A stretch of 64,000 nt of DNA from Halovenus aranensis (GTDB lineage: Archaea > Halobacteriota > Halobacteria > Halobacteriales > Haloarculaceae): the NCBI RefSeq assembly GCF_900100385.1, contig NZ_FNFC01000002.1, positions 1-64,000 of the forward strand. The letters run 5' to 3'. Below are positions 1 through 64,000 of this stretch, piece by piece. Both the position numbers and the translations under genes were made by a program. The notes below the pieces were generated by a model, which was not told the DNA's origin, made no database searches, and worked only from the letters and a program-made list of their open reading frames with translations. The stretch's first letter is position 1, and the number at the start of each line of letters is the position of its first letter.

Positions 1-103
1 GAGATGGGCGTCCGGACAGTCACCGAGGGCGTCAGCGCCGACGACGGCCCACTCATCGACGACGAGGTGGTCGTCACTGCCGACGTCGACGGCGACTGCT
101 TCG
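1..103 (+). repeat. Near-identical repeat shared with bases 1690-1792
   Basis: Bases 1-103 match 1690-1792 with only two synonymous differences (positions 96 and 99). The match stops abruptly at 104 and probably extends leftwards beyond the window. It lies in frame inside both paralogous genes and points to recent duplication or gene conversion. Confidence 0.95.
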
Positions 104-1065
104 TTCAGGCAACCCCGACGTGTCCGGACTGTACGACTCCGGACCCGGGAACTGACGACTTCGACGTCTCCATCGAGAGCGTTGACAACAGCGGCTTCCC
201 GACGGTCGAGGTCACGGCACGCATAGACACGACTGCGGGTGGCAACGGTGACCTCGACGCCTCCAACTTCGGAATCTGTGAGGAGACTGTCGACGGACTC
301 GGTGACGGGTTCTGTGGGCAGACAATCCAGGCGGTCAGATTCGGTGGGGAACAGGAGGAGACGCTCGCGGATATCATGTTCGTCCTCGACACGTCGGGGT
401 CGATGATCGGCTCGAAGATAGATAGCGCGAAAGATGGTGCCATACAGCTTGTCGGTGGCGATACCGACAGAACAAACGACGCCAACGCGGGCGGCTTCGA
501 CCCGACGGTCAACGCCGGGCTCGTCGAGTTCGACGGCGACGCGACGCTGGTGTCGCCTCTTGGCACCGACCAGAACCAGCTCGAAGACGACATCGCTGGC
601 CTTACCGGGGGCGGCACGACGGACCTCGGTGCTGGCATCTCGACGGCAAACACCGAACTCCAGAACTCACAGAGCAACCGGGCTAACGCGCCTGACTTCA
701 TGATTGTCCTGGGGAACGGAGACACCTCGAACGGGGCCGGCCCGGCCGATACCGCCAAGAACAACGGGACGACGATCTTCGGTATCGCTTACGGCGACGG
801 CGCTTCGGTGACCGACTTCGAGGACATCTCCGGCGAGGTCCCGAGCGACCCGAACTATCAGGATTACACCTTCGACGCGGACCAGGACGATATCACGACC
901 ATCTTCGACGAGATTGGCCAGGAGATATTCGGCACGTACACCATCGAGTACGAGACGGCCAACTTCGCGACCGACGGAACCGACCGGAACGTACGGGTGT
1001 ACGTCGACGACCCTTCCGCAGGCGACGCTGATACCACTGGAAGCTACACGTCTCCCTCCTCTTGA
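1..1065 (+). CDS. Secreted VWA-domain surface protein, 5' end outside the window
   Basis: The reading frame is open at the left edge, so the true start lies upstream. The first 34 residues visible (from Glu-Met-Gly-Val) are identical to an internal segment of the next gene's product, which shows this is a paralogue missing its signal peptide only because of the window boundary. After a Cys-Phe pair the proteins diverge: this one runs through a Cys-rich linker into a von Willebrand A domain with a MIDAS motif (Asp-Thr-Ser-Gly-Ser, near base 390). VWA domains bind protein ligands through a metal ion. By analogy with the neighbour it is exported and probably sits at the cell surface, perhaps as an adhesin. 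No C-terminal anchor is visible. Adhesive function is inferred. Confidence 0.8.
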   Translation, partial: EMGVRTVTEGVSADDGPLIDDEVVVTADVDGDCFVQATPTCPDCTTPDPGTDDFDVSIESVDNSGFPTVEVTARIDTTAGGNGDLDASNFGICEETVDGLGDGFCGQTIQAVRFGGEQEETLADIMFVLDTSGSMIGSKIDSAKDGAIQLVGGDTDRTNDANAGGFDPTVNAGLVEFDGDATLVSPLGTDQNQLEDDIAGLTGGGTTDLGAGISTANTELQNSQSNRANAPDFMIVLGNGDTSNGAGPADTAKNNGTTIFGIAYGDGASVTDFEDISGEVPSDPNYQDYTFDADQDDITTIFDEIGQEIFGTYTIEYETANFATDGTDRNVRVYVDDPSAGDADTTGSYTSPSS

Positions 1066-1194
1066 ATCCGCGCTCATTTTTGCCGCTCTGTACAGGCCGA
1101 TTACTCTCGTGTTGCCCGTTGCCAATCGGCCCATGCTACCCGACATGAATCACATACAAAGGTGGGTACAGTCCGTCGGTACCACCACAGGATA

Positions 1195-2628
1195 ATGAAC
1201 CGCAGAACGTTCATCGTTGGTGCCGGTAGTACAGTGCTTGGCGGGAGCGCACTCGTTGGCTCTGGTGCCTTTTCCAGTGTCGAATCACAGCGGGCCGTCT
1301 CGATCGAGGTTGCGACCGACGAGAGCGCCTACCTCGGGCTGAAGCCCCTCGATACGCCAAACAGTAACAACTACGTCGCGCTCGACGACGAGGGCCATCT
1401 GACAATCGACATTGCCGAACACGACGATTTTGACGGCCCAGAGACACAGCCTGGCACGGGCGTCAACTCCGACTCACGAACGTACTTCGACGGGATGTTC
1501 GAGTTGTGTAACCAGGGCAAAGAGGGAGCCTGTCTCAGCTACTCGCTACCCGACGGCGTCGTCGCGAACGCCGTCGACGCCCAGACAGTGGCCTTCTATT
1601 ATGTCGAACGCGACAGCGACGGCGCGGTGACGAATCGCCGAGTCGTCCGAGAAGGGGAGAAACTCCCGCTTGCGCTGGGTGACTGTGCAGAGATGGGCGT
1701 CCGGACAGTCACCGAGGGCGTCAGCGCCGACGACGGCCCACTCATCGACGACGAGGTGGTCGTCACTGCCGACGTCGACGGCGATTGTTTCGGTGATGGC
1801 TCTGGCGAACTGACAGAGCTCGCGGTCCCAGTCGAACTGCGTACCGAGAAAGCGCTGGAAGACGACGAGTCAGTCGTCGCCGCGGTCGACCCCAGTCCGA
1901 TAAACGGCGGCGGAAGTCTGCAAAACCCAGTCCCGAAAGACGTGTCGCTCACCGGACAGCAGCCGGAGTCGACAGCCGTCTTCACGGTTGTGGCGGACCA
2001 GCAGCCGGTAGACTACGAGATTGCAGTCGACGTCGACGACGAACCGGCGGGACAGCCTGCCGCAGTCATCAGCGGCGACGGCCAGCAGGCCGACGTGCCT
2101 CCCGACGCAGACAGCGTCGTCGCCAATCCGGTCGAGATAGACGTTGCGCTGTCGCTGCCGACGAACGCGGACCCCGAGACAGAACTCGAAGCACAGTTCG
2201 ACCAGCTAACCGGCGAGACCTTCGGCACCAACGCCGTCGAAATCTGTGTTACGAGCGACGGTATAGACGGAGCCACCGAACTCGGCGTGCAAGTGACAGA
2301 CCACCACGGAACATTCGGACAGGCACCGACGACGTGGAACCCCAGTTCGTCGGACCTGGCATCGCTGCCCGTCGAGTTCGAGAACGGTATGGCCTGTTTC
2401 ACCGTCGGCAACCCCGGTGTTCCGCCCGCAGACCTGACGCTACTCTCTTTCGATGGCGGGCTGGAAACAGTCGACGATATCGAGAACATCGCCGTCGCTG
2501 TCGACGGGGATGAGCCCGACTCACTGGCGGTCAGAGGTGTCGACCTCTCGCAGCCGACATTCGACGTGTCCGGATATCAGGCCCGTGATACCACCCAACC
2601 GTTCGCTCAGTACCAAGCCGAGCGATGA
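1195..2628 (+). CDS. Secreted DUF1102/TasA-like surface protein
   Basis: The chosen start is the ATG at 1195, which gives a classical leader: Asn-Arg-Arg-Thr, a hydrophobic Gly/Ala/Val stretch, then Gly-Ala-Phe-Ser-Ser before the mature protein (477 residues). An upstream ATG at 1162 would add 11 residues ahead of the signal and is less likely. Haloarchaeal proteins with this leader and a following Ala-Tyr-Leu-Gly-Leu motif belong to the DUF1102/camelysin-TasA-like group, secreted beta-rich proteins processed by SipW-type peptidases. Residues from about 230 onward are acidic, beta-rich and lack recognisable enzyme motifs. Its N-terminal module is shared with the VWA paralogue just upstream. 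A filament or S-layer-associated role is inferred from the neighbouring signal peptidase and DUF5305 genes. Confidence 0.75.
   Translation: MNRRTFIVGAGSTVLGGSALVGSGAFSSVESQRAVSIEVATDESAYLGLKPLDTPNSNNYVALDDEGHLTIDIAEHDDFDGPETQPGTGVNSDSRTYFDGMFELCNQGKEGACLSYSLPDGVVANAVDAQTVAFYYVERDSDGAVTNRRVVREGEKLPLALGDCAEMGVRTVTEGVSADDGPLIDDEVVVTADVDGDCFGDGSGELTELAVPVELRTEKALEDDESVVAAVDPSPINGGGSLQNPVPKDVSLTGQQPESTAVFTVVADQQPVDYEIAVDVDDEPAGQPAAVISGDGQQADVPPDADSVVANPVEIDVALSLPTNADPETELEAQFDQLTGETFGTNAVEICVTSDGIDGATELGVQVTDHHGTFGQAPTTWNPSSSDLASLPVEFENGMACFTVGNPGVPPADLTLLSFDGGLETVDDIENIAVAVDGDEPDSLAVRGVDLSQPTFDVSGYQARDTTQPFAQYQAER
1690..1792 (+). repeat. Second copy of the 103-bp repeat at 1-103
   Basis: 101 of 103 positions are identical to the left edge of the window. 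It encodes the end of the conserved N-terminal module. Sequence after the repeat is unrelated between the two genes. Confidence 0.95.
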
Positions 2629-2757
2629 CGCCGCTAATGTGTCGACACCGAACGCGTCTGGTGGATATATAATAATGTTAAACGCGGTGCCTGAAAACAA
2701 AACATGCATTTGAACATCCACGTGAGTTATTTATTATTTATTGGGTTAATAGTTGTG

Positions 2758-2766
2758 TTTAAATAA
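2758..2766 (+). promoter_or_regulatory. TATA box for the HTH_10 regulator
   Basis: TTTAAATAA lies in a strongly AT-rich stretch (about 2724-2770) between the surface-protein gene and the regulator. Transcription would begin near 2789, giving a short leader before either candidate start codon (GTG 2815 or ATG 2854). Confidence 0.45.
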
Positions 2767-2853
2767 CTTTGCGACGAACAGGGATTCGTCGGCACGCGGC
2801 GTTCATTTGAGCCTGTGTTTGCCGGCGAACAGACGGGGAGAACGGAGATTTCC

Positions 2854-4437
2854 ATGATTGGACCACACACACATCGGGGTGACGTGCTCCGCGCCACGAC
2901 CGAAGAGGAATACGACGTACTCGTCGTCGAGGGCGAGAGAACAGCGGGCGCGGTCACGGAGCGACTCGAATCGGCTGACGAGACATTTACTCTCACGGAG
3001 GCGGTCGTTCACACCGCCGACGATGTCGACGACAGGGTCACCGACACCGAATGCATCGTCTGTGGGCCCACACTTGGCGCGAACGGTCGGTCTGCGGTCC
3101 TCTCTGCGGTAGGGTGCCGAGACATTTGTCGCTGTCCCGTAGTCGTCGTCTGTGAGACCGCTCAGGCGTGTGAGTCGCTTCTCGGTCGCGATGTCGTCAC
3201 AGACTGCATCCCGGGGAGTCAACTGGGCCAGAGTCCGACACTCGCCTGCCGAATCAGCACGCACATCGAGTCCTACCGTACCCGTCAAGCGCTCGCAAAC
3301 GCAGACCGGGCAAAGTTACAGATTCTCGAAACGCTCCGGGAAGCAGTCTCACAGCAGGAGGTCGGCACGGCATTCTGCCGCCTCCTGGTGAACGCCTACG
3401 GCTCTCAGTGTGCCTGGATTCGCACGACACAGGGACGTGGCGAACTCACCAGACAGTGGGCGGCCGGTGACACAGGCTACGTCAGCGACGTACTCGACGC
3501 CGATACCCGCGCTACTGAGCCGAGTATCAGAGCCTTCCAAACCGGTGATGTGACGGCTTTCGCACCGATTAACGGCGAAGACGGGGGGTGGCAGGCGACC
3601 GCGGCCGAGCACGGGTTCGGCAGTGCAGTCGGCGTCCCAATCGCCTATCAGGGAACCGTTTTCGGCGCACTCTCGGTCTACGACGAGATGTGTTCGATTC
3701 CGTCGGGGACGCGGGACTTTCTCTCTTGGTTCGCGCAGATTGTGGGGTACGCCCTCCGTGCGGCGGCGTGGCGCGAAGCGGTCCTGTCGGCGGCACCGGT
3801 CGCGGTCGAAGTCGAACTCACCGACGAGTCGGTGCCGCTGATCGACAGCCTCCAGGGGTTACCCGACGAGACACGTCTCTCGGTGCTGTCGGCGATACCA
3901 CGCGAAGAGGCTGTCCTCTATGTCATAGAGTTAGACGAAGGCCCGCCAGACGAGGCCCTACCCCGACTCGAGAGAGCCAGTGAGGGCGTTGCCGTTCTCA
4001 CCGAACGACCGCCCCGGTTCGAGGCGCTGTTCCGACAACCGACACCTGAGACAGTGCTCATGACACACGGGGGCCAACTCGTCAGCGTTTCGGTCACGCC
4101 GGAGGCAGTCGTGATGACGGTCGCAGTCCGGAGCGAACAGCGCGTCGAGGGGCTGTTCGACGCGTTCGAGTCCGAGTACGATGCCGTCTCGATAGGTGCC
4201 GTCTGGTCCAGAGGCACCGAAGAGCCGACCGGCTACGGCGATATTGCCGAGGCACTCACGCACCGCCAGCGACAGGTCCTCGAGTTCGCTTATCTCAACG
4301 GCTACTTCGACCAGCCCCGACGACACAATACGACAGAAATCGCGAAAAAACTCGGACTGAGCCGGCAGACCGTCTCGCAACACCTCCGTACGGCCCAACG
4401 AAAGCTCCTCCGTGAACTCCTGGAGCCAGAACGGTAA
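2854..4437 (+). CDS. Bat-like regulator with GAF and HTH_10 domains
   Basis: A protein of about 527 residues. The first 140 residues form an alpha/beta pseudo-receiver-like region. A GAF domain follows (roughly 160-320, with a typical Ala-Val-Gly-Val-Pro segment). The C-terminus is an HTH_10 DNA-binding domain: Leu-Thr-X-Arg-Gln near residue 475 and the helix-turn-helix Glu-Ile-Ala-Lys-Lys-Leu-Gly-Leu-Ser-Arg-Gln-Thr-Val-Ser. Bacterio-opsin-activator-like proteins of this build are haloarchaeal transcription regulators sensing light, oxygen or redox through GAF/PAS modules. The ATG at 2854 is preferred; a GTG at 2815 would add 13 residues. It sits amid the surface-protein genes and may regulate them, which is inference. 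Confidence 0.8.
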   Translation: MIGPHTHRGDVLRATTEEEYDVLVVEGERTAGAVTERLESADETFTLTEAVVHTADDVDDRVTDTECIVCGPTLGANGRSAVLSAVGCRDICRCPVVVVCETAQACESLLGRDVVTDCIPGSQLGQSPTLACRISTHIESYRTRQALANADRAKLQILETLREAVSQQEVGTAFCRLLVNAYGSQCAWIRTTQGRGELTRQWAAGDTGYVSDVLDADTRATEPSIRAFQTGDVTAFAPINGEDGGWQATAAEHGFGSAVGVPIAYQGTVFGALSVYDEMCSIPSGTRDFLSWFAQIVGYALRAAAWREAVLSAAPVAVEVELTDESVPLIDSLQGLPDETRLSVLSAIPREEAVLYVIELDEGPPDEALPRLERASEGVAVLTERPPRFEALFRQPTPETVLMTHGGQLVSVSVTPEAVVMTVAVRSEQRVEGLFDAFESEYDAVSIGAVWSRGTEEPTGYGDIAEALTHRQRQVLEFAYLNGYFDQPRRHNTTEIAKKLGLSRQTVSQHLRTAQRKLLRELLEPER

Positions 4438-4467
4438 ATCTCACTGCCCGAACGCGTTCGTAGCCAC

Positions 4468-5028
4468 CTACCGGCAGCCGAGGTAGACGCCTGCGACGGC
4501 CGCGACGCCCAGTGCCGACCAGTGGGCTGGCGAGAGAATCGCCACGGCTGGGAGGCCAACCGCGGCACCGCCGGCCAACAGCCAACTCGCGACGACGGCC
4601 GCGAGCATCGCTGCCTGGGCCACGTCCTCGATACCGTCACCGAGACACTCCTCTGGCGTCGACTCGCCGATGTCGCCGGTGTACGCTGCGAGCTGGTCGA
4701 TGGCAGGCCCCAGCCTGACGTGTTTCGCTCGCTCGTCGTAGTTGATAGTTCCTGTCTCGTCGAGCTTTGGCAGGTGTGTCTGAATAAGTGAGATATACAC
4801 GCTCTGGCGGTCGTTTCGGGACGGTGGGCTCTTGCCGGTCTCCTCGGCGGCAATCTGTTCGGCAATGTCCCTGGCCGGCGCTTCTCTCGTCTGATGGAGG
4901 ATACGTAGTACCGCGCGACGCCTGTTGTTCCGCAGTAACTCGTGAATTTCACCCTCGTCGAGCGTCGATTCGTTCGTGCTATTTCCCCGACCTCCTTCCC
5001 GCTGTTTCGATAGCTGAATCTTACTCAT
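4468..5028 (-). CDS. DUF7344-like winged-helix protein with C-terminal membrane segments
   Basis: The 186-residue product has an acidic N-terminus, then a winged-helix fold (about 25-120): a leader helix, a motif Ala-Arg-Asp-Ile-Ala-Glu-Gln-Ile, and Leu-Pro-Lys-Leu-Asp-Glu-Thr-Gly followed by a short wing. This matches the haloarchaeal DUF7344 family, small DNA-binding proteins. Two hydrophobic segments close the protein (about 137-158 and 164-184), so it may be a membrane-tethered regulator. It is convergent with the HTH_10 gene (30-base gap) and divergent from the secreted-protein gene at 5250. The family label is from recognition of the pattern; the target genes are unknown. Confidence 0.7.
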   Translation of the reverse strand: MSKIQLSKQREGGRGNSTNESTLDEGEIHELLRNNRRRAVLRILHQTREAPARDIAEQIAAEETGKSPPSRNDRQSVYISLIQTHLPKLDETGTINYDERAKHVRLGPAIDQLAAYTGDIGESTPEECLGDGIEDVAQAAMLAAVVASWLLAGGAAVGLPAVAILSPAHWSALGVAAVAGVYLGCR

Positions 5029-5249
5029 GTTGCCCCCGCACCTGCATAGTCCATGTGTAACCCTATCAAACGACTACCTGCAAACGACATTCTATTGTAT
5101 AAATATTCCGGATGTATATATGAGAAAAAACGCGACGGACGATAACCGGCGATTAGGTCTGGGGTTTTCGCGGTACACGCGGTATAACATGTTCTAACAG
5201 TCCGTTATGGGGACCATAGCTAAGCACGTCATCGTTGTGGTGCTATGAT

Positions 5250-6161
5250 ATGAGACGCCGAGAGCTTCTGTTCGGCGCGGTCAGTGTGGCGACGGGTGCG
5301 GGCCTTCTCACGGGCGCACAGGGGGTTTCACGCTCTGGGTCACAGCGGACCGCACGGGTCGCGGTCGAGGGCGAGGACGACGCCTACGTCGGTCTCGAAT
5401 TCCGCGACCGACTCATCCTTGACGGGACGGGAAACTGTACCGAGACCGCTGACATCCTCACCGTCACGAACCAGTCGAAGCTAGAACTCACGAACTTTCA
5501 GGTAGATATTACGCTCGACAACGCCGACGCGTTCGAGATTACGGACACGTCCGTTCCCGACAGTCTCGCGACCGGCGAGTCGGGAACGGTGACTGTTACG
5601 GTCGCGAGCGCTGGGTCGGAGAACACGGTGGCGACGGTCGACCTCGTCGCCAACACCGACGGGGACGACCCACAGTCTGTGCTCGGAACCCAGGGGCGTT
5701 TCGAGCTACACCGGTCGTGGGACCTCGCGCTTCGTGCCAACTGTGCCGTGTCCGGACCCGAGGTCAGCTTCGTGGCGTTCGTTCCCGGGGGTGCCACCGA
5801 GGCGACTGCGCTTTCGACGCCGACCGTCGAGTCGATGGCCAGAAACGCCGACGGTGAGGTCACGCTCGTCGAGTGGCAGTCGGAGGTCTCGGTGGCTGAG
5901 GTAGTCGTCTACGGCGGCCGAGAGTGGTTCCTGTGCGATGGCGGAACACACGGGACAGCCGGGACGAACGAGCGTGAGACCGACTGTCGGAAGCTGGGGG
6001 TTGGTACCTGCGTCGGTGCCGAAAAACCGTACCGGTGCCCCAGTTCGCCCGGAGAAAAACAGCAATGCGTGAAATACAGGCTCGGCAGCGACGGTCTCAC
6101 CGCCAGGACACAGACAGCAGCCGAGTGCCCCAGCGGATGTACCAGCGGAGACGGTAACTAA
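5250..6161 (+). CDS. Secreted TasA/DUF1102-like protein with Cys-rich tail
   Basis: The start is ATG 5250, giving Met-Arg-Arg-Arg-Glu-Leu-Leu-Phe-Gly followed by a hydrophobic leader and an Ala-Tyr-Val-Gly-Leu-Glu motif in the mature protein. That motif is equivalent to the Ala-Tyr-Leu-Gly-Leu motif of the gene at 1195. Residues about 65-150 read as a beta-sandwich of the kind seen in archaeal surface proteins (Leu-Thr-Val-Thr-Asn repeats with Gly-Glu-Ser-Gly-Thr-Val). The last 80 residues carry seven cysteines, unusual for haloarchaeal secreted proteins and likely disulphide-bonded or metal-binding. It lies upstream of the signal peptidase on the same strand but is separated from it by a minus-strand gene. 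Confidence 0.7.
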   Translation: MRRRELLFGAVSVATGAGLLTGAQGVSRSGSQRTARVAVEGEDDAYVGLEFRDRLILDGTGNCTETADILTVTNQSKLELTNFQVDITLDNADAFEITDTSVPDSLATGESGTVTVTVASAGSENTVATVDLVANTDGDDPQSVLGTQGRFELHRSWDLALRANCAVSGPEVSFVAFVPGGATEATALSTPTVESMARNADGEVTLVEWQSEVSVAEVVVYGGREWFLCDGGTHGTAGTNERETDCRKLGVGTCVGAEKPYRCPSSPGEKQQCVKYRLGSDGLTARTQTAAECPSGCTSGDGN

Positions 6162-6166
6162 CTACA

Positions 6167-7000
6167 CTACCGATCTGTTCCAGTGAATAGACTGCCACAT
6201 TCCGGACAGTCGAGCGAGATGCTCTGGATGTCCGACCCACAACAGCTCGACATCGTTTCGACGTTTTCTTCGAGTTGCTCGTCACAGGCAGGACACCGCT
6301 CCAGCATCGCCCGCAGCCTGACGAGATGCTCTGTTCTGGCATGGTCGGGCAGTTCACTCCAGCCGGAGACCCACTCGCCCAGTGTCGGGTCTGCGGCCAG
6401 GTCGGCGAGAAACGCCCCTTTCGAGGACCACTGTGCGATTCGGTCGCCCTGGTATCCGACGACGAATCCTGCCGACTTCTCCTCGAAGGACAGTGCTGCC
6501 GGGTCGACGCGTATCGTCGCCGCGAGCTGCTCTTTGGCCCGCTCGTTGTCACGGAACCGCTCGATTCGCCGCCACCAGGTCTCGCGGAACGACGGTGCCA
6601 GACACAGGTCATCCACGTCGGCACAGGGCTCGACGACTCCCGCGCCGACGAGTTGCTGTGCCGGCTCGTCGGTCTCGTCGGACGGACCGACGGCAGCCGT
6701 CTGTGTCGCGCCAGCGCCGTCGGTCGCCGTCGGCTGTTTCCCGAACAACACGAGGACTTGCTCCGGGAAATACCGCTGTGTGAGTGTCGGCGTCCCGGGC
6801 ACCAGATATCCTCGGAAGTAGATTGCGAGGACAGCGACGACGAACGCTGTGACGCCGAGTGAAACAGTGACGACCGCGAACGCCCCGGCGACACCCCCTG
6901 CAATCACGAGATTCACGGCGGTACACGGAAGACAGCGGTTCGGGCCGACGTATTCGTCTTGCCGGAGCCGACTGTGGATAGTGCGTATCCGAGATGGCAT
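6167..7000 (-). CDS. Membrane protein with C-terminal zinc ribbon
   Basis: The start at 7000 gives Met-Pro-Ser-Arg-Ile-Arg-Thr; longer versions add an unlikely Cys-rich leader. A conserved N-terminal Asn-Arg-Cys-Leu-Pro-Cys-Thr motif is followed by one or two membrane segments (about 30-70). A soluble acidic region follows, and the C-terminus has four Cys pairs (Cys-Pro-X-Cys, Cys-Cys, Cys-Pro-Glu-Cys) typical of a rubredoxin-like zinc ribbon. I recall this Asn-Arg-Cys-Leu-Pro-Cys-Thr type as a conserved haloarchaeal membrane family, with no established function. It is divergent from the signal peptidase gene across a shared 215-base promoter region. Confidence 0.65.
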   Translation of the reverse strand: MPSRIRTIHSRLRQDEYVGPNRCLPCTAVNLVIAGGVAGAFAVVTVSLGVTAFVVAVLAIYFRGYLVPGTPTLTQRYFPEQVLVLFGKQPTATDGAGATQTAAVGPSDETDEPAQQLVGAGVVEPCADVDDLCLAPSFRETWWRRIERFRDNERAKEQLAATIRVDPAALSFEEKSAGFVVGYQGDRIAQWSSKGAFLADLAADPTLGEWVSGWSELPDHARTEHLVRLRAMLERCPACDEQLEENVETMSSCCGSDIQSISLDCPECGSLFTGTDR

Positions 7001-7180
7001 ATCGCGCCGTAACGCGGCCACCACATTTGGTATGATGCACGTACCTGAATCGCCCCGGCATGGGCCGTGGTCCGCGGACAGATACACAGGGAATATTCCG
7101 GAGTATGGCCCGGTTGTCGCCGGTATAAGGAGGAATTAAATAATCCATTGGCCGGAGTAGGCTCCGCCAGCACTCTTGGC

Positions 7181-7225
7181 ATGAGACTGAGAACAGCCGT
7201 GGGAGGGCGGTCGCGATGGGGGTAG
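7181..7225 (+). other. Possible 14-codon upstream ORF overlapping the signal peptidase start
   Basis: ATG 7181 opens a 14-codon frame ending in TAG at 7223-7225, ten bases past the signal peptidase ATG at 7216. A TATA-like ATTAAATAA lies at 7134-7142. The peptide (Arg-rich) is unlikely to function itself, but translation could affect initiation at 7216. Confidence 0.2.
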
Positions 7226-8382
7226 TCAACCGGATAGCCAACTGGCTGTTGCTGGTGTTATTGGTGCTGGTGGCCGTTGCGCTGGTGTCGACTGTCGTTA
7301 TCGGTCAGCCGGCGGTTCTCGGCGTCATCGAGAGCGGAAGCATGGAGCCGACGCTGTCGACCGGTGACGGCTACGTGCCGATTCCCGCAGTTCTTGCTGG
7401 CGATGTCGAGACGGGTGACGTTGTCACGTTCGAATCGAGTGGTATCGAAGGAGGGCAACCGACCACCCATCGCGTCGTAGAGGTCACAGAGTCCGGATAC
7501 ATCACGAAAGGGGACGCGAACCCGGTCACGGACCAGGATACCGGCGCACCCCCGGTCGCCGCCGAGGAGATTACCGCCGTGGCCCTCGCCGTAAACGGCG
7601 ATGTCGTTCGGATTCCAGGAGTGGGCGTGGTCGTGGGTCTGCTCCGCGGTGGGATATCCTGGCTCCAGGAGACGCTCGCGTCGCTGTTTGGAACAGACCT
7701 CTTTGGCGGTGAACGAGGGCTGGCACTCACGCTATTCGGTGCCGGGATAGCATTGCTTGGCACCGAATTCATCGTCGAGCGACGGGGGCGTTCCAGGGGG
7801 GACCGGTCGCGGTCGCGCTCTCGGTTCGACTGGAACCGAATCGACAATAAACTCCTCGTCGGTGGCCTCGTCGTCCTGTTGATGCTCGTTGCGACAGTAG
7901 GGATGCTCGTCCCCGCCGGGTCGACGACATTCGAGCTCATCAGCGCGGAATCAGACGCCGAGACGCCGCGTGTGACACAGGTCGGTGGCACCACCGAACG
8001 ACCCTTCGTCGTGGAGAACGGGGGCCTGCTGCCGGTCAGAGTCATCGTCGAGTCGGAGTCAAACGGCCTCACTGTCGAAGACGAGCGGTTCTCACTCTCG
8101 CGGGGCGGCGTCCACGAGCAGACGATAACCACGTCAGCGCCCCAACAGACAGGCCTCTACCGGCGCTCGATAACCGAGTATCGCTACTTCCAACTGCTTC
8201 CGCCGGCGGTCATCGACTCCCTCCACGAGGTCCATCCGGCAGCCGCGCTGTTGGCGATAGACCTGCTCGTCGGGGTCGTTGCCGGCAGCGTCGGGCTGTT
8301 GGCCGTCGGCACCGGCCGCCTCCGGACGCGGTCACGCTCTCGCCCTCGAAGCGGTCTCACAGGTCTATTCGACCGGAGATAG
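7216..8382 (+). CDS. Archaeal signal peptidase I (S26B, SipW-like) with extra C-terminal domain
   Basis: Cleaves signal peptides of exported proteins at the outer membrane face. Catalytic Ser42 lies in Ser-Gly-Ser-Met-Glu-Pro, directly after the N-terminal membrane helix (11-29). His85 (Thr-Thr-His-Arg-Val) replaces the bacterial Lys, as in the archaeal/ER type, and Asp100 lies in Lys-Gly-Asp-Ala-Asn. After the peptidase domain come a helix near 170-190, a second membrane helix near 213-235, an extracellular beta-rich domain, and a final helix near 345-365. At 388 residues it is much longer than the minimal peptidase. Location beside TasA-like proteins and DUF5305 suggests it is dedicated to them, like SipW for TasA. 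Confidence 0.88.
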   Translation: MGVVNRIANWLLLVLLVLVAVALVSTVVIGQPAVLGVIESGSMEPTLSTGDGYVPIPAVLAGDVETGDVVTFESSGIEGGQPTTHRVVEVTESGYITKGDANPVTDQDTGAPPVAAEEITAVALAVNGDVVRIPGVGVVVGLLRGGISWLQETLASLFGTDLFGGERGLALTLFGAGIALLGTEFIVERRGRSRGDRSRSRSRFDWNRIDNKLLVGGLVVLLMLVATVGMLVPAGSTTFELISAESDAETPRVTQVGGTTERPFVVENGGLLPVRVIVESESNGLTVEDERFSLSRGGVHEQTITTSAPQQTGLYRRSITEYRYFQLLPPAVIDSLHEVHPAAALLAIDLLVGVVAGSVGLLAVGTGRLRTRSRSRPRSGLTGLFDRR

Positions 8383-8384
8383 CT

Positions 8385-8546
8385 ATGAAACATCAACACA
8401 CGCCGAAACGACACGCCGGTGTATCGCACACCTCGGGGACAGCCGGGGGAGTCACAGAGTACGACAGCCGACCGAGCGCCACCAGCCGGATGCGGTGTCG
8501 CCGTCGGCCCGCCGGAACTGCCGCCGGTGTGGGGACAGTGAGGTGA
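8385..8546 (+). CDS. Doubtful 53-residue basic ORF filling the gap
   Basis: An ATG two bases after the peptidase stop opens a frame that ends six bases before the DUF5305 start, filling the gap almost exactly. The product is rich in Arg, His and Ser and poor in acidic residues, unlike the surrounding proteome, and has no recognisable motif. It may be fortuitous. Confidence 0.2.
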   Translation: MKHQHTPKRHAGVSHTSGTAGGVTEYDSRPSATSRMRCRRRPAGTAAGVGTVR

Positions 8547-8552
8547 CGCGGT

Positions 8553-9749
8553 ATGGAGCCACCGCTCCGGGACCGGCTTCGCCTGTTCGTCGCCGACTAC
8601 GCCGCGGTCGTCGCGGTGTTGCTCGTGTTCTGTCTCGTGGCCGGCGGCTGGGGAGTCTACGCCGCCCAGCCCGGGACCGAGACCGAAACCGTCGTCACCG
8701 ACCAGTGGGGCGAACAGGGCGGGTTCAACCACACCGCTACCGTCACCCAGGCGACGCCGGTGTTCGAGCAAGGAGCGACGCTCGAACGCCAGCTCTACTA
8801 CACCGCAGTGTCGCCGGTGCTCGAAGGCAGCTACTCTTACCAGCACTCCGACGACGTAGCACGGACGGTCACGATGACCATTCAGGTTGTCATCCAGTCG
8901 GTGCGAGAGGAGGGGCGACTCTGGCGGCGAACCGAATCAGTCGAGACCGTCGAAGCGACGCTCGGGCCCGACGAGAACGCCGTCGGTTCGTGGGAGACGA
9001 ACGTCTCGGCCGACCAACTCCGCATAGCGGACATTCAGGAACGGCTCGGAGCGAGCCTCGGGACACCCGAAATCCTGGTCATCGCCGAGGTGACGAGCAG
9101 AGCCGAACAGGGTCAGCCGACGCGACATACGCGAAGCCTCCGGGTCGAACCGAACGGGGAGACGTTTACCGTGGAATCGCCCGACAGCTACAGTGAGACG
9201 TTCGAGACCACCGACGAGCGCACGGTCGAGACCGACATTGCCATTCCCTTCGCACTGGGAGGGGGGACCGCAATCGTGGTCGGGGTCGCCGGGCTGGGAC
9301 TTCTCGGGGTCATCCAGTACCGCGGTGGCATCGCTGTCCCCGAAGCGGAACGGGAACGGCTACAGTACGCTGACACACGGGCCGAGTTCGACGAGTGGAT
9401 TACGACAGGCAAGACGCCGACCGCCACCGACGACGTGCCAGAAATCGAGGTCGAAGCGCCGGATGGCCTCGTCGACGTGGCAATCGACACGAACCAGCGT
9501 GTCATCGAGGATTCCAGAACCGGCGTCCTTTCGGTTCGGACGCCGACAGCGATATACCGGTACGTCCCACCGGCATCAACAGTGAGCGACGACCGACTGC
9601 AGTACCGGAGTGTCGGAGAGTCGACCAACGGCCACACGCCGACAGAAGGGGTGATGACGACAGCCGGGGCCGACGGCGACAGCGAATCGACTGCGACAGA
9701 CGACAACTCACAGGCAGACTCGGCCGACCAGAGCCAGGACGATAGCTGA
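8553..9749 (+). CDS. DUF5305-type membrane protein
   Basis: Residues 17-40 form a first membrane helix, a long extracellular beta-rich domain follows (about 42-225), then a second helix (about 230-255) and a cytoplasmic acidic Ser/Asp-rich tail. This two-helix layout with Tyr/Thr-rich ectodomain matches DUF5305 proteins, which in archaea are repeatedly encoded beside SipW-like signal peptidases and TasA/DUF1102-like secreted proteins. It follows the signal peptidase by 170 bases on the same strand and is likely co-transcribed. A role as assembly platform or anchor for the secreted filament-like proteins, analogous to TapA, is inference; no catalytic motif is seen. Confidence 0.7.
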   Translation: MEPPLRDRLRLFVADYAAVVAVLLVFCLVAGGWGVYAAQPGTETETVVTDQWGEQGGFNHTATVTQATPVFEQGATLERQLYYTAVSPVLEGSYSYQHSDDVARTVTMTIQVVIQSVREEGRLWRRTESVETVEATLGPDENAVGSWETNVSADQLRIADIQERLGASLGTPEILVIAEVTSRAEQGQPTRHTRSLRVEPNGETFTVESPDSYSETFETTDERTVETDIAIPFALGGGTAIVVGVAGLGLLGVIQYRGGIAVPEAERERLQYADTRAEFDEWITTGKTPTATDDVPEIEVEAPDGLVDVAIDTNQRVIEDSRTGVLSVRTPTAIYRYVPPASTVSDDRLQYRSVGESTNGHTPTEGVMTTAGADGDSESTATDDNSQADSADQSQDDS

Positions 9750-9825
9750 CGACCACAACACGCGCTGTCGGTCAGGTCACTGACAGGGGCGACGGAGCAG
9801 TGACTGTTTTGCCAACGAATTGTGA

Positions 9826-9841
9826 TTTAGGCTTGCCTAAA
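9826..9841. promoter_or_regulatory. Distal iron box (DtxR/IdeR/SirR-type palindrome)
   Basis: TTTAGGCTTGCCTAAA has perfect 7-base arms around TT. It resembles the TTAGG...CCTAA boxes bound by DtxR-family iron regulators, which in haloarchaea include SirR/Idr. It lies upstream of the TATA element of the lipoprotein gene at 9881 and is the exact reverse complement of the proximal box. Confidence 0.75.
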
Positions 9842-9852
9842 AATCGAAAGTG

Positions 9853-9860
9853 TTTAGTAT
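9853..9860 (+). promoter_or_regulatory. TATA-like element between the iron boxes
   Basis: TTTAGTAT is centred about 25 bases before ATG 9881, the spacing of a leaderless haloarchaeal promoter. Both flanks are occupied by iron boxes, so a bound regulator would exclude TBP/TFB or polymerase. Confidence 0.5.
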
Positions 9861-9862
9861 TG

Positions 9863-9878
9863 TTTAGGCAAGCCTAAA
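9863..9878. promoter_or_regulatory. Proximal iron box (DtxR/IdeR/SirR-type palindrome)
   Basis: TTTAGGCAAGCCTAAA has perfect 7-base arms around AA and ends two bases before the start codon. Centre-to-centre distance to the distal box is 37 bases. A repressor bound here would cover the transcription start. Confidence 0.75.
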
Positions 9879-9880
9879 AC

Positions 9881-12364
9881 ATGCAGCAGACACGAAGACG
9901 GTGGTTGCAGTCAGCAGGAGCGGTTCTCACAAGCGTCGCGCTCGCGGGCTGTAGCGGAAGCGATTCCGACGAGCCCGAGGAGACCGAAGGGGGCAAGCAG
10001 ACCGGCGACACGCCCGACAGCAACGCCACTGAGGACGGGTCGGGAGAAGACGGGTCCGATGGCGGCGAGTTCGCCGCAGTCGACGTTGCGGTCGCCGCCG
10101 AGTGGAACGCGATTCGGACGCGTCTGCGTGACCCGGTCATTCTCGGTCACGCAGAGGAGTATGCCGCCGGTGCGGGGGTCGTCGGCGACATCTTCGAGCG
10201 CTTCGAGACTGCCTCTGGGGAGTACAACGCACACGAGATGCTCGAGGAGACCAGTACGGAACACTACGAGGGGTTCGAGGCGGGGCTCAATGACCTCCGC
10301 GAGACGCTCGAAGCCGAAGACCTCGAGGGCGCACACGAGGCGATGCATGCGGCCGATAAACACCTCCGGAAGGCACAGGCGGCCCTGACCGATAACGCGA
10401 CAGTCAAGCGACTGTCGATGCTCGTAATGGGCGCACACGTCGAAGACGCGGCCATGTTGCTCGAAGTCGGCGACTACGACGATGCGACACACGAGTTCTC
10501 GAACATCGGCGGCAAGTTCGAGGAGAAACACTACGATATGGTCGCCGAGGCCGACAGCGAGGCAGCCGATGGATTCCTCGATGCGATAGACCGTGCCGAG
10601 GCGAACGCGGAGTCGGACACCGAGGCGGCGATAGCGGCGGCACACGAGGCATTCGGTGCGGCAACGCAGGGAATGCACGCGCTTGCGAGCGATTCGGTCG
10701 CCGGTGCCGCACACATGGCTGCCTTGCAGGCCCGTGGCTGGGACGGGATGGCGCTCGCTAACCTCGGTGGCGTCTCGCAGTCGTACGCTCACGCGGCGGC
10801 ACTGAACGACTACAGGGCACAGGCCCAGGACGCCATGTGGCTGTTCGAACACGGGAACGCGGAGGCTGCCGCGGCGTTCGTCCAGCGTGCCTTCGAGCAG
10901 TTCGAGACCGCTCGCGCCCACGACGCGCTCGAAGACGCCGACCACGACAGCTACGAATCCTTCGAGCGTGGACTCGAACAGCTCGGTGAGGCAATCGAAA
11001 ACGACAACGCCGAGGCCGTCGCGGAGGCGACAGTGACGGTCGAAGATGCGGTCAGGAGCGGCATCGAGGCACTGGCCTCGGGCCACGGACCCGCCCTCCT
11101 CGAAGCCGGCTACATGAAGACACGCATCGAGGACGCCCACGAGCGGTATCTGCTCGGCGAGAGCGAACGGGCCGGCGAAATCGCCCAGTCAGTGTTTGCG
11201 GACTTCGAGGCTGACGCCGGTGGCTTCCACGAGACGCTCGAGGAGACCGACGAGAGTCTCTACGACGCCTTCGAACACGAGCATCTGGAAGGACTCATCG
11301 AGGCCTTCGAGGCAGGCGACGACGAGGCAGTGACAGACCACGTCGAGGGCATCCGCGAGACACTGCTGTCGTTCGAGACCGCACTCGCCTCCCGACCGGC
11401 TGTCAGCGGCGTCGAAAGCGGCTACATCACCGCACGGCTTCGGGACTCGGTCGTTCTGGAACGACTCGACGCGACCGAGCGCGCACAGACCGTCTCGACC
11501 GACGCCTTCGGGTACTTCGAGGCGGGCGCCGGCGGCTTCCACGAGGCCATCGAGGAGGCCGACCACGAGACATACGAGTCCTTCGAGGGGGCAGTCGAGG
11601 CCCTCCAGAACAGTCTCGAAGACGACGGTACCACTGACGCCGTCGAGAGTGTCACAGCCTACGCCACAGACGCGACGTACGCCGTGGTCGCGGCCGGAAC
11701 CGGTGGTGCCGGCGCGGCCCCGTTCGTCAGTGATGTCTTCGCGCACTTCGAGGGAGCAGCCGTCCACGAACTGCTCGAAGACGCCGACCACGAGACCTAC
11801 GAGGCCTTCGAGGGCGCGCTCGAAACGTACATCGACGCGCTCGAATCCGGCGAGAGTCCGCGTGAGGCGGCAACTGTGTACGCCGACGGCTCGCTCAAGG
11901 CACAGTTCGCCGTTGCCGGCGCAGTCGAAGATGCGCCCGTCGACGCCGATGGTGGCGGAGACGGCAGTGACGGGGACGGGGCAACCTCGGAACTCGAAGG
12001 CGGACCGAACGTTGTCGAGGGCGTCCCAGACGACGCCGACCACGTGGTCGACATGACGGCTGTCGCCTTCGAACCCGAGGAGCTCACTGTCTCCACGGGA
12101 GACACGGTTGCCTGGAGCTTCGCAGGCGGCGAGCCCCACTCTGTGACGGCCTACGAGGAGAAGATTCCGGCGGAGGCCGACTACTGGGCATCGGGTGGGT
12201 TCGACAGCGAGTCCGCTGCTCGCGAGGGCTGGGAGAGCGGCAAGGGGGCGGTTCAGGACGGCGAGTCCTACGTCCGGACCTTCGAAACACCTGGCACCCA
12301 CGAGTATCTCTGTATTCCACACGAGGCCGCTGGCATGGTCGGGAGCGTCATCGTCGAGGAGTAA
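9881..12364 (+). CDS. Tat lipoprotein with DUF5059 repeats and C-terminal cupredoxin domain
   Basis: The leader has Thr-Arg-Arg-Arg-Trp-Leu and a lipobox Leu-Ala-Gly-Cys (Cys near residue 24), so it is a Tat-exported lipoprotein. Residues about 65-680 are an all-helical tandem repeat. Units carry His-Glu-x-Leu-Glu-Glu followed by Tyr-Glu-x-Phe-Glu (clear copies near 117, 345, 448, 552 and 627, a weaker one near 203), which fits DUF5059. The last 110 residues are a halocyanin-like blue-copper domain with candidate ligands His (Glu-Pro-His-Ser-Val), Cys and His (Cys-Ile-Pro-His) and Met (Gly-Met). Two iron boxes at the promoter imply induction under iron limitation. Whether the repeats bind a metal is unknown. 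Its stop codon abuts the stop of the convergent kinase gene. Confidence 0.85.
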   Translation: MQQTRRRWLQSAGAVLTSVALAGCSGSDSDEPEETEGGKQTGDTPDSNATEDGSGEDGSDGGEFAAVDVAVAAEWNAIRTRLRDPVILGHAEEYAAGAGVVGDIFERFETASGEYNAHEMLEETSTEHYEGFEAGLNDLRETLEAEDLEGAHEAMHAADKHLRKAQAALTDNATVKRLSMLVMGAHVEDAAMLLEVGDYDDATHEFSNIGGKFEEKHYDMVAEADSEAADGFLDAIDRAEANAESDTEAAIAAAHEAFGAATQGMHALASDSVAGAAHMAALQARGWDGMALANLGGVSQSYAHAAALNDYRAQAQDAMWLFEHGNAEAAAAFVQRAFEQFETARAHDALEDADHDSYESFERGLEQLGEAIENDNAEAVAEATVTVEDAVRSGIEALASGHGPALLEAGYMKTRIEDAHERYLLGESERAGEIAQSVFADFEADAGGFHETLEETDESLYDAFEHEHLEGLIEAFEAGDDEAVTDHVEGIRETLLSFETALASRPAVSGVESGYITARLRDSVVLERLDATERAQTVSTDAFGYFEAGAGGFHEAIEEADHETYESFEGAVEALQNSLEDDGTTDAVESVTAYATDATYAVVAAGTGGAGAAPFVSDVFAHFEGAAVHELLEDADHETYEAFEGALETYIDALESGESPREAATVYADGSLKAQFAVAGAVEDAPVDADGGGDGSDGDGATSELEGGPNVVEGVPDDADHVVDMTAVAFEPEELTVSTGDTVAWSFAGGEPHSVTAYEEKIPAEADYWASGGFDSESAAREGWESGKGAVQDGESYVRTFETPGTHEYLCIPHEAAGMVGSVIVEE

Positions 12365-14185
12365 TCAGAACCGAAACTGGACTGTGACGACACTCCCGCG
12401 GGGCTCGTTTTCCGAGAACGAGACGGTCCCGCCGGAGTGTGTCACAATCAGGTGGACCAGCCAGAGGCCGAGACCGCTGCCGTGATAGAGCTGTTCGATT
12501 TCTGTTCCCTGAGTGAGGACCTTGCGGTCCATCTCGGGGACACCGGGGCCGTCGTCGGCGACGGTAAGGGTTGGGGCGTCGGGATGGTCGGTCAGCCGAA
12601 CGTCGACGGTCGGGCTGTCCCTGTCTGAGTGGACGATTGCGTTCTCCAGTAACTCGACGAAGGCCTGTTCGATGTGGACGGTCGCGTGTACCTGACAGGA
12701 GTCGGGGAGCTCACACGAAACCACCGCGTCTGGATACCGTTTTGCCAGCCGGTCGACGACCGTCTCGACCACCCTGACCATATCGACGGAGGTCTCCTTG
12801 GGGTCTTCGGTCAGGAACTTCGTAATCTTGCGTTCTTTCTCGATAGTCCGGTTTATCTTCTCGCTTGTGACCCGTATCCGCCGCGCGTCTTCGACGAGTG
12901 AGTCCGGTGCTGACTCCTCGATTTGCTCGGCGAACATTCCGATTGTCGTCATATCGTTACGGAGGTTATGTCTGAGGACCCTGTCGATGACCTGTAGCTG
13001 ACTCTCCCTGGATTTGAGGTCTGTGACGTTCCGACAGATTGCAATCGTTCCCTCCACATCGCCGGTCTCGCCGTAGTAAGGGTACCGAATCGTCGAGAAC
13101 GTCTCGCCGTCCATCGTCGGAAACGTCGGCGAAATCGTGTACCGAATCGCCTGTTCCTGGTCGAGTACCTGCTGCTTTCGCTCTTCGATGCGCGCGGCCG
13201 ACTCACTGTCCATGAACGCGGACTCGGTCTCACCGATCAACTCCGCCTGTGTCATCGCTGCGAACTCTGTGAGAGCCTCGTTGACGAGCCGAAACTTGCC
13301 GTCGCGGTCCTGAAGCATAATCGGGTCATCGACGCGCTCGACGATGTCTCGGAACAACCTGAGGCGTTGCTCGGCCTCGATGCGCTGTGTGATATCTGAC
13401 TGGATGGCGACGAACCGCTCGGGGGTGCCGGTCTCATCGTTGATTGGCGCAATCGTCTGGAATGCGTGGTATACGTCACCGTCTTTTCGCTGATTGACGA
13501 TATCTTCCTCCCAGGTTTCTCCATTTGAGATTGTTTCCCACAGTCGGTCGAAATACTCCGTTGACATCTCTTCGGCGTCCAGAAGCCGTGGTGTTTCGCC
13601 GACTGCCTCCGTCTCACTGTACCCGGTCATCTCCTCGAACGCAGGGTTCACGTACTCGATTCGCCCCTCTGCGTCGGTGATGTACACCGCATGACCGGCT
13701 GCTTCTGTCGCCCGCTTGAACTGCCGGAGTTTTCGCTTGCCAGCCGCCAGTTCGAGTGACTGCTCTCTGAGACGGAGCAACGCCTCCGCCCGCCACTCCA
13801 GCTCGACCTTCTTTATCGGCAGCGAGACGACCTCGTCGATGGTGTCGAAGACGACGCCGTCGGCAATCTCGCCGCGGTCGACCTCGAGCACCGAGAGGTC
13901 TGCTTCCGGGAGGAGCAACAGAAACGGTAGCAAAATCGGCTCGGCCTCCTGTTTTCGCTCCCGCAGCGTCTCGCCGTGTGTTTCCAGGGCCTGGCCGTCC
14001 AGGATACAGCAGTCGAAATCGGCGGTCTCGACCGGCTTCTCAGGGTCGACGAGCGTGTACTCCTCGTGGTCGGCTATCCACTCGAGTAACAGCCGCTGGT
14101 TTCCCTCTCCAGACAGCAACGGAAAAATCGCGGCGTCACTGCTTTTACTCTCCTGTTGCTTGTCTGCCTCGTGCTGAAATGTCAT
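12365..14185 (-). CDS. PAS/PAS sensor histidine kinase with pseudo-receiver N-terminus
   Basis: The 606-residue soluble kinase starts with a receiver-like domain (about 20-150), then two PAS domains (about 155-280 and 285-400; the first has Gly-Arg-Ile-Glu-Tyr-Val-Asn-Pro-Ala). The phospho-acceptor region reads Arg-Val-Leu-Arg-His-Asn-Leu-Arg-Asn, the usual haloarchaeal H-box. The HATPase domain has an N box (Leu-Leu-Glu-Asn-Ala) and Gly boxes (Asp-Asp-Gly-Pro-Gly; Gly-Ser-Gly-Leu-Gly-Leu). No membrane helix is present, so it senses a cytoplasmic signal. Its ATG overlaps the stop of the small ORF upstream (ATGA), and it lies downstream of a KaiC-like ATPase, an arrangement suggesting a joint signalling operon. 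Confidence 0.88.
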   Translation of the reverse strand: MTFQHEADKQQESKSSDAAIFPLLSGEGNQRLLLEWIADHEEYTLVDPEKPVETADFDCCILDGQALETHGETLRERKQEAEPILLPFLLLLPEADLSVLEVDRGEIADGVVFDTIDEVVSLPIKKVELEWRAEALLRLREQSLELAAGKRKLRQFKRATEAAGHAVYITDAEGRIEYVNPAFEEMTGYSETEAVGETPRLLDAEEMSTEYFDRLWETISNGETWEEDIVNQRKDGDVYHAFQTIAPINDETGTPERFVAIQSDITQRIEAEQRLRLFRDIVERVDDPIMLQDRDGKFRLVNEALTEFAAMTQAELIGETESAFMDSESAARIEERKQQVLDQEQAIRYTISPTFPTMDGETFSTIRYPYYGETGDVEGTIAICRNVTDLKSRESQLQVIDRVLRHNLRNDMTTIGMFAEQIEESAPDSLVEDARRIRVTSEKINRTIEKERKITKFLTEDPKETSVDMVRVVETVVDRLAKRYPDAVVSCELPDSCQVHATVHIEQAFVELLENAIVHSDRDSPTVDVRLTDHPDAPTLTVADDGPGVPEMDRKVLTQGTEIEQLYHGSGLGLWLVHLIVTHSGGTVSFSENEPRGSVVTVQFRF

Positions 14186-14334
14186 CGCGACGCACCTCGA
14201 CCACGCTTCTGTTCGGCCACGTTCCGTGACTCGACTACCAGCAGAGCCGGCCGCCCGCGCCGGTCGAGCGACTCACTGCCGGTGCCAGCGGCGTGGAACC
14301 ACGTGTCGTCGGTGGCGGACTGGATTTGAGTCAT
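14182..14334 (-). CDS. Small ORF (50 residues) coupled to the histidine kinase
   Basis: ATG at 14334 opens a 50-codon frame starting Met-Thr-Gln-Ile-Gln-Ser and ending in a TGA that overlaps the kinase ATG in an ATGA quartet. It begins 23 bases after the KaiC-like stop, so it fills the gap between the two genes. This favours a real, translationally coupled gene. There is no recognised domain; the N-terminus is polar and acidic and the C-terminus is basic. It could also be a spurious frame allowing re-initiation at the kinase. Confidence 0.45.
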   Translation of the reverse strand: MTQIQSATDDTWFHAAGTGSESLDRRGRPALLVVESRNVAEQKRGRGASR

Positions 14335-14357
14335 CTCGAATTTCAGTTTGTGTCTCC

Positions 14358-15809
14358 TCAGGCCGACTCGTCCGGCGGACTATGCCACTCCGGTGTGCCG
14401 GTGAGGATACCCCGAAGCTCCGGCAGCGGCCCGCCCACCTCGATACCGGCGTCTGTTATCTTGAGTTCGCGAAGGCTGCGCTCGAAGTCGCTGGTCCGCA
14501 TTTTGAGCGTCCCGACGACCTTTCGCATCTCGCCGCGGTACTCGACGTGTCGGAGGAAGACGATGTTGTCAGCGAGGTTGCTCGTACGCTCTTCGGTCGC
14601 CTGAAAGTCGCCCGTGATATTGTGCACTTCGTTCAGAATAAACGTCGTGACACCGACCGCTCGCAGGTACCGACCGATGCGTAACAACACGCTCGTCGGG
14701 TCGTCGAGTCCACGGAGGTTCTGCTGAAATCCCTGTGTGCCGTCTATCATCACCACCTCAGCGCCGTCTTCAACAACCTCGCGAACCATGTGCTCGAACT
14801 CACCGACGGTGTGTGTGTCGGGCTCGATTTCGACGACCGAGAGCATACCGCTCTCGCGCGCCCGGTATAACGGAATCCCGATAGCGTCGGCCCGCTTGCG
14901 GAGCGTCCGCTGTGACTCCTCAAACTGGAAGAGGACACTCTTTTTTCCGTCGAGGGCGGCCCGTGTGAGAAACTGCATCCCGGTCGTCGTCTTCCCGACG
15001 CCGGTTGGACCGCTCAGAATCGTTATCGTTCCCTGTTCGATGCCGCCGTACAGCAACGCGTCGAGCCCCGAAACGCCAGAGGCAAGCGTCCCCTCCTCGA
15101 TTTCGCGTGTCTGTTCACCCGGGACCAGCGTCGGCCAGACAGTCAGCCCATCTTCGCTGATTTCATAGAAATGTTTGCCCCGCCGGAACGACGACCCGCG
15201 GAACTTACTGACCGTGACCGCTCTGCTCTCGGGGGTTACATCGAGTGTGATTACCGAATCGACGAGAAACTGCAGGTCGTCGTCGGTAACCGTCCCGCCC
15301 GCCTGTGACGTGAGCATCACGGTCGCGTCTGCGTCTTTCAGGTAATCGAGCAGTCCCAGAATACCCGTCCGAAATCCCCGTTCGTCGGTCGTGAGATACC
15401 GAAACTCCGTAATCGGGTCGAGTAACACTCGGTCTGGCTCGACCTCGTCGATCGTCTCCCGAAGGTCGGCGATGAAGTCGGGCTGTTCGACCTCTGCTGA
15501 CTCGAACAGCGTGTACGACTCTTCCTCCGAGAACTGCTCTTGTGTCGGCGAGAAGTTGTGAAACTGAATCGCGTCGGCGTCGAGTCCGAACGCCGTCGCC
15601 GTCTCCTCGACGTAGGTCTGTGGCTCCCCCAGATTGACATAGAGTGCGGTCTCGCCCGAATCGGCACCTGCAGAGAGAAAATAGAGACCGAATATCGTCT
15701 TTCCCGCGCCGGGAGAGCCCCGAACGAGGACGTTCCTGCTCTCGATGAGTCCGCCCGATAGCACTGCGTCCAGCCCGGAGACCCCCGTGGACACCCTCTC
15801 AGTCGTCAT
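14358..15809 (-). CDS. KaiC-like ATPase with two RecA domains
   Basis: The chosen ATG at 15809 gives Met-Thr-Thr-Glu-Arg-Val-Ser-Thr-Gly-Val-Ser-Gly-Leu-Asp, the usual KaiC start; the 15 upstream codons look spurious. Two RecA-like domains each have a Walker A motif (Gly-Ser-Pro-Gly-Ala-Gly-Lys-Thr near residue 32; Gly-Pro-Thr-Gly-Val-Gly-Lys-Thr near 270), and each begins with a Gly-Val-Ser-Gly-Leu-Asp signature. At 483 residues it has the double-domain size of KaiC. In archaea such proteins are signalling ATPases rather than proven clock proteins. The histidine kinase downstream is a plausible partner, since KaiC-family proteins couple to kinases in cyanobacteria; no KaiA or KaiB is nearby. 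Confidence 0.85.
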   Translation of the reverse strand: MTTERVSTGVSGLDAVLSGGLIESRNVLVRGSPGAGKTIFGLYFLSAGADSGETALYVNLGEPQTYVEETATAFGLDADAIQFHNFSPTQEQFSEEESYTLFESAEVEQPDFIADLRETIDEVEPDRVLLDPITEFRYLTTDERGFRTGILGLLDYLKDADATVMLTSQAGGTVTDDDLQFLVDSVITLDVTPESRAVTVSKFRGSSFRRGKHFYEISEDGLTVWPTLVPGEQTREIEEGTLASGVSGLDALLYGGIEQGTITILSGPTGVGKTTTGMQFLTRAALDGKKSVLFQFEESQRTLRKRADAIGIPLYRARESGMLSVVEIEPDTHTVGEFEHMVREVVEDGAEVVMIDGTQGFQQNLRGLDDPTSVLLRIGRYLRAVGVTTFILNEVHNITGDFQATEERTSNLADNIVFLRHVEYRGEMRKVVGTLKMRTSDFERSLRELKITDAGIEVGGPLPELRGILTGTPEWHSPPDESA

Positions 15810-15895
15810 GTCAGTACGTACTCCCTCTGCCTGCTTATATGTACGGTATAGCACACCTAGCTTTCTCGGACAGTCCCGGCACGCCGTCGCTGAGT

Positions 15896-16834
15896 TCAGC
15901 CGTCCCCGATATCGAATGTGACACCCGTGAGCTCCTCGGACACCTCCCAGAGACGGGCGGCGGCCGCCTCGTCGGTCGACCGGTCACTGGAGGACTGGAC
16001 CGCTGGTGCGCCGCGCATGTTCATGAAACCGCCCGGCCCGACGTACTCGCCGCCGGCTATTTCGGGCGAAGTGGCTGCATAGAGCATCGGTAACGCGCCC
16101 TGTTTGGACGACTGTGCGACGAGCGCGTTTGCTAGCTTTACGCCTGCGAGTCGCAACCGAGAGCCCATCATTTCCGGGCCGCGTCGCTGGAGGTCCGTGT
16201 CGGCATACCCTGGATGACAGCCGACACTCGTCACGCTTGCATCCGCTGGGAGCCGCCTGTCGAGTTCGTACGCAAACAGCAGGTTCGCGAGTTTGCTCTG
16301 GGCGTAGGCGTCCCACTTGTCGTATGCGGATTCACCGTGGAGGTCGTCGAACGACATCTCGCCGTTCTCGTGGAGGCCGCTGCTCTGTGTGACGACCCTG
16401 CTCTCGCCTTCGGTATCACACAATACGTCGAGCAACTGCGCGGTCAGGGCGAAATGACCTAGGTGGTTGACGCCGAACTGCATCTCGAAGCCGTCGGCGG
16501 TTTCCCGGCGAGGAATCGCCATCAGCCCGGCGTTGTTACAGAGGACGTGTGCCTCGCCGTGCTCGGCCTCGAAGGTCTCTGTGAACGACTGAATCGACGC
16601 CAGTGACGCGAGGTCGAGTTCGATGATAGGCAGTGACGGCGACTCGACCCTCGACCGAATCTCGGCGCGTGCCTCTTGTGCGCGGGTTCGGTCCCGACAG
16701 GCCATAACGACGGTCGCGCCTTTCTGTGCGAAAGCGCGGGTCGCTTCGAACCCGAGCCCGCTGTTTGCACCGGTCACGATGACCGTCTGTCCCGACTGGT
16801 CTGGCATCGCTTCGATGTCCCACGAGCGACTCAT
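15896..16834 (-). CDS. Short-chain dehydrogenase/reductase
   Basis: A Rossmann-fold oxidoreductase of 312 residues. The nucleotide-binding motif Thr-Gly-Ala-Asn-Ser-Gly-Leu-Gly lies near residues 21-28, Asn-Asn-Ala-Gly marks the cofactor pocket, and the catalytic Tyr and Lys are in Tyr-Ala-Gln-Ser-Lys. The residues after strand 2 (Cys-Arg-Asp-Arg) suggest NADP preference. It resembles the retinol-dehydrogenase/protochlorophyllide-reductase-like branch of the family by length and by its Pro-Gly-Tyr-Ala-Asp-Thr segment, but the substrate cannot be inferred. It appears to be transcribed alone. Confidence 0.85.
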   Translation of the reverse strand: MSRSWDIEAMPDQSGQTVIVTGANSGLGFEATRAFAQKGATVVMACRDRTRAQEARAEIRSRVESPSLPIIELDLASLASIQSFTETFEAEHGEAHVLCNNAGLMAIPRRETADGFEMQFGVNHLGHFALTAQLLDVLCDTEGESRVVTQSSGLHENGEMSFDDLHGESAYDKWDAYAQSKLANLLFAYELDRRLPADASVTSVGCHPGYADTDLQRRGPEMMGSRLRLAGVKLANALVAQSSKQGALPMLYAATSPEIAGGEYVGPGGFMNMRGAPAVQSSSDRSTDEAAAARLWEVSEELTGVTFDIGDG

Positions 16835-16883
16835 GAGACAACGTAGGTGCGTATCGAGTTAAGGGCCGTGCCAACGGCAACCC

Positions 16884-18335
16884 TCAGGTAGTCACCGACT
16901 CGATGACCGTCCGAAGTTCACTCTCAGAGAACGCCCCCAGCACGGTCGTGGTCGTCCCGCCGTCGCTCCAGGTGCCCACCGCGACCTGGTCGGTTTCCTC
17001 GATGCGAACGTCTCTGTCGCCGACGGTGACCGTCTCGTTGAGTTCCCTGGCGTTCTCGGACTGTGTGACGACTATCGACTGCTCGCCGTCGCTGTAGACG
17101 GCCACGAGCACGTCGCCGTCGAGGGTGGTGTTCGTCTCGTCCGAGACGTTCACCGTCGCGGTGTATCCGCGCTCGAAGGTCCAGTCATCTTCCGGTGTCG
17201 CGACATCGAATGAGACGCCTGTGCCGAACTCGTCTGCGTCTTCAGTCGCGGTCACATCGACCCGCGCCAGTTCGGTTGCCCCCGGTGGCTCGAACGTGCT
17301 ATCGGCAGGCGACACGTCGAACCGCGTCTCTGTCACGTCGACGGTCACGGTCGAGTCGGGCCCCGTCCACTCGACTTTGAGAACCTCGTTCGAGTCGACG
17401 CTCGCCCAGAGCCGCGTCTCGTCGTCTCGGTCCGGTGCAGTAATCAGCAACTCGTTGGCCTCTTGGCCGTCGACAGTCGTCGTCCCGACCAGTTCGATGT
17501 CTCGGTTCGCTGTAGTGTCGTCGAGTTGGTCTGTGAGCGCCTGGATGCGGTCCCGTAGCTCGGCTGTGCTTTCGGGCCACTCGCTTTCGTTCCACGCCCC
17601 AGCGAAGTCGTCGATGTGACTCTCGTTCCAGTCCGCAGCCGCGTCGCCGCTGTCGAACTCCTCGAGGAGCCGGTCGATAGTCACGCTGGACATCAACTCT
17701 TGGGAGCCACGGTCTCGCAGTGCATCGACCTCCTCGGCCGCTGCCGATTCGTTGTCGAGTACATCGTCGTACTCCCCGTCAGCGAGTTCACCGAGCGTTG
17801 TGTTGCTCGGAACCTCGTCGAGGACGTCCCGCCACTCCTGTGGAATCGAACTCTCGTCGACCTCGTCGAGCGCGTCGCCGACGGTCTGGTTCGCGTCGAA
17901 CGCCTCGAACGCCGCAATGCCCGCCCGCGGCTCTGCCGTGCCCGCGCGGAGTGTCGCGGTCACGTCTTCGCTGTCACCGGTGAGAACAGTCGTTACTCCG
18001 GTTTCCGGCTCGTACACCCAGCCCGACTCGCCGTCGCTCCCCGTTGTCACGTACCTGTCGCCATCCGTGACATTGAGCCAGGTCTTTCCATCAGCGGTCG
18101 CTGCGACCGAACTCTCGTACGTTCTGGTCCCGTTCTCGGTGTCGATGGTGAGGACCGCGTCGGCGGAGACCGATTCAGCAGTATTGTACTTTTCTTGAAT
18201 ATCCTCGAACACTTCCTCGCCCGTCTGCTCGTCGGTCGCGAACACGAACCCGGTCGCGGCAATTATCCCGACAGCCGCGACAGCGACAGTCAGGACGACA
18301 GCTATTCGAAGCCTGCCGCGGTCGTTTAATCTCAT
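16884..18335 (-). CDS. LolA-like secreted/anchored protein (outer-membrane lipoprotein-sorting homologue)
   Basis: The 483-residue product has an N-terminal membrane helix (about 10-33) and is otherwise extracellular. Residues about 40-170 and 240-340 read as the curved beta-sheet of the LolA/LolB/DUF4367 superfamily (Ala-Asp-Gly-Lys-Thr-Trp-Leu-Asn-Val type strands), interrupted by an acidic helical insert. The C-terminus (about 350-483) is a second beta domain. It is divergent from the MacB/LolCDE-like ABC genes at 18422-20382, so the pairing looks functional. Archaea have no outer membrane, so the bacterial role cannot apply directly; handling of lipids or lipoproteins outside the cell is inferred. 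Confidence 0.65.
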   Translation of the reverse strand: MRLNDRGRLRIAVVLTVAVAAVGIIAATGFVFATDEQTGEEVFEDIQEKYNTAESVSADAVLTIDTENGTRTYESSVAATADGKTWLNVTDGDRYVTTGSDGESGWVYEPETGVTTVLTGDSEDVTATLRAGTAEPRAGIAAFEAFDANQTVGDALDEVDESSIPQEWRDVLDEVPSNTTLGELADGEYDDVLDNESAAAEEVDALRDRGSQELMSSVTIDRLLEEFDSGDAAADWNESHIDDFAGAWNESEWPESTAELRDRIQALTDQLDDTTANRDIELVGTTTVDGQEANELLITAPDRDDETRLWASVDSNEVLKVEWTGPDSTVTVDVTETRFDVSPADSTFEPPGATELARVDVTATEDADEFGTGVSFDVATPEDDWTFERGYTATVNVSDETNTTLDGDVLVAVYSDGEQSIVVTQSENARELNETVTVGDRDVRIEETDQVAVGTWSDGGTTTTVLGAFSESELRTVIESVTT

Positions 18336-18421
18336 CTGAAAGCGCTAGGGCTTTCAGTCGGTTATACCCTTTGTTGCACAATCAAAACATTCACGCCGCT
18401 GTCGTCCCTTCATTTAGAGGC

Positions 18422-19120
18422 ATGGATGAGAGCACGGACGAGGAGCCCGTCGTCCAGGTTGCAGACGTGCACAAGGAGTACGAGTTAGGCGGGACAGTGA
18501 CCGCACTCGACGGCGTCAGTCTCGAGTTGCCCGCTGGCTCGTACACGGCGGTGATGGGCCCGAGCGGGTCGGGCAAAAGCACCCTGCTGAATCTGGTCGG
18601 TGCGCTCGATACGCCGACTGCCGGCGACGTGACTGTCGACGGCCGGGCTATCGCCGACCTCTCCGAAACCGAACGGGCACGTTTGCGCGGCACGCAGGTC
18701 GGGTTCATCTTTCAGACGTTCAACCTGATGACGCGACTCAGAGCCGTCGAAAACGTGACACTGCCACTGGTCTTTGCAGAACACGGCTGCGAGAGCCGCC
18801 GGGAGCGGGCCCGTGACCTCCTCACTGAGGTCGGACTGGGTGACCGACTGGACCACCTGCCTCGCGAACTCAGCGGCGGCCAGCGCCAGCGTGTCGCCAT
18901 CGCCCGCGCGCTCGCAACCGACCCCCGGCTGATTCTCGCCGACGAGCCGACGGGTAATGTCGACACCGAGACGGGCGACGAAATCATGTCGCTGTTGCGT
19001 GAGACCAACGAGCGAGGGAACACAATTTTGCTCGTCACACACGAGCGCCACATCGCGACGCGAGCGGACAGAATTGTCCACATGACCGACGGCACAATCG
19101 AACGGGTGGAAGAGGCATGA
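18422..19120 (+). CDS. ABC transporter ATP-binding protein, LolD/MacB type
   Basis: The 232-residue ATPase has Walker A (Gly-Pro-Ser-Gly-Ser-Gly-Lys-Ser-Thr), the signature Leu-Ser-Gly-Gly-Gln-Arg-Gln-Arg, Walker B (Leu-Ile-Leu-Ala-Asp-Glu-Pro) and the Thr-Gly-Asn-Val-Asp D-loop, all typical of the LolD/FtsE/MacB class. The start at 18422 gives Met-Asp-Glu-Ser-Thr. It overlaps the permease gene by four bases (ATGA), so the two subunits are translationally coupled. This class works as a mechanotransmitter pulling or pushing periplasmic substrates rather than a channel. The divergent LolA-like gene is the likely partner. Confidence 0.9.
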   Translation: MDESTDEEPVVQVADVHKEYELGGTVTALDGVSLELPAGSYTAVMGPSGSGKSTLLNLVGALDTPTAGDVTVDGRAIADLSETERARLRGTQVGFIFQTFNLMTRLRAVENVTLPLVFAEHGCESRRERARDLLTEVGLGDRLDHLPRELSGGQRQRVAIARALATDPRLILADEPTGNVDTETGDEIMSLLRETNERGNTILLVTHERHIATRADRIVHMTDGTIERVEEA

Positions 19121-20382
19121 AAGTCAGCGACAGCATCAGGATGGCGACCCGCTTTCTGACAGGTCACCGGCTGCGCTCGGCGCTCACTATCGCCGGTATC
19201 GTCATCGGCATCGCTACCGTCATCGTCTTTGCGAGCTTCGGCATCAGCGTCCAGACCGATGTCGTCTCGGAGTTCGAGGACACCTCCGCCAGCGAGATTT
19301 TCGTCGTGACCGGCGAGGTGGGAATCGGCGGCGAGAACGACGGTTTCTTCGGCGGCGCTGTCGAGAACTTCGCGCTGCCGGCGCTCACGACCTATGATGT
19401 CCAGCAACTCGGCGAAATCGAGGGGGTGGTCTCGGTCATTCCCAGAGGCTCTGTCGACGTCACGTCGATGAGTGACGGCAACCAGACTGTCGTCCTCGAC
19501 AGTCTGACGGCGACGACGCCGGCAGCCTTCAGCGGTGACAACATCGTCGCCGGGCGGGCCTTCGAGGTGGGGGTTCGCGGCGAGGTCGTCCTCAGCGAGT
19601 CGGCGGTCGAGCGCTTCGAACAGAATGTGACCGTCGGCCAGAACCTCACCGTCGACTACGGCGACCGGACCGAGACGGTGACCGTCGTCGGTATCGCCAG
19701 CCAGGCACGCGGCGGATTCGGCTCGTTTGGCGACTTTGCGCCGACGGTTTACGTGCCAACCGACCCGTACTATCAGGAGGCCGGTCCGACCGCCGCCTCG
19801 GCAAACCAGGGTGTCGAGCAGACGGCTTACCGGCAGGTGACACTCGTCGCTCGACCAAACCAGGTATCCGACACTCAGGAGCGCGTCGAGCGCTACCTCA
19901 ACGAATCCTCCGACGCAACGCAAGTCCTCGGCGATGTCGGCATCACCGTCCAGTCGACGGCCGACCTCGTGGACGGCATCGAATCCGTCTTGACCGATAT
20001 CGTCCGCCTGGTCACCGGTATCGGTGTGTTGGCGCTGCTGGTCGGTGCCTTCGGCATCGCGAACATCATGCTCGTCAGCGTCACCGAGCGGACCAAAGAA
20101 ATCGGCATCATGAAGGCAAACGGCGCACGGAACCGCGAGATAATGGGGCTGTTCCTCACCGAATCCGTGCTACTTGGGATGGCCGGCGCAGTCGTCGGCA
20201 TCCCGCTCGGTCTCGGAGTCGGCTTCGTGGCCTCGACGTACGCGGAAGTCGGCTTTACAATTCCCTACGACTGGATTCTCATCGCCTCGGCGATGGGTAT
20301 TGTCACGGGTATCGTCTCGGGGTTGTATCCCGCCTGGCGCGCTGCACGCGTCGACCCAATCGACGCGCTCAGATACGAGTAG
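19117..20382 (+). CDS. ABC transporter permease, MacB/FtsX type
   Basis: The 421-residue permease has the four-helix layout of the family: one helix near 20-42, a large extracellular MacB_PCD domain (about 45-275), then three helices (about 295-320, 345-370 and 385-405). The motif Glu-Ile-Gly-Ile-Met-Lys-Ala-Asn-Gly-Ala after the second helix is the usual coupling helix. The C-terminus Pro-Ile-Asp-Ala-Leu-Arg-Tyr-Glu is also typical. It pairs with the ATPase overlapping it upstream. Substrate unknown; exporting or extracting lipidated molecules is a guess based on the neighbouring LolA-like gene. Confidence 0.88.
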   Translation: MKVSDSIRMATRFLTGHRLRSALTIAGIVIGIATVIVFASFGISVQTDVVSEFEDTSASEIFVVTGEVGIGGENDGFFGGAVENFALPALTTYDVQQLGEIEGVVSVIPRGSVDVTSMSDGNQTVVLDSLTATTPAAFSGDNIVAGRAFEVGVRGEVVLSESAVERFEQNVTVGQNLTVDYGDRTETVTVVGIASQARGGFGSFGDFAPTVYVPTDPYYQEAGPTAASANQGVEQTAYRQVTLVARPNQVSDTQERVERYLNESSDATQVLGDVGITVQSTADLVDGIESVLTDIVRLVTGIGVLALLVGAFGIANIMLVSVTERTKEIGIMKANGARNREIMGLFLTESVLLGMAGAVVGIPLGLGVGFVASTYAEVGFTIPYDWILIASAMGIVTGIVSGLYPAWRAARVDPIDALRYE

Positions 20383-20423
20383 TCCGGCGTAGCGTGACAC
20401 CTCTACGCCCGTCAGGAGTACAG

Positions 20424-20440
20424 CCGGGAAACAATCCCGG
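20424..20440. terminator. Short hairpin between convergent genes
   Basis: CCGGGA and TCCCGG form a perfect 6-base stem with an AACAA loop, between the permease stop and the stop of the convergent ASCH gene. No T-tract follows, so a terminator role is uncertain. Confidence 0.25.
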
Positions 20441-20490
20441 AGAAACGCCGATACTCGATAGCTGTCCGTCTTCCTACACCATGCCGACGG

Positions 20491-20808
20491 TCACTCGATG
20501 ACGGCGACCTGATGACGGACCACGTCGGCGTCCTCGTTCCACGTGAACTCGCCGCCGTGTGCTCGGACCATCCGTTCCTTGTAGGCCTCCAGGTCCGGCG
20601 AGCCCTCGCGTCGGGCATCCTCGTCGGTCATGTCGCCGAGGGTCCGTTCGGTGACATCGACCACCTCGAAGCGGTCGCCGTCGAGTTCGAAGGTGTCGCC
20701 CTCCTCGGCGTACCGATTGCCGCGGTGAATCTGGGTTATCTCGCCGTCTGCGACGGCGTTCAGTGTTCGCTCGTTCGGGAACAGGTCGCTCGGGTCGATT
20801 TCGCCCAT
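20491..20808 (-). CDS. ASCH-domain protein
   Basis: The true gene is only 105 residues, beginning Met-Gly-Glu-Ile-Asp-Pro-Ser at 20808. It has the compact beta-barrel pattern of ASCH domains (Ile-Thr-Gln-Ile-His-Arg-Gly-Asn-Arg-Tyr-Ala near residue 25, and Phe-Glu-Val-Val-Asp-Val-Thr-Glu-Arg). ASCH domains belong to the PUA-like fold and are thought to bind RNA or modified nucleotides. A GC-rich segment separates it from the divergent thioredoxin gene. Exact function unknown. Confidence 0.7.
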   Translation of the reverse strand: MGEIDPSDLFPNERTLNAVADGEITQIHRGNRYAEEGDTFELDGDRFEVVDVTERTLGDMTDEDARREGSPDLEAYKERMVRAHGGEFTWNEDADVVRHQVAVIE

Positions 20809-20928
20809 GTATTTGCTTCGACCACAGCGTAAAGAAACGCTCGCTGCCCGCGCGCTACGCGCCCCGCGAGAGCGCACTCTGTGGGCCGACGCCACCGAGG
20901 TTAACTGCCGTCGGCCCGTCGTCTCCGT

Positions 20929-21267
20929 ATGGCTGACACCGACCACCCGGACCGCCCCGTCACGCTCCAGACCGAAGATGACCTCGACGACTTCGTCGCA
21001 CAGACCGACGTTGCACTCGTGGAATTTTACACCGACGGCTGTGGCATCTGCCAGAGCATGGAGCCGGTCCTGGGTAACGTCGCCCGGGAGACAACGGCCG
21101 CGGTAGCGACCGTCAATCCGCGAGACGACCCGCCGCTGGTCGACCGGTTCCAGGTCCAGAGCGTCCCGCTTTTGGTTCTGTTCGTCGACGGTGAGCCGGT
21201 CGCCCGACGGGCCGACGGCTTCGTCGGCGCGGACGAGCTCCTGACGTGGATAGCGGAATCCGCCTGA
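20929..21267 (+). CDS. Thioredoxin-family protein
   Basis: A 112-residue single thioredoxin fold. The active site is Cys38-Gly-Ile-Cys41 within Thr-Asp-Gly-Cys-Gly-Ile-Cys, and the cis-Pro lies in Val-Gln-Ser-Val-Pro-Leu-Leu. Thiol-disulphide exchange in the cytoplasm is the expected role, as there is no signal peptide. The Cys-Gly-Ile-Cys dipeptide differs from the canonical Cys-Gly-Pro-Cys, which would make it a less reducing thioredoxin. It stands alone. Confidence 0.88.
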   Translation: MADTDHPDRPVTLQTEDDLDDFVAQTDVALVEFYTDGCGICQSMEPVLGNVARETTAAVATVNPRDDPPLVDRFQVQSVPLLVLFVDGEPVARRADGFVGADELLTWIAESA

Positions 21268-21482
21268 AACGGCTAACTCCGGTGTGGCTACGCTCGACGC
21301 TTCGCTGTCTCTACCCCCGCAAGTGCTGTCTTTGCCAGCGTGGTAACATGACACGACGCCTCGTGTCGGTTACCGACGCTTCGAGACTCTGAGCGTGAAC
21401 ACAGCGACGGATACGAACGCACTGTTGGCCGACCGATAGCCGAAGCGATATGCTTATGCGATTCTCTCAAGAATCGCTGAGT

Positions 21483-21656
21483 ATGCCCAAAATAAGTGTC
21501 GAGGTGCCTCAGGAGTTGCTCGAGGACCTCGACGGTCACGTCGGCGACGAGGGAAAGTTCGTCAACCGGAGCGAGGCGGTCCGCGCCTCGATACGCAAGA
21601 CGCTGGATATGCTCGACGAAATCGACGACCGTCAAGGGAGGCGAACAGATGAGTGA
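21483..21656 (+). CDS. Ribbon-helix-helix regulator
   Basis: The 57-residue product starts Met-Pro-Lys-Ile-Ser-Val-Glu-Val-Pro, the beta-strand of an RHH/CopG fold, followed by two helices (Asn-Arg-Ser-Glu-Ala-Val-Arg-Ala-Ser-Ile-Arg is the typical second helix). RHH proteins bind DNA as dimers. The stop overlaps the start of the transporter gene by eight bases (ATGAGTGA), so it is likely co-translated with it and may regulate it. In archaea this pairing suggests control of deazaguanine uptake, which is inference. Confidence 0.8.
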   Translation: MPKISVEVPQELLEDLDGHVGDEGKFVNRSEAVRASIRKTLDMLDEIDDRQGRRTDE

Positions 21657-22359
21657 GCACACAGAGGCTCCGAAACTGCTGTTGGCTTCGCTGTTTGTCA
21701 CGGCGCTGGTCACCGCCCAGCTCCTCGCGGTGAAGCTACTGGTCGTCTCGGTGCCCAATGGACTGCCAGTCGTCGGAAGCACGGTGCTCGTTCCCGCCGG
21801 CGTGCTGGCCTACGCGGTCACGTACGTCGCCTCGGACTGTTTCACCGAGCTGTACGGCCGCCGGACGGCGACGCTGCTGGTCAACGTCGGCTTCCTGATG
21901 AACTTCGTGATGCTCGGACTCGTCTGGCTGGCGATTTTCGCGCCCGGCTCTGATGCGGGCGTCGACCCCGAGACCTTCGAGTCGGTACTCGGCGTGAGCA
22001 CGAACGTCGTCATCGGCAGTCTCGTCGCCTACCTCGTCAGCCAGAACTGGGACGTGTTCGTCTTCGACCGCATCCGCCAGGAGACCGGGGAAGCCTATCT
22101 CTGGGCCCGGAACCTCGGGTCGACGATGACCAGCCAGCTCATCGACACCGCGATATTCGTCGTCATCGCCTTCTCGCTTGCCCCACAGCTCATCGGCGTC
22201 GGTGACGCTGCTTCGAACACCGTCTTGCTCGAACTGCTCGTCGGGCAGTACATCGTCAAGCTCGGGATTGCCGTCCTCGACACGCCGGTCGTCTACGCCA
22301 TCGTCGGCTATCTCCGGTCGAACGGCTGGGCCCCGGCCGTCCGGCCCGCGGCGAGCTAA
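21649..22359 (+). CDS. Queuosine-precursor transporter (YhhQ family)
   Basis: An integral membrane protein of 236 residues with about six helices. The pattern Ala-Tyr-Ala-Val-Thr-Tyr-Val-Ala-Ser-Asp-Cys-Phe-Thr-Glu-Leu-Tyr-Gly marks the ECF-like vitamin/queuosine transporter family YhhQ, and Arg-Asn-Leu-Gly-Ser-Thr-Met-Thr-Ser-Gln and Asp-Thr-Pro-Val-Val-Tyr are also typical. In archaea the imported deazaguanine would feed archaeosine synthesis at tRNA position 15. It overlaps the RHH regulator gene upstream and its stop overlaps the stop of the convergent CapA gene by four bases. Confidence 0.85.
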   Translation: MSEHTEAPKLLLASLFVTALVTAQLLAVKLLVVSVPNGLPVVGSTVLVPAGVLAYAVTYVASDCFTELYGRRTATLLVNVGFLMNFVMLGLVWLAIFAPGSDAGVDPETFESVLGVSTNVVIGSLVAYLVSQNWDVFVFDRIRQETGEAYLWARNLGSTMTSQLIDTAIFVVIAFSLAPQLIGVGDAASNTVLLELLVGQYIVKLGIAVLDTPVVYAIVGYLRSNGWAPAVRPAAS

Positions 22360-23462
22360 CACTGCCCAAGTGGTATCGACAACGCTTCGCCGACTTCTTC
22401 GACGGGAGTATCGTACGGCTCCGAGCGCTCGGCGACGGCCCCACGGACCCACGCCGCCACGTCGCCGTCTGCGAGGCTGGCTTTCTCGTCGCCGATTCGT
22501 ATCGGCACCACCCTGAGTGCAGCGAGTTCGCCGTCGGCCACGACGATTTCGAACAGCGCGCTCCGTTTGTTGTGGACCCCCTCCCTGTCGACGTAGTCCA
22601 CGTAATCGTCCACGAAATCGCCCGCGTCGTAGATAATCGGCCGCCCCTGGTAGACCTCGACGCCCTGGAGGACGTGTGCGCTGTGGCCGTGAACCACGTC
22701 GACGCCCTGGTCGATAAGCCAGCGGGCGAACTCCTCGTGTATCGGATTTGGTACGGTTTCCCAGTTCGGTCCCAGGTGCAGCGAGGCGACGACGAGGTCC
22801 GGGTCGTGCTGTCGTGTCTGGTCGAGCGCATCGGCGACCAGTGACTGTGTGGTGGCGTTTGCGGCGTGAAGATGGGCGAAGGCTGTTCCCGGCGTCTCTC
22901 CGGCCGCGGCGAATTCCGCGGCCTGGTCGGTGAGTGCGAAGGCGGCGACAGTCAGTCCGCCAGCGTCGAAGACTGCGGGCTCTATGGCAGCCTCCCGGTC
23001 TGGTCCAGCGCCGGCGTGAGCGATGCCCGCGTCGTCGAGGTGTCTCCGGGTGTCGTCGAGCCCTGTCTCACCGAAATCCAGTATATGATTGTTCGCAAGC
23101 GAGGCAAACGAGACGCCAGCTCCTGCCAGCGCCGGCACCGCAAAGTCAGGAGCGGCCCGGAAGTAGTAAGTCTTGTTCGGCCAGCGCTCGCCACCCGCCG
23201 AAACACAGCACTCCAGGTTCACCACGAGACCATCGAGTGACCGAAGTCGGGACAGCGTCGACCCCCAGACCGCTGTCGGGTCCTCGCCGACCCACTGCTC
23301 GTTGACACTCCGACCGAGCATCACGTCACCGGTGAACCCCAGCCGCGCGTCGACCGCTCCGGCGTCGAGACAGGTCCGCTGGCTGTCCTCGCTCCCGGCG
23401 AGGCTCGTACAGCCTGCTAGTGCGGCGAGTCCTGTCGCTACCACGCTCCGACGTGTTCTCAT
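22356..23462 (-). CDS. CapA-family metallophosphoesterase-like lipoprotein
   Basis: The 368-residue protein starts with Arg-Thr-Arg-Arg-Ser and a lipobox (Leu-Ala-Gly-Cys), so it is exported and lipid-anchored. The CapA fold is shown by Gly-Phe-Thr-Gly-Asp-Val-Met-Leu-Gly-Arg, Val-Asn-Leu-Glu-Cys, Leu-Ala-Asn-Asn-His-Ile-Leu-Asp-Phe and His-Gly-His-Ser-Ala-His-Val. These provide the metal ligands of the calcineurin-like family. CapA proteins are named from bacterial poly-gamma-glutamate capsule synthesis; some haloarchaea produce that polymer, but the capsule genes capB and capC are not adjacent here. The exact substrate is therefore open. Confidence 0.82.
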   Translation of the reverse strand: MRTRRSVVATGLAALAGCTSLAGSEDSQRTCLDAGAVDARLGFTGDVMLGRSVNEQWVGEDPTAVWGSTLSRLRSLDGLVVNLECCVSAGGERWPNKTYYFRAAPDFAVPALAGAGVSFASLANNHILDFGETGLDDTRRHLDDAGIAHAGAGPDREAAIEPAVFDAGGLTVAAFALTDQAAEFAAAGETPGTAFAHLHAANATTQSLVADALDQTRQHDPDLVVASLHLGPNWETVPNPIHEEFARWLIDQGVDVVHGHSAHVLQGVEVYQGRPIIYDAGDFVDDYVDYVDREGVHNKRSALFEIVVADGELAALRVVPIRIGDEKASLADGDVAAWVRGAVAERSEPYDTPVEEVGEALSIPLGQC

Positions 23463-23607
23463 TGTCCTCGCTGTCGGCAGGCTGTGGCTTTAGTCCTGTG
23501 GACCCCACTGCCGGGCGGCCGTGTGATTCAGGAGCCGATTGGGCGCCACAGACATGGACAAAAAGCGCCCGGTATATACTCTCTCAGTGCCATATCCCAA
23601 CACAGTC

Positions 23608-23814
23608 ATGTCTCAGGTCCCGGACGACGCGCCCGAACGCTGTCCCGTATGTGAGACGACGTACGACACCATCTCGGAACACGACGAGGGGCTGATGGTC
23701 GGACTCGACGACAACGAGCGGTATCGCCGCGTCTGCTTCGAGCCACACCAGACCGATGGCCAGGCGCACATCCGATTTTATCATCACACGCACGACCAGG
23801 CGGCACCGAACTAA
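23608..23814 (+). CDS. Small Cys/His zinc-binding protein
   Basis: The 68-residue product beginning Met-Ser-Gln-Val-Pro-Asp has Cys-Pro-Val-Cys and a later Cys-Phe-Glu-Pro-His, four potential zinc ligands, plus a His-rich C-terminus. It resembles the many CPxCG-related small proteins of haloarchaea, several of which act in stress or biofilm regulation. A start at 23539 would add 23 residues of a different character and is less likely. Function not known. Confidence 0.6.
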   Translation: MSQVPDDAPERCPVCETTYDTISEHDEGLMVGLDDNERYRRVCFEPHQTDGQAHIRFYHHTHDQAAPN

Positions 23815-23873
23815 CGGATGCGTGACGCCTGACCTGCTTCGCTCGCAATCCGGGCGGCCCAGACCGTCTCATC

Positions 23874-23978
23874 GTGATTATTGCGAGTCGTTACCGCCGT
23901 GGCAACAGCAGACGAAGTTCACAGGATGTGACACGACGATTGCTGTCACGTGGTCACGAAAATCACCGCAATAATCAC
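23874..23978. repeat. Nested inverted repeats upstream of the AI-2E transporter gene
   Basis: Perfect 12-base arms GTGATTATTGCG (23874-23885) and CGCAATAATCAC (23967-23978) enclose a second inverted repeat GTGACA/TGTCAC (23928-23933 and 23944-23949). The segment lies in the 244-base gap 23815-24058, which has no gene. It could be a structured leader, an operator region or a degenerate mobile repeat. Confidence 0.5.
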
Positions 23979-24027
23979 TATCACGGCTCTACCGCCCGCC
24001 GTTTCACGCCGGGGAACAACCCCCGTC

Positions 24028-24033
24028 TTTTAT
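24028..24033 (+). promoter_or_regulatory. TATA box for the AI-2E transporter gene
   Basis: TTTTAT is centred about 29 bases before ATG 24059, fitting a leaderless transcript. Confidence 0.45.
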
Positions 24034-24058
24034 CCCGGCCACGCGAACACATGGAGAT

Positions 24059-25237
24059 ATGAATACGACACGGGCCCTCGTGTTGTTGCTTGCGGCGGGC
24101 CTGCTCGCTGTCGCCTTCTTGCTCGTCCAGCCGTTCCTCCAGTTTTTCCTGCTGGCCTTGCTGTTGGCATACCCGCTTCGGCCCGTACAGAACCGATTCG
24201 AGGGTACCTTCGGCAAGCAGCTCACGGCAGCCGGTATCGTCATCTCGGTCACCGTCGCCATCGTGTTACCGATGCTGTATCTGGTGCAGTTGGTTGTCAC
24301 GGAGGCTCGCGGGCTCCTCAAACAGATTCGAACCGGTGAGGTTACCTTTACCGTCGTCGAGACGTGGATACGCGACAGGACCGGCGTCGACATCGACCTG
24401 CTAGAGTCGGTGATGAGTGGCCTCCGTGGAACGGGACTCGGCACGCTCGACGGCGCGCTGGGTCTGTTCCGGACGGTGACGAACCTCCTCATCGGGCTGG
24501 CGTTGACGATGTTCTTGCTCTATTACTTCCTCAAGGACGGTGACCGCTTCTACCGCTGGCTGGATGCAACGACGCCGCTTCCCGACCATATCCAGCGCCA
24601 ACTCCGCAAAGAGTTCGACGACGTGATGTGGGCCGTCCTCGTCAGCCACGTGTTTATAGCAGTCGTCCAGGGGTTCGTTGCCGGCTTGGGACTCATCGTC
24701 CTCGGCGTCCCAAACGCCGTGTTCTGGACTGCGGTGATGATACTGCTTGCCGTTCTCCCTATCATCGGCTCGTTTCTCGTCTGGGGTCCCGCGTCGTTTT
24801 ATCTCGTCAGCATCGACCAACCCATCGCCGGCGGCGCCCTGTTCATCTACGGGACTATCGTCGTCAGCCTCAGCGACGACTTTCTCCGCCCGCTAGTTAT
24901 CGACAGATACACTGAGACCAGACTCAACCCCAGCGCCGTTATCCTCGGCGTGCTCGGGGGTATCTACCTCATGGGTTTCATCGGTATCTTCTTCGGACCG
25001 GTAATTATCGGCTCGCTTCGGGCTGTCCTCGACGTCTATCGTCGAGAGTACGTCGAAGACGACCTGAAATCCGCTGCCAAGAACCGTGCCGACGTGATTG
25101 ACATGGCTTCGGCCGGCGACGAAACCGGCCAGGACGATGCACGAATCGAGGACACTGGAACAGACGAAACCGCTGGCGACCGGCCCGATGACGACCCTGA
25201 CGATGGCGATACAGAATCCGACGGTGGCGAGCAGTAG
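24059..25237 (+). CDS. AI-2E family transporter
   Basis: The 392-residue protein has the seven-to-eight-helix layout of the AI-2E (PerM/YdiK) family, with the conserved Leu-Pro-Ile-Ile-Gly-Ser-Phe-Leu-Val-Trp-Gly-Pro and a late Gly-Ile-Phe-Phe-Gly-Pro-Val-Ile-Gly segment. The last 55 residues are a very acidic cytoplasmic tail, a halophile feature. Members have been linked to autoinducer-2 export and to Na+/H+ antiport, so the substrate cannot be assigned from sequence. Transcription appears independent, with its own TATA element. Confidence 0.85.
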   Translation: MNTTRALVLLLAAGLLAVAFLLVQPFLQFFLLALLLAYPLRPVQNRFEGTFGKQLTAAGIVISVTVAIVLPMLYLVQLVVTEARGLLKQIRTGEVTFTVVETWIRDRTGVDIDLLESVMSGLRGTGLGTLDGALGLFRTVTNLLIGLALTMFLLYYFLKDGDRFYRWLDATTPLPDHIQRQLRKEFDDVMWAVLVSHVFIAVVQGFVAGLGLIVLGVPNAVFWTAVMILLAVLPIIGSFLVWGPASFYLVSIDQPIAGGALFIYGTIVVSLSDDFLRPLVIDRYTETRLNPSAVILGVLGGIYLMGFIGIFFGPVIIGSLRAVLDVYRREYVEDDLKSAAKNRADVIDMASAGDETGQDDARIEDTGTDETAGDRPDDDPDDGDTESDGGEQ

Positions 25238-25304
25238 CGTCCCTTCTCAGTGACGGACCGGCGTCCCTGTAATCTTGACCACGCCGTGTCTCGAGGAGAC
25301 ACTG

Positions 25305-25319
25305 TATTTATTATTAAAA
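25305..25319 (+). promoter_or_regulatory. AT-rich promoter of the Hsp20 gene
   Basis: TATTTATTATTAAAA lies in an otherwise GC-rich gap, about 45-55 bases before ATG 25361. It is the only TATA candidate and implies a leader of roughly 20-25 bases. Confidence 0.4.
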
Positions 25320-25360
25320 AGTAACAATTCATCATCTCTTGCGTGGATACCTAGATTGCC

Positions 25361-26002
25361 ATGTCATACGATAACACACTGACAGGCACACAGTCTACAG
25401 AACGTCTCCCTCAGGAACAGCAGGACCTGATGAATCTGGTGTCTGACGTGGCTGCACAGGCTGCGAGAGGGGCCATCGAATCCGCGCCGCTAGAGTTTAC
25501 ACAACCGACTCAACAGGGGGTGTACACAGGCCAAACGCTGCCACAGGCCCATGCACAACGAGCACAGCAGCCCCAAGCACAGCGGGGACAGGCGACGTCA
25601 CCGTCGTTCAGCCAGCAGGCTACATCGCCCCAGCTCTCGGCGTTCCAACAGCAGGCGTCCCAGGCACAGGCACAACAGCAGTACTCACCAGCGGTGGACG
25701 TCATCGAGAGCAACGAGGAAGTGCACATCTTCGCCGACCTGCCCGGCGTCGACAGCGACTCGATAGAGGTCCAAGCCTCGAACAACACGATTAGTCTCTC
25801 CGCTGAGCGCATCGAGCGCGAGCAGGAAGACCAGCAGGGCAACCCTGTCATGGCCGAGCGCGGCAAGGTCATGCAACGGCAGATTCAGCTCCCTGCCGAA
25901 TGCGACGTGGACGATGCTTCCGCGACGTGGGACAAAGGCGTCGTCACGATTACGCTCCCGAAAGTCGAAGCTGAAAGTACGCAACGCATCGGCGTCGAGT
26001 AA
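25361..26002 (+). CDS. Hsp20/alpha-crystallin small heat-shock protein with Gln-rich N-terminus
   Basis: Residues about 110-213 form the alpha-crystallin domain (Val-Asp-Val-Ile-Glu-Ser, Phe-Ala-Asp-Leu-Pro-Gly-Val, and Val-Val-Thr-Ile-Thr-Leu-Pro-Lys before the C-terminus). These chaperones hold unfolding proteins in large oligomers. The N-terminal 110 residues are strikingly rich in Gln, Ala and Ser and poor in acidic residues, unlike most haloarchaeal proteins, and resemble a low-complexity prion-like region that could drive condensation. The family normally has a shorter hydrophobic N-terminus. Confidence 0.85.
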   Translation: MSYDNTLTGTQSTERLPQEQQDLMNLVSDVAAQAARGAIESAPLEFTQPTQQGVYTGQTLPQAHAQRAQQPQAQRGQATSPSFSQQATSPQLSAFQQQASQAQAQQQYSPAVDVIESNEEVHIFADLPGVDSDSIEVQASNNTISLSAERIEREQEDQQGNPVMAERGKVMQRQIQLPAECDVDDASATWDKGVVTITLPKVEAESTQRIGVE

Positions 26003-26239
26003 CCAGGACACTCAACCGTGTGGTTCGGCGACCCTCATCGCTCGCGTACCCTTTCCACGCGGGCGTTTTTAACAGCACAGAACACAGGTACACCTATCTC
26101 GTGACAGCATTCGATGTCGATTTGCCAGACGGCAACGGCACGTACTCCGAGCGTGCGTTGTTGCATCCGATGAGAACTGTGTCCTGCCGTCGCGACGACG
26201 CGTCGAGATGCAACTTCACGAGAGTTGGCGACGAAAAGA

Positions 26240-26310
26240 GCCTAGGCCGGGATTTGAACCCGGGCTCTCGTCCTTACCAAGGACGCGCTTTACCGCTAAG
26301 CTACCCAGGC
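26240..26310 (-). tRNA. tRNA-Thr (GGT anticodon)
   Basis: On the minus strand the 71-base sequence folds into a full cloverleaf: acceptor GCCTGGG paired with CCTAGGC, a D arm, anticodon stem CGTCC/GGACG with loop TTGGTAA (anticodon GGT), and T arm CCGGG/CCCGG enclosing TTCAAAT. The CCA end is not encoded and no intron is present. The 237-base gap between the Hsp20 stop and this gene (26003-26239) holds no convincing gene; translated frames there run antisense through the tRNA. Confidence 0.96.
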
Positions 26311-26387
26311 GCGCAACAGTGGGTTGCCGCGATTGGTCTTTGAACGTTTCGATTTGTCGCAGGGTGTGCGGACGCCTCACGTAACGC

Positions 26388-27038
26388 CTATTCGTCGTAC
26401 TCGTCGACCTCTGTAGCGTCTGGACCGCCCGCGAACGACCGAATTCGCTCGTCGACACCCTCCAGTGCGGTATCGGGGCCGGCGAGCGGTTCGGAGCCGA
26501 TGTCTCGGGCGAGACTCTCGCCGTAAGCGGTCACCGACGGTGGGACCGTCTGGAGCGCGAGGTCTGCCCCGGTGTTGACAGCGAGCGCGACGAAGTCCGC
26601 TTCGAGCGAGTACTCGCCGTCCGCGAGTTCGCCGTTCTGGGCGTAGGTCTGGTACCGGCCAAAGCGCCGGGCTGCCTCGACAGCCTCCTGTGAGACGCCG
26701 GTGTCAGCGAGGTAGTAATAGCCCCGGGAGACGAGCACAGCCGCCGCGAGTAAGTCGAGATAGTAGCTGTTGGCGTTCCCGTCGTCCCAGCGCTCGTTGC
26801 GGAGTATCGAGCGGGTCAACCGGAGTCCCTCGTAGGTGAGTTGAACGCCCGCGCCACGAAGTGCACAGGCATCCATGTCGGCCGACGGTTCGAGCGCGCG
26901 AGCGGCCCGAACCGTGAGGACCGCAGGTGTGAGTGAGACATCAGCGAGACGCGTCTGTAGACGGTTCTGGAACGCGGGCGGGTGGAGGTCCGCGACCGAT
27001 TGTTCCAGCGTCTCCCTGACGACGGTGACTTCTGTCAC
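26388..27038 (-). CDS. Conserved haloarchaeal helical protein (DUF7114-like)
   Basis: A GTG at 27038 is preferred as start (Val-Thr-Glu-Val-Thr-Val-Val-Arg); upstream residues look non-coding and would run toward the divergent gene at 27122. The 216-residue product is predominantly helical, with Tyr-Tyr-Leu-Asp-Leu-Leu-Ala-Ala-Ala-Val-Leu-Val-Ser-Arg-Gly-Tyr-Tyr near the middle, a pattern resembling all-helical polyprenyl-synthase-like folds. I associate it with the haloarchaeal DUF7114 group, but that rests on recollection. No catalytic Asp-rich motif is seen, so enzymatic activity is doubtful. Confidence 0.55.
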   Translation of the reverse strand: MTEVTVVRETLEQSVADLHPPAFQNRLQTRLADVSLTPAVLTVRAARALEPSADMDACALRGAGVQLTYEGLRLTRSILRNERWDDGNANSYYLDLLAAAVLVSRGYYYLADTGVSQEAVEAARRFGRYQTYAQNGELADGEYSLEADFVALAVNTGADLALQTVPPSVTAYGESLARDIGSEPLAGPDTALEGVDERIRSFAGGPDATEVDEYDE

Positions 27039-27121
27039 TACCCCTACCTTGGTGAACGAGCTAAAAAGCCCTTTGAAAATACGTGTCGGGTCATAACAGG
27101 AAAGTAGCCACGGCACACAGC

Positions 27122-27655
27122 ATGCGTGTGCAGCGTCTGGAAATCAGTACTGATGTCTACCTCCCACCAGCGGACGTCTACGAGTTTCTCCTGAATTTCC
27201 CTCGGTATGCCCGTTACTCGGAGTATCTCGACCGCGTCGAACAGTACGGTGACGGCGGTCCGGGCACCGAGTACGACCTGGTCTTCTCGTGGTGGAAGCT
27301 CTCCTATACCGCACGCTCGGAGGTGACCGACGTAGACGAGCCCCGGCGTATCGATTGGCGGACCGTCAAGGATATCGAGGCGAACGGCTACTGGCGTGTC
27401 GAGCCAGCGCCAGACCGGGCACCCGAGGGCGTCGAACGCGCCTCGGAGGTGTTTTTCGTCGTCGAACTCGACACCGAGAGCGCCCGAGGGAGTGCTATCA
27501 GCATTCCAAGCTTCATCTCGTTCGATAGCGTTCTCGACCGTGTTATCCCGAAAATCCAGGCCGAGGGTCGGCGGGTCGTCGAGCGCGTCGTCGCCGACCT
27601 CGAAGGCCAGCAGCGCGATATCGAGCTGCGAATCCACGAGACACCATCCCTCTGA
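27122..27655 (+). CDS. SRPBCC (START-like) protein
   Basis: The 177-residue product, starting at ATG 27122, has the helix-grip pattern of the SRPBCC superfamily: a first strand (Val-Gln-Arg-Leu-Glu-Ile-Ser-Thr-Asp-Val-Tyr), Pro-Ala-Asp-Val-Tyr-Glu-Phe-Leu, Tyr-Ser-Glu-Tyr-Leu-Asp-Arg-Val, and a long C-terminal helix. The Coq10/YfiG-like branch binds hydrophobic ligands such as quinones or lipids. A second SRPBCC gene follows 44 bases downstream on the same strand, so the pair probably came from tandem duplication. Confidence 0.75.
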   Translation: MRVQRLEISTDVYLPPADVYEFLLNFPRYARYSEYLDRVEQYGDGGPGTEYDLVFSWWKLSYTARSEVTDVDEPRRIDWRTVKDIEANGYWRVEPAPDRAPEGVERASEVFFVVELDTESARGSAISIPSFISFDSVLDRVIPKIQAEGRRVVERVVADLEGQQRDIELRIHETPSL

Positions 27656-27699
27656 AGGGAGAAACAAGGGTTAACTGCGGGAGTTCCCAACGCGGAGGT

Positions 27700-28131
27700 A
27701 TGACCGTCGAGGTGGAGCGTTCGTTCGATGTCGACGTGCCGATAGAGCGGGTGTGGGACCTGCTCTCCGAGGAGGAAATACGAGCCGAGACCATCGGGGT
27801 TGTCGAGTCCTACGAGACACGCCCCGGCAGCCAACACAACGAGGTCGTCTGGAACCTCAGCCTCCCGATTCCGGTCATCAGCTCGACGGTGGCCGTCAAG
27901 ACCCGCGATGTCGAGCGCGAGCCGCCACACTACGTGAAATTCGCCGGCACGTCGAAGGTGATGACCGTGACCGGTGAACACGAACTGGAAGAGACCGAGA
28001 CGGGCTGTCACGTCGTCAACCGGTTCATGGTCGACGGCAAGGTCCCCGGCGTCGAACGCTTTTTCAAACGAAATATCGACACCCAGATGGAGAACTTCCG
28101 GATGGCGATTGTCGACGGCGGCACCGAGTGA
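27700..28131 (+). CDS. SRPBCC (START-like) protein, short form
   Basis: A 143-residue START-like fold: Met-Thr-Val-Glu-Val-Glu-Arg-Ser-Phe-Asp-Val-Asp-Val-Pro-Ile-Glu-Arg-Val-Trp is the typical first strand and helix, and the C-terminus is the capping helix (Asp-Thr-Gln-Met-Glu-Asn-Phe-Arg). Its TGA overlaps the ATG of the following crotonase gene by one base (TGATG), implying translational coupling. A hydrophobic-ligand or acyl-chain binding role would fit the crotonase context, but this is inferred. Confidence 0.75.
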   Translation: MTVEVERSFDVDVPIERVWDLLSEEEIRAETIGVVESYETRPGSQHNEVVWNLSLPIPVISSTVAVKTRDVEREPPHYVKFAGTSKVMTVTGEHELEETETGCHVVNRFMVDGKVPGVERFFKRNIDTQMENFRMAIVDGGTE

Positions 28132-28844
28132 TGTCTGCCGGGATGATACGAACCGCGACAGACGGGCCACTCCGAGTCGTGACAGTCGACCGCCCGGACA
28201 AGATGAACGCGCTCGATTCCGACGGACTGGACGCGCTATCGGCGGCCTTCGAGCAGGCGACCGAACCCGTCGTCTACCTCCATGGCGCTGGCGAAGCCTT
28301 CTGTGCCGGTGCCGACCTGACTGTCGTCTCGGAACTGGACCGAGAGGAAGCGGTCGCCTTCGCAGCACACGGCCAGCGGGTCACGCGTACAATCGAAGGT
28401 TACGACGGCGTCGTCGTCGCGGGCATCGACGGGGCCGCACGCGGCGGCGGCGTCGAGCTTGCACTGGCCTGTGACATCCGTATCGGTACGCCGGCGGCGA
28501 CACTCGCCGAGAGCGGCGTCTCACTCGGTCTGTTCGGCGCGTGGGGCGGGACTGCTAGACTCCCCAGAATTGTCGGCGAGACGGTCGCGATGGACCTCTC
28601 ACTGTCCGGACGCGTGCTTTCGGCCCAAGAGGCCCGCGAGGTCGGCCTGCTGAGCCGCGTCGTCGAGGACCCCCGTGCAGTTGCGACCGAGATTGCAGAC
28701 AACGACGCCGCGGTGCTCCGTGTTATCAAAGCACGCCTCCGAGACTCTGCGCCAGCCGAGCAACAGGAACAGCGGGCATCGCAAGCGTTTGGCGACCTGA
28801 TTGCGGACAGTGACCTCGATGCTGTGGATGGGCGTGACTCGTAG
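28131..28844 (+). CDS. Enoyl-CoA hydratase/isomerase family (crotonase) protein
   Basis: The roughly 237-residue protein has the crotonase oxyanion-hole motifs: Gly-Ala-Gly-Glu-Ala-Phe-Cys-Ala-Gly-Ala-Asp-Leu and Asp-Gly-Ala-Ala-Arg-Gly-Gly-Gly-Val-Glu-Leu-Ala. Later comes Leu-Phe-Gly-Ala-Trp-Gly-Gly-Thr-Ala-Arg-Leu-Pro-Arg. The two catalytic glutamates of hydratases are not both obvious: Gly-Leu-Phe-Gly-Ala-Trp replaces Gly-Leu-x-Pro-Glu or similar, so activity may be altered. The start is ATG 28131, overlapping the previous stop. Substrate unknown; beta-oxidation or side-chain degradation is plausible. Confidence 0.8.
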   Translation: MSAGMIRTATDGPLRVVTVDRPDKMNALDSDGLDALSAAFEQATEPVVYLHGAGEAFCAGADLTVVSELDREEAVAFAAHGQRVTRTIEGYDGVVVAGIDGAARGGGVELALACDIRIGTPAATLAESGVSLGLFGAWGGTARLPRIVGETVAMDLSLSGRVLSAQEAREVGLLSRVVEDPRAVATEIADNDAAVLRVIKARLRDSAPAEQQEQRASQAFGDLIADSDLDAVDGRDS

Positions 28845-28928
28845 TCGGTACTGCGAACCGTCACCGCAGTCTGGAATCGACGACAGACAGTGGCCCAGCA
28901 ACGTCTGTGACGCAGTCCGACGAGCGCC

Positions 28929-29888
28929 TCAGGGCACTATCTCGAATGGCTCGTAGCTCCACTCGTTCTCGCGGTAGGCGCGCAGATAGTAGGCAACACC
29001 GGGCTGGTGGGCAGCACCCGTGATGACGTGGATGAGGTCAGTATCTGGTCCGTTCGAGAGGATGTAGGCGGCGATACGCTCGTTCCGGGCGTGAGTGAAC
29101 AGCTCGAGTTCAGGGTCGTGTCGCCGGAGCCACTCGCGTTCGAGGGGCTGTGGGAGGAAGACGGTCCGATAATACCGCTGGAGGTCGGCCAACATCGCCG
29201 GGTTCCGGGCGGCCTGTTTCGAGAGCTGAAAGGAGGTGAAGTCCTCGCCGGTCGCCAGTTCCTCGTGTGAGGTGAGGAAAGCCGAGGCGAGGTCGCCGAT
29301 TGCAGCGGTAAAGGCGTCCCCGTACATGTGCTTGCCCGCGTCGATGAGCGTAAACGCGCGCTCGCGGAAGGTAGACGCCACCGCCCGGATATCCGCGCCG
29401 AGTCGTTCGTCTTCGAGGAACGACCGTTCGATGGCGCCCGGGACGTGTGAGTCGATGTCTCGCTCCGTGCAGTGATACATCGCCCACCGGTAGTCGTCTA
29501 TCTCACAGACTGCCTCCATGTCTGTGAAGTACATCGGGCGGATGCCCTGCTCGCAGTACACCGCCTCGCCGGCGTCGAGAAACGCCTGGACGTGGTCGCG
29601 AAGCAGGCGTTGCTCCGCTGTGGTATCGGCGTGGGTAACGCCGTGCACGACCACTGTCCGGCCGCCTAGGTCGACGCGTGTTCCAGGGAGTTCGGCCTCG
29701 GTCTCTGCCACCTCGGTTCGCTCTCTGAGTGTCTGCCAGCGCTGTTTGGCCGCGATGTAAGCCTGGTGCTGTGATACTGTTCCGACGATATTGGCGAGTT
29801 CAGCGAGTGAGTCTGCCGATTCGACCGCCACGAGCCACGCACGCTCGTCGTCGCTCAGCGCCGACTGCGGCGGAGACTTCTCACCCAT
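28929..29888 (-). CDS. TraB/GumN-like (Tiki-superfamily) protein
   Basis: The 319-residue soluble protein has paired motifs typical of the TraB/PrgY/GumN superfamily: Val-Val-Val-His-Gly-Val-Thr-His near residue 75 and Val-Ile-Thr-Gly-Ala-Ala-His-Gln-Pro-Gly-Val-Ala-Tyr-Tyr-Leu near 290. The superfamily includes Tiki metalloproteases and pheromone-shutdown proteins, with the two His residues and nearby Glu (Tyr-Cys-Glu-Gln-Gly) forming the presumed site. No signal peptide or membrane helix is visible, so unlike bacterial relatives it looks cytoplasmic. Function is unproven. Confidence 0.5.
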   Translation of the reverse strand: MGEKSPPQSALSDDERAWLVAVESADSLAELANIVGTVSQHQAYIAAKQRWQTLRERTEVAETEAELPGTRVDLGGRTVVVHGVTHADTTAEQRLLRDHVQAFLDAGEAVYCEQGIRPMYFTDMEAVCEIDDYRWAMYHCTERDIDSHVPGAIERSFLEDERLGADIRAVASTFRERAFTLIDAGKHMYGDAFTAAIGDLASAFLTSHEELATGEDFTSFQLSKQAARNPAMLADLQRYYRTVFLPQPLEREWLRRHDPELELFTHARNERIAAYILSNGPDTDLIHVITGAAHQPGVAYYLRAYRENEWSYEPFEIVP

Positions 29889-30028
29889 TGCACCGTATTA
29901 GGTGCGCCAGAAATAAACGAGTATCCCACCCGTGCAGCGAGTAAGCAATCGCGTCTGGACCGAAGAATCCACGCCAGAACACGCCCGTCGCCAGTACAGT
30001 TTTACCAGTGGCGGGAGGACTGAAACCA

Positions 30029-31183
30029 ATGACTGACCGGGAGAGTTCCCAGCACGGACCGACAGCAGGTGGCCACGACGAGTGGCCCGTCTGGCTCTGT
30101 GAGACCGTCGAGACGGTCCACGCCGCCGTAGACGACGCGACAACAGCGCCGGCACTCGGAACGACTCTGCCCGCGAGACTCACCGCAACGACGCCCGTCG
30201 AGTTCGCATGGATAGCCACAGTCGACGAGCCGGCGGTCCGGGTTCGGAGTGCCCCGGCCGAGTTGCCTGCGCGTCTCGAGGCGACCCCCGAGGAAACACT
30301 GACCGCGCGGGCCGAATCGACAGGCGAGGTACAGCGGGTGGTCGAAAATCCGCCGACCGACGTTCGTCTGGTCGCCGAACACACCGGAAACGACCCTGGC
30401 GATATCGGGGCGTTCGTCGCCGTACCGCTCTGTTCTGTCGACTCGTGTTATGGCGCCCTTCACCTGTGGACTCCCGAATGGACCGGAGACCCGGGGCCGC
30501 TCGCGTCGCTTGGGCGGACAGTCGGTCGACGCCTGCGGTCTTTCGAGCGTGCCGCGCAACTCACCCGCGAGCGGGAGCGACTGGAGTCGTTGCGAACCCT
30601 CGTCTCGCACGACCTCGGTAATCCGGTGAACATCGCCTCGGGCCGCGTCCAACTCGCGCGCACAGACGAAGACACGTCACATCTCGACAGTGTCGACAGC
30701 GCGCTCGAAGAGATTGACGCGCTCATGGAGCGTGGTGTCCGCCTGGTCGAGGTCGGACAACAGCCGGTCGAACGCGAACGCCTCTCGCTGGCGGAGCTTG
30801 CACGTGATAGCTGGAGCGATGTCGGTCAGGAACGCGGTGAACTCGTCACCACTGACGCGATATTCGACGGCGAGCGTGAGCGCGTCAGGATGTTACTCAA
30901 CGAACTGGTCCGGAACGCCTTCGCCCACAGCGACGGGGAGGTAACGGTCGAAATCGGTCCACTCACGGATGCACAGGGGTTCTACGTGGCCGATGACGGT
31001 CCCGGCATCCCGTCAGACGAACGCGAGTACGTCATAGACACCGGATACACCACGGACGCCGACCGAGACGGCATCGGGCTCTCTATCGTGACCGAGATTG
31101 CCGGCGCACACGGCTGGGACGTGTCGCTCGAACCGCGAGAACCGTCGGGGACTCGGGTCGAGATTATCATTAGCCGCTGGTAA
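30029..31183 (+). CDS. GAF-domain sensor histidine kinase
   Basis: Start is ATG 30029, 27 bases after a TTTTA element. The 384-residue cytoplasmic kinase has a GAF domain (about 30-175), an H-box Val-Ser-His-Asp-Leu-Gly-Asn-Pro with the phospho-acceptor His near residue 195, and an HATPase domain with Leu-Val-Arg-Asn-Ala (N box), Asp-Asp-Gly-Pro-Gly and Gly-Ile-Gly-Leu-Ser-Ile-Val. The gene downstream encodes CheB, not a typical output regulator, and there is no receiver gene of the usual kind alongside. Whether the kinase phosphorylates this CheB is an open question. Confidence 0.88.
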   Translation: MTDRESSQHGPTAGGHDEWPVWLCETVETVHAAVDDATTAPALGTTLPARLTATTPVEFAWIATVDEPAVRVRSAPAELPARLEATPEETLTARAESTGEVQRVVENPPTDVRLVAEHTGNDPGDIGAFVAVPLCSVDSCYGALHLWTPEWTGDPGPLASLGRTVGRRLRSFERAAQLTRERERLESLRTLVSHDLGNPVNIASGRVQLARTDEDTSHLDSVDSALEEIDALMERGVRLVEVGQQPVERERLSLAELARDSWSDVGQERGELVTTDAIFDGERERVRMLLNELVRNAFAHSDGEVTVEIGPLTDAQGFYVADDGPGIPSDEREYVIDTGYTTDADRDGIGLSIVTEIAGAHGWDVSLEPREPSGTRVEIIISRW

Positions 31184-31230
31184 GTCCGGCAAACGGTGAA
31201 CGATAAGTACGGGGAACTGGTAGCTGAACT

Positions 31231-32280
31231 ATGGTTGAGGCTGTCGTCGTCGACGATTCCCAGTTCATGCGGGTACAGATAGCGGAGGTGCTCAAGGATG
31301 GCGGTATCACCGTCGTCGGCGACGCGGCCAACGGCAAGGAGGCAATCGACGCCGTCGAGCAACACGACCCCGACGTGGTGACGATGGACGTGAAGATGCC
31401 GGGGATGGACGGCATCGAGGCGGTCGAACGCATCATGGAGACACGGCCGACACCGATTCTGATGCTCAGCCGGTACACCGAGGAGGGAGCAGACACCACC
31501 TTCGAAGCCCTCGATGCCGGAGCCGTCGACTTCTTCAGAAAGCCCGGGGGCGAAGTCTCGACGAGCCTCGTCCAGTTCGCAGATGACCTCGTCGAGGCAG
31601 TGTCGCTCGTGGCTACCGCCGACGTATCGCCGGTCTCACCGGCCGGCACCGGAGCGATTGAGACGGTCACGACGCCACAGGAGACGCCGACACGGCCCCC
31701 GACAATCCTCATCGCCGCCTCGACTGGCGGGCCACCGGAGGTGCAGTCGCTCCTCGCCGCACTGCCCGGAACGCTGAACGCCCGGGTACTGGTTGTCCAG
31801 CATATGCCGACGGATTTCACCGACCGGTTCGCGGACCGGCTGGACTCGGTCTGTGAACTCGACGTTCGGGAGGCCGAACGTGCCGGCAGAGTCGGCCCCG
31901 GCGAGGCAATCATCGCCAAAGGCGGCTCACATCTGGTGCCACGCGAGGACGACGGCGTAGAGATTTCGTACAGACTTACCGATGACGAACCGGTTCACAA
32001 CGTCCGTCCCGCTGCCGACGTGACCTTCGAGGCCGGCGCGGCTGTCTGCACCGAACCACTCGTCGCCGTCGTGCTCTCGGGAATGGGATACGACGGGGCG
32101 GCCGGGGCCGAGCATGTCGCCGAGGCGGGCGGAACTGTCCTCGCACAGGAGCCGTCCGAGGCCAGCATCGGAGCGATGCCAGAACACACTATTGAGACCG
32201 GCGTCGTCGATGGCGTCTTCCGGACCAGCAAGATGACAGACGAGATTGTCAGTGCTGTCACCGACGAGACAGGTGAGTAG
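31231..32280 (+). CDS. cheB: CheB: chemotaxis protein-glutamate methylesterase
   Basis: A two-domain protein of 349 residues. The receiver has paired acidic residues (Val-Asp-Asp-Ser), the phospho-acceptor in Val-Val-Thr-Met-Asp-Val-Lys-Met-Pro, and Lys in Arg-Lys-Pro. The C-terminal methylesterase has the catalytic Ser in Ala-Ala-Ser-Thr-Gly-Gly-Pro, His in Val-Gln-His-Met-Pro and Asp in Gly-Met-Gly-Tyr-Asp-Gly-Ala. It removes methyl (or amide) groups from chemoreceptors during adaptation. No cheA, cheW, cheR, cheY or archaellum genes lie within this window, so it is either an isolated cheB or the archaellum cluster lies elsewhere. Confidence 0.92.
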   Translation: MVEAVVVDDSQFMRVQIAEVLKDGGITVVGDAANGKEAIDAVEQHDPDVVTMDVKMPGMDGIEAVERIMETRPTPILMLSRYTEEGADTTFEALDAGAVDFFRKPGGEVSTSLVQFADDLVEAVSLVATADVSPVSPAGTGAIETVTTPQETPTRPPTILIAASTGGPPEVQSLLAALPGTLNARVLVVQHMPTDFTDRFADRLDSVCELDVREAERAGRVGPGEAIIAKGGSHLVPREDDGVEISYRLTDDEPVHNVRPAADVTFEAGAAVCTEPLVAVVLSGMGYDGAAGAEHVAEAGGTVLAQEPSEASIGAMPEHTIETGVVDGVFRTSKMTDEIVSAVTDETGE

Positions 32281-32318
32281 AAGGGATACTTTTCACCGAC
32301 CCCGTCGTAGCCTCGCAC

Positions 32319-33392
32319 ATGAAAACACTGGTTTATGGCGCCTACGGCTACACCGGCGAACGCATCGCCAGCGAAGCACTCGACCGCGGTCTCGATGTCG
32401 TCGTCGCCGGCCGTAACGGCACCAAGACTCGGGGGCTGGGAATCGAACTGGGCGTCGAGTCGCGGGTCGCCGACCCCGGCGAGTTGGCACCGGAACTTGA
32501 GGATATCGACGCCGTCCTCAACTGCGCCGGACCGTTCACGCGGACCGCCGAACCGGTCGTCGACGCCTGTCTCGACACCGAAACGGCGTATCTCGACATC
32601 ACGGGCGAACTCCCTGTCGTCGAGGCGCTCGCAGAACGCGATAGAGACGCGGAAACGGCGGGTGTACCGGTGTTGCCGGCTGTCGGCTTCGATGTCGTGC
32701 CGACGGACTGTCTCGCCTGTCACCTTCACGACCGGCTCCCCGGCGCGGAGTCACTCGCACTCGGCGTCGAGACGCGAGCCGACCTCTCGCGAGGGACGCT
32801 GGAGACGGTACTCGAACACGCGGCTGGCGGCGGCTCGATTCGGCAAAACGGCGCACTCGAATCGGTTGCGGTCGGCGAACGTACCCGCAAGATAGACTTT
32901 GGCAACGGCCCACGGACGGGACTACTCGCGCCGCTTGCGGACGTGGCGACGGCCTACTACACGACCGGGGTTCCGAACATCGAGACCTACGTCGCGGCCC
33001 CCGACAGTGCGGCGCGAGCGCTCCGCGTGGGACAGCCGCTGCTGTCGCTGCTTGGCTTCCGTCCGCTTCGCCGGACGCTCCAGCGAGCCGTCAAGGCCCT
33101 CGCCGCCGACCCGCCCACACAGCCCGCCGAGCGCGACCGGGTCTCAGTCTGGGGTGCAGTTACCGATGGCAACCAGACCGCTGTCTCCCGTCTCGAGACG
33201 CCAGAGCCGTACTCGCTGACCGTCGACGCCGCGACGACCGTCCTCGAACGACTCGACGGGATGCCCGAACTCCCCGCCGGCTTCGAGACGCCTGCGGTCG
33301 CCTTGGACGCGGAGTTCGTCCTCGATTTAGACGGTGTCGAGGGATTTCACGACGAGGCGCTCCGCGAAGGCGAGCGGCCCGGACTGGAGTAA
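32319..33392 (+). CDS. Saccharopine dehydrogenase-like NAD(P)-binding protein
   Basis: The 357-residue protein has a Rossmann start Val-Tyr-Gly-Ala-Tyr-Gly-Tyr-Thr-Gly-Glu-Arg-Ile-Ala and Val-Ala-Gly-Arg-Asn-Gly-Thr-Lys, a saccharopine dehydrogenase/trans-acting enoyl reductase pattern, followed by Leu-Asn-Cys-Ala-Gly-Pro-Phe. It lacks the extra domains of lysine-biosynthesis enzymes. Related archaeal and mycobacterial proteins act on lipids, but the substrate here is not known. It follows cheB by 38 bases without evident functional link. Confidence 0.75.
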   Translation: MKTLVYGAYGYTGERIASEALDRGLDVVVAGRNGTKTRGLGIELGVESRVADPGELAPELEDIDAVLNCAGPFTRTAEPVVDACLDTETAYLDITGELPVVEALAERDRDAETAGVPVLPAVGFDVVPTDCLACHLHDRLPGAESLALGVETRADLSRGTLETVLEHAAGGGSIRQNGALESVAVGERTRKIDFGNGPRTGLLAPLADVATAYYTTGVPNIETYVAAPDSAARALRVGQPLLSLLGFRPLRRTLQRAVKALAADPPTQPAERDRVSVWGAVTDGNQTAVSRLETPEPYSLTVDAATTVLERLDGMPELPAGFETPAVALDAEFVLDLDGVEGFHDEALREGERPGLE

Positions 33393-33425
33393 CAGACCTA
33401 TATCGACGGGCAGTGTAGCCGAGGT

Positions 33426-33707
33426 ATGGCTGACCTCGCCGAGAAGACGGACCGATACGAACAGCTACTTACCGAGGCACTCGACGCCGCCGAACTCGCG
33501 GCCCCACCCGAAACACCGCTCGCGACGGGGGCCACAGACTGTATCGAAATGGCCCAATCCTACCTCGAAGACGGGAGACACTTCCGCGACGACGGCGACC
33601 TCGTGAATGCCCTGGCTGCGTTCTCGTACGGCCACGCCTGGCTGGACGCCGGCGCGCGCATCGGGCTGCTCGACGTTCCCCGCGAAGGGCACCTGTTCAC
33701 GATTTAG
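33426..33707 (+). CDS. DUF357 family protein
   Basis: A 93-residue helical protein: Glu-Lys-Thr-Asp-Arg-Tyr-Glu-Gln-Leu-Leu, then Met-Ala-Gln-Ser-Tyr-Leu-Glu-Asp-Gly-Arg-His-Phe, and Asn-Ala-Leu-Ala-Ala-Phe-Ser-Tyr-Gly-His-Ala-Trp-Leu-Asp-Ala-Gly. This is the archaeal DUF357 pattern, a HEPN-like four-helix bundle of unknown function found in most euryarchaea. It is followed by the TFB promoter. Confidence 0.8.
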   Translation: MADLAEKTDRYEQLLTEALDAAELAAPPETPLATGATDCIEMAQSYLEDGRHFRDDGDLVNALAAFSYGHAWLDAGARIGLLDVPREGHLFTI

Positions 33708-33751
33708 CCTCCCGGAGCCCGCGCTTTCGTTATTGTCGCTTTCCGTAGCTG

Positions 33752-33766
33752 ATTAGCTCTCCTAAT
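33752..33766. promoter_or_regulatory. Inverted repeat upstream of TFB
   Basis: ATTAG and CTAAT arms flank a 5-base CTCTC spacer, about 33 bases upstream of the TFB TATA box. It may be an operator; the arms are short, so chance is possible. Confidence 0.25.
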
Positions 33767-33798
33767 CTGACCACACGCGGGACACGAATTAAACGAAG

Positions 33799-33806
33799 TT
33801 TTATAT
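33799..33806 (+). promoter_or_regulatory. TATA box for the TFB gene
   Basis: TTTTATAT is preceded by purine-rich CGAAG, a TFB-recognition-like element, and predicts a start near 33830, leaving a leader of about 55 bases before ATG 33886. Confidence 0.55.
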
Positions 33807-33885
33807 GTGTAGAGTCCTAACTAAACATTAGCGAAAGAGCTGGTAGAGGTATGTAACTTTCTCAACCGGCAACGAGAGCAACACA

Positions 33886-34851
33886 ATGAGCGAATCACCA
33901 CCCCGCACACGAACGGACGAACGAACGAGCGAAAAGACAAATGAGACCACGGAGACCAATGTCTGTCCGGAGTGTGGCGGCAGCCTCGTCAACGACACCG
34001 AGCACGGCGAGACGGTCTGTGAAGACTGTGGCCTCGTCGTCGAGGAAGACGAAATCGACCCCGGCCCGGAGTGGCGGGCGTTCGACTCACGCGAGCGTGA
34101 CGAGAAATCCCGCGTCGGCGCGCCCACGACGAACATGATGCACGACAAGGGCCTGTCGACGAACATCGGCTGGCAGGACAAAGACGGGTACGGCAACGCA
34201 CTATCGAGCCGACAGCGCGAGAAGATGCAACGGCTGCGCACCTGGAACGAGCGGTTCCGTACCCGTGACTCCAAGGAACGCAACCTCAAGCAGGCGCTTG
34301 GCGAAATCGACCGGATGGCCTCCGCGCTTGGCCTCCCCGAGAACGTCCGCGAGACCGCGAGTGTCATCTATCGCCGCGCGCTCGAAGACGACCTCCTTCC
34401 CGGTCGCTCCATCGAGGGCGTCGCCAGTGCGGCGCTGTATGCAGCCGCACGGCAGGCGGGTACCCCGCGCTCGCTCGACGAACTCGAACGCGTCTCCCGG
34501 GTCGACCGGATGGAACTCACCCGGACCTACCGCTACATCATCCGAGAACTGGAACTCGAAGTCAAGCCGGCCGACCCAGAGCATTACATCCCCCGGTTTG
34601 CCTCGGAGCTGGGCCTCTCGGAGGAAGCCGAACGCCGCGCCCGTGACCTCCTCGACCACGGCCGTGAGGAGGGACTCATCAGCGGCAAATCGCCGGTCGG
34701 GCTGGCAGCAGCAGCAATCTATGCCGCCTCGCTGTTGACGAACCAGAAACTGACACAGAACGAAGTCGGTAACGTAGCCGACGTCTCCGAAGTGACTATC
34801 CGAAACCGCTACCACGAACTGCTCGAAACACACTCCGAAACACCGGCCTGA
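33886..34851 (+). CDS. tfb: Transcription initiation factor IIB (TFB)
   Basis: The 321-residue protein starts with a charged tail, then a zinc ribbon (Cys-Pro-Glu-Cys-Gly and Cys-Glu-Asp-Cys-Gly, about 25-50), a B-finger/linker (Pro-Glu-Trp-Arg-Ala-Phe), and two cyclin repeats (about 120-210 and 215-310). It recruits RNA polymerase to TBP-bound promoters. Haloarchaea carry several tfb paralogues with divergent promoter specificity; which one this is cannot be told from the sequence alone. It is likely an independent transcript with a recognisable TATA element and inverted repeat upstream. Confidence 0.95.
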   Translation: MSESPPRTRTDERTSEKTNETTETNVCPECGGSLVNDTEHGETVCEDCGLVVEEDEIDPGPEWRAFDSRERDEKSRVGAPTTNMMHDKGLSTNIGWQDKDGYGNALSSRQREKMQRLRTWNERFRTRDSKERNLKQALGEIDRMASALGLPENVRETASVIYRRALEDDLLPGRSIEGVASAALYAAARQAGTPRSLDELERVSRVDRMELTRTYRYIIRELELEVKPADPEHYIPRFASELGLSEEAERRARDLLDHGREEGLISGKSPVGLAAAAIYAASLLTNQKLTQNEVGNVADVSEVTIRNRYHELLETHSETPA

Positions 34852-34935
34852 ACAGCCTCCCGTCCCCGAGTTTAGTTTCGTTAGCTGAGAACTGACACAA
34901 ACCTTTTCACCGGTCCCTGTGTGTTACTGGTACGC

Positions 34936-35115
34936 ATGGAAGAAGCGTACGTTCGGTTGCTCTGTCCTGAATGCAACAAGGAGTGGCAAGAACCGCCGGG
35001 CGAACTGCCTGAGAGTCAGCGCGTGCTACACTGTCCGAACTGTCACGCCAGTCGGCGCGTCTCGGAGTTTACGCGCACAGAACACGACCTCAGAACGCTC
35101 AAACAGTTCGGGTAG
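34936..35115 (+). CDS. Small CPxC zinc-finger protein
   Basis: The 59-residue product beginning Met-Glu-Glu-Ala-Tyr-Val-Arg has Cys-Pro-Glu-Cys and Cys-Pro-Asn-Cys knuckles about 24 residues apart, a single zinc ribbon. Small two-CPxC proteins are common in haloarchaea (DUF7836-like). Its TAG abuts the stop of the convergent aIF2-beta gene with no base between. Role unknown. Confidence 0.8.
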   Translation: MEEAYVRLLCPECNKEWQEPPGELPESQRVLHCPNCHASRRVSEFTRTEHDLRTLKQFG

Positions 35116-35520
35116 TTATCCCGAGGTCGACGAACGTGCCCCGCAGGCGGCACACTGCAGCAGTTCTGCCCCCTGCTCGTTCACGATGTCCGTATCGGGG
35201 AGCCCACACTCCGAGCAGAGGACGAACCGCTCGGAGTAGGCCTCCAGTGCGTTCTGGATGCGGCGCTCGCTAAATTCACCGGTGAACCGACCGCGACCGC
35301 TCTCGTCGATGTGTGCGCTCGTGCCCAGCTCGTCTTGCAAGAACTTCAGCAGGTGGTCTTCGTCGCGACCCAGGTCACGACAGACCTGCTGGAAGTTCTC
35401 GAACACCGTGGCGTGGCCCTCCTGTCGCACGTCGGGTTCGGGAACCGAGAACCGCTCCGAACTTCCCTCGATGTCAGGCGTCTCTTCAAGTCCCCTATCG
35501 AGCATATCGTCATAATCCAT
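35116..35520 (-). CDS. Translation initiation factor aIF2, beta subunit
   Basis: The 134-residue protein has the aIF2/eIF5 N-terminal fold (Leu-Leu-Lys-Phe-Leu-Gln-Asp-Glu-Leu-Gly-Thr-Ser, Leu-Glu-Ala-Tyr) and a C-terminal zinc ribbon (Cys-Ser-Glu-Cys and Cys-Ala-Ala-Cys). It is part of the heterotrimer delivering initiator tRNA. The promoter has a TATA-like element (minus strand) about 26 bases before the ATG at 35520, so it is probably leaderless. It is adjacent to, but convergent with, the small zinc protein. Confidence 0.92.
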   Translation of the reverse strand: MDYDDMLDRGLEETPDIEGSSERFSVPEPDVRQEGHATVFENFQQVCRDLGRDEDHLLKFLQDELGTSAHIDESGRGRFTGEFSERRIQNALEAYSERFVLCSECGLPDTDIVNEQGAELLQCAACGARSSTSG

Positions 35521-35577
35521 ATACGCCGATTTCGGCCGGAGCCTAAAGTGTCTCGCGTTTTCCCGCTGTCGGCGAGG

Positions 35578-36114
35578 CTACTCAGCTGTGTCGGCTGCCG
35601 GCTCCGCTGGCACGCCGGCGACGGTCGTCTCTGGCGGCACGTCTTCGGTCACGAGCGAGTTTGCCGCGACACGTGCCCCCTCGCCGATTTCGACGCCGGG
35701 AAGGACGATAGCACCCGCCCCAATCATCGCCCGCTCACCGATGACGACGGGACCGGTCCGATACTCCTCGTGGAGAAACTCGTGACAGAGTATCGTCGCG
35801 TCGTAGCCGATGATTGCGTCGTCCTCGACAGTGACGAGGTCGGGCCAGAACACGTCGGGTGTCGATTCGAGTCCCCACGCGACGCCACTTCCGACGGTCA
35901 TTCCCAGTCGACGAAACAGCACCCGCTTGAGCCAGAGGCTCGGGCAGAGCCGACAGAACAGAATGACAACGTAATTAACTACGACTCGGAGCGGACTCCG
36001 CGCCCGGTACCAGCGGTGAAGCGAGTTGTGTGCTCCGGGCCGTCGATGGCGTGTGACGCGGTCGTGTCGGCGCTCCGGCTCGGTCCCCTCACCGTCTGTC
36101 TCGTCGCTGTCCAT
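35578..36114 (-). CDS. Hexapeptide-repeat acyltransferase
   Basis: Start at 36114 (Met-Asp-Ser-Asp-Glu-Thr) is chosen because the preceding frame looks like non-coding sequence in the PurD 3' region. The 178-residue product has an N-terminal hydrophobic helix (about 46-60) and a C-terminal left-handed beta helix made of hexapeptide repeats: Val-Val-Ile-Gly-Glu-Arg-Ala-Met-Ile-Gly-Ala-Gly-Ala-Ile-Val, Val-Ala-Gly-Val-Pro. It resembles maltose/galactoside O-acetyltransferases, which use acetyl-CoA. Acceptor unknown; sugar or lipid acetylation is likely. Confidence 0.8.
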   Translation of the reverse strand: MDSDETDGEGTEPERRHDRVTRHRRPGAHNSLHRWYRARSPLRVVVNYVVILFCRLCPSLWLKRVLFRRLGMTVGSGVAWGLESTPDVFWPDLVTVEDDAIIGYDATILCHEFLHEEYRTGPVVIGERAMIGAGAIVLPGVEIGEGARVAANSLVTEDVPPETTVAGVPAEPAADTAE

Positions 36115-36163
36115 CACGCCCTGATTGTCGTGCCGTCGTCTTGAAACTGTCTGGTCGGCCCGA

Positions 36164-37456
36164 CTACTCGCCGCGCAGGTCCTCGACGTGGTCGATGCGC
36201 TGCTCGACGAGGTCGGGCTTGCCGATATCGTGACGCATCCGCAGTCCGTCTTCGCCTGCGGCCGCGAGGGCATCCTCGGCAATCTCCTCGGCAGCCGATA
36301 TCGTGTCGGCAACTCCGACGACGGCAAACGAGCGCGACGTAGTGGTGTAGATGCCGTCCTCGCGCTCGTCGACTGAGGCATAGAACAAGAGTGCGTCGCC
36401 GGCGCTTTCCTCGTCGATAGCGACCTTGGCGCCGGCCTCTGGCTCTACCGGATACCCTTCAGGGACCGCGTACTTACAGACAGTTGCCTGGCGCTCGAAG
36501 GTAAGCTGGGGCAGAGAGTCGCCCTCACGGGCCGCGACCAGCACGTCGAGCAGGTCGCCCCCGAGTACGGGGAGGGTGTTCATCGCTTCAGGGTCGCCAA
36601 ACCGGGCGTTGAACTCGACGACTTTCACGCCCTCGGCGGTCAGCATGAACTGGCCGTAGAGGACGCCCTTGTAGCCATCCAGCGCGTCGACGACGGCCTG
36701 GAGGATGTCGACGGCTTCCATGTAGTCGTCTTCGTCCATGAACGGCAGTTCGAGGGCTGCGTCACTGTACGAACCCATGCCGCCGGTGTTCGGCCCCTCG
36801 TCGCCCTCGTAGGCACGCTTGTGGTCTTGGACTGCAGGGGCGACGCGCAGGTCGCCGTTGGCCACGAAGGCCTGGACGGTGAACTCTTCGCCGACGAGGC
36901 GCTCTTCGAGAACGAGTCTATCGTATCCCGACTCGCGGATGTACTCTTTTGCCTCCTCGGGGGTCACCTGGTCGCCGATTACCTTCACGCCCTTGCCGCC
37001 GGTCAGCCCGGCCGGCTTGACCGCGAGGTCGCCGTCGAACTCGTCGACGAATTCGCAGGCGGCCTCGGTGTCCTCGAAGGTCTCGAAAGTCGGCAGCCCG
37101 GGGATATCGTGCTGGTCCATGAACCGCCGCTGGAAGGCCTTGTCCGTCTCGATGCGGGCCTCGGCCTCCTGGGGACCGAAGGCGTAGACGCCCGCCTCGT
37201 CGAGCGCGTCGGCGACGCCGGCCGCAAGCGGTCCCTCCGGCCCGATGACCGAAAGCGTCGCGCCGATTTCGTCGGCGTACGAGCGAACCGCCGTCGGGTT
37301 GGCGGTATCGAGCGTCTCGAATCCGTCGACCAGCCGTGCGATACCCGGGTTCCGGTTGCCTGCACAGGCGTACAGGTCGGCCTCGGTGTCGGCGAGGCTC
37401 CGCGCGAGCGCGTGTTCGCGGCCGCCACCGCCGATGAGCAGCACTGTCTCGTCCAT
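36164..37456 (-). CDS. purD: Phosphoribosylamine-glycine ligase
   Basis: Second step of purine synthesis: joins glycine to phosphoribosylamine using ATP. The 430-residue protein has the family start Val-Leu-Leu-Ile-Gly-Gly-Gly-Gly-Arg-Glu-His-Ala, the Gly-Pro-Glu-Gly-Pro-Leu motif, an ATP-grasp core (Gly-Gly-Lys-Gly-Val; Pro-Asn-Thr-Gly-Gly-Met-Gly) and Phe-Asn-Ala-Arg-Phe-Gly-Asp-Pro-Glu. Length is normal. Other purine genes are not adjacent, as is common in haloarchaea. The 246-base gap 37457-37702 upstream holds no gene; see the palindrome at 37644. Confidence 0.95.
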   Translation of the reverse strand: MDETVLLIGGGGREHALARSLADTEADLYACAGNRNPGIARLVDGFETLDTANPTAVRSYADEIGATLSVIGPEGPLAAGVADALDEAGVYAFGPQEAEARIETDKAFQRRFMDQHDIPGLPTFETFEDTEAACEFVDEFDGDLAVKPAGLTGGKGVKVIGDQVTPEEAKEYIRESGYDRLVLEERLVGEEFTVQAFVANGDLRVAPAVQDHKRAYEGDEGPNTGGMGSYSDAALELPFMDEDDYMEAVDILQAVVDALDGYKGVLYGQFMLTAEGVKVVEFNARFGDPEAMNTLPVLGGDLLDVLVAAREGDSLPQLTFERQATVCKYAVPEGYPVEPEAGAKVAIDEESAGDALLFYASVDEREDGIYTTTSRSFAVVGVADTISAAEEIAEDALAAAGEDGLRMRHDIGKPDLVEQRIDHVEDLRGE

Positions 37457-37643
37457 ACCGGAACCACCGCCCGTACCGGGTGTAAATGTTGCGCTCCCTG
37501 TCAGCCGTCAGACGGGTCACGGCAGTGTGCGGGACGCCCGCAGTTCGGAAAGCACCTCCTAGACGCCGCTAAACAGCGTGCTTCTATCAATCGTTGGCAC
37601 CAGTTCTCGTTCGTGCTCTGACACCGGCATCAGTGTGGCGTCT

Positions 37644-37657
37644 CACGAGTACTCGTG
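37644..37657. repeat. Perfect 14-base palindrome
   Basis: CACGAGTACTCGTG reads identically on both strands. It lies in the gene-free stretch between purD (starting at 37456 on the minus strand) and the glycosyltransferase stop at 37703. It could be an operator, though it is 188 bases from the purD start. Confidence 0.35.
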
Positions 37658-37702
37658 GGTAGCCGACGAGTGAAGACAACCGTCTTGGAGCTATCGAGAC
37701 CA

Positions 37703-39112
37703 CTAGTCGCCGCCGAAGCCGGAGCGCTGCATTTCTCCCCATGACGTGTCACCACGGAAATACTCGTACAGCCCCCGCCACGCGATTAGTGTCTTCCACT
37801 GGCGGAACCCGAAGTTTTCGAGAATTCCCATGCCCAGTAGACGAATGACTTGTTTCGGTTGGTCGTATCGTCTGAAACTCCACACCTCACTGAGGATGCC
37901 AAACCAAGACAGGAACACGCCGACACCGACTGTAATCCCGAAGTACATGAGGACGAACGACACATCTGCTGCCCCGGTTGCGAACGCCAGTGGCACGACC
38001 ACGTAGCCGAGCCCTTCGACGAGTGGTCCAAGCACTTCGGCGAGTAGAAACGCGGGATACCCGAACAGTCCAGGTGATCCGTACCGTCGCCGACCGACCA
38101 TCTGTCGATGCCGAGCCATCGTATCGAGAAGCCCACGGTACCAGCGTCGTCGCTGTCGGCTGAACGCAGTTCGCGATTCGGGTACTTCTGTCCAGACGAC
38201 GGGTTCCGGGACGAATTCGACGTTGTAATCGCGGTCTTGCTCTCGAAGGTAGCGATGCAACCGAAGGGTCAACTCGAAGTCTTCAGTAATGCTATCGGTT
38301 TCGTAGCCACCGACCTCGCGAACGAGATCCGTTCGGAAGACACCAAAGGCACCGGAAATCAACATCAATGCGTTCAATCGATCGAGTCCTAATCGCCCCG
38401 AATAGAAAGCCCGTAGATACTCCATCGTCTGGAGGCTAGCTAATGGATTACTCGGAAGGCCGACCGATTCGATGGTCCCATTCTCGATTGTACACCCGCT
38501 CGCGACGCGAATCGTCCCCCCTGTCGCTACGGTTTCCTCCGGCTGCTCCAAGAACGGTTCGACTGCCTGTAATAGTCCGTCTCTGTCGATAATCGAATCG
38601 GCGTCGACTGTACAGAACAGTGGCTGCTCGGCAAGCCAGATACCGGCATTTACTGCGTCAGCTCGCCCTCCGTTCTCTTTGTCGATGACTCTGAGGTTGG
38701 TCGCATCGACGGATTGATAGACGGTTTCGATCGGTTCGCTCGGGACATCGAACGGAACTGGAGCGTCGATCGGACGGAGATCAAACGCTGACCGGAGCTG
38801 AGAGAGGGTCCTGTCGTCTGAGCCATCGTTGACAACGACGATTTCGAGTTTTGGATAGTTGAGATTCAACAGCGATTGGACGCTCTCGACGATTACGGCC
38901 TCCTCGTTGTATGCGGGAACTACGACGGTGACGCCGGGAAAGAACGGCGAGGAAAACCGCTGGAAAATCGTTCCCGCGGCCTGTCTCTTCAGATCGCTGC
39001 GGAGTCCATACAATGCTGCGATATGCACCAGCAGATACACACCATTGACTAACAGGTAATACCACAGCACGACCCAGCCGACTAACAGTAGTATATCGCC
39101 CAGCGGTGTCAC
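37703..39112 (-). CDS. Family 2 glycosyltransferase, PgaC/IcaA-like
   Basis: A processive polysaccharide synthase type: N-terminal helices (about 10-35), a GT2 domain with Val-Val-Val-Pro-Ala-Tyr-Asn-Glu, Val-Val-Val-Asn-Asp-Gly-Ser, Asp-Ala-Asp (catalytic), Thr-Glu-Asp-Phe (base) and Gln-Arg-Arg-Arg-Trp-Tyr, then C-terminal helices (about 330-440). That combination resembles poly-beta-1,6-GlcNAc and cellulose synthases that extrude polymer through their own channel. The gene starts with GTG inside the stop of the HEAT gene (GTGA overlap), making it the last gene of a three-gene operon with a response regulator. Exopolysaccharide synthesis is inferred. Confidence 0.85.
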   Translation of the reverse strand: MTPLGDILLLVGWVVLWYYLLVNGVYLLVHIAALYGLRSDLKRQAAGTIFQRFSSPFFPGVTVVVPAYNEEAVIVESVQSLLNLNYPKLEIVVVNDGSDDRTLSQLRSAFDLRPIDAPVPFDVPSEPIETVYQSVDATNLRVIDKENGGRADAVNAGIWLAEQPLFCTVDADSIIDRDGLLQAVEPFLEQPEETVATGGTIRVASGCTIENGTIESVGLPSNPLASLQTMEYLRAFYSGRLGLDRLNALMLISGAFGVFRTDLVREVGGYETDSITEDFELTLRLHRYLREQDRDYNVEFVPEPVVWTEVPESRTAFSRQRRRWYRGLLDTMARHRQMVGRRRYGSPGLFGYPAFLLAEVLGPLVEGLGYVVVPLAFATGAADVSFVLMYFGITVGVGVFLSWFGILSEVWSFRRYDQPKQVIRLLGMGILENFGFRQWKTLIAWRGLYEYFRGDTSWGEMQRSGFGGD

Positions 39113-40197
39113 TGTGCGGCCTCCGTACTCGTATACGTCGAAGTAAAAACCCAGTCTCTGGCTGCCGAACTGGAAGTACTGAGCTCGCTTTCGGGGATCT
39201 GTTCGGCCCGCTCTCCGAGAGCGGTAATCGCGTCAATCGCCGCCCGCGGATCCGATTCGGTTCTGACAGCGTCGAGGAGTGCATTCGTTGACGCGTCATC
39301 CTCCCAGGTTCCGAGCATTCGATAGACTGCCCGTCGGACCTGCGGGGACTCGTCTGTTCGCACTTGGTTGATATCGACTGCAGATCGAACGTCATCGTGC
39401 CAGCCGTACCCGCTGAGCGATTGCGCTGCCGCGGCTCGGACGTTTGGAGACTCACTCAAGAAAAGAAAGCCAAGCCATCCAAGAGCTGTATCCGGCTTTG
39501 AGGGACCAGCTTCGCCGATCACCTGTAACACCTGAATGAGTCGCGATTCGTCCCACTCAGAGTACGAGCTCGTCGCGGCTGAAATCAGTGGCTCGGGTGA
39601 GAGCTTATTGAGTTGATAGAGTGTATCGACACCGAGAACAGACAGTGGCTTCGGCCCCTGCAGTAGTAACTCGGTCCCCGTTCGTGCTGCTTCCGGACGC
39701 TCCTGCTCGTAAAGCACTCGTGCTGCTGCTGCTCTCGTTTCTGGATAGTCGTCACTACTGCTCTGGAGCGTCTGTATTTTGATATCGATATCGAGGCGCG
39801 CAATCCAATGCAATGCCCAGAGGCGTTCAAAACGATCGCCGTCACGGAGTTTACGCCGGGCCATCTGGTCGATCCCAAGCGCATAGCCAAGTTGCTGCAG
39901 GGCCGCTCTATCCCGTCCTTGAATCCGCTGAAGGTATTCTTCGAGCAGTTCGGTGGCAACGCGTCGTTCAGATTCACTGAGACTGTTGACCCACTCTTCC
40001 CATTCTGGGTCTGTCATCTCCATTTGATCCAAAAGCGTCTGTCGAACACTTGGTCGGACCTCTGTGTCTCGTCGATCTCGACGCTTCAATATAACTGACT
40101 TTGAGATAGTGAGTATCGCAATGGTCGCAAGGAGAATCGTTATGATAGAGCCGAGGAGTATCAGAAAATCGGAAGACACGGCGGAGCTATTACTCAT
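39109..40197 (-). CDS. Membrane-anchored HEAT-repeat protein
   Basis: The 362-residue protein has one N-terminal membrane helix (about 11-32) followed by cytoplasmic HEAT-type helical repeats: pairs of helices with Ala-Ala-Ala-Ala-Arg-Val-Leu, Val-Arg-Ala-Ala-Ala-Ala-Gln-Ser-Leu and Val-Arg-Arg-Ala-Val-Tyr-Arg-Met-Leu. Such repeats are protein-protein scaffolds. It overlaps the response regulator gene upstream (ATGA) and the glycosyltransferase downstream (GTGA), so all three are coupled. It probably links the receiver to the synthase at the membrane, which is inference. Confidence 0.75.
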   Translation of the reverse strand: MSNSSAVSSDFLILLGSIITILLATIAILTISKSVILKRRDRRDTEVRPSVRQTLLDQMEMTDPEWEEWVNSLSESERRVATELLEEYLQRIQGRDRAALQQLGYALGIDQMARRKLRDGDRFERLWALHWIARLDIDIKIQTLQSSSDDYPETRAAAARVLYEQERPEAARTGTELLLQGPKPLSVLGVDTLYQLNKLSPEPLISAATSSYSEWDESRLIQVLQVIGEAGPSKPDTALGWLGFLFLSESPNVRAAAAQSLSGYGWHDDVRSAVDINQVRTDESPQVRRAVYRMLGTWEDDASTNALLDAVRTESDPRAAIDAITALGERAEQIPESELSTSSSAARDWVFTSTYTSTEAAQ

Positions 40198-40577
40198 TCA
40201 AGGACTCTCTTAATTCGTGCGATGAGTTCATTCGCCGAGAACGGTTTTGTCATGTAGTCGGTAGCACCAGATTCGAGTGCGCGAACAATATCATCTTCTT
40301 TCCCACGTGATGTGAGCATAATAACAGCTACCTCATCGAAGCGCTCGTCGTCTTGCATTCTGTCGAGCACCCGGTACCCGTTCAATCCGGGCATCATGAC
40401 GTCGAGAATCATCAAATCTGGGAGGTCATTTGAATTTGCCACAAGATAGCGCCAACATTCTTCACCATCACTCACGGCAGTGACTTCGTACCCTCCCTGT
40501 AATTTGAATTTAAGAAGCTCGCGCATCTCTTCGTCATCGTCAGCAATCAGGATAGAATGCATCTGTAGTGAGTACAT
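40194..40577 (-). CDS. Stand-alone response regulator (receiver domain)
   Basis: A single receiver domain of 122-127 residues: Ile-Ala-Asp-Asp-Asp-Glu-Glu acidic cluster, phospho-acceptor in Leu-Met-Ile-Leu-Asp-Val-Met-Met-Pro-Gly, Thr in Met-Leu-Thr-Ser-Arg, Lys in Thr-Lys-Pro-Phe. There is no output domain, so it acts through protein contacts, likely the HEAT protein encoded next. The ATG at 40577 sits 25 bases from a TATA element (minus strand), favouring this start; the ATG at 40562 is a shorter alternative. The sequence is AT-rich compared with its surroundings. Confidence 0.9.
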   Translation of the reverse strand: MYSLQMHSILIADDDEEMRELLKFKLQGGYEVTAVSDGEECWRYLVANSNDLPDLMILDVMMPGLNGYRVLDRMQDDERFDEVAVIMLTSRGKEDDIVRALESGATDYMTKPFSANELIARIKRVLE

Positions 40578-40596
40578 AAGATAATTGTTCTATTAG

Positions 40597-40605
40597 GATA
40601 TATGT
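40597..40605 (-). promoter_or_regulatory. TATA box of the response regulator operon
   Basis: On the minus strand ACATATATCC-like sequence is centred about 25 bases before ATG 40577, indicating a leaderless transcript that carries the regulator, HEAT and glycosyltransferase genes. Confidence 0.45.
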
Positions 40606-40658
40606 TGGGGCAAATCTTAAATTGTCTAGTAGTTTCTTCACCGCTCAGGACACACGGG

Positions 40659-40729
40659 AACTGCCCACCGCCAACGAGACAGAATATGCCGATTCAGACG
40701 CGGTTCCGACCGACGACAGGTCGACGCGC
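40659..40729. repeat. 71-bp direct repeat, copy 1 (duplicated ABC permease 3' end)
   Basis: Matches 41694-41764 at 69 of 71 positions. In copy 2 the segment contains the last codons and stop of the ABC permease; in copy 1 the stop triplet is changed (TAG to TCG on the minus strand) and no permease gene adjoins it. The copies are 1035 bases apart. Confidence 0.9.
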
Positions 40730-40821
40730 TCACCTCTGAGTGTAGTCCAAAACGGCGCACAGTCGGTCAGTAAAGAGGTGTAGCCAGCAGAACGGTCGTG
40801 TACACCGGTCCCCTGGGAGAC

Positions 40822-41265
40822 CTAAATTTGAATCGACTGCTGGAGCATTCGGTATTTCCCACGGTAGACGAGCAGATACGCACCCGGGAGAAAGACGAGA
40901 AAGACAATCAGCATTACTCGTATCTGCGAGAACGGGTCAGGTGGTGTCAGAACGGCGGCTAAGAGAAATGCACCGAGACTAGCACTGGCCCACGTCGCAA
41001 GAACTCGATCGACCCTCCTTGTCGTCTCACGTTTCTCAAGACCTACATTTCGGTACCGTTTGTAGAGATAGTATGGTAGTCCAATTGGTGTAAAGACCGA
41101 CACCAATGCCCATGTGTAAGGCTGTTTACTCCCGCGAGTGCGAGCGTCCCGGATGACCCACAGACCGAGTGAGAACACCATCAATACATAATACAGTATC
41201 ATCACCGTGCGTATGGCGTCGATTTCTCCGATCATAACTGGTCTTAGCTGTGATGATGGTTCCAT
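40822..41265 (-). CDS. Small multi-pass membrane protein
   Basis: A 147-residue protein with about four membrane helices (near 18-38, 50-66, 88-106 and 114-132). Between helices 2 and 3 lies a charged loop (Tyr-Lys-Arg-Tyr-Arg-Asn-Val-Gly-Leu-Glu-Lys-Arg). No known motif is recognised. A shorter start at 41232 is possible. The gene lies between the two copies of a 71-bp direct repeat and is AT-rich, so it was probably acquired with, or captured by, a rearrangement. Confidence 0.6.
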   Translation of the reverse strand: MEPSSQLRPVMIGEIDAIRTVMILYYVLMVFSLGLWVIRDARTRGSKQPYTWALVSVFTPIGLPYYLYKRYRNVGLEKRETTRRVDRVLATWASASLGAFLLAAVLTPPDPFSQIRVMLIVFLVFLPGAYLLVYRGKYRMLQQSIQI

Positions 41266-41693
41266 CGTGTATAGAATTACTGGCCAGAAATCAGTTCACT
41301 GATTGATATGTACCGCTTCGCTTGTATAACTGTATGAACACCGGTCTATGTGACACGTTACTCGGCGGTCAATCCACTTGCGTAGTGAACGCTTATCTCA
41401 ATAAATTGATCAGACTGGTTCTCTCTGTCTCTATTGTTCCTCTCACCAGTCTCAAAACTGACAACGGGGATGAGTAGGCAACAGCACATAGTCAGGGTCA
41501 ACCGAGAAGGGAGGGTCAAGTCAGAAAGAACTGTACTTGCCCTGCTCTAGGGTCAACGCCGTTGTCTGTATCGTACGAACCGGCCGCCTCAGAGACAACC
41601 GCCTATCGATGACCGACTCGCGCATGCTATCTTGCAGACCAGAGCAAATAGTATCTTCCTCTGGACGTTTCCTCAGCGGTCAGGCGATAACAC
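41266..41693. other. Gene-free region between small membrane protein and repeat copy 2
   Basis: No convincing gene is seen. The stretch is AT-richer than usual and contains three direct copies of AGGGTCAA (41494-41501, 41512-41519, 41549-41556). The left part likely holds the promoter of the minus-strand membrane-protein gene. Confidence 0.6.
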
Positions 41694-41764
41694 AACTGCC
41701 CACCGCCAACGAGACAGAATACGCCGATTCAGACGCGGTTCCGACCGACTACAGGTCGACGCGC
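41694..41764. repeat. 71-bp direct repeat, copy 2 (overlaps ABC permease 3' end)
   Basis: Differs from copy 1 at two positions. It spans the permease stop codon and part of its downstream sequence, so this copy is the presumed original. Confidence 0.9.
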
Positions 41765-42564
41765 GAGAACCGCGCGTACCCGACCGCAAGCGGGAGGACA
41801 ATCCAACCGACCAGCAAGAGCACGGCGACCCAGGCATCAGCGACCCAGGGCGCACCAGCGCCGGTATACGCCGATGCGATATCGATGTCGAACAGCGCGG
41901 CGGTGACGCGCTCGAATGACTCCATCGGCGATGCCAACTGGACCAATACCGCCCACTCCGGCGGGTCACTGAGTGGTTCGCTGTCGAACCGCCAGAGCAA
42001 GAGGAGTATCGCGTCGATGAGGTTCTTCCAGAGGACACCGAGCGCGACGTACGCGCCGAAGGCTCCAGTCGTCACCCGACGGTTCGAGGTCGTACTCATC
42101 GACAGGCCGATTGCGATGCCCAGGAATGCAACGCCCAGTCCGACACTCAACAGCGCGAACAGCAGGTACTCGACGACCGGGAACGAGTCGAACAGCACTG
42201 CAATGACAACCGAGGCCCCGAGCAGGCCGACGAGGACGGGAATCGCCAGCACGGCCGACCGGCCGACTAGCTTGCCGAAGACCATCTCTCGGCGCGTGTG
42301 TGGCAACGAGAGCAACAACGCAATCGTCCCGGACTCGCGCTCGTCGACGATGGCCTTGTAGCCGAGGATGATACTCACCAGCGGGACGAACAGCACGAAC
42401 CCGGCCGCGGTGAGTTCGATGAACTGGAGCAGTTCCGCGTCTTGGCCCTGACTGAGGTACGTGATAACCCCGAGGTAGCCGACAAAGAGAACCAGCAGTC
42501 CCCAGAGCGTCTTCGAGCGTGCTGCGTCGAGAAAGTCTTTGCGCGCAATCGCGGTCCAGCTCAT
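41749..42564 (-). CDS. ABC-2 type permease, second subunit
   Basis: The 271-residue membrane protein has about six helices and the NosY-like start Trp-Thr-Ala-Ile-Ala-Arg-Lys-Asp-Phe-Leu-Asp-Ala with a Gly-Tyr-Lys-Ala-Ile-Val-Asp-Glu-Arg-Glu-Ser-Gly-Thr-Ile motif in the loop after helix 2. It overlaps the other permease gene by four bases (ATGA) and the operon also encodes the ATPase. The 3' end is duplicated at 40659. Substrate unknown; NosDFY-type copper delivery is possible but nosD is not adjacent. Confidence 0.85.
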   Translation of the reverse strand: MSWTAIARKDFLDAARSKTLWGLLVLFVGYLGVITYLSQGQDAELLQFIELTAAGFVLFVPLVSIILGYKAIVDERESGTIALLLSLPHTRREMVFGKLVGRSAVLAIPVLVGLLGASVVIAVLFDSFPVVEYLLFALLSVGLGVAFLGIAIGLSMSTTSNRRVTTGAFGAYVALGVLWKNLIDAILLLLWRFDSEPLSDPPEWAVLVQLASPMESFERVTAALFDIDIASAYTGAGAPWVADAWVAVLLLVGWIVLPLAVGYARFSRVDL

Positions 42565-43391
42565 AGGTCAGTCACCTCGAAGCGCCAGTAGCCCAGTGCC
42601 AGCGGAACCACGACCCACGTGAGAAACAGCGCCAGCGCGACCCACTCGCCCAGATACCAGGACGCGTCGGCACTGAGATAGGCGCCGGTCATATCCTCCT
42701 CGAAAAACGCCGCCACCAGCCGGTCGTAGAGCATCGTCGGCTCGATGCCGTAGACGAACAACAGCCAGTCCGGTGGCGTCCCGTTGATGACGCCCAGCCG
42801 TTCGAGGCCGATGTTGATACCCTGGCGGACGCCGTCCCAGACGAGGACGAACAGGAAATACGCGCCGAAGCCGGTCATCGTCGCCAGCCGCTTCGAGGTG
42901 GTGAACGTCGAGACTGCGAGCCCGATTCCGTAGAAAATGCCGCCAAAGGCCAGCGTCAGCAGGATGTACCCGGCGTAGCTGAGCGTCGAGGAGACCGTTA
43001 TCGACCCGAACGGGTAGACGACGAGGGCCCCGGCGCCGACGAGTCCGACGACGACGCCGGCTAGCAGAAACAGACCGCGCCCGACCAGCTTGCCGAAAAC
43101 GACCTCTCGGCGCTTGTTCGGAAGCGACAACAGGAGGTTCAGCTGTCCGCTCTCTCGCTCGCCAACGATAGAGTTGTAGCTGAGCAGGATGGCGAGCAAC
43201 GGCAACAACAGGGTGATACTGCCGGTCATAAAGCCGGTAAATTCGCCTTTCGTCGGGTCTGCTTCGACGGTAATCGGGTAGATGTATCCGCCCAGCAGAC
43301 AGACCGCGACGAAGAAATACAGCAGATACCGCACCAGCTTCGAGTCCCGCGACTGTGCGTAATCCTTCCGCGCTATCGCCTGCCATGTCAT
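42561..43391 (-). CDS. ABC-2 type permease, first subunit
   Basis: The 276-residue protein is a paralogue of the following permease: both start Trp-X-Ala-Ile-Ala-Arg-Lys-Asp and share Ser-Gly-Gln/Thr and Arg-Arg-Glu-Val/Met-Val-Phe-Gly-Lys-Leu-Val-Gly-Arg motifs. About six membrane helices are visible. Its ATG overlaps the ATPase stop by one base and its own stop overlaps the next gene. The two permeases likely form a heterodimer. Confidence 0.85.
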   Translation of the reverse strand: MTWQAIARKDYAQSRDSKLVRYLLYFFVAVCLLGGYIYPITVEADPTKGEFTGFMTGSITLLLPLLAILLSYNSIVGERESGQLNLLLSLPNKRREVVFGKLVGRGLFLLAGVVVGLVGAGALVVYPFGSITVSSTLSYAGYILLTLAFGGIFYGIGLAVSTFTTSKRLATMTGFGAYFLFVLVWDGVRQGINIGLERLGVINGTPPDWLLFVYGIEPTMLYDRLVAAFFEEDMTGAYLSADASWYLGEWVALALFLTWVVVPLALGYWRFEVTDL

Positions 43392-44305
43392 TACCGGCTC
43401 CCCCCGGTGTATTCGGCGAACATGTCTTCGAGCGACGCCTCCTCGGTCCGGAAGTTGTTCACCTCGACGCCGGCGTCGTTGAGTGCGACGACCACGTCGA
43501 GCTTGGCGTCGTTTGAACAGGTCACCTCGACCTGGGTGCCCTCCTGGCTGAGCCAGGCTTTCTCGACACCCTCCAGCGTCTCGATGTCGTCGAGCATCCC
43601 GTTTTGAACGCCCTCGACCTGTATCTGGAGCTTCGTGCCGCCGCCGACGGACTCTCTGAGTCCTTCGATGGTGTCGATAGCGGCCAACTCTCCCTGGTGG
43701 AGGATGCCGACGCGGTCACAGACGGCTTCGACCTGTTCGAGGATGTGACTGGAAAAAAAGACCGTTGCGCCGCGGTCTGCCTCCTGAAGGATGATGTTTC
43801 GCATCTCGCGTGCTCCGTTGGGGTCCAGTCCTGTCGTTGGCTCGTCAAGGACGATGAGGTCGGGGTCGCCGATGAGCGCCATCGCCAGGACGAGCCGCTG
43901 TGCCATCCCCTTCGAGAAGCCACCGGCCTGTCGGTCGGCCGCGTCCCGGAGGCCAACCCGGCCGAGTAGCTCCATTGGCTCTTCCGCGACGCCTTTCGAG
44001 TCCATCACGAATTCGAGGTGTTGGCGGGCGGTCAGGCGCTCGTAGACGTGGTACCCCTCCGGGAGGACGCCCATCCGCTCGCGGGCCTGCTTGCCCTCGG
44101 TCTGGCAGTCGTGGCCGAAGATACGAACGTGACCGTCGGTCGGCCGAACGAAATCCAGAAAGATGTTAATCATCGTCGACTTCCCGGCTCCGTTGGGACC
44201 GAGAAAGCCGAACACTTCCCCTTCCTCGACCGTGAAATCGACCCTATCGAGTGCGGTCACGGTCCCGTATCGCTTCGAAATATTCTCGACCTCAATCGCT
44301 GCCAT
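43391..44305 (-). CDS. ABC transporter ATP-binding protein (CcmA/NosF type)
   Basis: The 304-residue ATPase (start ATG 44305) has Walker A Gly-Pro-Asn-Gly-Ala-Gly-Lys-Ser-Thr, signature Phe-Ser-Lys-Gly-Met-Ala-Gln-Arg, Walker B Leu-Ile-Val-Leu-Asp-Glu-Pro-Thr-Thr-Gly-Leu-Asp-Pro and a C-terminal extension (about 220-304) typical of the drug/Nos exporters. First gene of the three-gene exporter operon. Confidence 0.9.
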   Translation of the reverse strand: MAAIEVENISKRYGTVTALDRVDFTVEEGEVFGFLGPNGAGKSTMINIFLDFVRPTDGHVRIFGHDCQTEGKQARERMGVLPEGYHVYERLTARQHLEFVMDSKGVAEEPMELLGRVGLRDAADRQAGGFSKGMAQRLVLAMALIGDPDLIVLDEPTTGLDPNGAREMRNIILQEADRGATVFFSSHILEQVEAVCDRVGILHQGELAAIDTIEGLRESVGGGTKLQIQVEGVQNGMLDDIETLEGVEKAWLSQEGTQVEVTCSNDAKLDVVVALNDAGVEVNNFRTEEASLEDMFAEYTGGSR

Positions 44306-44375
44306 GGTATCCAATCAGTTGACTACCATTATTTAAATCAGTACTGCTGTGTTTCCCCGTGTGCAACGGCTAGTG

Positions 44376-45344
44376 TCAAGGCGTGAGGACGACCTTTCCA
44401 CTCGATTGCCGCGACTCGATATACTCGTGGGCGTCCTGAACGGCTGTGAGGTCGAACGCGCGGTCGAACTGAACCTCTAGACGACCGGATTCGAGCAGTT
44501 CGGTCAACTCAGGGACCGCTTCAAACACCCGCGTGGGCTGTCGCCGTGTCGCCCGTCCGAGGTGGTACCCCTGGATGGTCTGGTTGCCAAACAGGACTTC
44601 ATCGGTGCGGAGTTGCCCGGGCTCGCCCGAGGCCGCCCCGTAGACGACCATCCGGCCGAACTCTTTGAGGGCATCGAGCGAACGGGCGCTGGTTTCGCCG
44701 CCGACGCCGTCGAGCACCAGGTCGACGCCGTGGTCGGTCTCGCTGTCGATTACCGCTGTGAAGTCTTCGTCCTCGTAGTTGATGGGGTGGTCACAGCCAA
44801 GACGCTCTGCCAGTGCCAGCTTCTCGTCTGTCGAGGCGGTGCCGAACACCTCTGCACCCGCCTCGCTGGCGAGCTGGACGGCAGCTGTCCCGACGCCACC
44901 CGCCGCCGCGTGAATCAGGACGCTCTCACCGGCTTCGAGGTCCCCCCAGCTGTGCAGACAGTTGTGGGCTGTCAGGAACTGGACCGGAAAACCGGCGGCC
45001 TCCTCGACTGACAGTCCTGTCGGGACGTCGAACAGACCGGCCGCGTCCGCGGTGACGTACTCCGCGTAACCGCCGTCGTCGACCATCGTCACAACCTCGT
45101 CACCCGGCTCGCGACCGACGCCCTCGCCGACCGCGTCGACAACGCCCGCGACTTCGAGACCCGGCGTGTACGGCGGGGTTGGCCCGCCCTGGTAGTGGCC
45201 GCGTCGCTGCATGATGTCGGCAAAGTTGATTCCAGCTGCCTTGACCTCGACACGGACTTCGCCGGCGTCGGGTTCGGGCTGTGCAACATCCTCGATATCG
45301 AGTACGTCACGACCTCCGTACTCTTTGACACGTATTGCGTGCAT
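44376..45344 (-). CDS. NADPH:quinone oxidoreductase (zinc-less alcohol dehydrogenase family)
   Basis: The 322-residue protein is a medium-chain reductase: N-terminal GroES-like barrel (Val-Lys-Ala-Ala-Gly-Ile-Asn-Phe-Ala-Asp; Pro-Gly-Leu-Glu-Val-Ala-Gly), and a Rossmann domain (Ala-Ala-Gly-Gly-Val-Gly-Thr-Ala-Ala-Val-Gln-Leu-Ala). There are no structural zinc cysteines, as expected for quinone oxidoreductase. Reduces quinones or enones with NADPH. Stands alone. Confidence 0.88.
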   Translation of the reverse strand: MHAIRVKEYGGRDVLDIEDVAQPEPDAGEVRVEVKAAGINFADIMQRRGHYQGGPTPPYTPGLEVAGVVDAVGEGVGREPGDEVVTMVDDGGYAEYVTADAAGLFDVPTGLSVEEAAGFPVQFLTAHNCLHSWGDLEAGESVLIHAAAGGVGTAAVQLASEAGAEVFGTASTDEKLALAERLGCDHPINYEDEDFTAVIDSETDHGVDLVLDGVGGETSARSLDALKEFGRMVVYGAASGEPGQLRTDEVLFGNQTIQGYHLGRATRRQPTRVFEAVPELTELLESGRLEVQFDRAFDLTAVQDAHEYIESRQSSGKVVLTP

Positions 45345-45493
45345 CTATCGTCCAGTGACGCTGCACGGGCAAAAGGCTGTGGTCAGCGGTTGATATTCCT
45401 GTTTCGTCGTTCGTATTTATATCTGACATACTCGGCTGGTAGTGTTCGCCGCTAGCAACGAGCCTATAACGGTCTTCGGACGTAATCCACCCA

Positions 45494-46726
45494 ATGGTAG
45501 CGTTTCACTCTCACGAGCAACTCGTCAGCGCGGTCGCGGACGCGACCTTCGAGCGACCGCCAGCACTCGTCGCGAACGCACACATTACGGGGCTGAGTGT
45601 CGCCCGCGCGCTCTCGGCACACGAGGTTCCGGTCATCGCCGTCGACCGGACCGGTGACGGGGTCGCGCCACCCTCGACGCATGTCGACTTCGCGGGCGAG
45701 GTCACGTATCCACTCGACGACCGGCAGGCGTTCCGGGAAGACGTCGAAGCCATCGCCACGGCGGCGGGCACCGACCTCGTCGGATTCGGCTGTATGGACG
45801 AATGGGTCCACGCGCTTGTCGACACCGAGCCCGACGGCGTCAGACTCCCTTTTTCGGGCCGTGCGGTCATCGACGACGTGCTCGACAAGTCCTCGCTGTA
45901 CGAGATTGCAGAACAGCTGGGCGTCCCCTACCCGGAGACGGTACCACTCACCCCGGAGACGGACGCGGCCGCGGTGACCGACAGGCTGGGGCTTCCGCTC
46001 GTCGTCAAGCCAGCACTCAAACGCGAGTTCGAGGAGGCCGTCGGCACCAACGTCATCGAAGTCGAAAGCGAGGACGACCTCCGAGACGTGGTTGACCTCG
46101 CTGCCGAACAAGACATCGAGATTATGGCACAGCGCCGTATCGATACGGTCCGTGGACGCGACCACTCGCTGGCCTCCTACCGGGGACCCGACGGCGAGAC
46201 CCTCTCGCTGGTCGGGAACGCACGCGTCCGGAACCCTCTCGATTTCGGGACCTCCTGTCTCGTCGAACGGAGTTCGGAGCCGGTCATCGAGGAGCGAGCA
46301 CTGGCGGTCCTCGACGAAGCTGGCTATCACGGCATCAGTGAGGCAGAGTTCGTCTACTGTCCGGACCGCGAGGAATATCTCCTCTTGGATGTCAACACGC
46401 GCCCCTGGAAGTGGATTGGCCTGCCTGTCGCGGCAGGGGCAAACCTCCCGTATGCCGCGTACGCTGACGCGACTGACGGCACGTACGAGCACGAGGGTGT
46501 CGAAGACGCCCGCTGGGTGTACCTGCCGGACTATCTCGATTTGCTGGCGACGGCCGACGGGTTTCGTGACCGTCTTGGACGTGGTGACTGGACTGCCCTG
46601 GTCGACGGGAGCTTCGAGGATACTGGCGAGTTGACGACCGCTGTCTACCGCCCCGCCGACCCCGGGCCTGCCTACCGGGCGCTCCGGACGGCAGTCGGCG
46701 GAGAAGAGTACTACTGCGCCTGCTGA
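45494..46726 (+). CDS. ATP-grasp carboxylate-amine ligase-like protein
   Basis: The 410-residue protein has a preATP-grasp domain (about 20-120), then an ATP-grasp core (Leu-Pro-Leu-Val-Val-Lys-Pro-Ala-Leu-Lys; Ile-Met-Ala-Gln-Arg-Arg-Ile) and C-terminal metal ligands in Glu-Ala-Glu-Phe-Val and Leu-Leu-Asp-Val-Asn-Thr-Arg-Pro-Trp. The core motif Asp-Val-Asn-x-Arg is typical. Such ligases join a carboxylate to an amine; the D-aspartate ligase/carboxylate-amine ligase subfamily is the closest pattern. Substrate unknown. The gene 54 bases downstream on the same strand encodes a flavin monooxygenase, which could be part of a joint pathway. Confidence 0.72.
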   Translation: MVAFHSHEQLVSAVADATFERPPALVANAHITGLSVARALSAHEVPVIAVDRTGDGVAPPSTHVDFAGEVTYPLDDRQAFREDVEAIATAAGTDLVGFGCMDEWVHALVDTEPDGVRLPFSGRAVIDDVLDKSSLYEIAEQLGVPYPETVPLTPETDAAAVTDRLGLPLVVKPALKREFEEAVGTNVIEVESEDDLRDVVDLAAEQDIEIMAQRRIDTVRGRDHSLASYRGPDGETLSLVGNARVRNPLDFGTSCLVERSSEPVIEERALAVLDEAGYHGISEAEFVYCPDREEYLLLDVNTRPWKWIGLPVAAGANLPYAAYADATDGTYEHEGVEDARWVYLPDYLDLLATADGFRDRLGRGDWTALVDGSFEDTGELTTAVYRPADPGPAYRALRTAVGGEEYYCAC

Positions 46727-46780
46727 GCAAAAATTTCCGGCAGGTGGCTCATTCATCCGTCTGGCGACCGAATCCAACCT

Positions 46781-48133
46781 GTGAGCGAGCGCCTTCACCT
46801 CAACCTTTTCACGATGAGTTCGGTCGAACACGTCACCGTCGGCTCTTGGCGGTATCCGGGCGACCAATCTCAGCGGTACCGGGACAGAGAGTACTGGACA
46901 GAGGTGGCACGGACCGCAGAGCGAGGCGGGTTCGACGCCGTCTTTTTCGCCGATGTCCGTGGCATCTACGACGTGTACGGCGACTCCGCCGACCCGGCAC
47001 TCGAACGAGCCGTCCAGACGCCGTCGAACGACCCAGCCTACGTCGTCCCCGCGATGGCGGAGGTCACCGACGACCTCGGCTTTGCGGTGACGAAATCGAC
47101 CTCCTACAACCACCCCTACCAGCTTGCCCGGGAGTTCTCGACGCTCGACCACCTGACTGACGGGCGGGTCGCGTTCAACATCGTCACCTCCTACCTAGAG
47201 TCCGCGGCGGCGAACCTCGGACTGGAGGAGCGCATCGACCACGACGAGCGCTACGACAGGGCCGAGGAGTTCATGGAGGTCTGTTACGCGCTGTGGGAGG
47301 ATTCCTGGGCGGACGGTGCCGTCGAGCGTGACGCCACAGCGGGCCGCTTTACGGACCCGGCGAAAGTACAACAAATCGGCCACGAGGGGACGTACTTCGA
47401 CGTACCCGGGCCACACGGCTGTGAGCCGTCGCCACAGCGGACGCCGGTGTTGTATCAGGCTGGCTCCTCGGACCGTGGTCGTGAGTTCGCCGCGAAACAC
47501 GCAGAGGCGGTCTTTCTCAGCCAGCCCTCCGAGTCCGCTATCACGGACTATATCACTGACCTCGAATCTCGCCTCGCCGACCACGGCCGAGACCCCGACT
47601 CTGTCGCCTTCTTCCCCGGACTGGTTCCGATTGTCGGCGAGACGGAAGAACTCGCCGCCGAAAAGTACGAGAGTTACGTCGACGCCATCGACACCGAGGG
47701 CGTGTTGACACTGCTGTCGGGCTTTGTCGATATGGACCTCTCGACGCTCGACCCGGACCAGCGAATCGAGCACATCGAGACCGAGGCCATCCAGGGCGTC
47801 GTGAACGCCTTCACCACGAACGACGACCGCGAGTGGACGGTCCGCGAGGTCGCGGAGTTTGCCGGGCTGGGGACGACCTCACCGGTCGTGGTCGGGACTC
47901 CCGAGGAGGTCGCCGACACTATCGAAAGCTGGTACCGGGACCTCGGCGTCGACGGCGTCAACGTCAAAGAAGTGGTCCGACCGGGGACGCTCGAAGACTT
48001 CGTCGACCTTGTGGTCCCCGAACTGCGTGAGCGCGGTGTTCTCGAACCTCTGACCGGGGAAACGCTTCGAGAGCGCACCTGCGGACAGCGCGGTCTTCCT
48101 GCCGGACATCCCGGACACAACGACGAGAGATAG
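46781..48133 (+). CDS. LLM-class FMN monooxygenase, NtaA/DmoA type
   Basis: The 450-residue protein starts at GTG 46781 and follows the NtaA/SnaA/DszA-type pattern (Ala-Glu-Arg-Gly-Gly-Phe-Asp-Ala-Val-Phe-Phe-Ala-Asp; Asp-Gly-Arg-Val-Ala-Phe-Asn-Ile-Val-Thr-Ser; Tyr-Gln-Ala-Gly-Ser-Ser). These two-component enzymes use reduced FMN supplied by a partner reductase, which is not seen nearby, to oxidise sulfur or amine compounds. Length fits the class. The substrate (for example alkanesulfonate, dimethyl sulfide, or an aminopolycarboxylate) cannot be told. Confidence 0.85.
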   Translation: MSERLHLNLFTMSSVEHVTVGSWRYPGDQSQRYRDREYWTEVARTAERGGFDAVFFADVRGIYDVYGDSADPALERAVQTPSNDPAYVVPAMAEVTDDLGFAVTKSTSYNHPYQLAREFSTLDHLTDGRVAFNIVTSYLESAAANLGLEERIDHDERYDRAEEFMEVCYALWEDSWADGAVERDATAGRFTDPAKVQQIGHEGTYFDVPGPHGCEPSPQRTPVLYQAGSSDRGREFAAKHAEAVFLSQPSESAITDYITDLESRLADHGRDPDSVAFFPGLVPIVGETEELAAEKYESYVDAIDTEGVLTLLSGFVDMDLSTLDPDQRIEHIETEAIQGVVNAFTTNDDREWTVREVAEFAGLGTTSPVVVGTPEEVADTIESWYRDLGVDGVNVKEVVRPGTLEDFVDLVVPELRERGVLEPLTGETLRERTCGQRGLPAGHPGHNDER

Positions 48134-48145
48134 GTCGGTTCGGTC

Positions 48146-49072
48146 TCAGACGAGGACGCGTTCGAGGTCGACGACAGTCCCCGACGCCGCCGCGGGGTCA
48201 CCGACCAGCCGACCGAGACAGACCGCCGCATCGTCGGGCGTGTAACAGGCCACGAGGTCGCCCTCAGTCGGTGGCGTCTCCGCCCTCTTTGCTGGCTCCG
48301 TCCCGATGACACCCGGCGCGTACACCGGCGCACCCTCGGCAACTTCGCGGGCCGCGCTCGGCGCAATCGTCACTCGTCCGAGCGGCGCGAGCGCACGCTC
48401 TGCGGGGGCGACTATCTCTCGAAGGGGCCCATCGTCGCCGTCTTCGGTCCAGAAGGCGAGCGCGTCGGTGAGGTCTTCCATCGTGACGAGGCCCGTGTCG
48501 TCGAACGTCCCGGTCGCCGACCGTCGCAAATCGCCCATGTGTGCCCCGGTCCCGAGCGCCAGTCCGATATCGTGACAGAGCTTCCGAATGTACGTCCCCG
48601 CCTCACACCGAACTCGAACGAGGAGTCGGCGGTCGCCGCGGTCCAGCACGGAAATCTCGTCGACGTGACGAACCCGAAGCTGGCGTTTGACCGCGCTCTT
48701 GCGCGGGGGCTTCTGGTAGAGGTTGCCTTCGAAGGCAGACAGCGTCGCCTCGAAATCCGAGGGAAGCGGGCCGTGGCATTCGAGGACGGCGATGTACTCC
48801 TTCTGGCTGTCGTCGAAGACCTGTGCGAGTCGGGTCGCCCGGCCGAGCAACAGCGGCAGCGAGCCCGTCACCTTCGGGTCGAGCGTTCCGGCGTGTGCCA
48901 CTCGGTCGACCGTTCTGTCGGTGTCGGCAAGCGCGTCGGCCACGAGGTCGCGCGTCCAGTCTGCCACCTCGTGAGAGGAGGGGCCAGGCGGCTTATCGAG
49001 GTTGACGACCCCGAAGGAGAGTAACTCGGCCGGCGACCGGTCAGCGGGTGGGGGACGAAGCGACATCGTCAC
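48146..49072 (-). CDS. cbf5: Cbf5/TruB: H/ACA RNA-guided pseudouridine synthase
   Basis: The archaeal Cbf5 catalytic subunit makes pseudouridine in rRNA and also at tRNA position 55. The catalytic Asp lies in His-Ala-Gly-Thr-Leu-Asp-Pro-Lys (Asp65 from the GTG), and [10 protein letters not shown] is the conserved TruB motif. A C-terminal PUA domain (about 225-308) binds RNA. The start GTG 49072 overlaps the cmk stop by four bases (GTGA); an ATG at 49066 would be two codons shorter. Translational coupling to cmk is typical of haloarchaea. Confidence 0.92.
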
Positions 49073-49650
49073 TCGAAGTCGTAGCGAATCCCCGTCACGG
49101 GCGTCTTGCCTTCGTCGCTTGCAGGGTTATATGACTCGACGGCCGACTGTGCGAGAGTCAGGACGCCGTCGGGACCCCAGCGGGCGGTGTCGATGACGAG
49201 GTCGTAAATCGTAAGATCTCTGATATCGATGCCGTAGTACTCCTGATAGCGCATCGACTCGCTCTCGGTTCGGGCCTCTGTCTCCTCGCGTGCGGTTTCG
49301 ACGGCCTTGTCCTCTCGGTCCGCGATGCGCTCGGCGCGAACGTCGAGCGGCGCGTCGAGCCAGAGTTTGAGGTCGGCGTGGTCGCCGGCCATCCAGCCCG
49401 CGAGCCGAGATTCGAGCACGAGGTCGTCCGCCTGGCTGGCGGTCGTTCGCAGCCGCCTGTCGAGGTCTCGGTCAATCTGGTCGTCGTCTTCGGCGAGCCG
49501 GTTCAACTCCAGGGGCGACAGGTCGCGCTCGGCGGCGAGGTCACGGAAGATGTCACCGCCAGAGATGTGCTCGCAGCCGAGCGCGTCGGCGAGAGCTGCC
49601 GCGAGTGTGCTCTTGCCACTGCCGGCCTGTCCGGAAACGGTAATCAACAT
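49069..49650 (-). CDS. cmk: Cytidylate kinase
   Basis: The 193-residue kinase, starting Met-Leu-Ile-Thr-Val-Ser-Gly, has a P-loop Gly-Gln-Ala-Gly-Ser-Gly-Lys-Ser-Thr, an Ile-Ser-Gly-Gly-Asp-Ile-Phe-Arg substrate loop and Leu-Glu-Ser-Arg-Leu-Ala-Gly. It phosphorylates CMP and dCMP. Its stop overlaps the cbf5 start. In many haloarchaea cmk follows secY, adk and a DUF106 gene; here the upstream neighbour is an unrelated membrane protein. Confidence 0.92.
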
Positions 49651-49731
49651 ACGTAATCTCACACAGTCTACCTAAAAGAGGTTGCGAGTTCCGACCACCT
49701 ACTGCCCGTCGCCGGGTGCCTCAGACGGTGG

Positions 49732-50337
49732 TTACGCTGCGGTCTCGGTGACTTCACTGGTGACAAGCAGGACAGCCGCCAACGCGCCGATAACGACAAC
49801 GCCGACCGGAATCGGCGTACCGACGATATCCCGTTGTTGAAAGTACAGATAGCTGGAGCCTGCAAGCGCGAGCGTGGCGGCCCCGAGCAGCGACCCCATC
49901 AGCCGCACCTCGCTGACAGGGAGACGGGCGATTGTCGTTTCGGTCCTGAAATACAGAGCCAGACTCAACGCCACCGCAAGCGCGAACGCGACGGCGGCGA
50001 CAGTCCAGAGGAGACTCGCGTGTGAGAGCGTCCCCTCGTAGAACCGCGTCGCCGTCGGCGGCGAGGTGATATAGAGGCCGCCGAACAGGTTGACACCCGC
50101 GTACTGGGCTTCGAGGAACTCGGCGAAGTTCCCAACCTGGATGTTCCCGGCTGTGACTGCCTTTTCCCGAAGCTGTAACTCGAAAAGCGCAAACCGAAGG
50201 ACGAACATCGTCCCCTCCGCTGCCGGTGCCTCCTGTACAGTCGCGCTCGTGTGGTAGGTCACGTTCCAGGGAATGAAAAGCGAAACCCAAGCCGCGAGCA
50301 CTGCCAGTTCACTGGTGTACCGTGAACGTACCCACAT
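49732..50337 (-). CDS. Four-helix membrane protein (DUF7549-like)
   Basis: The preferred start at 50337 gives Met-Trp-Val-Arg-Ser-Arg-Tyr-Thr-Ser-Glu. About four helices (near 10-28, 106-127, 140-160 and 170-190) flank an extracellular loop of about 75 residues. It resembles a haloarchaeal membrane family of unknown function (DUF7549-like, uncertain). Reads toward cmk with a 79-base gap. Confidence 0.6.
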   Translation of the reverse strand: MWVRSRYTSELAVLAAWVSLFIPWNVTYHTSATVQEAPAAEGTMFVLRFALFELQLREKAVTAGNIQVGNFAEFLEAQYAGVNLFGGLYITSPPTATRFYEGTLSHASLLWTVAAVAFALAVALSLALYFRTETTIARLPVSEVRLMGSLLGAATLALAGSSYLYFQQRDIVGTPIPVGVVVIGALAAVLLVTSEVTETAA

Positions 50338-50464
50338 GTCCGTGCAGTGGTCTGTCACAGGACCAACTTAAACGTGTCCGTCTTCGGGCACCCACACGAG
50401 GATATGTCACAACGTCACGAAACACCGTGGTTTTTATATAATGATACGTAATTGCCATCATCGA

Positions 50465-51421
50465 ATGAGGAATTCCTTGGTTCCCGTTGCCGTTGCCCTC
50501 CTCTGTGTTGTCGGCATTGGTCTCGGCGCGGCGGCGATTACGGACAGCCTCGATGGCGGCGGCAGTGGCTCCGGTTCACCGACCTCCGGTGGCCAGGCCA
50601 CCGGCGATAGCAACGCGAGCGTCGACGACTCCGGTCCAGGAGGTGGTGGGGTCCCTACCGGGCAGGCCCTCGAAGAGGACGACGAATGTGCCGCGGGGTA
50701 CGACCAGAGCGACCTCACGGTCATCGTCGTATTGCTTGCTCTCACACTCTCTGTGCTCGGAGCCATTCACAACCGAGAGCTCATGGCGGGTGTAGTCACG
50801 TTCCCGCTGATATTCCTGCCGGGAATGGCCATCGTCATCGCGGTGACTGCGCTGCTCAGTTGTCCGCCCCCTGGCGGCGCAGCCGCGCAGGCCGCCGGCA
50901 ATGTGTCGACCGACGCTGTGACAGAGGCTGTGAGCAGTTCGGGCGGTGAGTCGGATACGCCGGTCGAGCGGTTCCGCCTGGGTATCATCTTCGTCGCGGC
51001 TCTTGGCGCGCTTGGCCTGCTCGGTCTGTACCTGCGTGGCAGGAAGCGCCGCAAAGAGGACGAGCAGACCCTCGACGAGCCAGAGGTCACCGACGAGGTT
51101 ATCTCCGCCGCTGGCGACGCTGCCGACGAAATCACACAGGTGTCCGACAGCGAGAACGCCGTCTACCGCGCCTGGGCGCGGATGGCCGAACCGCTCGATG
51201 TCGAACACCCGGAGGCGAGCACTCCCGGTGAGTTCGCCGACGCAGCGCTTGCCGCCGGCCTCGATACTGAGGACGTCGACGAGCTTACCGAACTGTTCGA
51301 ACAGGTTCGATACGGCACGACGCCGATTACCGAGGAGCACGAACAGCGTGCCAAGGCCACCCTTCGGCGAATCGAGCGAAGTGGCGAGTCGGCTCTCGAA
51401 AGCGGAGGTGACCGCCAGTGA
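50465..51421 (+). CDS. DUF4129-domain membrane protein
   Basis: The start ATG 50465 gives Met-Arg-Asn-Ser-Leu-Val-Pro. The 318-residue protein has an N-terminal signal-anchor, a Gly/Ser-rich low-complexity linker (about 28-65), helices near 83-103, 112-135 and 180-198, and a cytoplasmic DUF4129-like domain (Val-Tyr-Arg-Ala-Trp-Ala-Arg-Met, Pro-Gly-Glu-Phe-Ala-Asp-Ala-Ala, and Val-Arg-Tyr-Gly). DUF4129 occurs beside DUF58 and MoxR genes across bacteria and archaea. First gene of the operon; the next starts within its stop (GTGA). Confidence 0.8.
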   Translation: MRNSLVPVAVALLCVVGIGLGAAAITDSLDGGGSGSGSPTSGGQATGDSNASVDDSGPGGGGVPTGQALEEDDECAAGYDQSDLTVIVVLLALTLSVLGAIHNRELMAGVVTFPLIFLPGMAIVIAVTALLSCPPPGGAAAQAAGNVSTDAVTEAVSSSGGESDTPVERFRLGIIFVAALGALGLLGLYLRGRKRRKEDEQTLDEPEVTDEVISAAGDAADEITQVSDSENAVYRAWARMAEPLDVEHPEASTPGEFADAALAAGLDTEDVDELTELFEQVRYGTTPITEEHEQRAKATLRRIERSGESALESGGDRQ

Positions 51422-52047
51422 GACCGAGACGGACCCTCGTCGGTATCGGTCTGTTCGTGTGTGCGGTGGCAGTCATGTTCGCTCCGCAATTTGGCATCGA
51501 CTTGCCGATTGCGAGACAGCTGACTGTCATTCTCGGCGCTGCCGTTGTCGGCGCTGGCGCCCTGTACATCAGGGGTGAGTCACGGACAGCGGCGGATATC
51601 CCTGCGACTGAGGGGCCTGCCAGCCTGCCGACGCCGGGCGACGAGGTCGAAGACCAACTGGCGACGCTCTCCCGGCGGCCGTTCCGTCCCGAAGAAAAGC
51701 GCAGGTGGAAAGAGACACACGACGACCTCCGAGACCGTCTGCGTCCGCTGGCGCTGGCGACGTTGACCGAGCGGTACAATCTGACCGAGGCCGAGGCGAA
51801 CGACCTGCTCGAATCCGGAGCCTGGTCCGAGAACGACCGCGCAGTCGCCTTCTTTACCGACGATGACGGCAACGACGCGCCGTCGCTGGTTCCCTGGCGC
51901 GACGGGGGTGCGACCGCCGGCGAGCAGGCCAGCCACGTCATCGACGAGCTCGGCGCAATCGAGCGCGGCGACCAACTGCTGCCCGAAGGCGCACTGTCTA
52001 CCGGGGTCGACGAGACCGAGCAACAGGAGAGAGGTGAGTCTGCATGA
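51418..52047 (+). CDS. DUF7269-like two-helix membrane protein
   Basis: The 209-residue product starts with GTG and has two N-terminal helices (about 7-24 and 34-51), then a cytoplasmic helical domain with Glu-Glu-Lys-Arg-Arg-Trp-Lys-Glu-Thr-His-Asp-Asp-Leu-Arg and acidic tail. The label DUF7269 is from recall of this conserved cluster. It overlaps neighbours on both sides (GTGA at the start, ATGA at the end), so it is an integral member of the DUF58 operon. Confidence 0.7.
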   Translation: MRPRRTLVGIGLFVCAVAVMFAPQFGIDLPIARQLTVILGAAVVGAGALYIRGESRTAADIPATEGPASLPTPGDEVEDQLATLSRRPFRPEEKRRWKETHDDLRDRLRPLALATLTERYNLTEAEANDLLESGAWSENDRAVAFFTDDDGNDAPSLVPWRDGGATAGEQASHVIDELGAIERGDQLLPEGALSTGVDETEQQERGESA

Positions 52048-53408
52048 GTGTCACTCAGGAACGCGAGGAGCGTGAGACGACGCCGGAACCAACTGACGAC
52101 GAACGCGACGACACGACGAGCGAGCAGGCCTACACTCGCCTTCTCGACACCTACACTCCCGATTACTGGGACGTCGTCGGCGGGGGAGCCATGGTCGCCG
52201 CGGGACTCGGAATTATATTCCAGACGGAGGCGTTGCTGCTCGCTCCCGTGGTCGCAATCGGCGTCTTGGCGGCCCGCAGCCTCTCCTCACCACCGAGACC
52301 GGACTTCGGAGTCAGCCGGTCGCTCACGCCTGAGTCACCCGACGCTGGCGAGACCGTGACGGTCGAAACGACGATACGGAACCGCGGAGACAGGGTGTTG
52401 CCTGACTGTCGCTTCATCGACCTCGTGCCAGAGGAGCTTCGGGTCACCTCGGGGGCGCCACGACTCGCAACCAGACTGGAACCAGGCGAGACGTGTACAA
52501 TCGAGTACGAAATCGAAGCAGAGAGCGGCAACCACCGCTTCGAAGGTGTCCAAGCGATAGTGAGCGACCGGATGGCCGCACGCGAACGCCAGTACGAACT
52601 GACGGCACCGAGCCAACTGCAGTGTCGATACGACCCCGACACGCTCGAAATACCGGTCGTACGGCGTCTGACGACGCCGTATGCCGGCCGGTTGGCAACC
52701 GATGACTCCGGTGACGGCCTCGAATTCTACGCGGTCCGGGAGTATCGGCCGGGCGACTCCCTCCGGCGTATCGACTGGAATCAGTACGCATCGAGTCGGG
52801 AGCTTACGACCCTTCAGTTCCGCACACAGCGGTCGACTTCGATTGTGCTGTTTCTCGACTTGCGCCAGGAGGCCTACGTTCGAACCGACCAGTCTGAGAA
52901 CCACGCTGTCGACCGGAGCATCGAGGCGGCGAGTCGCCTGCTCGTGACGTTACTCGAGGAGGACCACCGCGTCGGGCTCGCGACGCTCGGCCCAGATGTC
53001 TGGATACCGCCGAGCGATACGTCGACCCATCGGACCAGAGTGCTGGACGCGTTCTCGACAGAGCCAGCGTTCACGTCGAGCCCGCCCGAAAACGCATTCC
53101 CGGTCCGGTTGCGAGCGATACAACTCCTCCAGCGGCTGACCGAGCCGAGTCAGATACTCCTCTGTACGCCACTGGTCGACGACACGATTGAGGTACCGAT
53201 TCAGCTCCTGGAGTCGGCGGGTCACGAAGTGACTGTCATCTCGCCGGACCCGACACGGATGGACAGCCGCGGCGGTGTCGTCGCGACACTCGACCGCCAA
53301 CAGCGAATCGGCCGCATCCACGGCTACGGCGTCCCGGTCATCGACTGGCCGTCAGATATATCACTCGACGTTGCTGTTGCGCGAACGATGAAGGGGTGGT
53401 CACAATGA
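52044..53408 (+). CDS. DUF58-domain protein
   Basis: The 454-residue protein has two N-terminal helices (about 40-75), an extracellular beta-sandwich (about 90-200), and the DUF58 signature Val-Arg-Glu-Tyr-Arg-Pro-Gly-Asp-Ser-Leu-Arg-Arg-Ile-Asp-Trp near residue 235. A degenerate VWA-like domain follows (Val-Leu-Phe-Leu-Asp-Leu-Arg). DUF58 proteins pair with MoxR ATPases, here encoded just beyond the operon on the opposite strand. The complex is thought to chaperone metal insertion or cell-envelope protein maturation; the target here is unknown. Confidence 0.88.
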   Translation: MSVTQEREERETTPEPTDDERDDTTSEQAYTRLLDTYTPDYWDVVGGGAMVAAGLGIIFQTEALLLAPVVAIGVLAARSLSSPPRPDFGVSRSLTPESPDAGETVTVETTIRNRGDRVLPDCRFIDLVPEELRVTSGAPRLATRLEPGETCTIEYEIEAESGNHRFEGVQAIVSDRMAARERQYELTAPSQLQCRYDPDTLEIPVVRRLTTPYAGRLATDDSGDGLEFYAVREYRPGDSLRRIDWNQYASSRELTTLQFRTQRSTSIVLFLDLRQEAYVRTDQSENHAVDRSIEAASRLLVTLLEEDHRVGLATLGPDVWIPPSDTSTHRTRVLDAFSTEPAFTSSPPENAFPVRLRAIQLLQRLTEPSQILLCTPLVDDTIEVPIQLLESAGHEVTVISPDPTRMDSRGGVVATLDRQQRIGRIHGYGVPVIDWPSDISLDVAVARTMKGWSQ

Positions 53409-53944
53409 GTGTGGACAGTGATTGGACGGCGTTTGAGTATCAGCCGCCGACGGCGGGAGCCGCTGCTGCGCTCGGCGGGTCGTTCGTGGCAGCCGTGGCA
53501 CTTGCTTCGTTCCGGCTGTCGTTAGCAGTCGGTGTCACGGCCGGCGGCTTCCTGCTCGCGGCCGGGCTCTTCCGCGGAAGCCATCGTATCGTCACCGCCG
53601 GTGCCGGCGTGATGTTCGGTGCACTCTGTCTGCTTGTCGGCACGGACGGCGCGGTTGTACCCGCGCTGGTGGCGGCTGGCGGGATAGTCGTGGCATACGA
53701 TGCGGGCCGGTATACCGTCCGCATCGGCTCACAAGTCGGCGCAGACGGTAGAGCGACGCGTGCCGTCGTCTCTCATGTCGGGCAAACGGCCGGCGTGACT
53801 GCCGCGAGTGGCGTTGTCGGTGCCGGCATCTACTACGTGTCGCCGACACAGCAGCCGGAGTCCGCCGTCGTCGTGTTGTTGGCTGCGGTCACGTTACTCA
53901 TCTCGGGGCTCGTGCTCGCTGGCTCGGCCTCGCGGTCGGGGTAG
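53405..53944 (+). CDS. DUF7519-like membrane protein
   Basis: The 179-residue product starts at ATG 53405, overlapping the DUF58 stop (ATGA). It is almost entirely hydrophobic, with about six helices. Last gene of the operon; its TAG abuts the CTA (stop) of the convergent MoxR gene with no base between. Related haloarchaeal proteins are known only as DUF7519 (recollection). Probably the membrane partner of the DUF58 system. Confidence 0.7.
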   Translation: MSVDSDWTAFEYQPPTAGAAAALGGSFVAAVALASFRLSLAVGVTAGGFLLAAGLFRGSHRIVTAGAGVMFGALCLLVGTDGAVVPALVAAGGIVVAYDAGRYTVRIGSQVGADGRATRAVVSHVGQTAGVTAASGVVGAGIYYVSPTQQPESAVVVLLAAVTLLISGLVLAGSASRSG

Positions 53945-54904
53945 CTACGCCTCCAGTTCGACCGTCGGTACCGGCACCTGGTCGAGTACGTCCCGGACGA
54001 CACTGCGCTGTTCGACGCCTTCTATCGTTGCCTCGGGCTTGAGGACCAACCGGTGTGCCAGTACCGGCTCGACAACCTGCTTCATGTCGTCGGGGGTGAC
54101 GAACTCCCGTCCCTGGATGACAGCGTGTGCGCGCGCCGACTCGAACAGCTTCTGTGTCCCGCGCGGTGAGACGCCGACCTCGACCTGTGGGTGATTCCGG
54201 GTCGCTCGTCCCACCCTGGCGACGTACTTCAGCACGTCCTCGTCGATGTGGACGGTCTCGGCGACCTGTCGCAGGGCTCTGACTGAATCCGGGTCGAGTA
54301 TCGAATCGACACTCGGCGTCTGTACGTCACGCCCCGCCCGCCGCCGGAGCAGTTCGAACTCGCCCTCTTCTTCAGGGTACCCGACCGAGGATTTCACCTG
54401 GAAGCGGTCGACCTGTGCCTCGGGAAGCTCGAAGGTCCCCTCCTGCTCGACAGGGTTCTGGGTGGCGATGACGAAGAAGGGCTCGGGTAGGTCGTGTGTG
54501 TCGCCGTCGACGGTCACCTGTCGCTCTTGCATCGCTTCGAGCAGGGCGGCCTGAGTCTTTGGCGGTGCGCGATTGATTTCGTCAGCGAGAACGACGTTGG
54601 CGAAAATCGGTCCCTCGGAGAACTCGAAACTACGGTCGCGTTCGTTGAATACGTGGGTGCCAGTCACGTCCGACGGGAGGAGGTCGGGGGTGAACTGGAT
54701 GCGCGAGAATTCGAGTCCGAGCGCCGTCGCCAGCGAACTCGCGGTCAGTGTCTTCCCGGTGCCGGGAACGTCTTCGAGCAGGACGTGCCCCCGAGAGAGG
54801 ACGCCGATCATGACTGTCTCCATGAACTCCCGTTCGCCGATGACTGCGCCGAGTATTTCGTCGATAACCGACTGGGTCGTCTCACTTGCTTCGGTAACGT
54901 CCAT
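53945..54904 (-). CDS. MoxR-type AAA ATPase
   Basis: The 319-residue ATPase has Walker A Val-Pro-Gly-Thr-Gly-Lys-Thr, Walker B Val-Leu-Ala-Asp-Glu-Ile-Asn-Arg-Ala, sensor segment Ile-Ala-Thr-Gln-Asn-Pro, and Val-Ser-Pro-Arg-Gly (sensor 2), all typical of MoxR. It acts on substrates presented by VWA or DUF58 proteins. Orientation is opposite to the DUF58 operon, converging at abutting stops, which is unusual since the ATPase normally leads the operon. Confidence 0.9.
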   Translation of the reverse strand: MDVTEASETTQSVIDEILGAVIGEREFMETVMIGVLSRGHVLLEDVPGTGKTLTASSLATALGLEFSRIQFTPDLLPSDVTGTHVFNERDRSFEFSEGPIFANVVLADEINRAPPKTQAALLEAMQERQVTVDGDTHDLPEPFFVIATQNPVEQEGTFELPEAQVDRFQVKSSVGYPEEEGEFELLRRRAGRDVQTPSVDSILDPDSVRALRQVAETVHIDEDVLKYVARVGRATRNHPQVEVGVSPRGTQKLFESARAHAVIQGREFVTPDDMKQVVEPVLAHRLVLKPEATIEGVEQRSVVRDVLDQVPVPTVELEA

Positions 54905-55008
54905 ACCGCAAAAACAGGTCCCGTCCCCTTACAACTATCTCTCTGTTACACCCCCTCACGGTACCGGTTCCGAGTCGGTACAGCCGTGCCACACAGCGGT
55001 GTTGTACA

Positions 55009-55027
55009 GGCAGTCAAGGCGACTGCC
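55009..55027. repeat. Hairpin upstream of the AbrB/TnpB relic
   Basis: GGCAGTC and GACTGCC form a perfect 7-base stem around AAGGC. It lies 59 bases before the AbrB-like start and could be an end structure of an IS200/IS605-type element; unproven. Confidence 0.4.
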
Positions 55028-55055
55028 CCGGGGTTGAAGCCGACAACACCCAACC

Positions 55056-55062
55056 TTTATTA
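55056..55062 (+). promoter_or_regulatory. TATA element of the AbrB-like ORF
   Basis: TTTATTA centred 27 bases upstream of ATG 55086, fitting leaderless transcription. Confidence 0.45.
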
Positions 55063-55085
55063 CGATTGAGTATGAATAAATAATA

Positions 55086-55214
55086 ATGATTTCGATGGAG
55101 TGCTACCCAAAACTCAGAGAACGCGGGCAAGTAACAATCCCAGAAGAAGTCCGAGACGGGCTTAATCTGGAAGAAGGCGACCAGTTGAAACTCACTGTCG
55201 AAAAACTCGACTAA
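55086..55214 (+). CDS. AbrB/SpoVT-type small DNA-binding protein
   Basis: The 42-residue product contains the AbrB swapped-hairpin pattern: Tyr-Pro-Lys-Leu-Arg-Glu-Arg-Gly-Gln-Val-Thr-Ile-Pro-Glu-Glu-Val-Arg and Leu-Asn-Leu-Glu-Glu-Gly-Asp-Gln-Leu. It lies five bases before the TnpB relic, so it was probably part of the same element; such small ORFs precede some haloarchaeal tnpB genes. It could act as a transcription regulator or antitoxin-like protein. Although the transposase gene is broken, this frame is intact. Confidence 0.7.
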   Translation: MISMECYPKLRERGQVTIPEEVRDGLNLEEGDQLKLTVEKLD

Positions 55215-55219
55215 CACCG

Positions 55220-55586
55220 ATGAAACACACGCTTCGCTTCCGCGCGTACCTGCCCGACGACGTGGCAAGCGAAGCGTGGCACCAAATCGACATTCTCCGG
55301 CAGATTCGTAATCACGCTGTCCGAGACTAGTATAACTCAGACTACAACGATAGACCATCTGACTACGACCAACACAACAAACTCAAAGACTGGACAGACC
55401 AGTGGCCGACCTTTGCCGACCCGTCACAACACGCCGCACAACAGGCCATTACTCAGATTCACAGCGACCTAGAGACGCTGCAAGAACACCGAAACGAAGG
55501 CTACGATGTTGGGCGGTTGCAGCGGCAAGGCAACGGCGAATTTCGGTCGGTGTCGTACAATCAGTCTAGTCGCTTCAACGTGGGTA
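55220..55586 (+). pseudogene. Truncated TnpB (IS200/IS605, IS1341-type) relic
   Basis: Frame from ATG 55220 reads Met-Lys-His-Thr-Leu-Arg-Phe-Arg-Ala-Tyr, with Arg-Asn-His-Ala, then an in-frame TAG (55328-55330), and continues with Ser-Asp-Tyr-Asn, Gln-Ala-Ile-Thr-Gln-Ile and Phe-Arg-Ser-Val-Ser-Tyr-Asn-Gln-Ser. These match the N-terminal part of haloarchaeal TnpB. Homology stops near 55582, where the convergent DUF5781 gene ends, so the RuvC nuclease domain and the omega-RNA end are gone. The element is dead as a mobile unit. Confidence 0.75.
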
Positions 55587-56336
55587 TCAATCCGCTGCGG
55601 GGCCAGTCCCGCCGGCGTACTCGCGGGCGGCGTCGACTAGGTGTTTCCGGTACTCGCTCTCGTCAGGGTCGGCGGCAAGCGACCTGAACAGCTCTCTGAA
55701 GTGCTCGAAGTCGACCTCGGGCGCGTCTGCGGCGGCCGCGTGGGCGAGGTCATAGAGCCGGTGGTCGTCGCCGACGAGGTTGTGTCGCTCGACGAGCCCA
55801 AGAGCGAAGGCCGCGTTGACGGCCGTGATTTCGGGGTCTGCGCCCGCGGTGAGCAGGTCCCACGCCTGCGGACCGTCTGGCCGGTCGGCCACGGAGTTGG
55901 CGAGACTGGCCTCGAGGAAATCGACCAGCTTGTCGGCCGGGGCCACATCGAGCCAGAGGTCGTCGGCGTAGATATCTTTCATGTGATTGGCAATCTGGTA
56001 GCAGTGGGTCAGCTTGCGCTTCTCGACAGTCCGGCCGGTCAAGGCGAGATAGATGGCTTCCTCTGTCGACTGTGTGTGTGATGGGTGTGCCTGCTCGTGG
56101 TGGTGCATGTGCGCGAACTCGTGGAGTGCCAGCTCTCGGGCCATCGCGCTCGTTGCGGCCTGGCGTGAAATCGTCAGGCGGTGTCCCTCCGCGGAGTGGC
56201 TAACGCGGGTTCGCTCGTCGGGGTCTTCGACGACGGTCACGGTGACGGGTCGTTCGAGGGGCCACTCCGTTTCGACGAGTTCGCTGGCGGCGAGAAACGG
56301 TTCCGCAGGGCCTGGTCCCTCCTTTAGAACGTCCAT
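55587..56336 (-). CDS. DUF5781-like protein with a HExxH motif
   Basis: The start at 56336 gives Met-Asp-Val-Leu-Lys-Glu. The 249-residue protein has His-Glu-Phe-Ala-His-Met-His-His-His near residue 75, an HExxH zinc-metalloprotease motif, with Glu-Glu-Ala-Ile-Tyr about 15 residues on as a candidate third ligand. The rest is helical. It resembles haloarchaeal DUF5781 by recall. No signal peptide, so a cytoplasmic peptidase-like enzyme is possible, but activity is not shown. Confidence 0.65.
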   Translation of the reverse strand: MDVLKEGPGPAEPFLAASELVETEWPLERPVTVTVVEDPDERTRVSHSAEGHRLTISRQAATSAMARELALHEFAHMHHHEQAHPSHTQSTEEAIYLALTGRTVEKRKLTHCYQIANHMKDIYADDLWLDVAPADKLVDFLEASLANSVADRPDGPQAWDLLTAGADPEITAVNAAFALGLVERHNLVGDDHRLYDLAHAAAADAPEVDFEHFRELFRSLAADPDESEYRKHLVDAAREYAGGTGPAAD

Positions 56337-56385
56337 ACGCACACAGCCAGGGGACGCTGGCGTATTAGATTTGTGGCGCCCTGTG

Positions 56386-56685
56386 TTATTTCAGCGTCAC
56401 GTAGGTGAGGAAGCTGACCGCGATAAGTTCGAGCAGGTGCATCCCCAGCGCGACCTGGCCCGCAATGGGGTCTGCGGCGTACAGCATGTTCATACTGCTG
56501 AGGAAAAATACCAGGCCGACGAGATTTTCGACCAGTAAGACGAGACAGAATCCGAGCAAGCCCAGCACCATCGTCGACCGGAACTGGCGGTAGTTCCGGA
56601 GCCAGACGAGCGAGATGACCGTGAGTAAGACGCTGTTGACGGCGGTCAGTGCGATTCCCAGTATCGTCGGCACACCCATCGCCAT
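56386..56685 (-). CDS. Three-helix membrane protein (DUF7521-like)
   Basis: The 99-residue protein has three helices (about 6-28, 38-62, 75-97), with little outside the membrane. Many haloarchaea encode such a protein right beside a winged-helix regulator. The regulator gene lies directly upstream (two-base gap), so the pair is likely co-transcribed and functionally linked, perhaps as a membrane signal for the regulator. Label DUF7521 is recollection. Confidence 0.65.
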   Translation of the reverse strand: MAMGVPTILGIALTAVNSVLLTVISLVWLRNYRQFRSTMVLGLLGFCLVLLVENLVGLVFFLSSMNMLYAADPIAGQVALGMHLLELIAVSFLTYVTLK

Positions 56686-56687
56686 CG

Positions 56688-57062
56688 TCAGCTCACCTCC
56701 TCTGAGATCGTCTCGAAGGTCTCTTGATGTTGTTCGAACTGGTCCGTGAGGAAGTACAGCTTCCCGTAGTCGTGCTCGCTCGGTTCGACGACGTTGTGGT
56801 CTTCTAGCATATCCAGGTGGTGGTCTATCGTGTTGTAATTGAGGTCCAGTTCATCGGCGAGTTCGTTCGCGTTCCGCGGCCTGTCTGCTAGCTCTCTGAC
56901 GATGCGAACCCTGTTTGCACCGCCGCGACTCCCAGCAAAGAGATACCACAGGGCCTTCTCCATTGAGTTGGTCCTATCAGATGGTGTGACAAAAGGGGTT
57001 TCGACATCTGTCTCCGCGTCGGGTGTCCTCTCGAGTTCGCTCCCCTGGTTCTCGTGGTACAT
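56688..57062 (-). CDS. Winged-helix (ArsR-like) transcription regulator
   Basis: The 124-residue protein has an acidic N-terminus and a winged-helix domain (about 38-110): Ile-Val-Arg-Glu-Leu-Ala-Asp-Arg-Pro, Ala-Asn-Glu-Leu-Ala-Asp-Glu-Leu-Asp-Leu-Asn-Tyr-Asn-Thr-Ile-Asp-His-His (recognition helix) and Leu-Glu-Asp-His-Asn-Val-Val. Pairs with the membrane protein downstream. Its target is unknown. Confidence 0.82.
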   Translation of the reverse strand: MYHENQGSELERTPDAETDVETPFVTPSDRTNSMEKALWYLFAGSRGGANRVRIVRELADRPRNANELADELDLNYNTIDHHLDMLEDHNVVEPSEHDYGKLYFLTDQFEQHQETFETISEEVS

Positions 57063-57114
57063 TCTCCACCTGGTGTGCTATGTCTGCATCCGACTCTGAG
57101 GGCGTGCAGGAGCG

Positions 57115-58158
57115 TCAACCCATCGAGACGATAGGGCAGTTGACGGTCGCAGCACCCATCGCAAGGACGTTCGCGTCCGTTGCGGAGTCGAGGTCGGAAA
57201 CGTCGTCGAAGTCAGCGTTGTCGTACGGATTGACCATCCACAGCGGCGAATAGCCGTCGTCACCGGGCACTGTCGCGACGACGTTGTGGGTCTGGTCGCT
57301 GCCTTCTTCGGTCATGAAGCCGGAGGCCGGGCCGCCGCCTTCCTGTCCTGGGTTCGTGTTGAAGCTGACGTAAATCGGCGAGAGTGGTATCTTCCCGTCG
57401 GAAGTCGCCTCGTAGGAGTCCTCTTCGAACAGGAAGTAGGAGACGACCTCGCCGCCGTACCAGCCGTCGACGACCGGTGCTTCGTCGTGGTCGTCGCCGA
57501 AGTGTTTCGAAGCGGTCGAGCCCTCGGGAACGACCGGGCAGTTCTTTATCATACCGGTCGGTTCCACGTCGTAGCCCGCCTCGGTGATATCGTCGACGCT
57601 GGTGACGACATTGGCCTCGTAGTCGTCGGGTACCGTCACCTTGTGGACGTGCCAGAAGTCGTTGTATCCATCGTCGCCCGGAATCACGTCGAGGACGTTG
57701 AGCTGCCCCTCTACGGGGTCGCCGTTCTCGTGGAACAGCGCGTAAATCGGTGCGGGCGTCTCCGGCTGGACGTCGAAGTTGTAGTACTCGACCATCTCAC
57801 CGTCGGGACCGAGCCCCTTCGTGATGTGTGGCCCCTGGTCGAAGTCGACCGGTTCGTCCGGGGCAGGCAGACCATTCTCCTCGGTCCGAACCAATAGCGT
57901 CCCGGCCTCCTCGCTGAAGCGGTCGACGGTGGCCCGTGGTGCCTCGGACGGGTCCGTCGGCTCGGGTCCGTCGTCCATCTCGTCACTACCGTCCATCCCG
58001 TCGTCGCCGTCCGTCTCGTCACTGTCAGCCATCGAACCGTCACTCTCGTCGTCCATCGAGTCGTCGTCGGAGCCACCGAGACAACCCGCCAATGCGGCGG
58101 CTGTCGACGCTCCAGCTACCTGTATAAGTCGCCGTCGTGTCGTATTGTCGTTTGACAT
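57115..58158 (-). CDS. Tat lipoprotein with two related domains
   Basis: The leader is Thr-Arg-Arg-Arg-Leu-Ile with lipobox Leu-Ala-Gly-Cys (about residue 26), then a very acidic Asp/Ser/Met-rich linker. Two internally similar halves follow: each has Val-Pro/Ile-Pro-Gly-Asp-Asp-Gly-Tyr, a Trp in a Phe-Trp-His-Val or Leu-Trp-Met-Val context and a Cys-Pro near the end (Asn-Cys-Pro-Val-Val; Asn-Cys-Pro-Ile-Val). The paired Cys-Pro motifs and His-rich positions suggest a metal or redox role, but no family was certain (DUF7482-like is a guess). Not co-directional with an obvious partner. Confidence 0.6.
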   Translation of the reverse strand: MSNDNTTRRRLIQVAGASTAAALAGCLGGSDDDSMDDESDGSMADSDETDGDDGMDGSDEMDDGPEPTDPSEAPRATVDRFSEEAGTLLVRTEENGLPAPDEPVDFDQGPHITKGLGPDGEMVEYYNFDVQPETPAPIYALFHENGDPVEGQLNVLDVIPGDDGYNDFWHVHKVTVPDDYEANVVTSVDDITEAGYDVEPTGMIKNCPVVPEGSTASKHFGDDHDEAPVVDGWYGGEVVSYFLFEEDSYEATSDGKIPLSPIYVSFNTNPGQEGGGPASGFMTEEGSDQTHNVVATVPGDDGYSPLWMVNPYDNADFDDVSDLDSATDANVLAMGAATVNCPIVSMG

Positions 58159-58461
58159 TGCAACTGCACCGTTCGACTGCTGTATAAAGTGGTTTTTTCA
58201 ACATCGAGACAAATTCACGGGAACATCCCGCGTGAGACTATTGAAATTTCGTTCCAAATCGGTGGCGGTCTCGCCGGAGGGTTTAAATAAGGGACCGGTC
58301 CGAAGCGACCCCAACGTGTCACGCGCAGCCTATTCGGCGTCGACAGGGCGGCCGGTCGCAACATCTTGTGTGAGAATAGCACAGAAACCTCCGAACGAGC
58401 CGGATTTGGTCGGCGCGAAACACTACCCTTTTGACCCTCCTGCCGGTATGCGACAGTAATA
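58159..58461. other. Upstream region of the aEF-2 gene
   Basis: No gene is seen. It contains the TATA box at 58282-58289 and a leader of about 150 bases before the aEF-2 start. The left part probably also holds the promoter of the minus-strand lipoprotein gene. Confidence 0.5.
58282..58289 (+). promoter_or_regulatory. TATA box of the aEF-2 gene
   Basis: TTTAAATA follows CGGAGGG, an acceptable BRE-like context. It predicts transcription from about 58312, leaving an unusually long leader before ATG 58462. Confidence 0.5.
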
Positions 58462-60651
58462 ATGGGCCGACGAAAGAAAATCGTCCAGGAATGTGAAACG
58501 CTGATGGATAAACCGGAGAACATCCGGAATATTGCGATTGCGGCACACGTCGACCACGGGAAGACGACGCTGACGGACAACCTGCTCGCCGGAGCAGGGA
58601 TGATTTCCGACGACACGGCCGGCGAACAGCTGGCCATGGACACGGAGGAAGACGAGCAGGAACGCGGTATCACAATCGACGCGGCGAACGTTTCGATGAC
58701 ACACGAGTACGAGGGGACAAACCACCTCATCAACCTCATCGACACGCCGGGCCACGTCGACTTCGGCGGTGACGTGACCCGTGCGATGCGGGCCGTCGAC
58801 GGCGCACTGGTGGTCGTCGACGCCGTCGAGGGCGCGATGCCACAGACCGAGACGGTCCTGCGCCAGGCGCTGCGGGAGGGCGTCAAACCGACGCTGTTTA
58901 TCAACAAGGTCGACCGCCTTATCTCCGAACTGCAGGAAGGCCCCGAGGAAATGCAAGAGCGGATGACCAGCGTCATCCGCGAAGTCAACGACCTCATCCG
59001 GGGCATGACCGAGGAGATGGACGACATCGAGGAAGACTGGACAGTCTCCGTCGAGGACGGGACCGTCGGCTTCGGTTCTGCGCTTTACAAGTGGGGCGTC
59101 TCCCTGCCGTCGATGCAGCGCACCGGGATGGATTTTGGCGAGATTATCGACCTCGAACGCGCCGACAAGCGCCAGGAACTCGCCAAGCGGACGCCGCTTG
59201 CAGACGTCGTACTCGACATGGTCTGTGAGCACTTCCCCAACCCCGTCGACGCCCAGCCCCGTCGTATCCCGCGTATCTGGCGTGGTGACGACGAACTGGA
59301 CGTCGCAGAGCAGATGCAGCTTGTCGACGAGGACGGCGAGGTCGTCCTGATGGTCACCGACATCGGTATCGACCCTCACGCCGGCGAAATCGCTGCCGGG
59401 CGTGTCTTCTCCGGTACCATCGAGAAAGGCCAGGAACTGTACGTCTCCGGAACTGCGGGCAAGAACCGCGTCCAGAGTGTCGGTATCTACATGGGCGGCG
59501 AGCGCGAGGAAGTCGACCACGTCCCGGCCGGCAACATCGCCGCCGTCACCGGCCTCAACGACGCCATCGCGGGCTCGACTGTATCCAGCGAGGAGATGAC
59601 TCCCTTCGAGTCCATCGAGCACATCTCCGAGCCGGTCATCACGAAGTCTGTCGAGGCGAAGAACATGGACGACCTGCCAAAGCTCATCGAGACGCTCCAG
59701 CAGGTCGCCAAGGAAGACCCCACCATCGACATCGAAATCAACGAGGACACCGGCGAGCACCTCATCTCCGGGCAGGGCGAACTTCACCTCGAAGTCGTCA
59801 CCCAGCGCATCGAGCGCAACCAGGGCATTCCGGTAACGACTGGCGAACCCATCGTCGTCTTCCGCGAGGCTCCACAGGAGGACAGCCGCGAGGTCGAGGG
59901 CATCTCGCCGAACCGTCACAACCGCTTCTATCTGACTGTCGAGACGCTCGAGCAAGACATTATCGACACGCTCAAACAGGGCAAGGCGTCGATGGACATG
60001 CCCGAACTCGAACGGCGTGAGGCCCTTCAGGATGCGGGTCTCGACAAGGACACCTCACAGAACGTCGAGCACATCCACGGTGCGAACATCATCGTCGACG
60101 ACACGAAAGGTATCCAGCACCTCAACGAGACGATGGAACTCGTCCTCGAAGGGTTCGAGGAAGCGCTCAACGACGGCCCGCTCGCCGCCGAGCCTGTCGA
60201 GGGTGCGTTGATTACGCTCCACGACGCACGCCTGCACGAAGACGCCATCCACCGCGGTCCCGCACAGGTAATCCCGGCGGTTCGCCAGGCGCTGCACAAC
60301 GCGCTCATCGACGCGAGGGTCAAGCTTCTGGAGCCGATTCAGGAGGTCCGCATCGACGTGCCTAACGAGCACATGGGTGCTGCAAGTGGTGAAGTCCAGG
60401 GCCGTCGTGGCCGCGTCGACGACATGTACCAGGAAGGCGACCTGATGGTCGTCGAGGGTGTCGCACCGGTCGAAGAGATGATTGGCTTCTCCTCGGACAT
60501 CCGCTCGGCCACCGAGGGACGTGCCTCCTGGAACACCGAAAACGCCGGCTTCCAGGTCATGGCCGACAACCTCCAGCCGGACCAGATTGACGAGATTCGC
60601 GAGCGCAAGGGCATGAAGCTCGAACTGCCCGAGAGCATCGACTACTTCTAA
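58462..60651 (+). CDS. fusA: Elongation factor 2 (aEF-2)
   Basis: The 729-residue GTPase moves tRNA and mRNA through the ribosome. Motifs are Ala-His-Val-Asp-His-Gly-Lys-Thr-Thr (G1), Asp-Thr-Pro-Gly-His-Val-Asp-Phe (G3) and Asn-Lys-Val-Asp-Arg (G4). In domain IV the [12 protein letters not shown] segment holds the His modified to diphthamide. Length is standard. A long leader with a clear TATA box lies upstream. rpsL and rpsG, its common partners in archaea, are not adjacent, so it may be transcribed alone. Confidence 0.97.
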
Positions 60652-60754
60652 GCCGCCGAGCGCCCACTGACTTCTCTCTTTTGCGGTTCTCGTCCGAGAC
60701 AGCAGTGCGTGTTTCGACTCCCATCTGAGGAACCAGTGACCGAGCGCTGTGGCG

Positions 60755-61525
60755 TCAGATTTCGAAGACACGCGTCTTCGGCGCGATGTCGCGGGCAAAC
60801 TCAGCGTCTGCGCTCCAGCTCTCGAGCGCCGAGGGCTGTACGGTCTCGGTGACGGTCTCGCCGGCGGAGACCTGTATTTCGACGGGGCTGTCTGCGTCGG
60901 CTGCGTCCGCGTACTCGACGACACCCCGAAACACGCCGTCCCGCTCGCCACGGTTTTCGACGGTTAGCCGTAGTCCGGTGTCGCCGTCGGTGTCCAGAAT
61001 CTCGGCCGTCGTGAGACGAAACTCTGGGGCGGCGGCGAGGGTCTCGGTGACATCGTCGGGCAGTCGCCAGGCTGGCTTCGCTCCGTTCTGTAACACGAGT
61101 TCGGCCTCGTCGACGGTCTCGACGGGCACCGACAGCGCGTACAGGCGTGACCGGTCTCGCAACTCGGTCTGCACGGTAGAGCTGACGGTATCACCGTCGA
61201 GGCGGGCGTCGAATCGAACGGCAGACCTGTCGATGGACGCTGGAACGCTCCCAGTGACAACGAGCATCTGTCCGTCATCTGGTTCGTGTATCTCGCGCCA
61301 GGCGTGATGGTGAATCACGGACCGCTGGACACTGACAGCGTCGACGGCTACTCCGTCTCCGGCCTGTGTGCCGAGTTCGCGGGGTGTCGGCTCTGCCCTC
61401 GGCGTGGTCGTCTTCCCTGGGTCCTGGTCTGGCGTCGGTTCTGAGTCCGAGCCGTTCTGGCCGAGACAGCCGGCGAGTGCACAGACTGTCCCGCCGACTA
61501 GCTGGAGGGCACGGCGGCGGCGCAT
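60755..61525 (-). CDS. Tat lipoprotein of unknown function
   Basis: The leader Met-Arg-Arg-Arg-Arg-Ala-Leu followed by Ala-Leu-Ala-Gly-Cys gives a Tat lipoprotein with an acidic/Pro/Thr-rich linker. The 256-residue product has two beta-sandwich-like regions (about 55-150, 165-250) with Thr-Val-Glu-Asn-Arg-Gly-Glu, similar to Ig-like or CARDB-type domains. Function not recognised. Divergent from the zinc-ribbon gene at 61660. Confidence 0.65.
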   Translation of the reverse strand: MRRRRALQLVGGTVCALAGCLGQNGSDSEPTPDQDPGKTTTPRAEPTPRELGTQAGDGVAVDAVSVQRSVIHHHAWREIHEPDDGQMLVVTGSVPASIDRSAVRFDARLDGDTVSSTVQTELRDRSRLYALSVPVETVDEAELVLQNGAKPAWRLPDDVTETLAAAPEFRLTTAEILDTDGDTGLRLTVENRGERDGVFRGVVEYADAADADSPVEIQVSAGETVTETVQPSALESWSADAEFARDIAPKTRVFEI

Positions 61526-61659
61526 AGCCCGGATTCACTGTGGTAATATATCTGTTTTGTGATGGCTGTGTGAAAATCCGTGGGTGGGTCGTCTCGGTCC
61601 GTCGAACTCCTCGGCCCGTTATCCAGACGACTAAATGGCTGGCTCTGCTAGCTATAGGT

Positions 61660-62355
61660 ATGGAACTCCGGGGCGAGCGCGAGTGCCAGTCCTGTGGCGT
61701 GCAGTGGTCGTACTACGAGACAGGCGAGATTACCTGCCCGGAGTGTGGCAGCATCCGGAGCGTCGGGCTCGACGAGCCGACGACACACACGGCAGGCAAC
61801 ACCGAATTCGAGTTGACTGCTGTCAGAGCCGAGGTCGACGACGTGGGTGTCGACCAGCTAGCCGACGACGCCGCGGCGGCGGCTCGAGACTATCTCCGAC
61901 GTGTCGGGTTCGTCCACGCGGGAGAGCTACAACCGCTCGACGACACGGTTTTGGCGGCGAGTGAGTTGCGCCGGGTCGGCGCGACGCTCGGCCGCGTGAT
62001 GCGCGTCGAAGACGAGGAAGAACTCTATCTGCTCGAACTGCTCCGACTCGCCGACCAGAACGACAGACCGTCAGCCGACGAGGTGCCAGAAACCCTGACA
62101 CCAGAGCGCGGTCTCGCAGTTGCTGCCGCGGTCGATATCTATCTCACAGACCTGCGGCGCGTCCACGACGACCGAGAGACAGAAGTCGACCGGGTTCTCT
62201 CTGGGCTCCGGTCGCGGCGGAAACGAATCGAGGCGCTCGACGGGGATGTCGACCCCACGGAGGCCGAACAGCTTGTCAGAACCACCAGAGACGTCAGCGC
62301 GTACCTGCGCGAGGGCGACGAGGCGGCACTGGCCCGCGCGCTCGAACGGCTCTAA
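61660..62355 (+). CDS. TFIIB-type zinc-ribbon protein (DUF7117-like)
   Basis: The start at 61660 gives Met-Glu-Leu-Arg-Gly-Glu-Arg-Glu-Cys-Gln-Ser-Cys, with a zinc ribbon (Cys-Gln-Ser-Cys and Cys-Pro-Glu-Cys, residues about 9-30). The other 200 residues are helical and acidic. Resembles a haloarchaeal family (DUF7117 by recall). No cyclin repeats are present, so it is not a TFB. Function unknown. Confidence 0.7.
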   Translation: MELRGERECQSCGVQWSYYETGEITCPECGSIRSVGLDEPTTHTAGNTEFELTAVRAEVDDVGVDQLADDAAAAARDYLRRVGFVHAGELQPLDDTVLAASELRRVGATLGRVMRVEDEEELYLLELLRLADQNDRPSADEVPETLTPERGLAVAAAVDIYLTDLRRVHDDRETEVDRVLSGLRSRRKRIEALDGDVDPTEAEQLVRTTRDVSAYLREGDEAALARALERL

Positions 62356-62359
62356 CGCG

Positions 62360-62908
62360 TTACCAGGTCAGTTTCCAGGCCGCTTCCTCGTCGTGACGGG
62401 ACTCCACGTCTTCGAGAGAGGGAACCGCGTCGTCGTCGCCGAGGTCTTTGACGATTCCTTTGAAGACGCCTTCTGCGAGCGGGACAGTGTAAGGCCAGTC
62501 ACTTGAGACGGCGACCCGCGCCGCCCGCGCATCCTCGGTCTCGACGAGATACTGACCGCCCGGATGGGCCTCCTCGCCGCCACGGTGGGCCTGCTGGTGC
62601 ATGTCGTTGAGCAGTTCGAGTCCGTCAGCGACACGCGTCACGTGGTCGGGCCACTCGACGGCCTGTGCGCTCGCGGCACCCCCTTCCTGCATCGTCGACG
62701 ACCCCACCTGTCGGGCGATGCGCTGATAGGTGTCTGTGACTTCCGGAACCGGATACCACTGGTCGTACTCGATTTCCGTCGAAATATACTCCTTGAAAAT
62801 ATCTCGGACCTTCCGCTCGAACACCGGCGATACGTCTCCTGCACTTTCGACGAGTGATGCAATATACTGTCCACTCAGTTCGGCACTTGAGCTTGTCTCT
62901 GTCATCAT
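62360..62908 (-). CDS. Unrecognised soluble protein
   Basis: The start at 62908 (Met-Met-Thr-Glu-Thr-Ser) is chosen because of a TATA-like element (62944-62952, minus strand) just upstream. The 182-residue product is largely helical in its first half (Phe-Lys-Glu-Tyr-Ile-Ser, Gln-Arg-Ile-Ala-Arg-Gln-Val-Gly) and contains His-rich Gln-Gln-Ala-His-Arg-Gly-Gly near the middle. No family was recognised. Its stop lies four bases after the stop of the convergent gene at 62355. Related sequences are presumably haloarchaeal only. Confidence 0.6.
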   Translation of the reverse strand: MMTETSSSAELSGQYIASLVESAGDVSPVFERKVRDIFKEYISTEIEYDQWYPVPEVTDTYQRIARQVGSSTMQEGGAASAQAVEWPDHVTRVADGLELLNDMHQQAHRGGEEAHPGGQYLVETEDARAARVAVSSDWPYTVPLAEGVFKGIVKDLGDDDAVPSLEDVESRHDEEAAWKLTW

Positions 62909-63073
62909 CGGTCCAGTGCAGGTCTGTGTAGATATAGCTTCAGCATTAATATACAAGCAAATAGTAATTTTTCAAATCTCTGCGAATAATATTGAGTACA
63001 GGTATCTCATACTCAGATTCACCCACGTCCGGTCGTCGTCCGGTGAGAAACAGGAGTCGAGCTGGGCCGACAG

Positions 63074-63967
63074 CTACGGCAACTCGACCTCGGTGTCGGT
63101 CTGCAGGCTGGCCGCCTTGACGGTGTTATAGAGTAACATCGCACGCGTCATCGGGCCGACACCGCCCGGAACGGGCGTGATTGCGCTCGCTTTCTCTTTG
63201 GCGCTCTCGAAGTCCACGTCGCCGACCAGCGTGGTGCCGTCGCCGTCCTCTGCCTCGATGCGGTTAATACCTACGTCGATGACGACAGCGCCCTCTTTGA
63301 GCATCGACCCGTCGACGAGTTCCGGCACGCCAGCTGCGGCGACGACGATGTCGGCCTCACGCGTCTTGGCTGTCAGGTCGTCGGTGTGGGAGTGACAGAC
63401 GGTCGTCGTCGCGTTCCCGCCGGGTGCGTCCTGGATGAACAGATTCACCATCGGCTTGCCAACGATGCGTGACCGCCCGACGACGACGGCATCTTTCCCG
63501 TCGGTGTCGACATCTGCGGCTGCGAGCAGGCGCTGGATGCCGTGGGGCGTACAGGGTTTGTACCGCGGATAGCCCGCGACGAGTCGGCCGACGTTCTCAG
63601 GGTGGAAGGCGTCGACGTCTTTCATCGGGTCGATGCGTTCGAGTACCTCCCGGTAATCGACGTGGTCGGGCACCGGTGACTGGACGAGAATCGCGTTCAC
63701 GTCGTCGTCGGCGTTGAGGTCGTCGACAACCCCGAACAACTCACTTGCTGGGGCATCTGTATCGAGTTCTACGTCACGCGTCCCGATACCCAACTCTTCA
63801 CAGTCGTCCTGTTTCATCGAGACGTACGTCTCACTTGCCGGGTCGTCGCTCATCAATACCGTCGCCAGTGTCGGGCGACTAGCGGCCGCTGTGAGCGTGT
63901 CAACACAGGACGTGAGTTCCTCTCGGAGCCCCGCCGCGACCGCGTTTCCGTCGATTATCTCTGTCAT
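63074..63967 (-). CDS. folD: Bifunctional methylenetetrahydrofolate dehydrogenase/cyclohydrolase
   Basis: Interconverts methylene-, methenyl- and formyl-tetrahydrofolate. The 297-residue protein has the family Ser-Glu-Thr-Tyr-Val-Ser-Met-Lys with catalytic Lys, Lys-Asp-Val-Asp-Ala-Phe-His, Pro-Cys-Thr-Pro-His-Gly and Val-Val-Gly-Arg-Ser-Arg-Ile-Val-Gly-Lys-Pro-Met. Length is normal. Upstream sequence continues to the right window edge, only 33 bases, so its promoter is not fully visible. Confidence 0.95.
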   Translation of the reverse strand: MTEIIDGNAVAAGLREELTSCVDTLTAAASRPTLATVLMSDDPASETYVSMKQDDCEELGIGTRDVELDTDAPASELFGVVDDLNADDDVNAILVQSPVPDHVDYREVLERIDPMKDVDAFHPENVGRLVAGYPRYKPCTPHGIQRLLAAADVDTDGKDAVVVGRSRIVGKPMVNLFIQDAPGGNATTTVCHSHTDDLTAKTREADIVVAAAGVPELVDGSMLKEGAVVIDVGINRIEAEDGDGTTLVGDVDFESAKEKASAITPVPGGVGPMTRAMLLYNTVKAASLQTDTEVELP

Positions 63968-64000
63968 ATCTATCCTCGCGTAGCGGTGGGTCTTGAACGT

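Follow-up and report, generated by a model that had tools for sequence, protein, structure and literature searches.

Tat-fimbriae (tafi), the AbpA pilus and the Sulfolobus thread are donor-strand fibres. According to PMC12687288, haloarchaea use the Tat system to export the building blocks of thin filaments on their surface, TafA being the core component, and the name Taf, for Tat-fimbriae, is credited there to Galeva et al. (iScience 2025, doi 10.1016/j.isci.2025.111793). A filament of this kind from Natrinema is available in the PDB as 9p0a, entitled 'Structure of Natrinema sp. J7-2 Tafi pilus', for which a literature search found nothing. AbpA, in turn, is reported to be structurally related to TasA (PMC9674648). 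We analysed a stretch of 64,000 nucleotides from Halovenus aranensis, termed the window, which starts with the first base of its contig (C42) in an assembly of 3.29 Mb and 56 contigs. The region at its start very likely represents most of a divergent tafi cluster, predicted to encode a Tat-exported and S26B-cleaved donor-strand fibre together with accessory proteins. The following features were identified:

1-95, no strand given: 95-bp perfect repeat, identical to 1690-1784
1-1065, plus strand: 3'-terminal portion of a gene that probably encodes a Taf-vWA fusion subunit (PF00092, 2.6e-19)
1195-2628, plus strand: Taf subunit gene (TafE 47.7 bits, TafA 36.6 bits, both below cut-off)
2815-4437, plus strand: GAF-BAT-HTH_10 regulator (PF04967, 2.8e-20; PF15915, 3.8e-9)
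4468-5028, minus strand: winged-helix protein of the DUF7344 type, with membrane segments near its C-terminus (PF24035, 3.6e-28)
5250-6161, plus strand: TafC-like secreted protein (TafC 41.9 bits over residues 13-142, cut-off 410)
6167-7087, minus strand: membrane protein whose C-terminal part has CxxC motifs resembling a zinc ribbon (TM-like segment 71-89)
7216-8382, plus strand: S26B signal peptidase with an extra membrane-anchored ectodomain (TIGR02228 72.7 bits, cut-off 51.85)
8553-9749, plus strand: DUF5305 membrane protein with two TM segments (PF17231, 6.6e-36, 124 bits)

Directly past the cluster, at 9881-12364, lies an unrelated gene for a DUF5059 protein that has a plastocyanin domain and starts with a twin-arginine leader of the lipoprotein type (RRRWLQ...LAGC).

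Kinship of the subunits with tafi is seen in sequence as well as in fold. Gene 1195-2628 encodes an RR leader, a GAF cleavage site and a Taf beta-sandwich at about residues 26-200, followed by a 270-aa C-terminal extension (residues about 206-477) for which no homologue was found in any locus fetched. A profile built from 63 subunit domains of the window and related loci recovered 9p0a from the PDB as the sole convincing match (E 8.3e-34), and the TafE and TafA models are matched by 63/63 of these rows. The AlphaFold (AF2) model of this gene is confident for about residues 41-200 only, where pLDDT is mostly above 70, and C-terminal halves are poorly modelled. Residues 35-195 of this model superimpose on 9p0a with a Z score of 10.7 (rmsd 2.8, 137 aligned), and the Taf domain matches the AbpA bundling pilus 7ueg (Z 9.0, rmsd 3.7, 129 aligned) and the Sulfolobus thread 7pnb (Z 8.3, rmsd 4.4, 143 aligned), the latter tied with two plant glycosidase chains at Z 8.3. 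Chaperone-usher pilins such as FimG score lower (Z about 6.6); values below 8 may reflect a common arrangement, and therefore only 9p0a, 7ueg and 7pnb are used. The original prediction had proposed a matrix-fibre system related to TasA and the archaeal bundling pili. In its core, a surface fibre akin to the bundling pili and with a peptidase of its own, this proposal is supported; TasA is absent among the structural matches listed for the Taf domain of gene 1195.

The leaders of gene 1195, of gene 5250 and of the two paralogues C33a and C33b discussed below contain RR, and across the 63-row subunit alignment RR falls within the first ten residues in 59/63 rows. G24 and A25 are invariant in this alignment and F26 is conserved to at least 90%. 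By these motifs the subunit leaders are twin-arginine leaders, and TatC is present in the genome. In the 9p0a model, 188 of the 215 residues in the chain are observed, from which we infer that its maturation would fit a loss of about 27 residues by a cut at GA↓F. Three proteins with DUF1102/TasA-like leaders had been predicted; two of them, the products of genes 1195 and 5250, carry RR leaders, while the leader of the first gene lies beyond the contig end. That prediction did not include the vWA domain, the reading of the twin arginine as a Tat signal, the zinc-ribbon membrane protein or the 95-bp repeat. Of the proposed DUF1102 kinship there is a score of 19.6 for gene 1195, below the Pfam cut-off of 22.2, and no DUF1102 match for gene 5250 with the Pfam models. 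The product of gene 5250-6161 combines a twin-arginine leader, in which GVS replaces GAF, with an Ig-like N-domain and a Cys-rich C-terminal part. A chaperone role is not claimed for it, because many Ig-like structures, among them the COPI and AP2 appendages and the PapD/FimC chaperones, tie as matches to its AF2 model (Z 8-10).

The first gene (1-1065) is truncated at its 5' end by the start of the contig and hence its leader lies outside the window. A vWA domain occupies residues 124-301 of the visible part (PF00092). Full-length homologues in three other genomes (G117, G118 and G113) combine an RR leader with a Taf and a vWA domain, and therefore the gene very probably encodes such a fusion, with most of its N-terminal Taf domain lost at the contig end. 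The product is predicted to be a tip or adhesive subunit. In its vWA domain the DxSxS motif is kept (DTSGS) but the usual third aspartate motif is missing by eye, so that metal binding is uncertain. The first 95 bp of this gene are identical to 1690-1784 within gene 1195-2628 and the two genes diverge beyond this tract. Most likely the first two subunit genes recently underwent a duplication or gene conversion, and the contig broke at the resulting tract.

A further part of the cluster is probably found on another contig of the same assembly. This 3.3-kb contig (C33; L002:1-3323) carries a divergent DUF7344 gene and two Taf subunit genes, one of which, C33a, encodes a short Taf-only paralogue. 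At both ends it bears a repeated element, in inverted orientation, that is present on at least five other contigs, and the 95 bp with which it begins recur without mismatch at the ends of C38 and C7. With such ends, C33 could not be joined directly to the start of the window. In the closest relative (G105), in which the peptidase is 67% identical, one contig begins this gene series with a DUF7344 gene, after which come the orthologues of both C33 subunits, a vWA-Taf gene, a pair of HTH_10 genes, a second DUF7344 gene and finally a TafC-like gene; the latter is the orthologue of gene 5250, adjoins DUF7344 and is 55% identical. The zinc-ribbon gene, peptidase and DUF5305 are located on a second contig. 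Judged from this gene order, C33 is probably the missing upstream part of the cluster, immediately preceding the window and now split off from it by the repeated element. Elsewhere in the genome a solitary Taf-like gene (G000:C12:101392; L006:7282-8313), a 343-aa ORF, lies next to a subtilase gene and away from any peptidase or DUF5305.

Certain features of the locus do count against tafi. The window proteins all score below the Taf equivalog cut-offs, and the similarity to TafE and TafA is found mostly in the leader and first half. It could be envisaged that the proteins are secreted or S-layer-associated adhesins that use Taf-type leaders and domains, but are displayed singly and do not polymerise. 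The window subunits are indeed long and carry extra domains (vWA, the 270-aa extension) compared to the roughly 200-aa TafA, and a Taf-only shaft subunit is missing inside the window. However, the genome does encode a Taf-only paralogue, C33a, the gene order of the closest relative joins C33-like genes to the vWA gene, and the fold matches that of three donor-strand fibres. We therefore regard single adhesins as unlikely and favour a divergent tafi cluster.

The accessory genes are in line with a tafi cluster. The predicted S26B peptidase with Ser42, His85 and Asp100 was borne out: TIGR02228 is matched above its cut-off, and these residues as well as Asp106 are invariant in 17 homologues, in agreement with an archaeal S26B signal peptidase. 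The protein has four or five membrane-like segments. Its ectodomain, which had been singled out as an extra, is present but standard among haloarchaeal orthologues, with alignments spanning the whole length. It is the only S26B peptidase over cut-off in the genome, where a second, weak match has 268 aa, and DUF5305, likewise predicted, occurs in a single copy. The membrane-tethered winged-helix protein noted before turned out to be DUF7344. Residues 133-157 and 161-179 form TM-like segments, as occur in 64/65 homologous ORFs. DUF7344 is a putative core regulator of tafi clusters. To call DUF7344 and the peptidase TafB and TafD would be a guess from gene order.

Neighbourhood conservation was counted in 39 loci around peptidase homologues, all from one family and including G013, that are not independent of each other. 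Within 10 kb of the peptidase a subunit gene is found in 38/39 loci, DUF5305 in 37/39 and DUF7344 in 36/39, and DUF5305 follows directly downstream on the same strand in 31/39. Control regions 400 kb away in such genomes contained the four families in 0/20 cases (Fisher p <1e-12, for loci from one family that are not independent). The co-location on which the prediction had relied is thus far from chance and is kept in other haloarchaea. Peptidase homologues are present in 82/96 good genomes of the family, and the gene content is the same in the majority of 23 named loci, which come from many genera of haloarchaea. In G013, TafF, TafE, TafA and TafC over cut-off are clustered with DUF7344, a peptidase homologue and DUF5305. 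The window peptidase is thus homologous to that of a bona fide tafi cluster, and in locus L135 the homologue adjoins an over-cut-off TafC. In one genus a run of nine Taf subunit genes lies beside the peptidase (L214, G108:C360, 723-8468), which suggests a strong subunit expansion there.

Two window genes fall outside this core. The predicted Bat-type HTH_10 regulator is present and has a syntenic orthologue in the closest relative, but was rejected as a core component since an HTH_10 gene occurs in just 2/39 loci; judged from gene content, it is lineage-specific and kept in the closest relative. Homologues of the zinc-ribbon membrane gene adjoin the peptidase in G102, G103, G105, G108, G109, G112 and G113 and none was found among the 39 wider loci, so that by its distribution this gene is a genus-level companion. 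Finally, a genuine TasA-TapA-SipW matrix system of haloarchaea, separate from tafi, to which the weak match of the peptidase to the SipW equivalog (NF046067, 50.4 bits, cut-off 190) and the fold match to the TasA-related AbpA (PMC9674648) might point, is highly improbable, given that all sequence matches lead to Taf models and 9p0a, TasA family models are matched by 0/63 subunit members and the leaders contain RR.

For the tafi cluster the following scheme, which draws on established knowledge of the tafi, AbpA and thread filaments, is the most likely. The subunit precursors, that is the vWA fusion, the products of genes 1195 and 5250 and the C33 paralogues, would be exported in folded form by the Tat pathway and cleaved by the neighbouring S26B peptidase, for which the invariant motif ...(S/T)GA↓F would be the target. 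With its N-terminus freed, each subunit may then insert a stretch of about residues 26-46 into the groove of the beta-sandwich of the next subunit, giving rise to a thin donor-strand fibre like the tafi and bundling pili. The best candidate for the shaft is C33a, and the head-bearing subunits (vWA; 270-aa extension) would be minor components at the tip or decorating the surface. DUF5305 and the TafC-like proteins might help in assembly or anchoring, and DUF7344, in this lineage together with Bat, might control expression. A possible, still tentative extension is that Taf-vWA fusion subunits cap or decorate the tafi fibre as an archaeal counterpart of vWA-tipped bacterial pili, and that gene duplication or conversion shuffles heads onto a shared Taf plug.

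The kind of fibre has already been named and its filament solved (9p0a); new are the divergent version and the subunits with extra heads including vWA, which could explain the binding targets of the fibres. In this haloarchaeal family nearly every locus of the kind is accompanied by the tafi gene set, including a dedicated peptidase, DUF5305 and DUF7344, and the latter two gain testable roles.

Compared to Bacillus TasA-TapA-SipW, the locus shares the general logic that a dedicated S26 peptidase is encoded close to the fibre subunit it would serve. It differs in that no TasA model is matched, the peptidase stays below the SipW cut-off, the leaders are of the twin-arginine type and a TapA counterpart was not identified. 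AbpA (7ueg) and the thread (7pnb) resemble the window subunits in the fold of the subunit domain, whereas sequence-level kinship was not found. Closer is the Natrinema sp. J7-2 pilus, which is related by profile and fold, but its pilin is a Taf-only protein of 215 aa with about 16% identity to gene 1195. With the Tat-fimbriae the locus has in common the clustering of RR leaders and TafA/TafE-homologous Taf-fold subunits with a TafC-like protein, DUF7344, an S26B peptidase and DUF5305. It differs by proteins far below the equivalog cut-offs, subunits with vWA or other C-terminal domains, the added Bat and zinc-ribbon membrane genes and an unlike gene order. No TafA over the NCBIfam equivalog cut-off occurs in the whole genome, and we therefore do not claim the cluster as the Haloarcula tafi operon itself.
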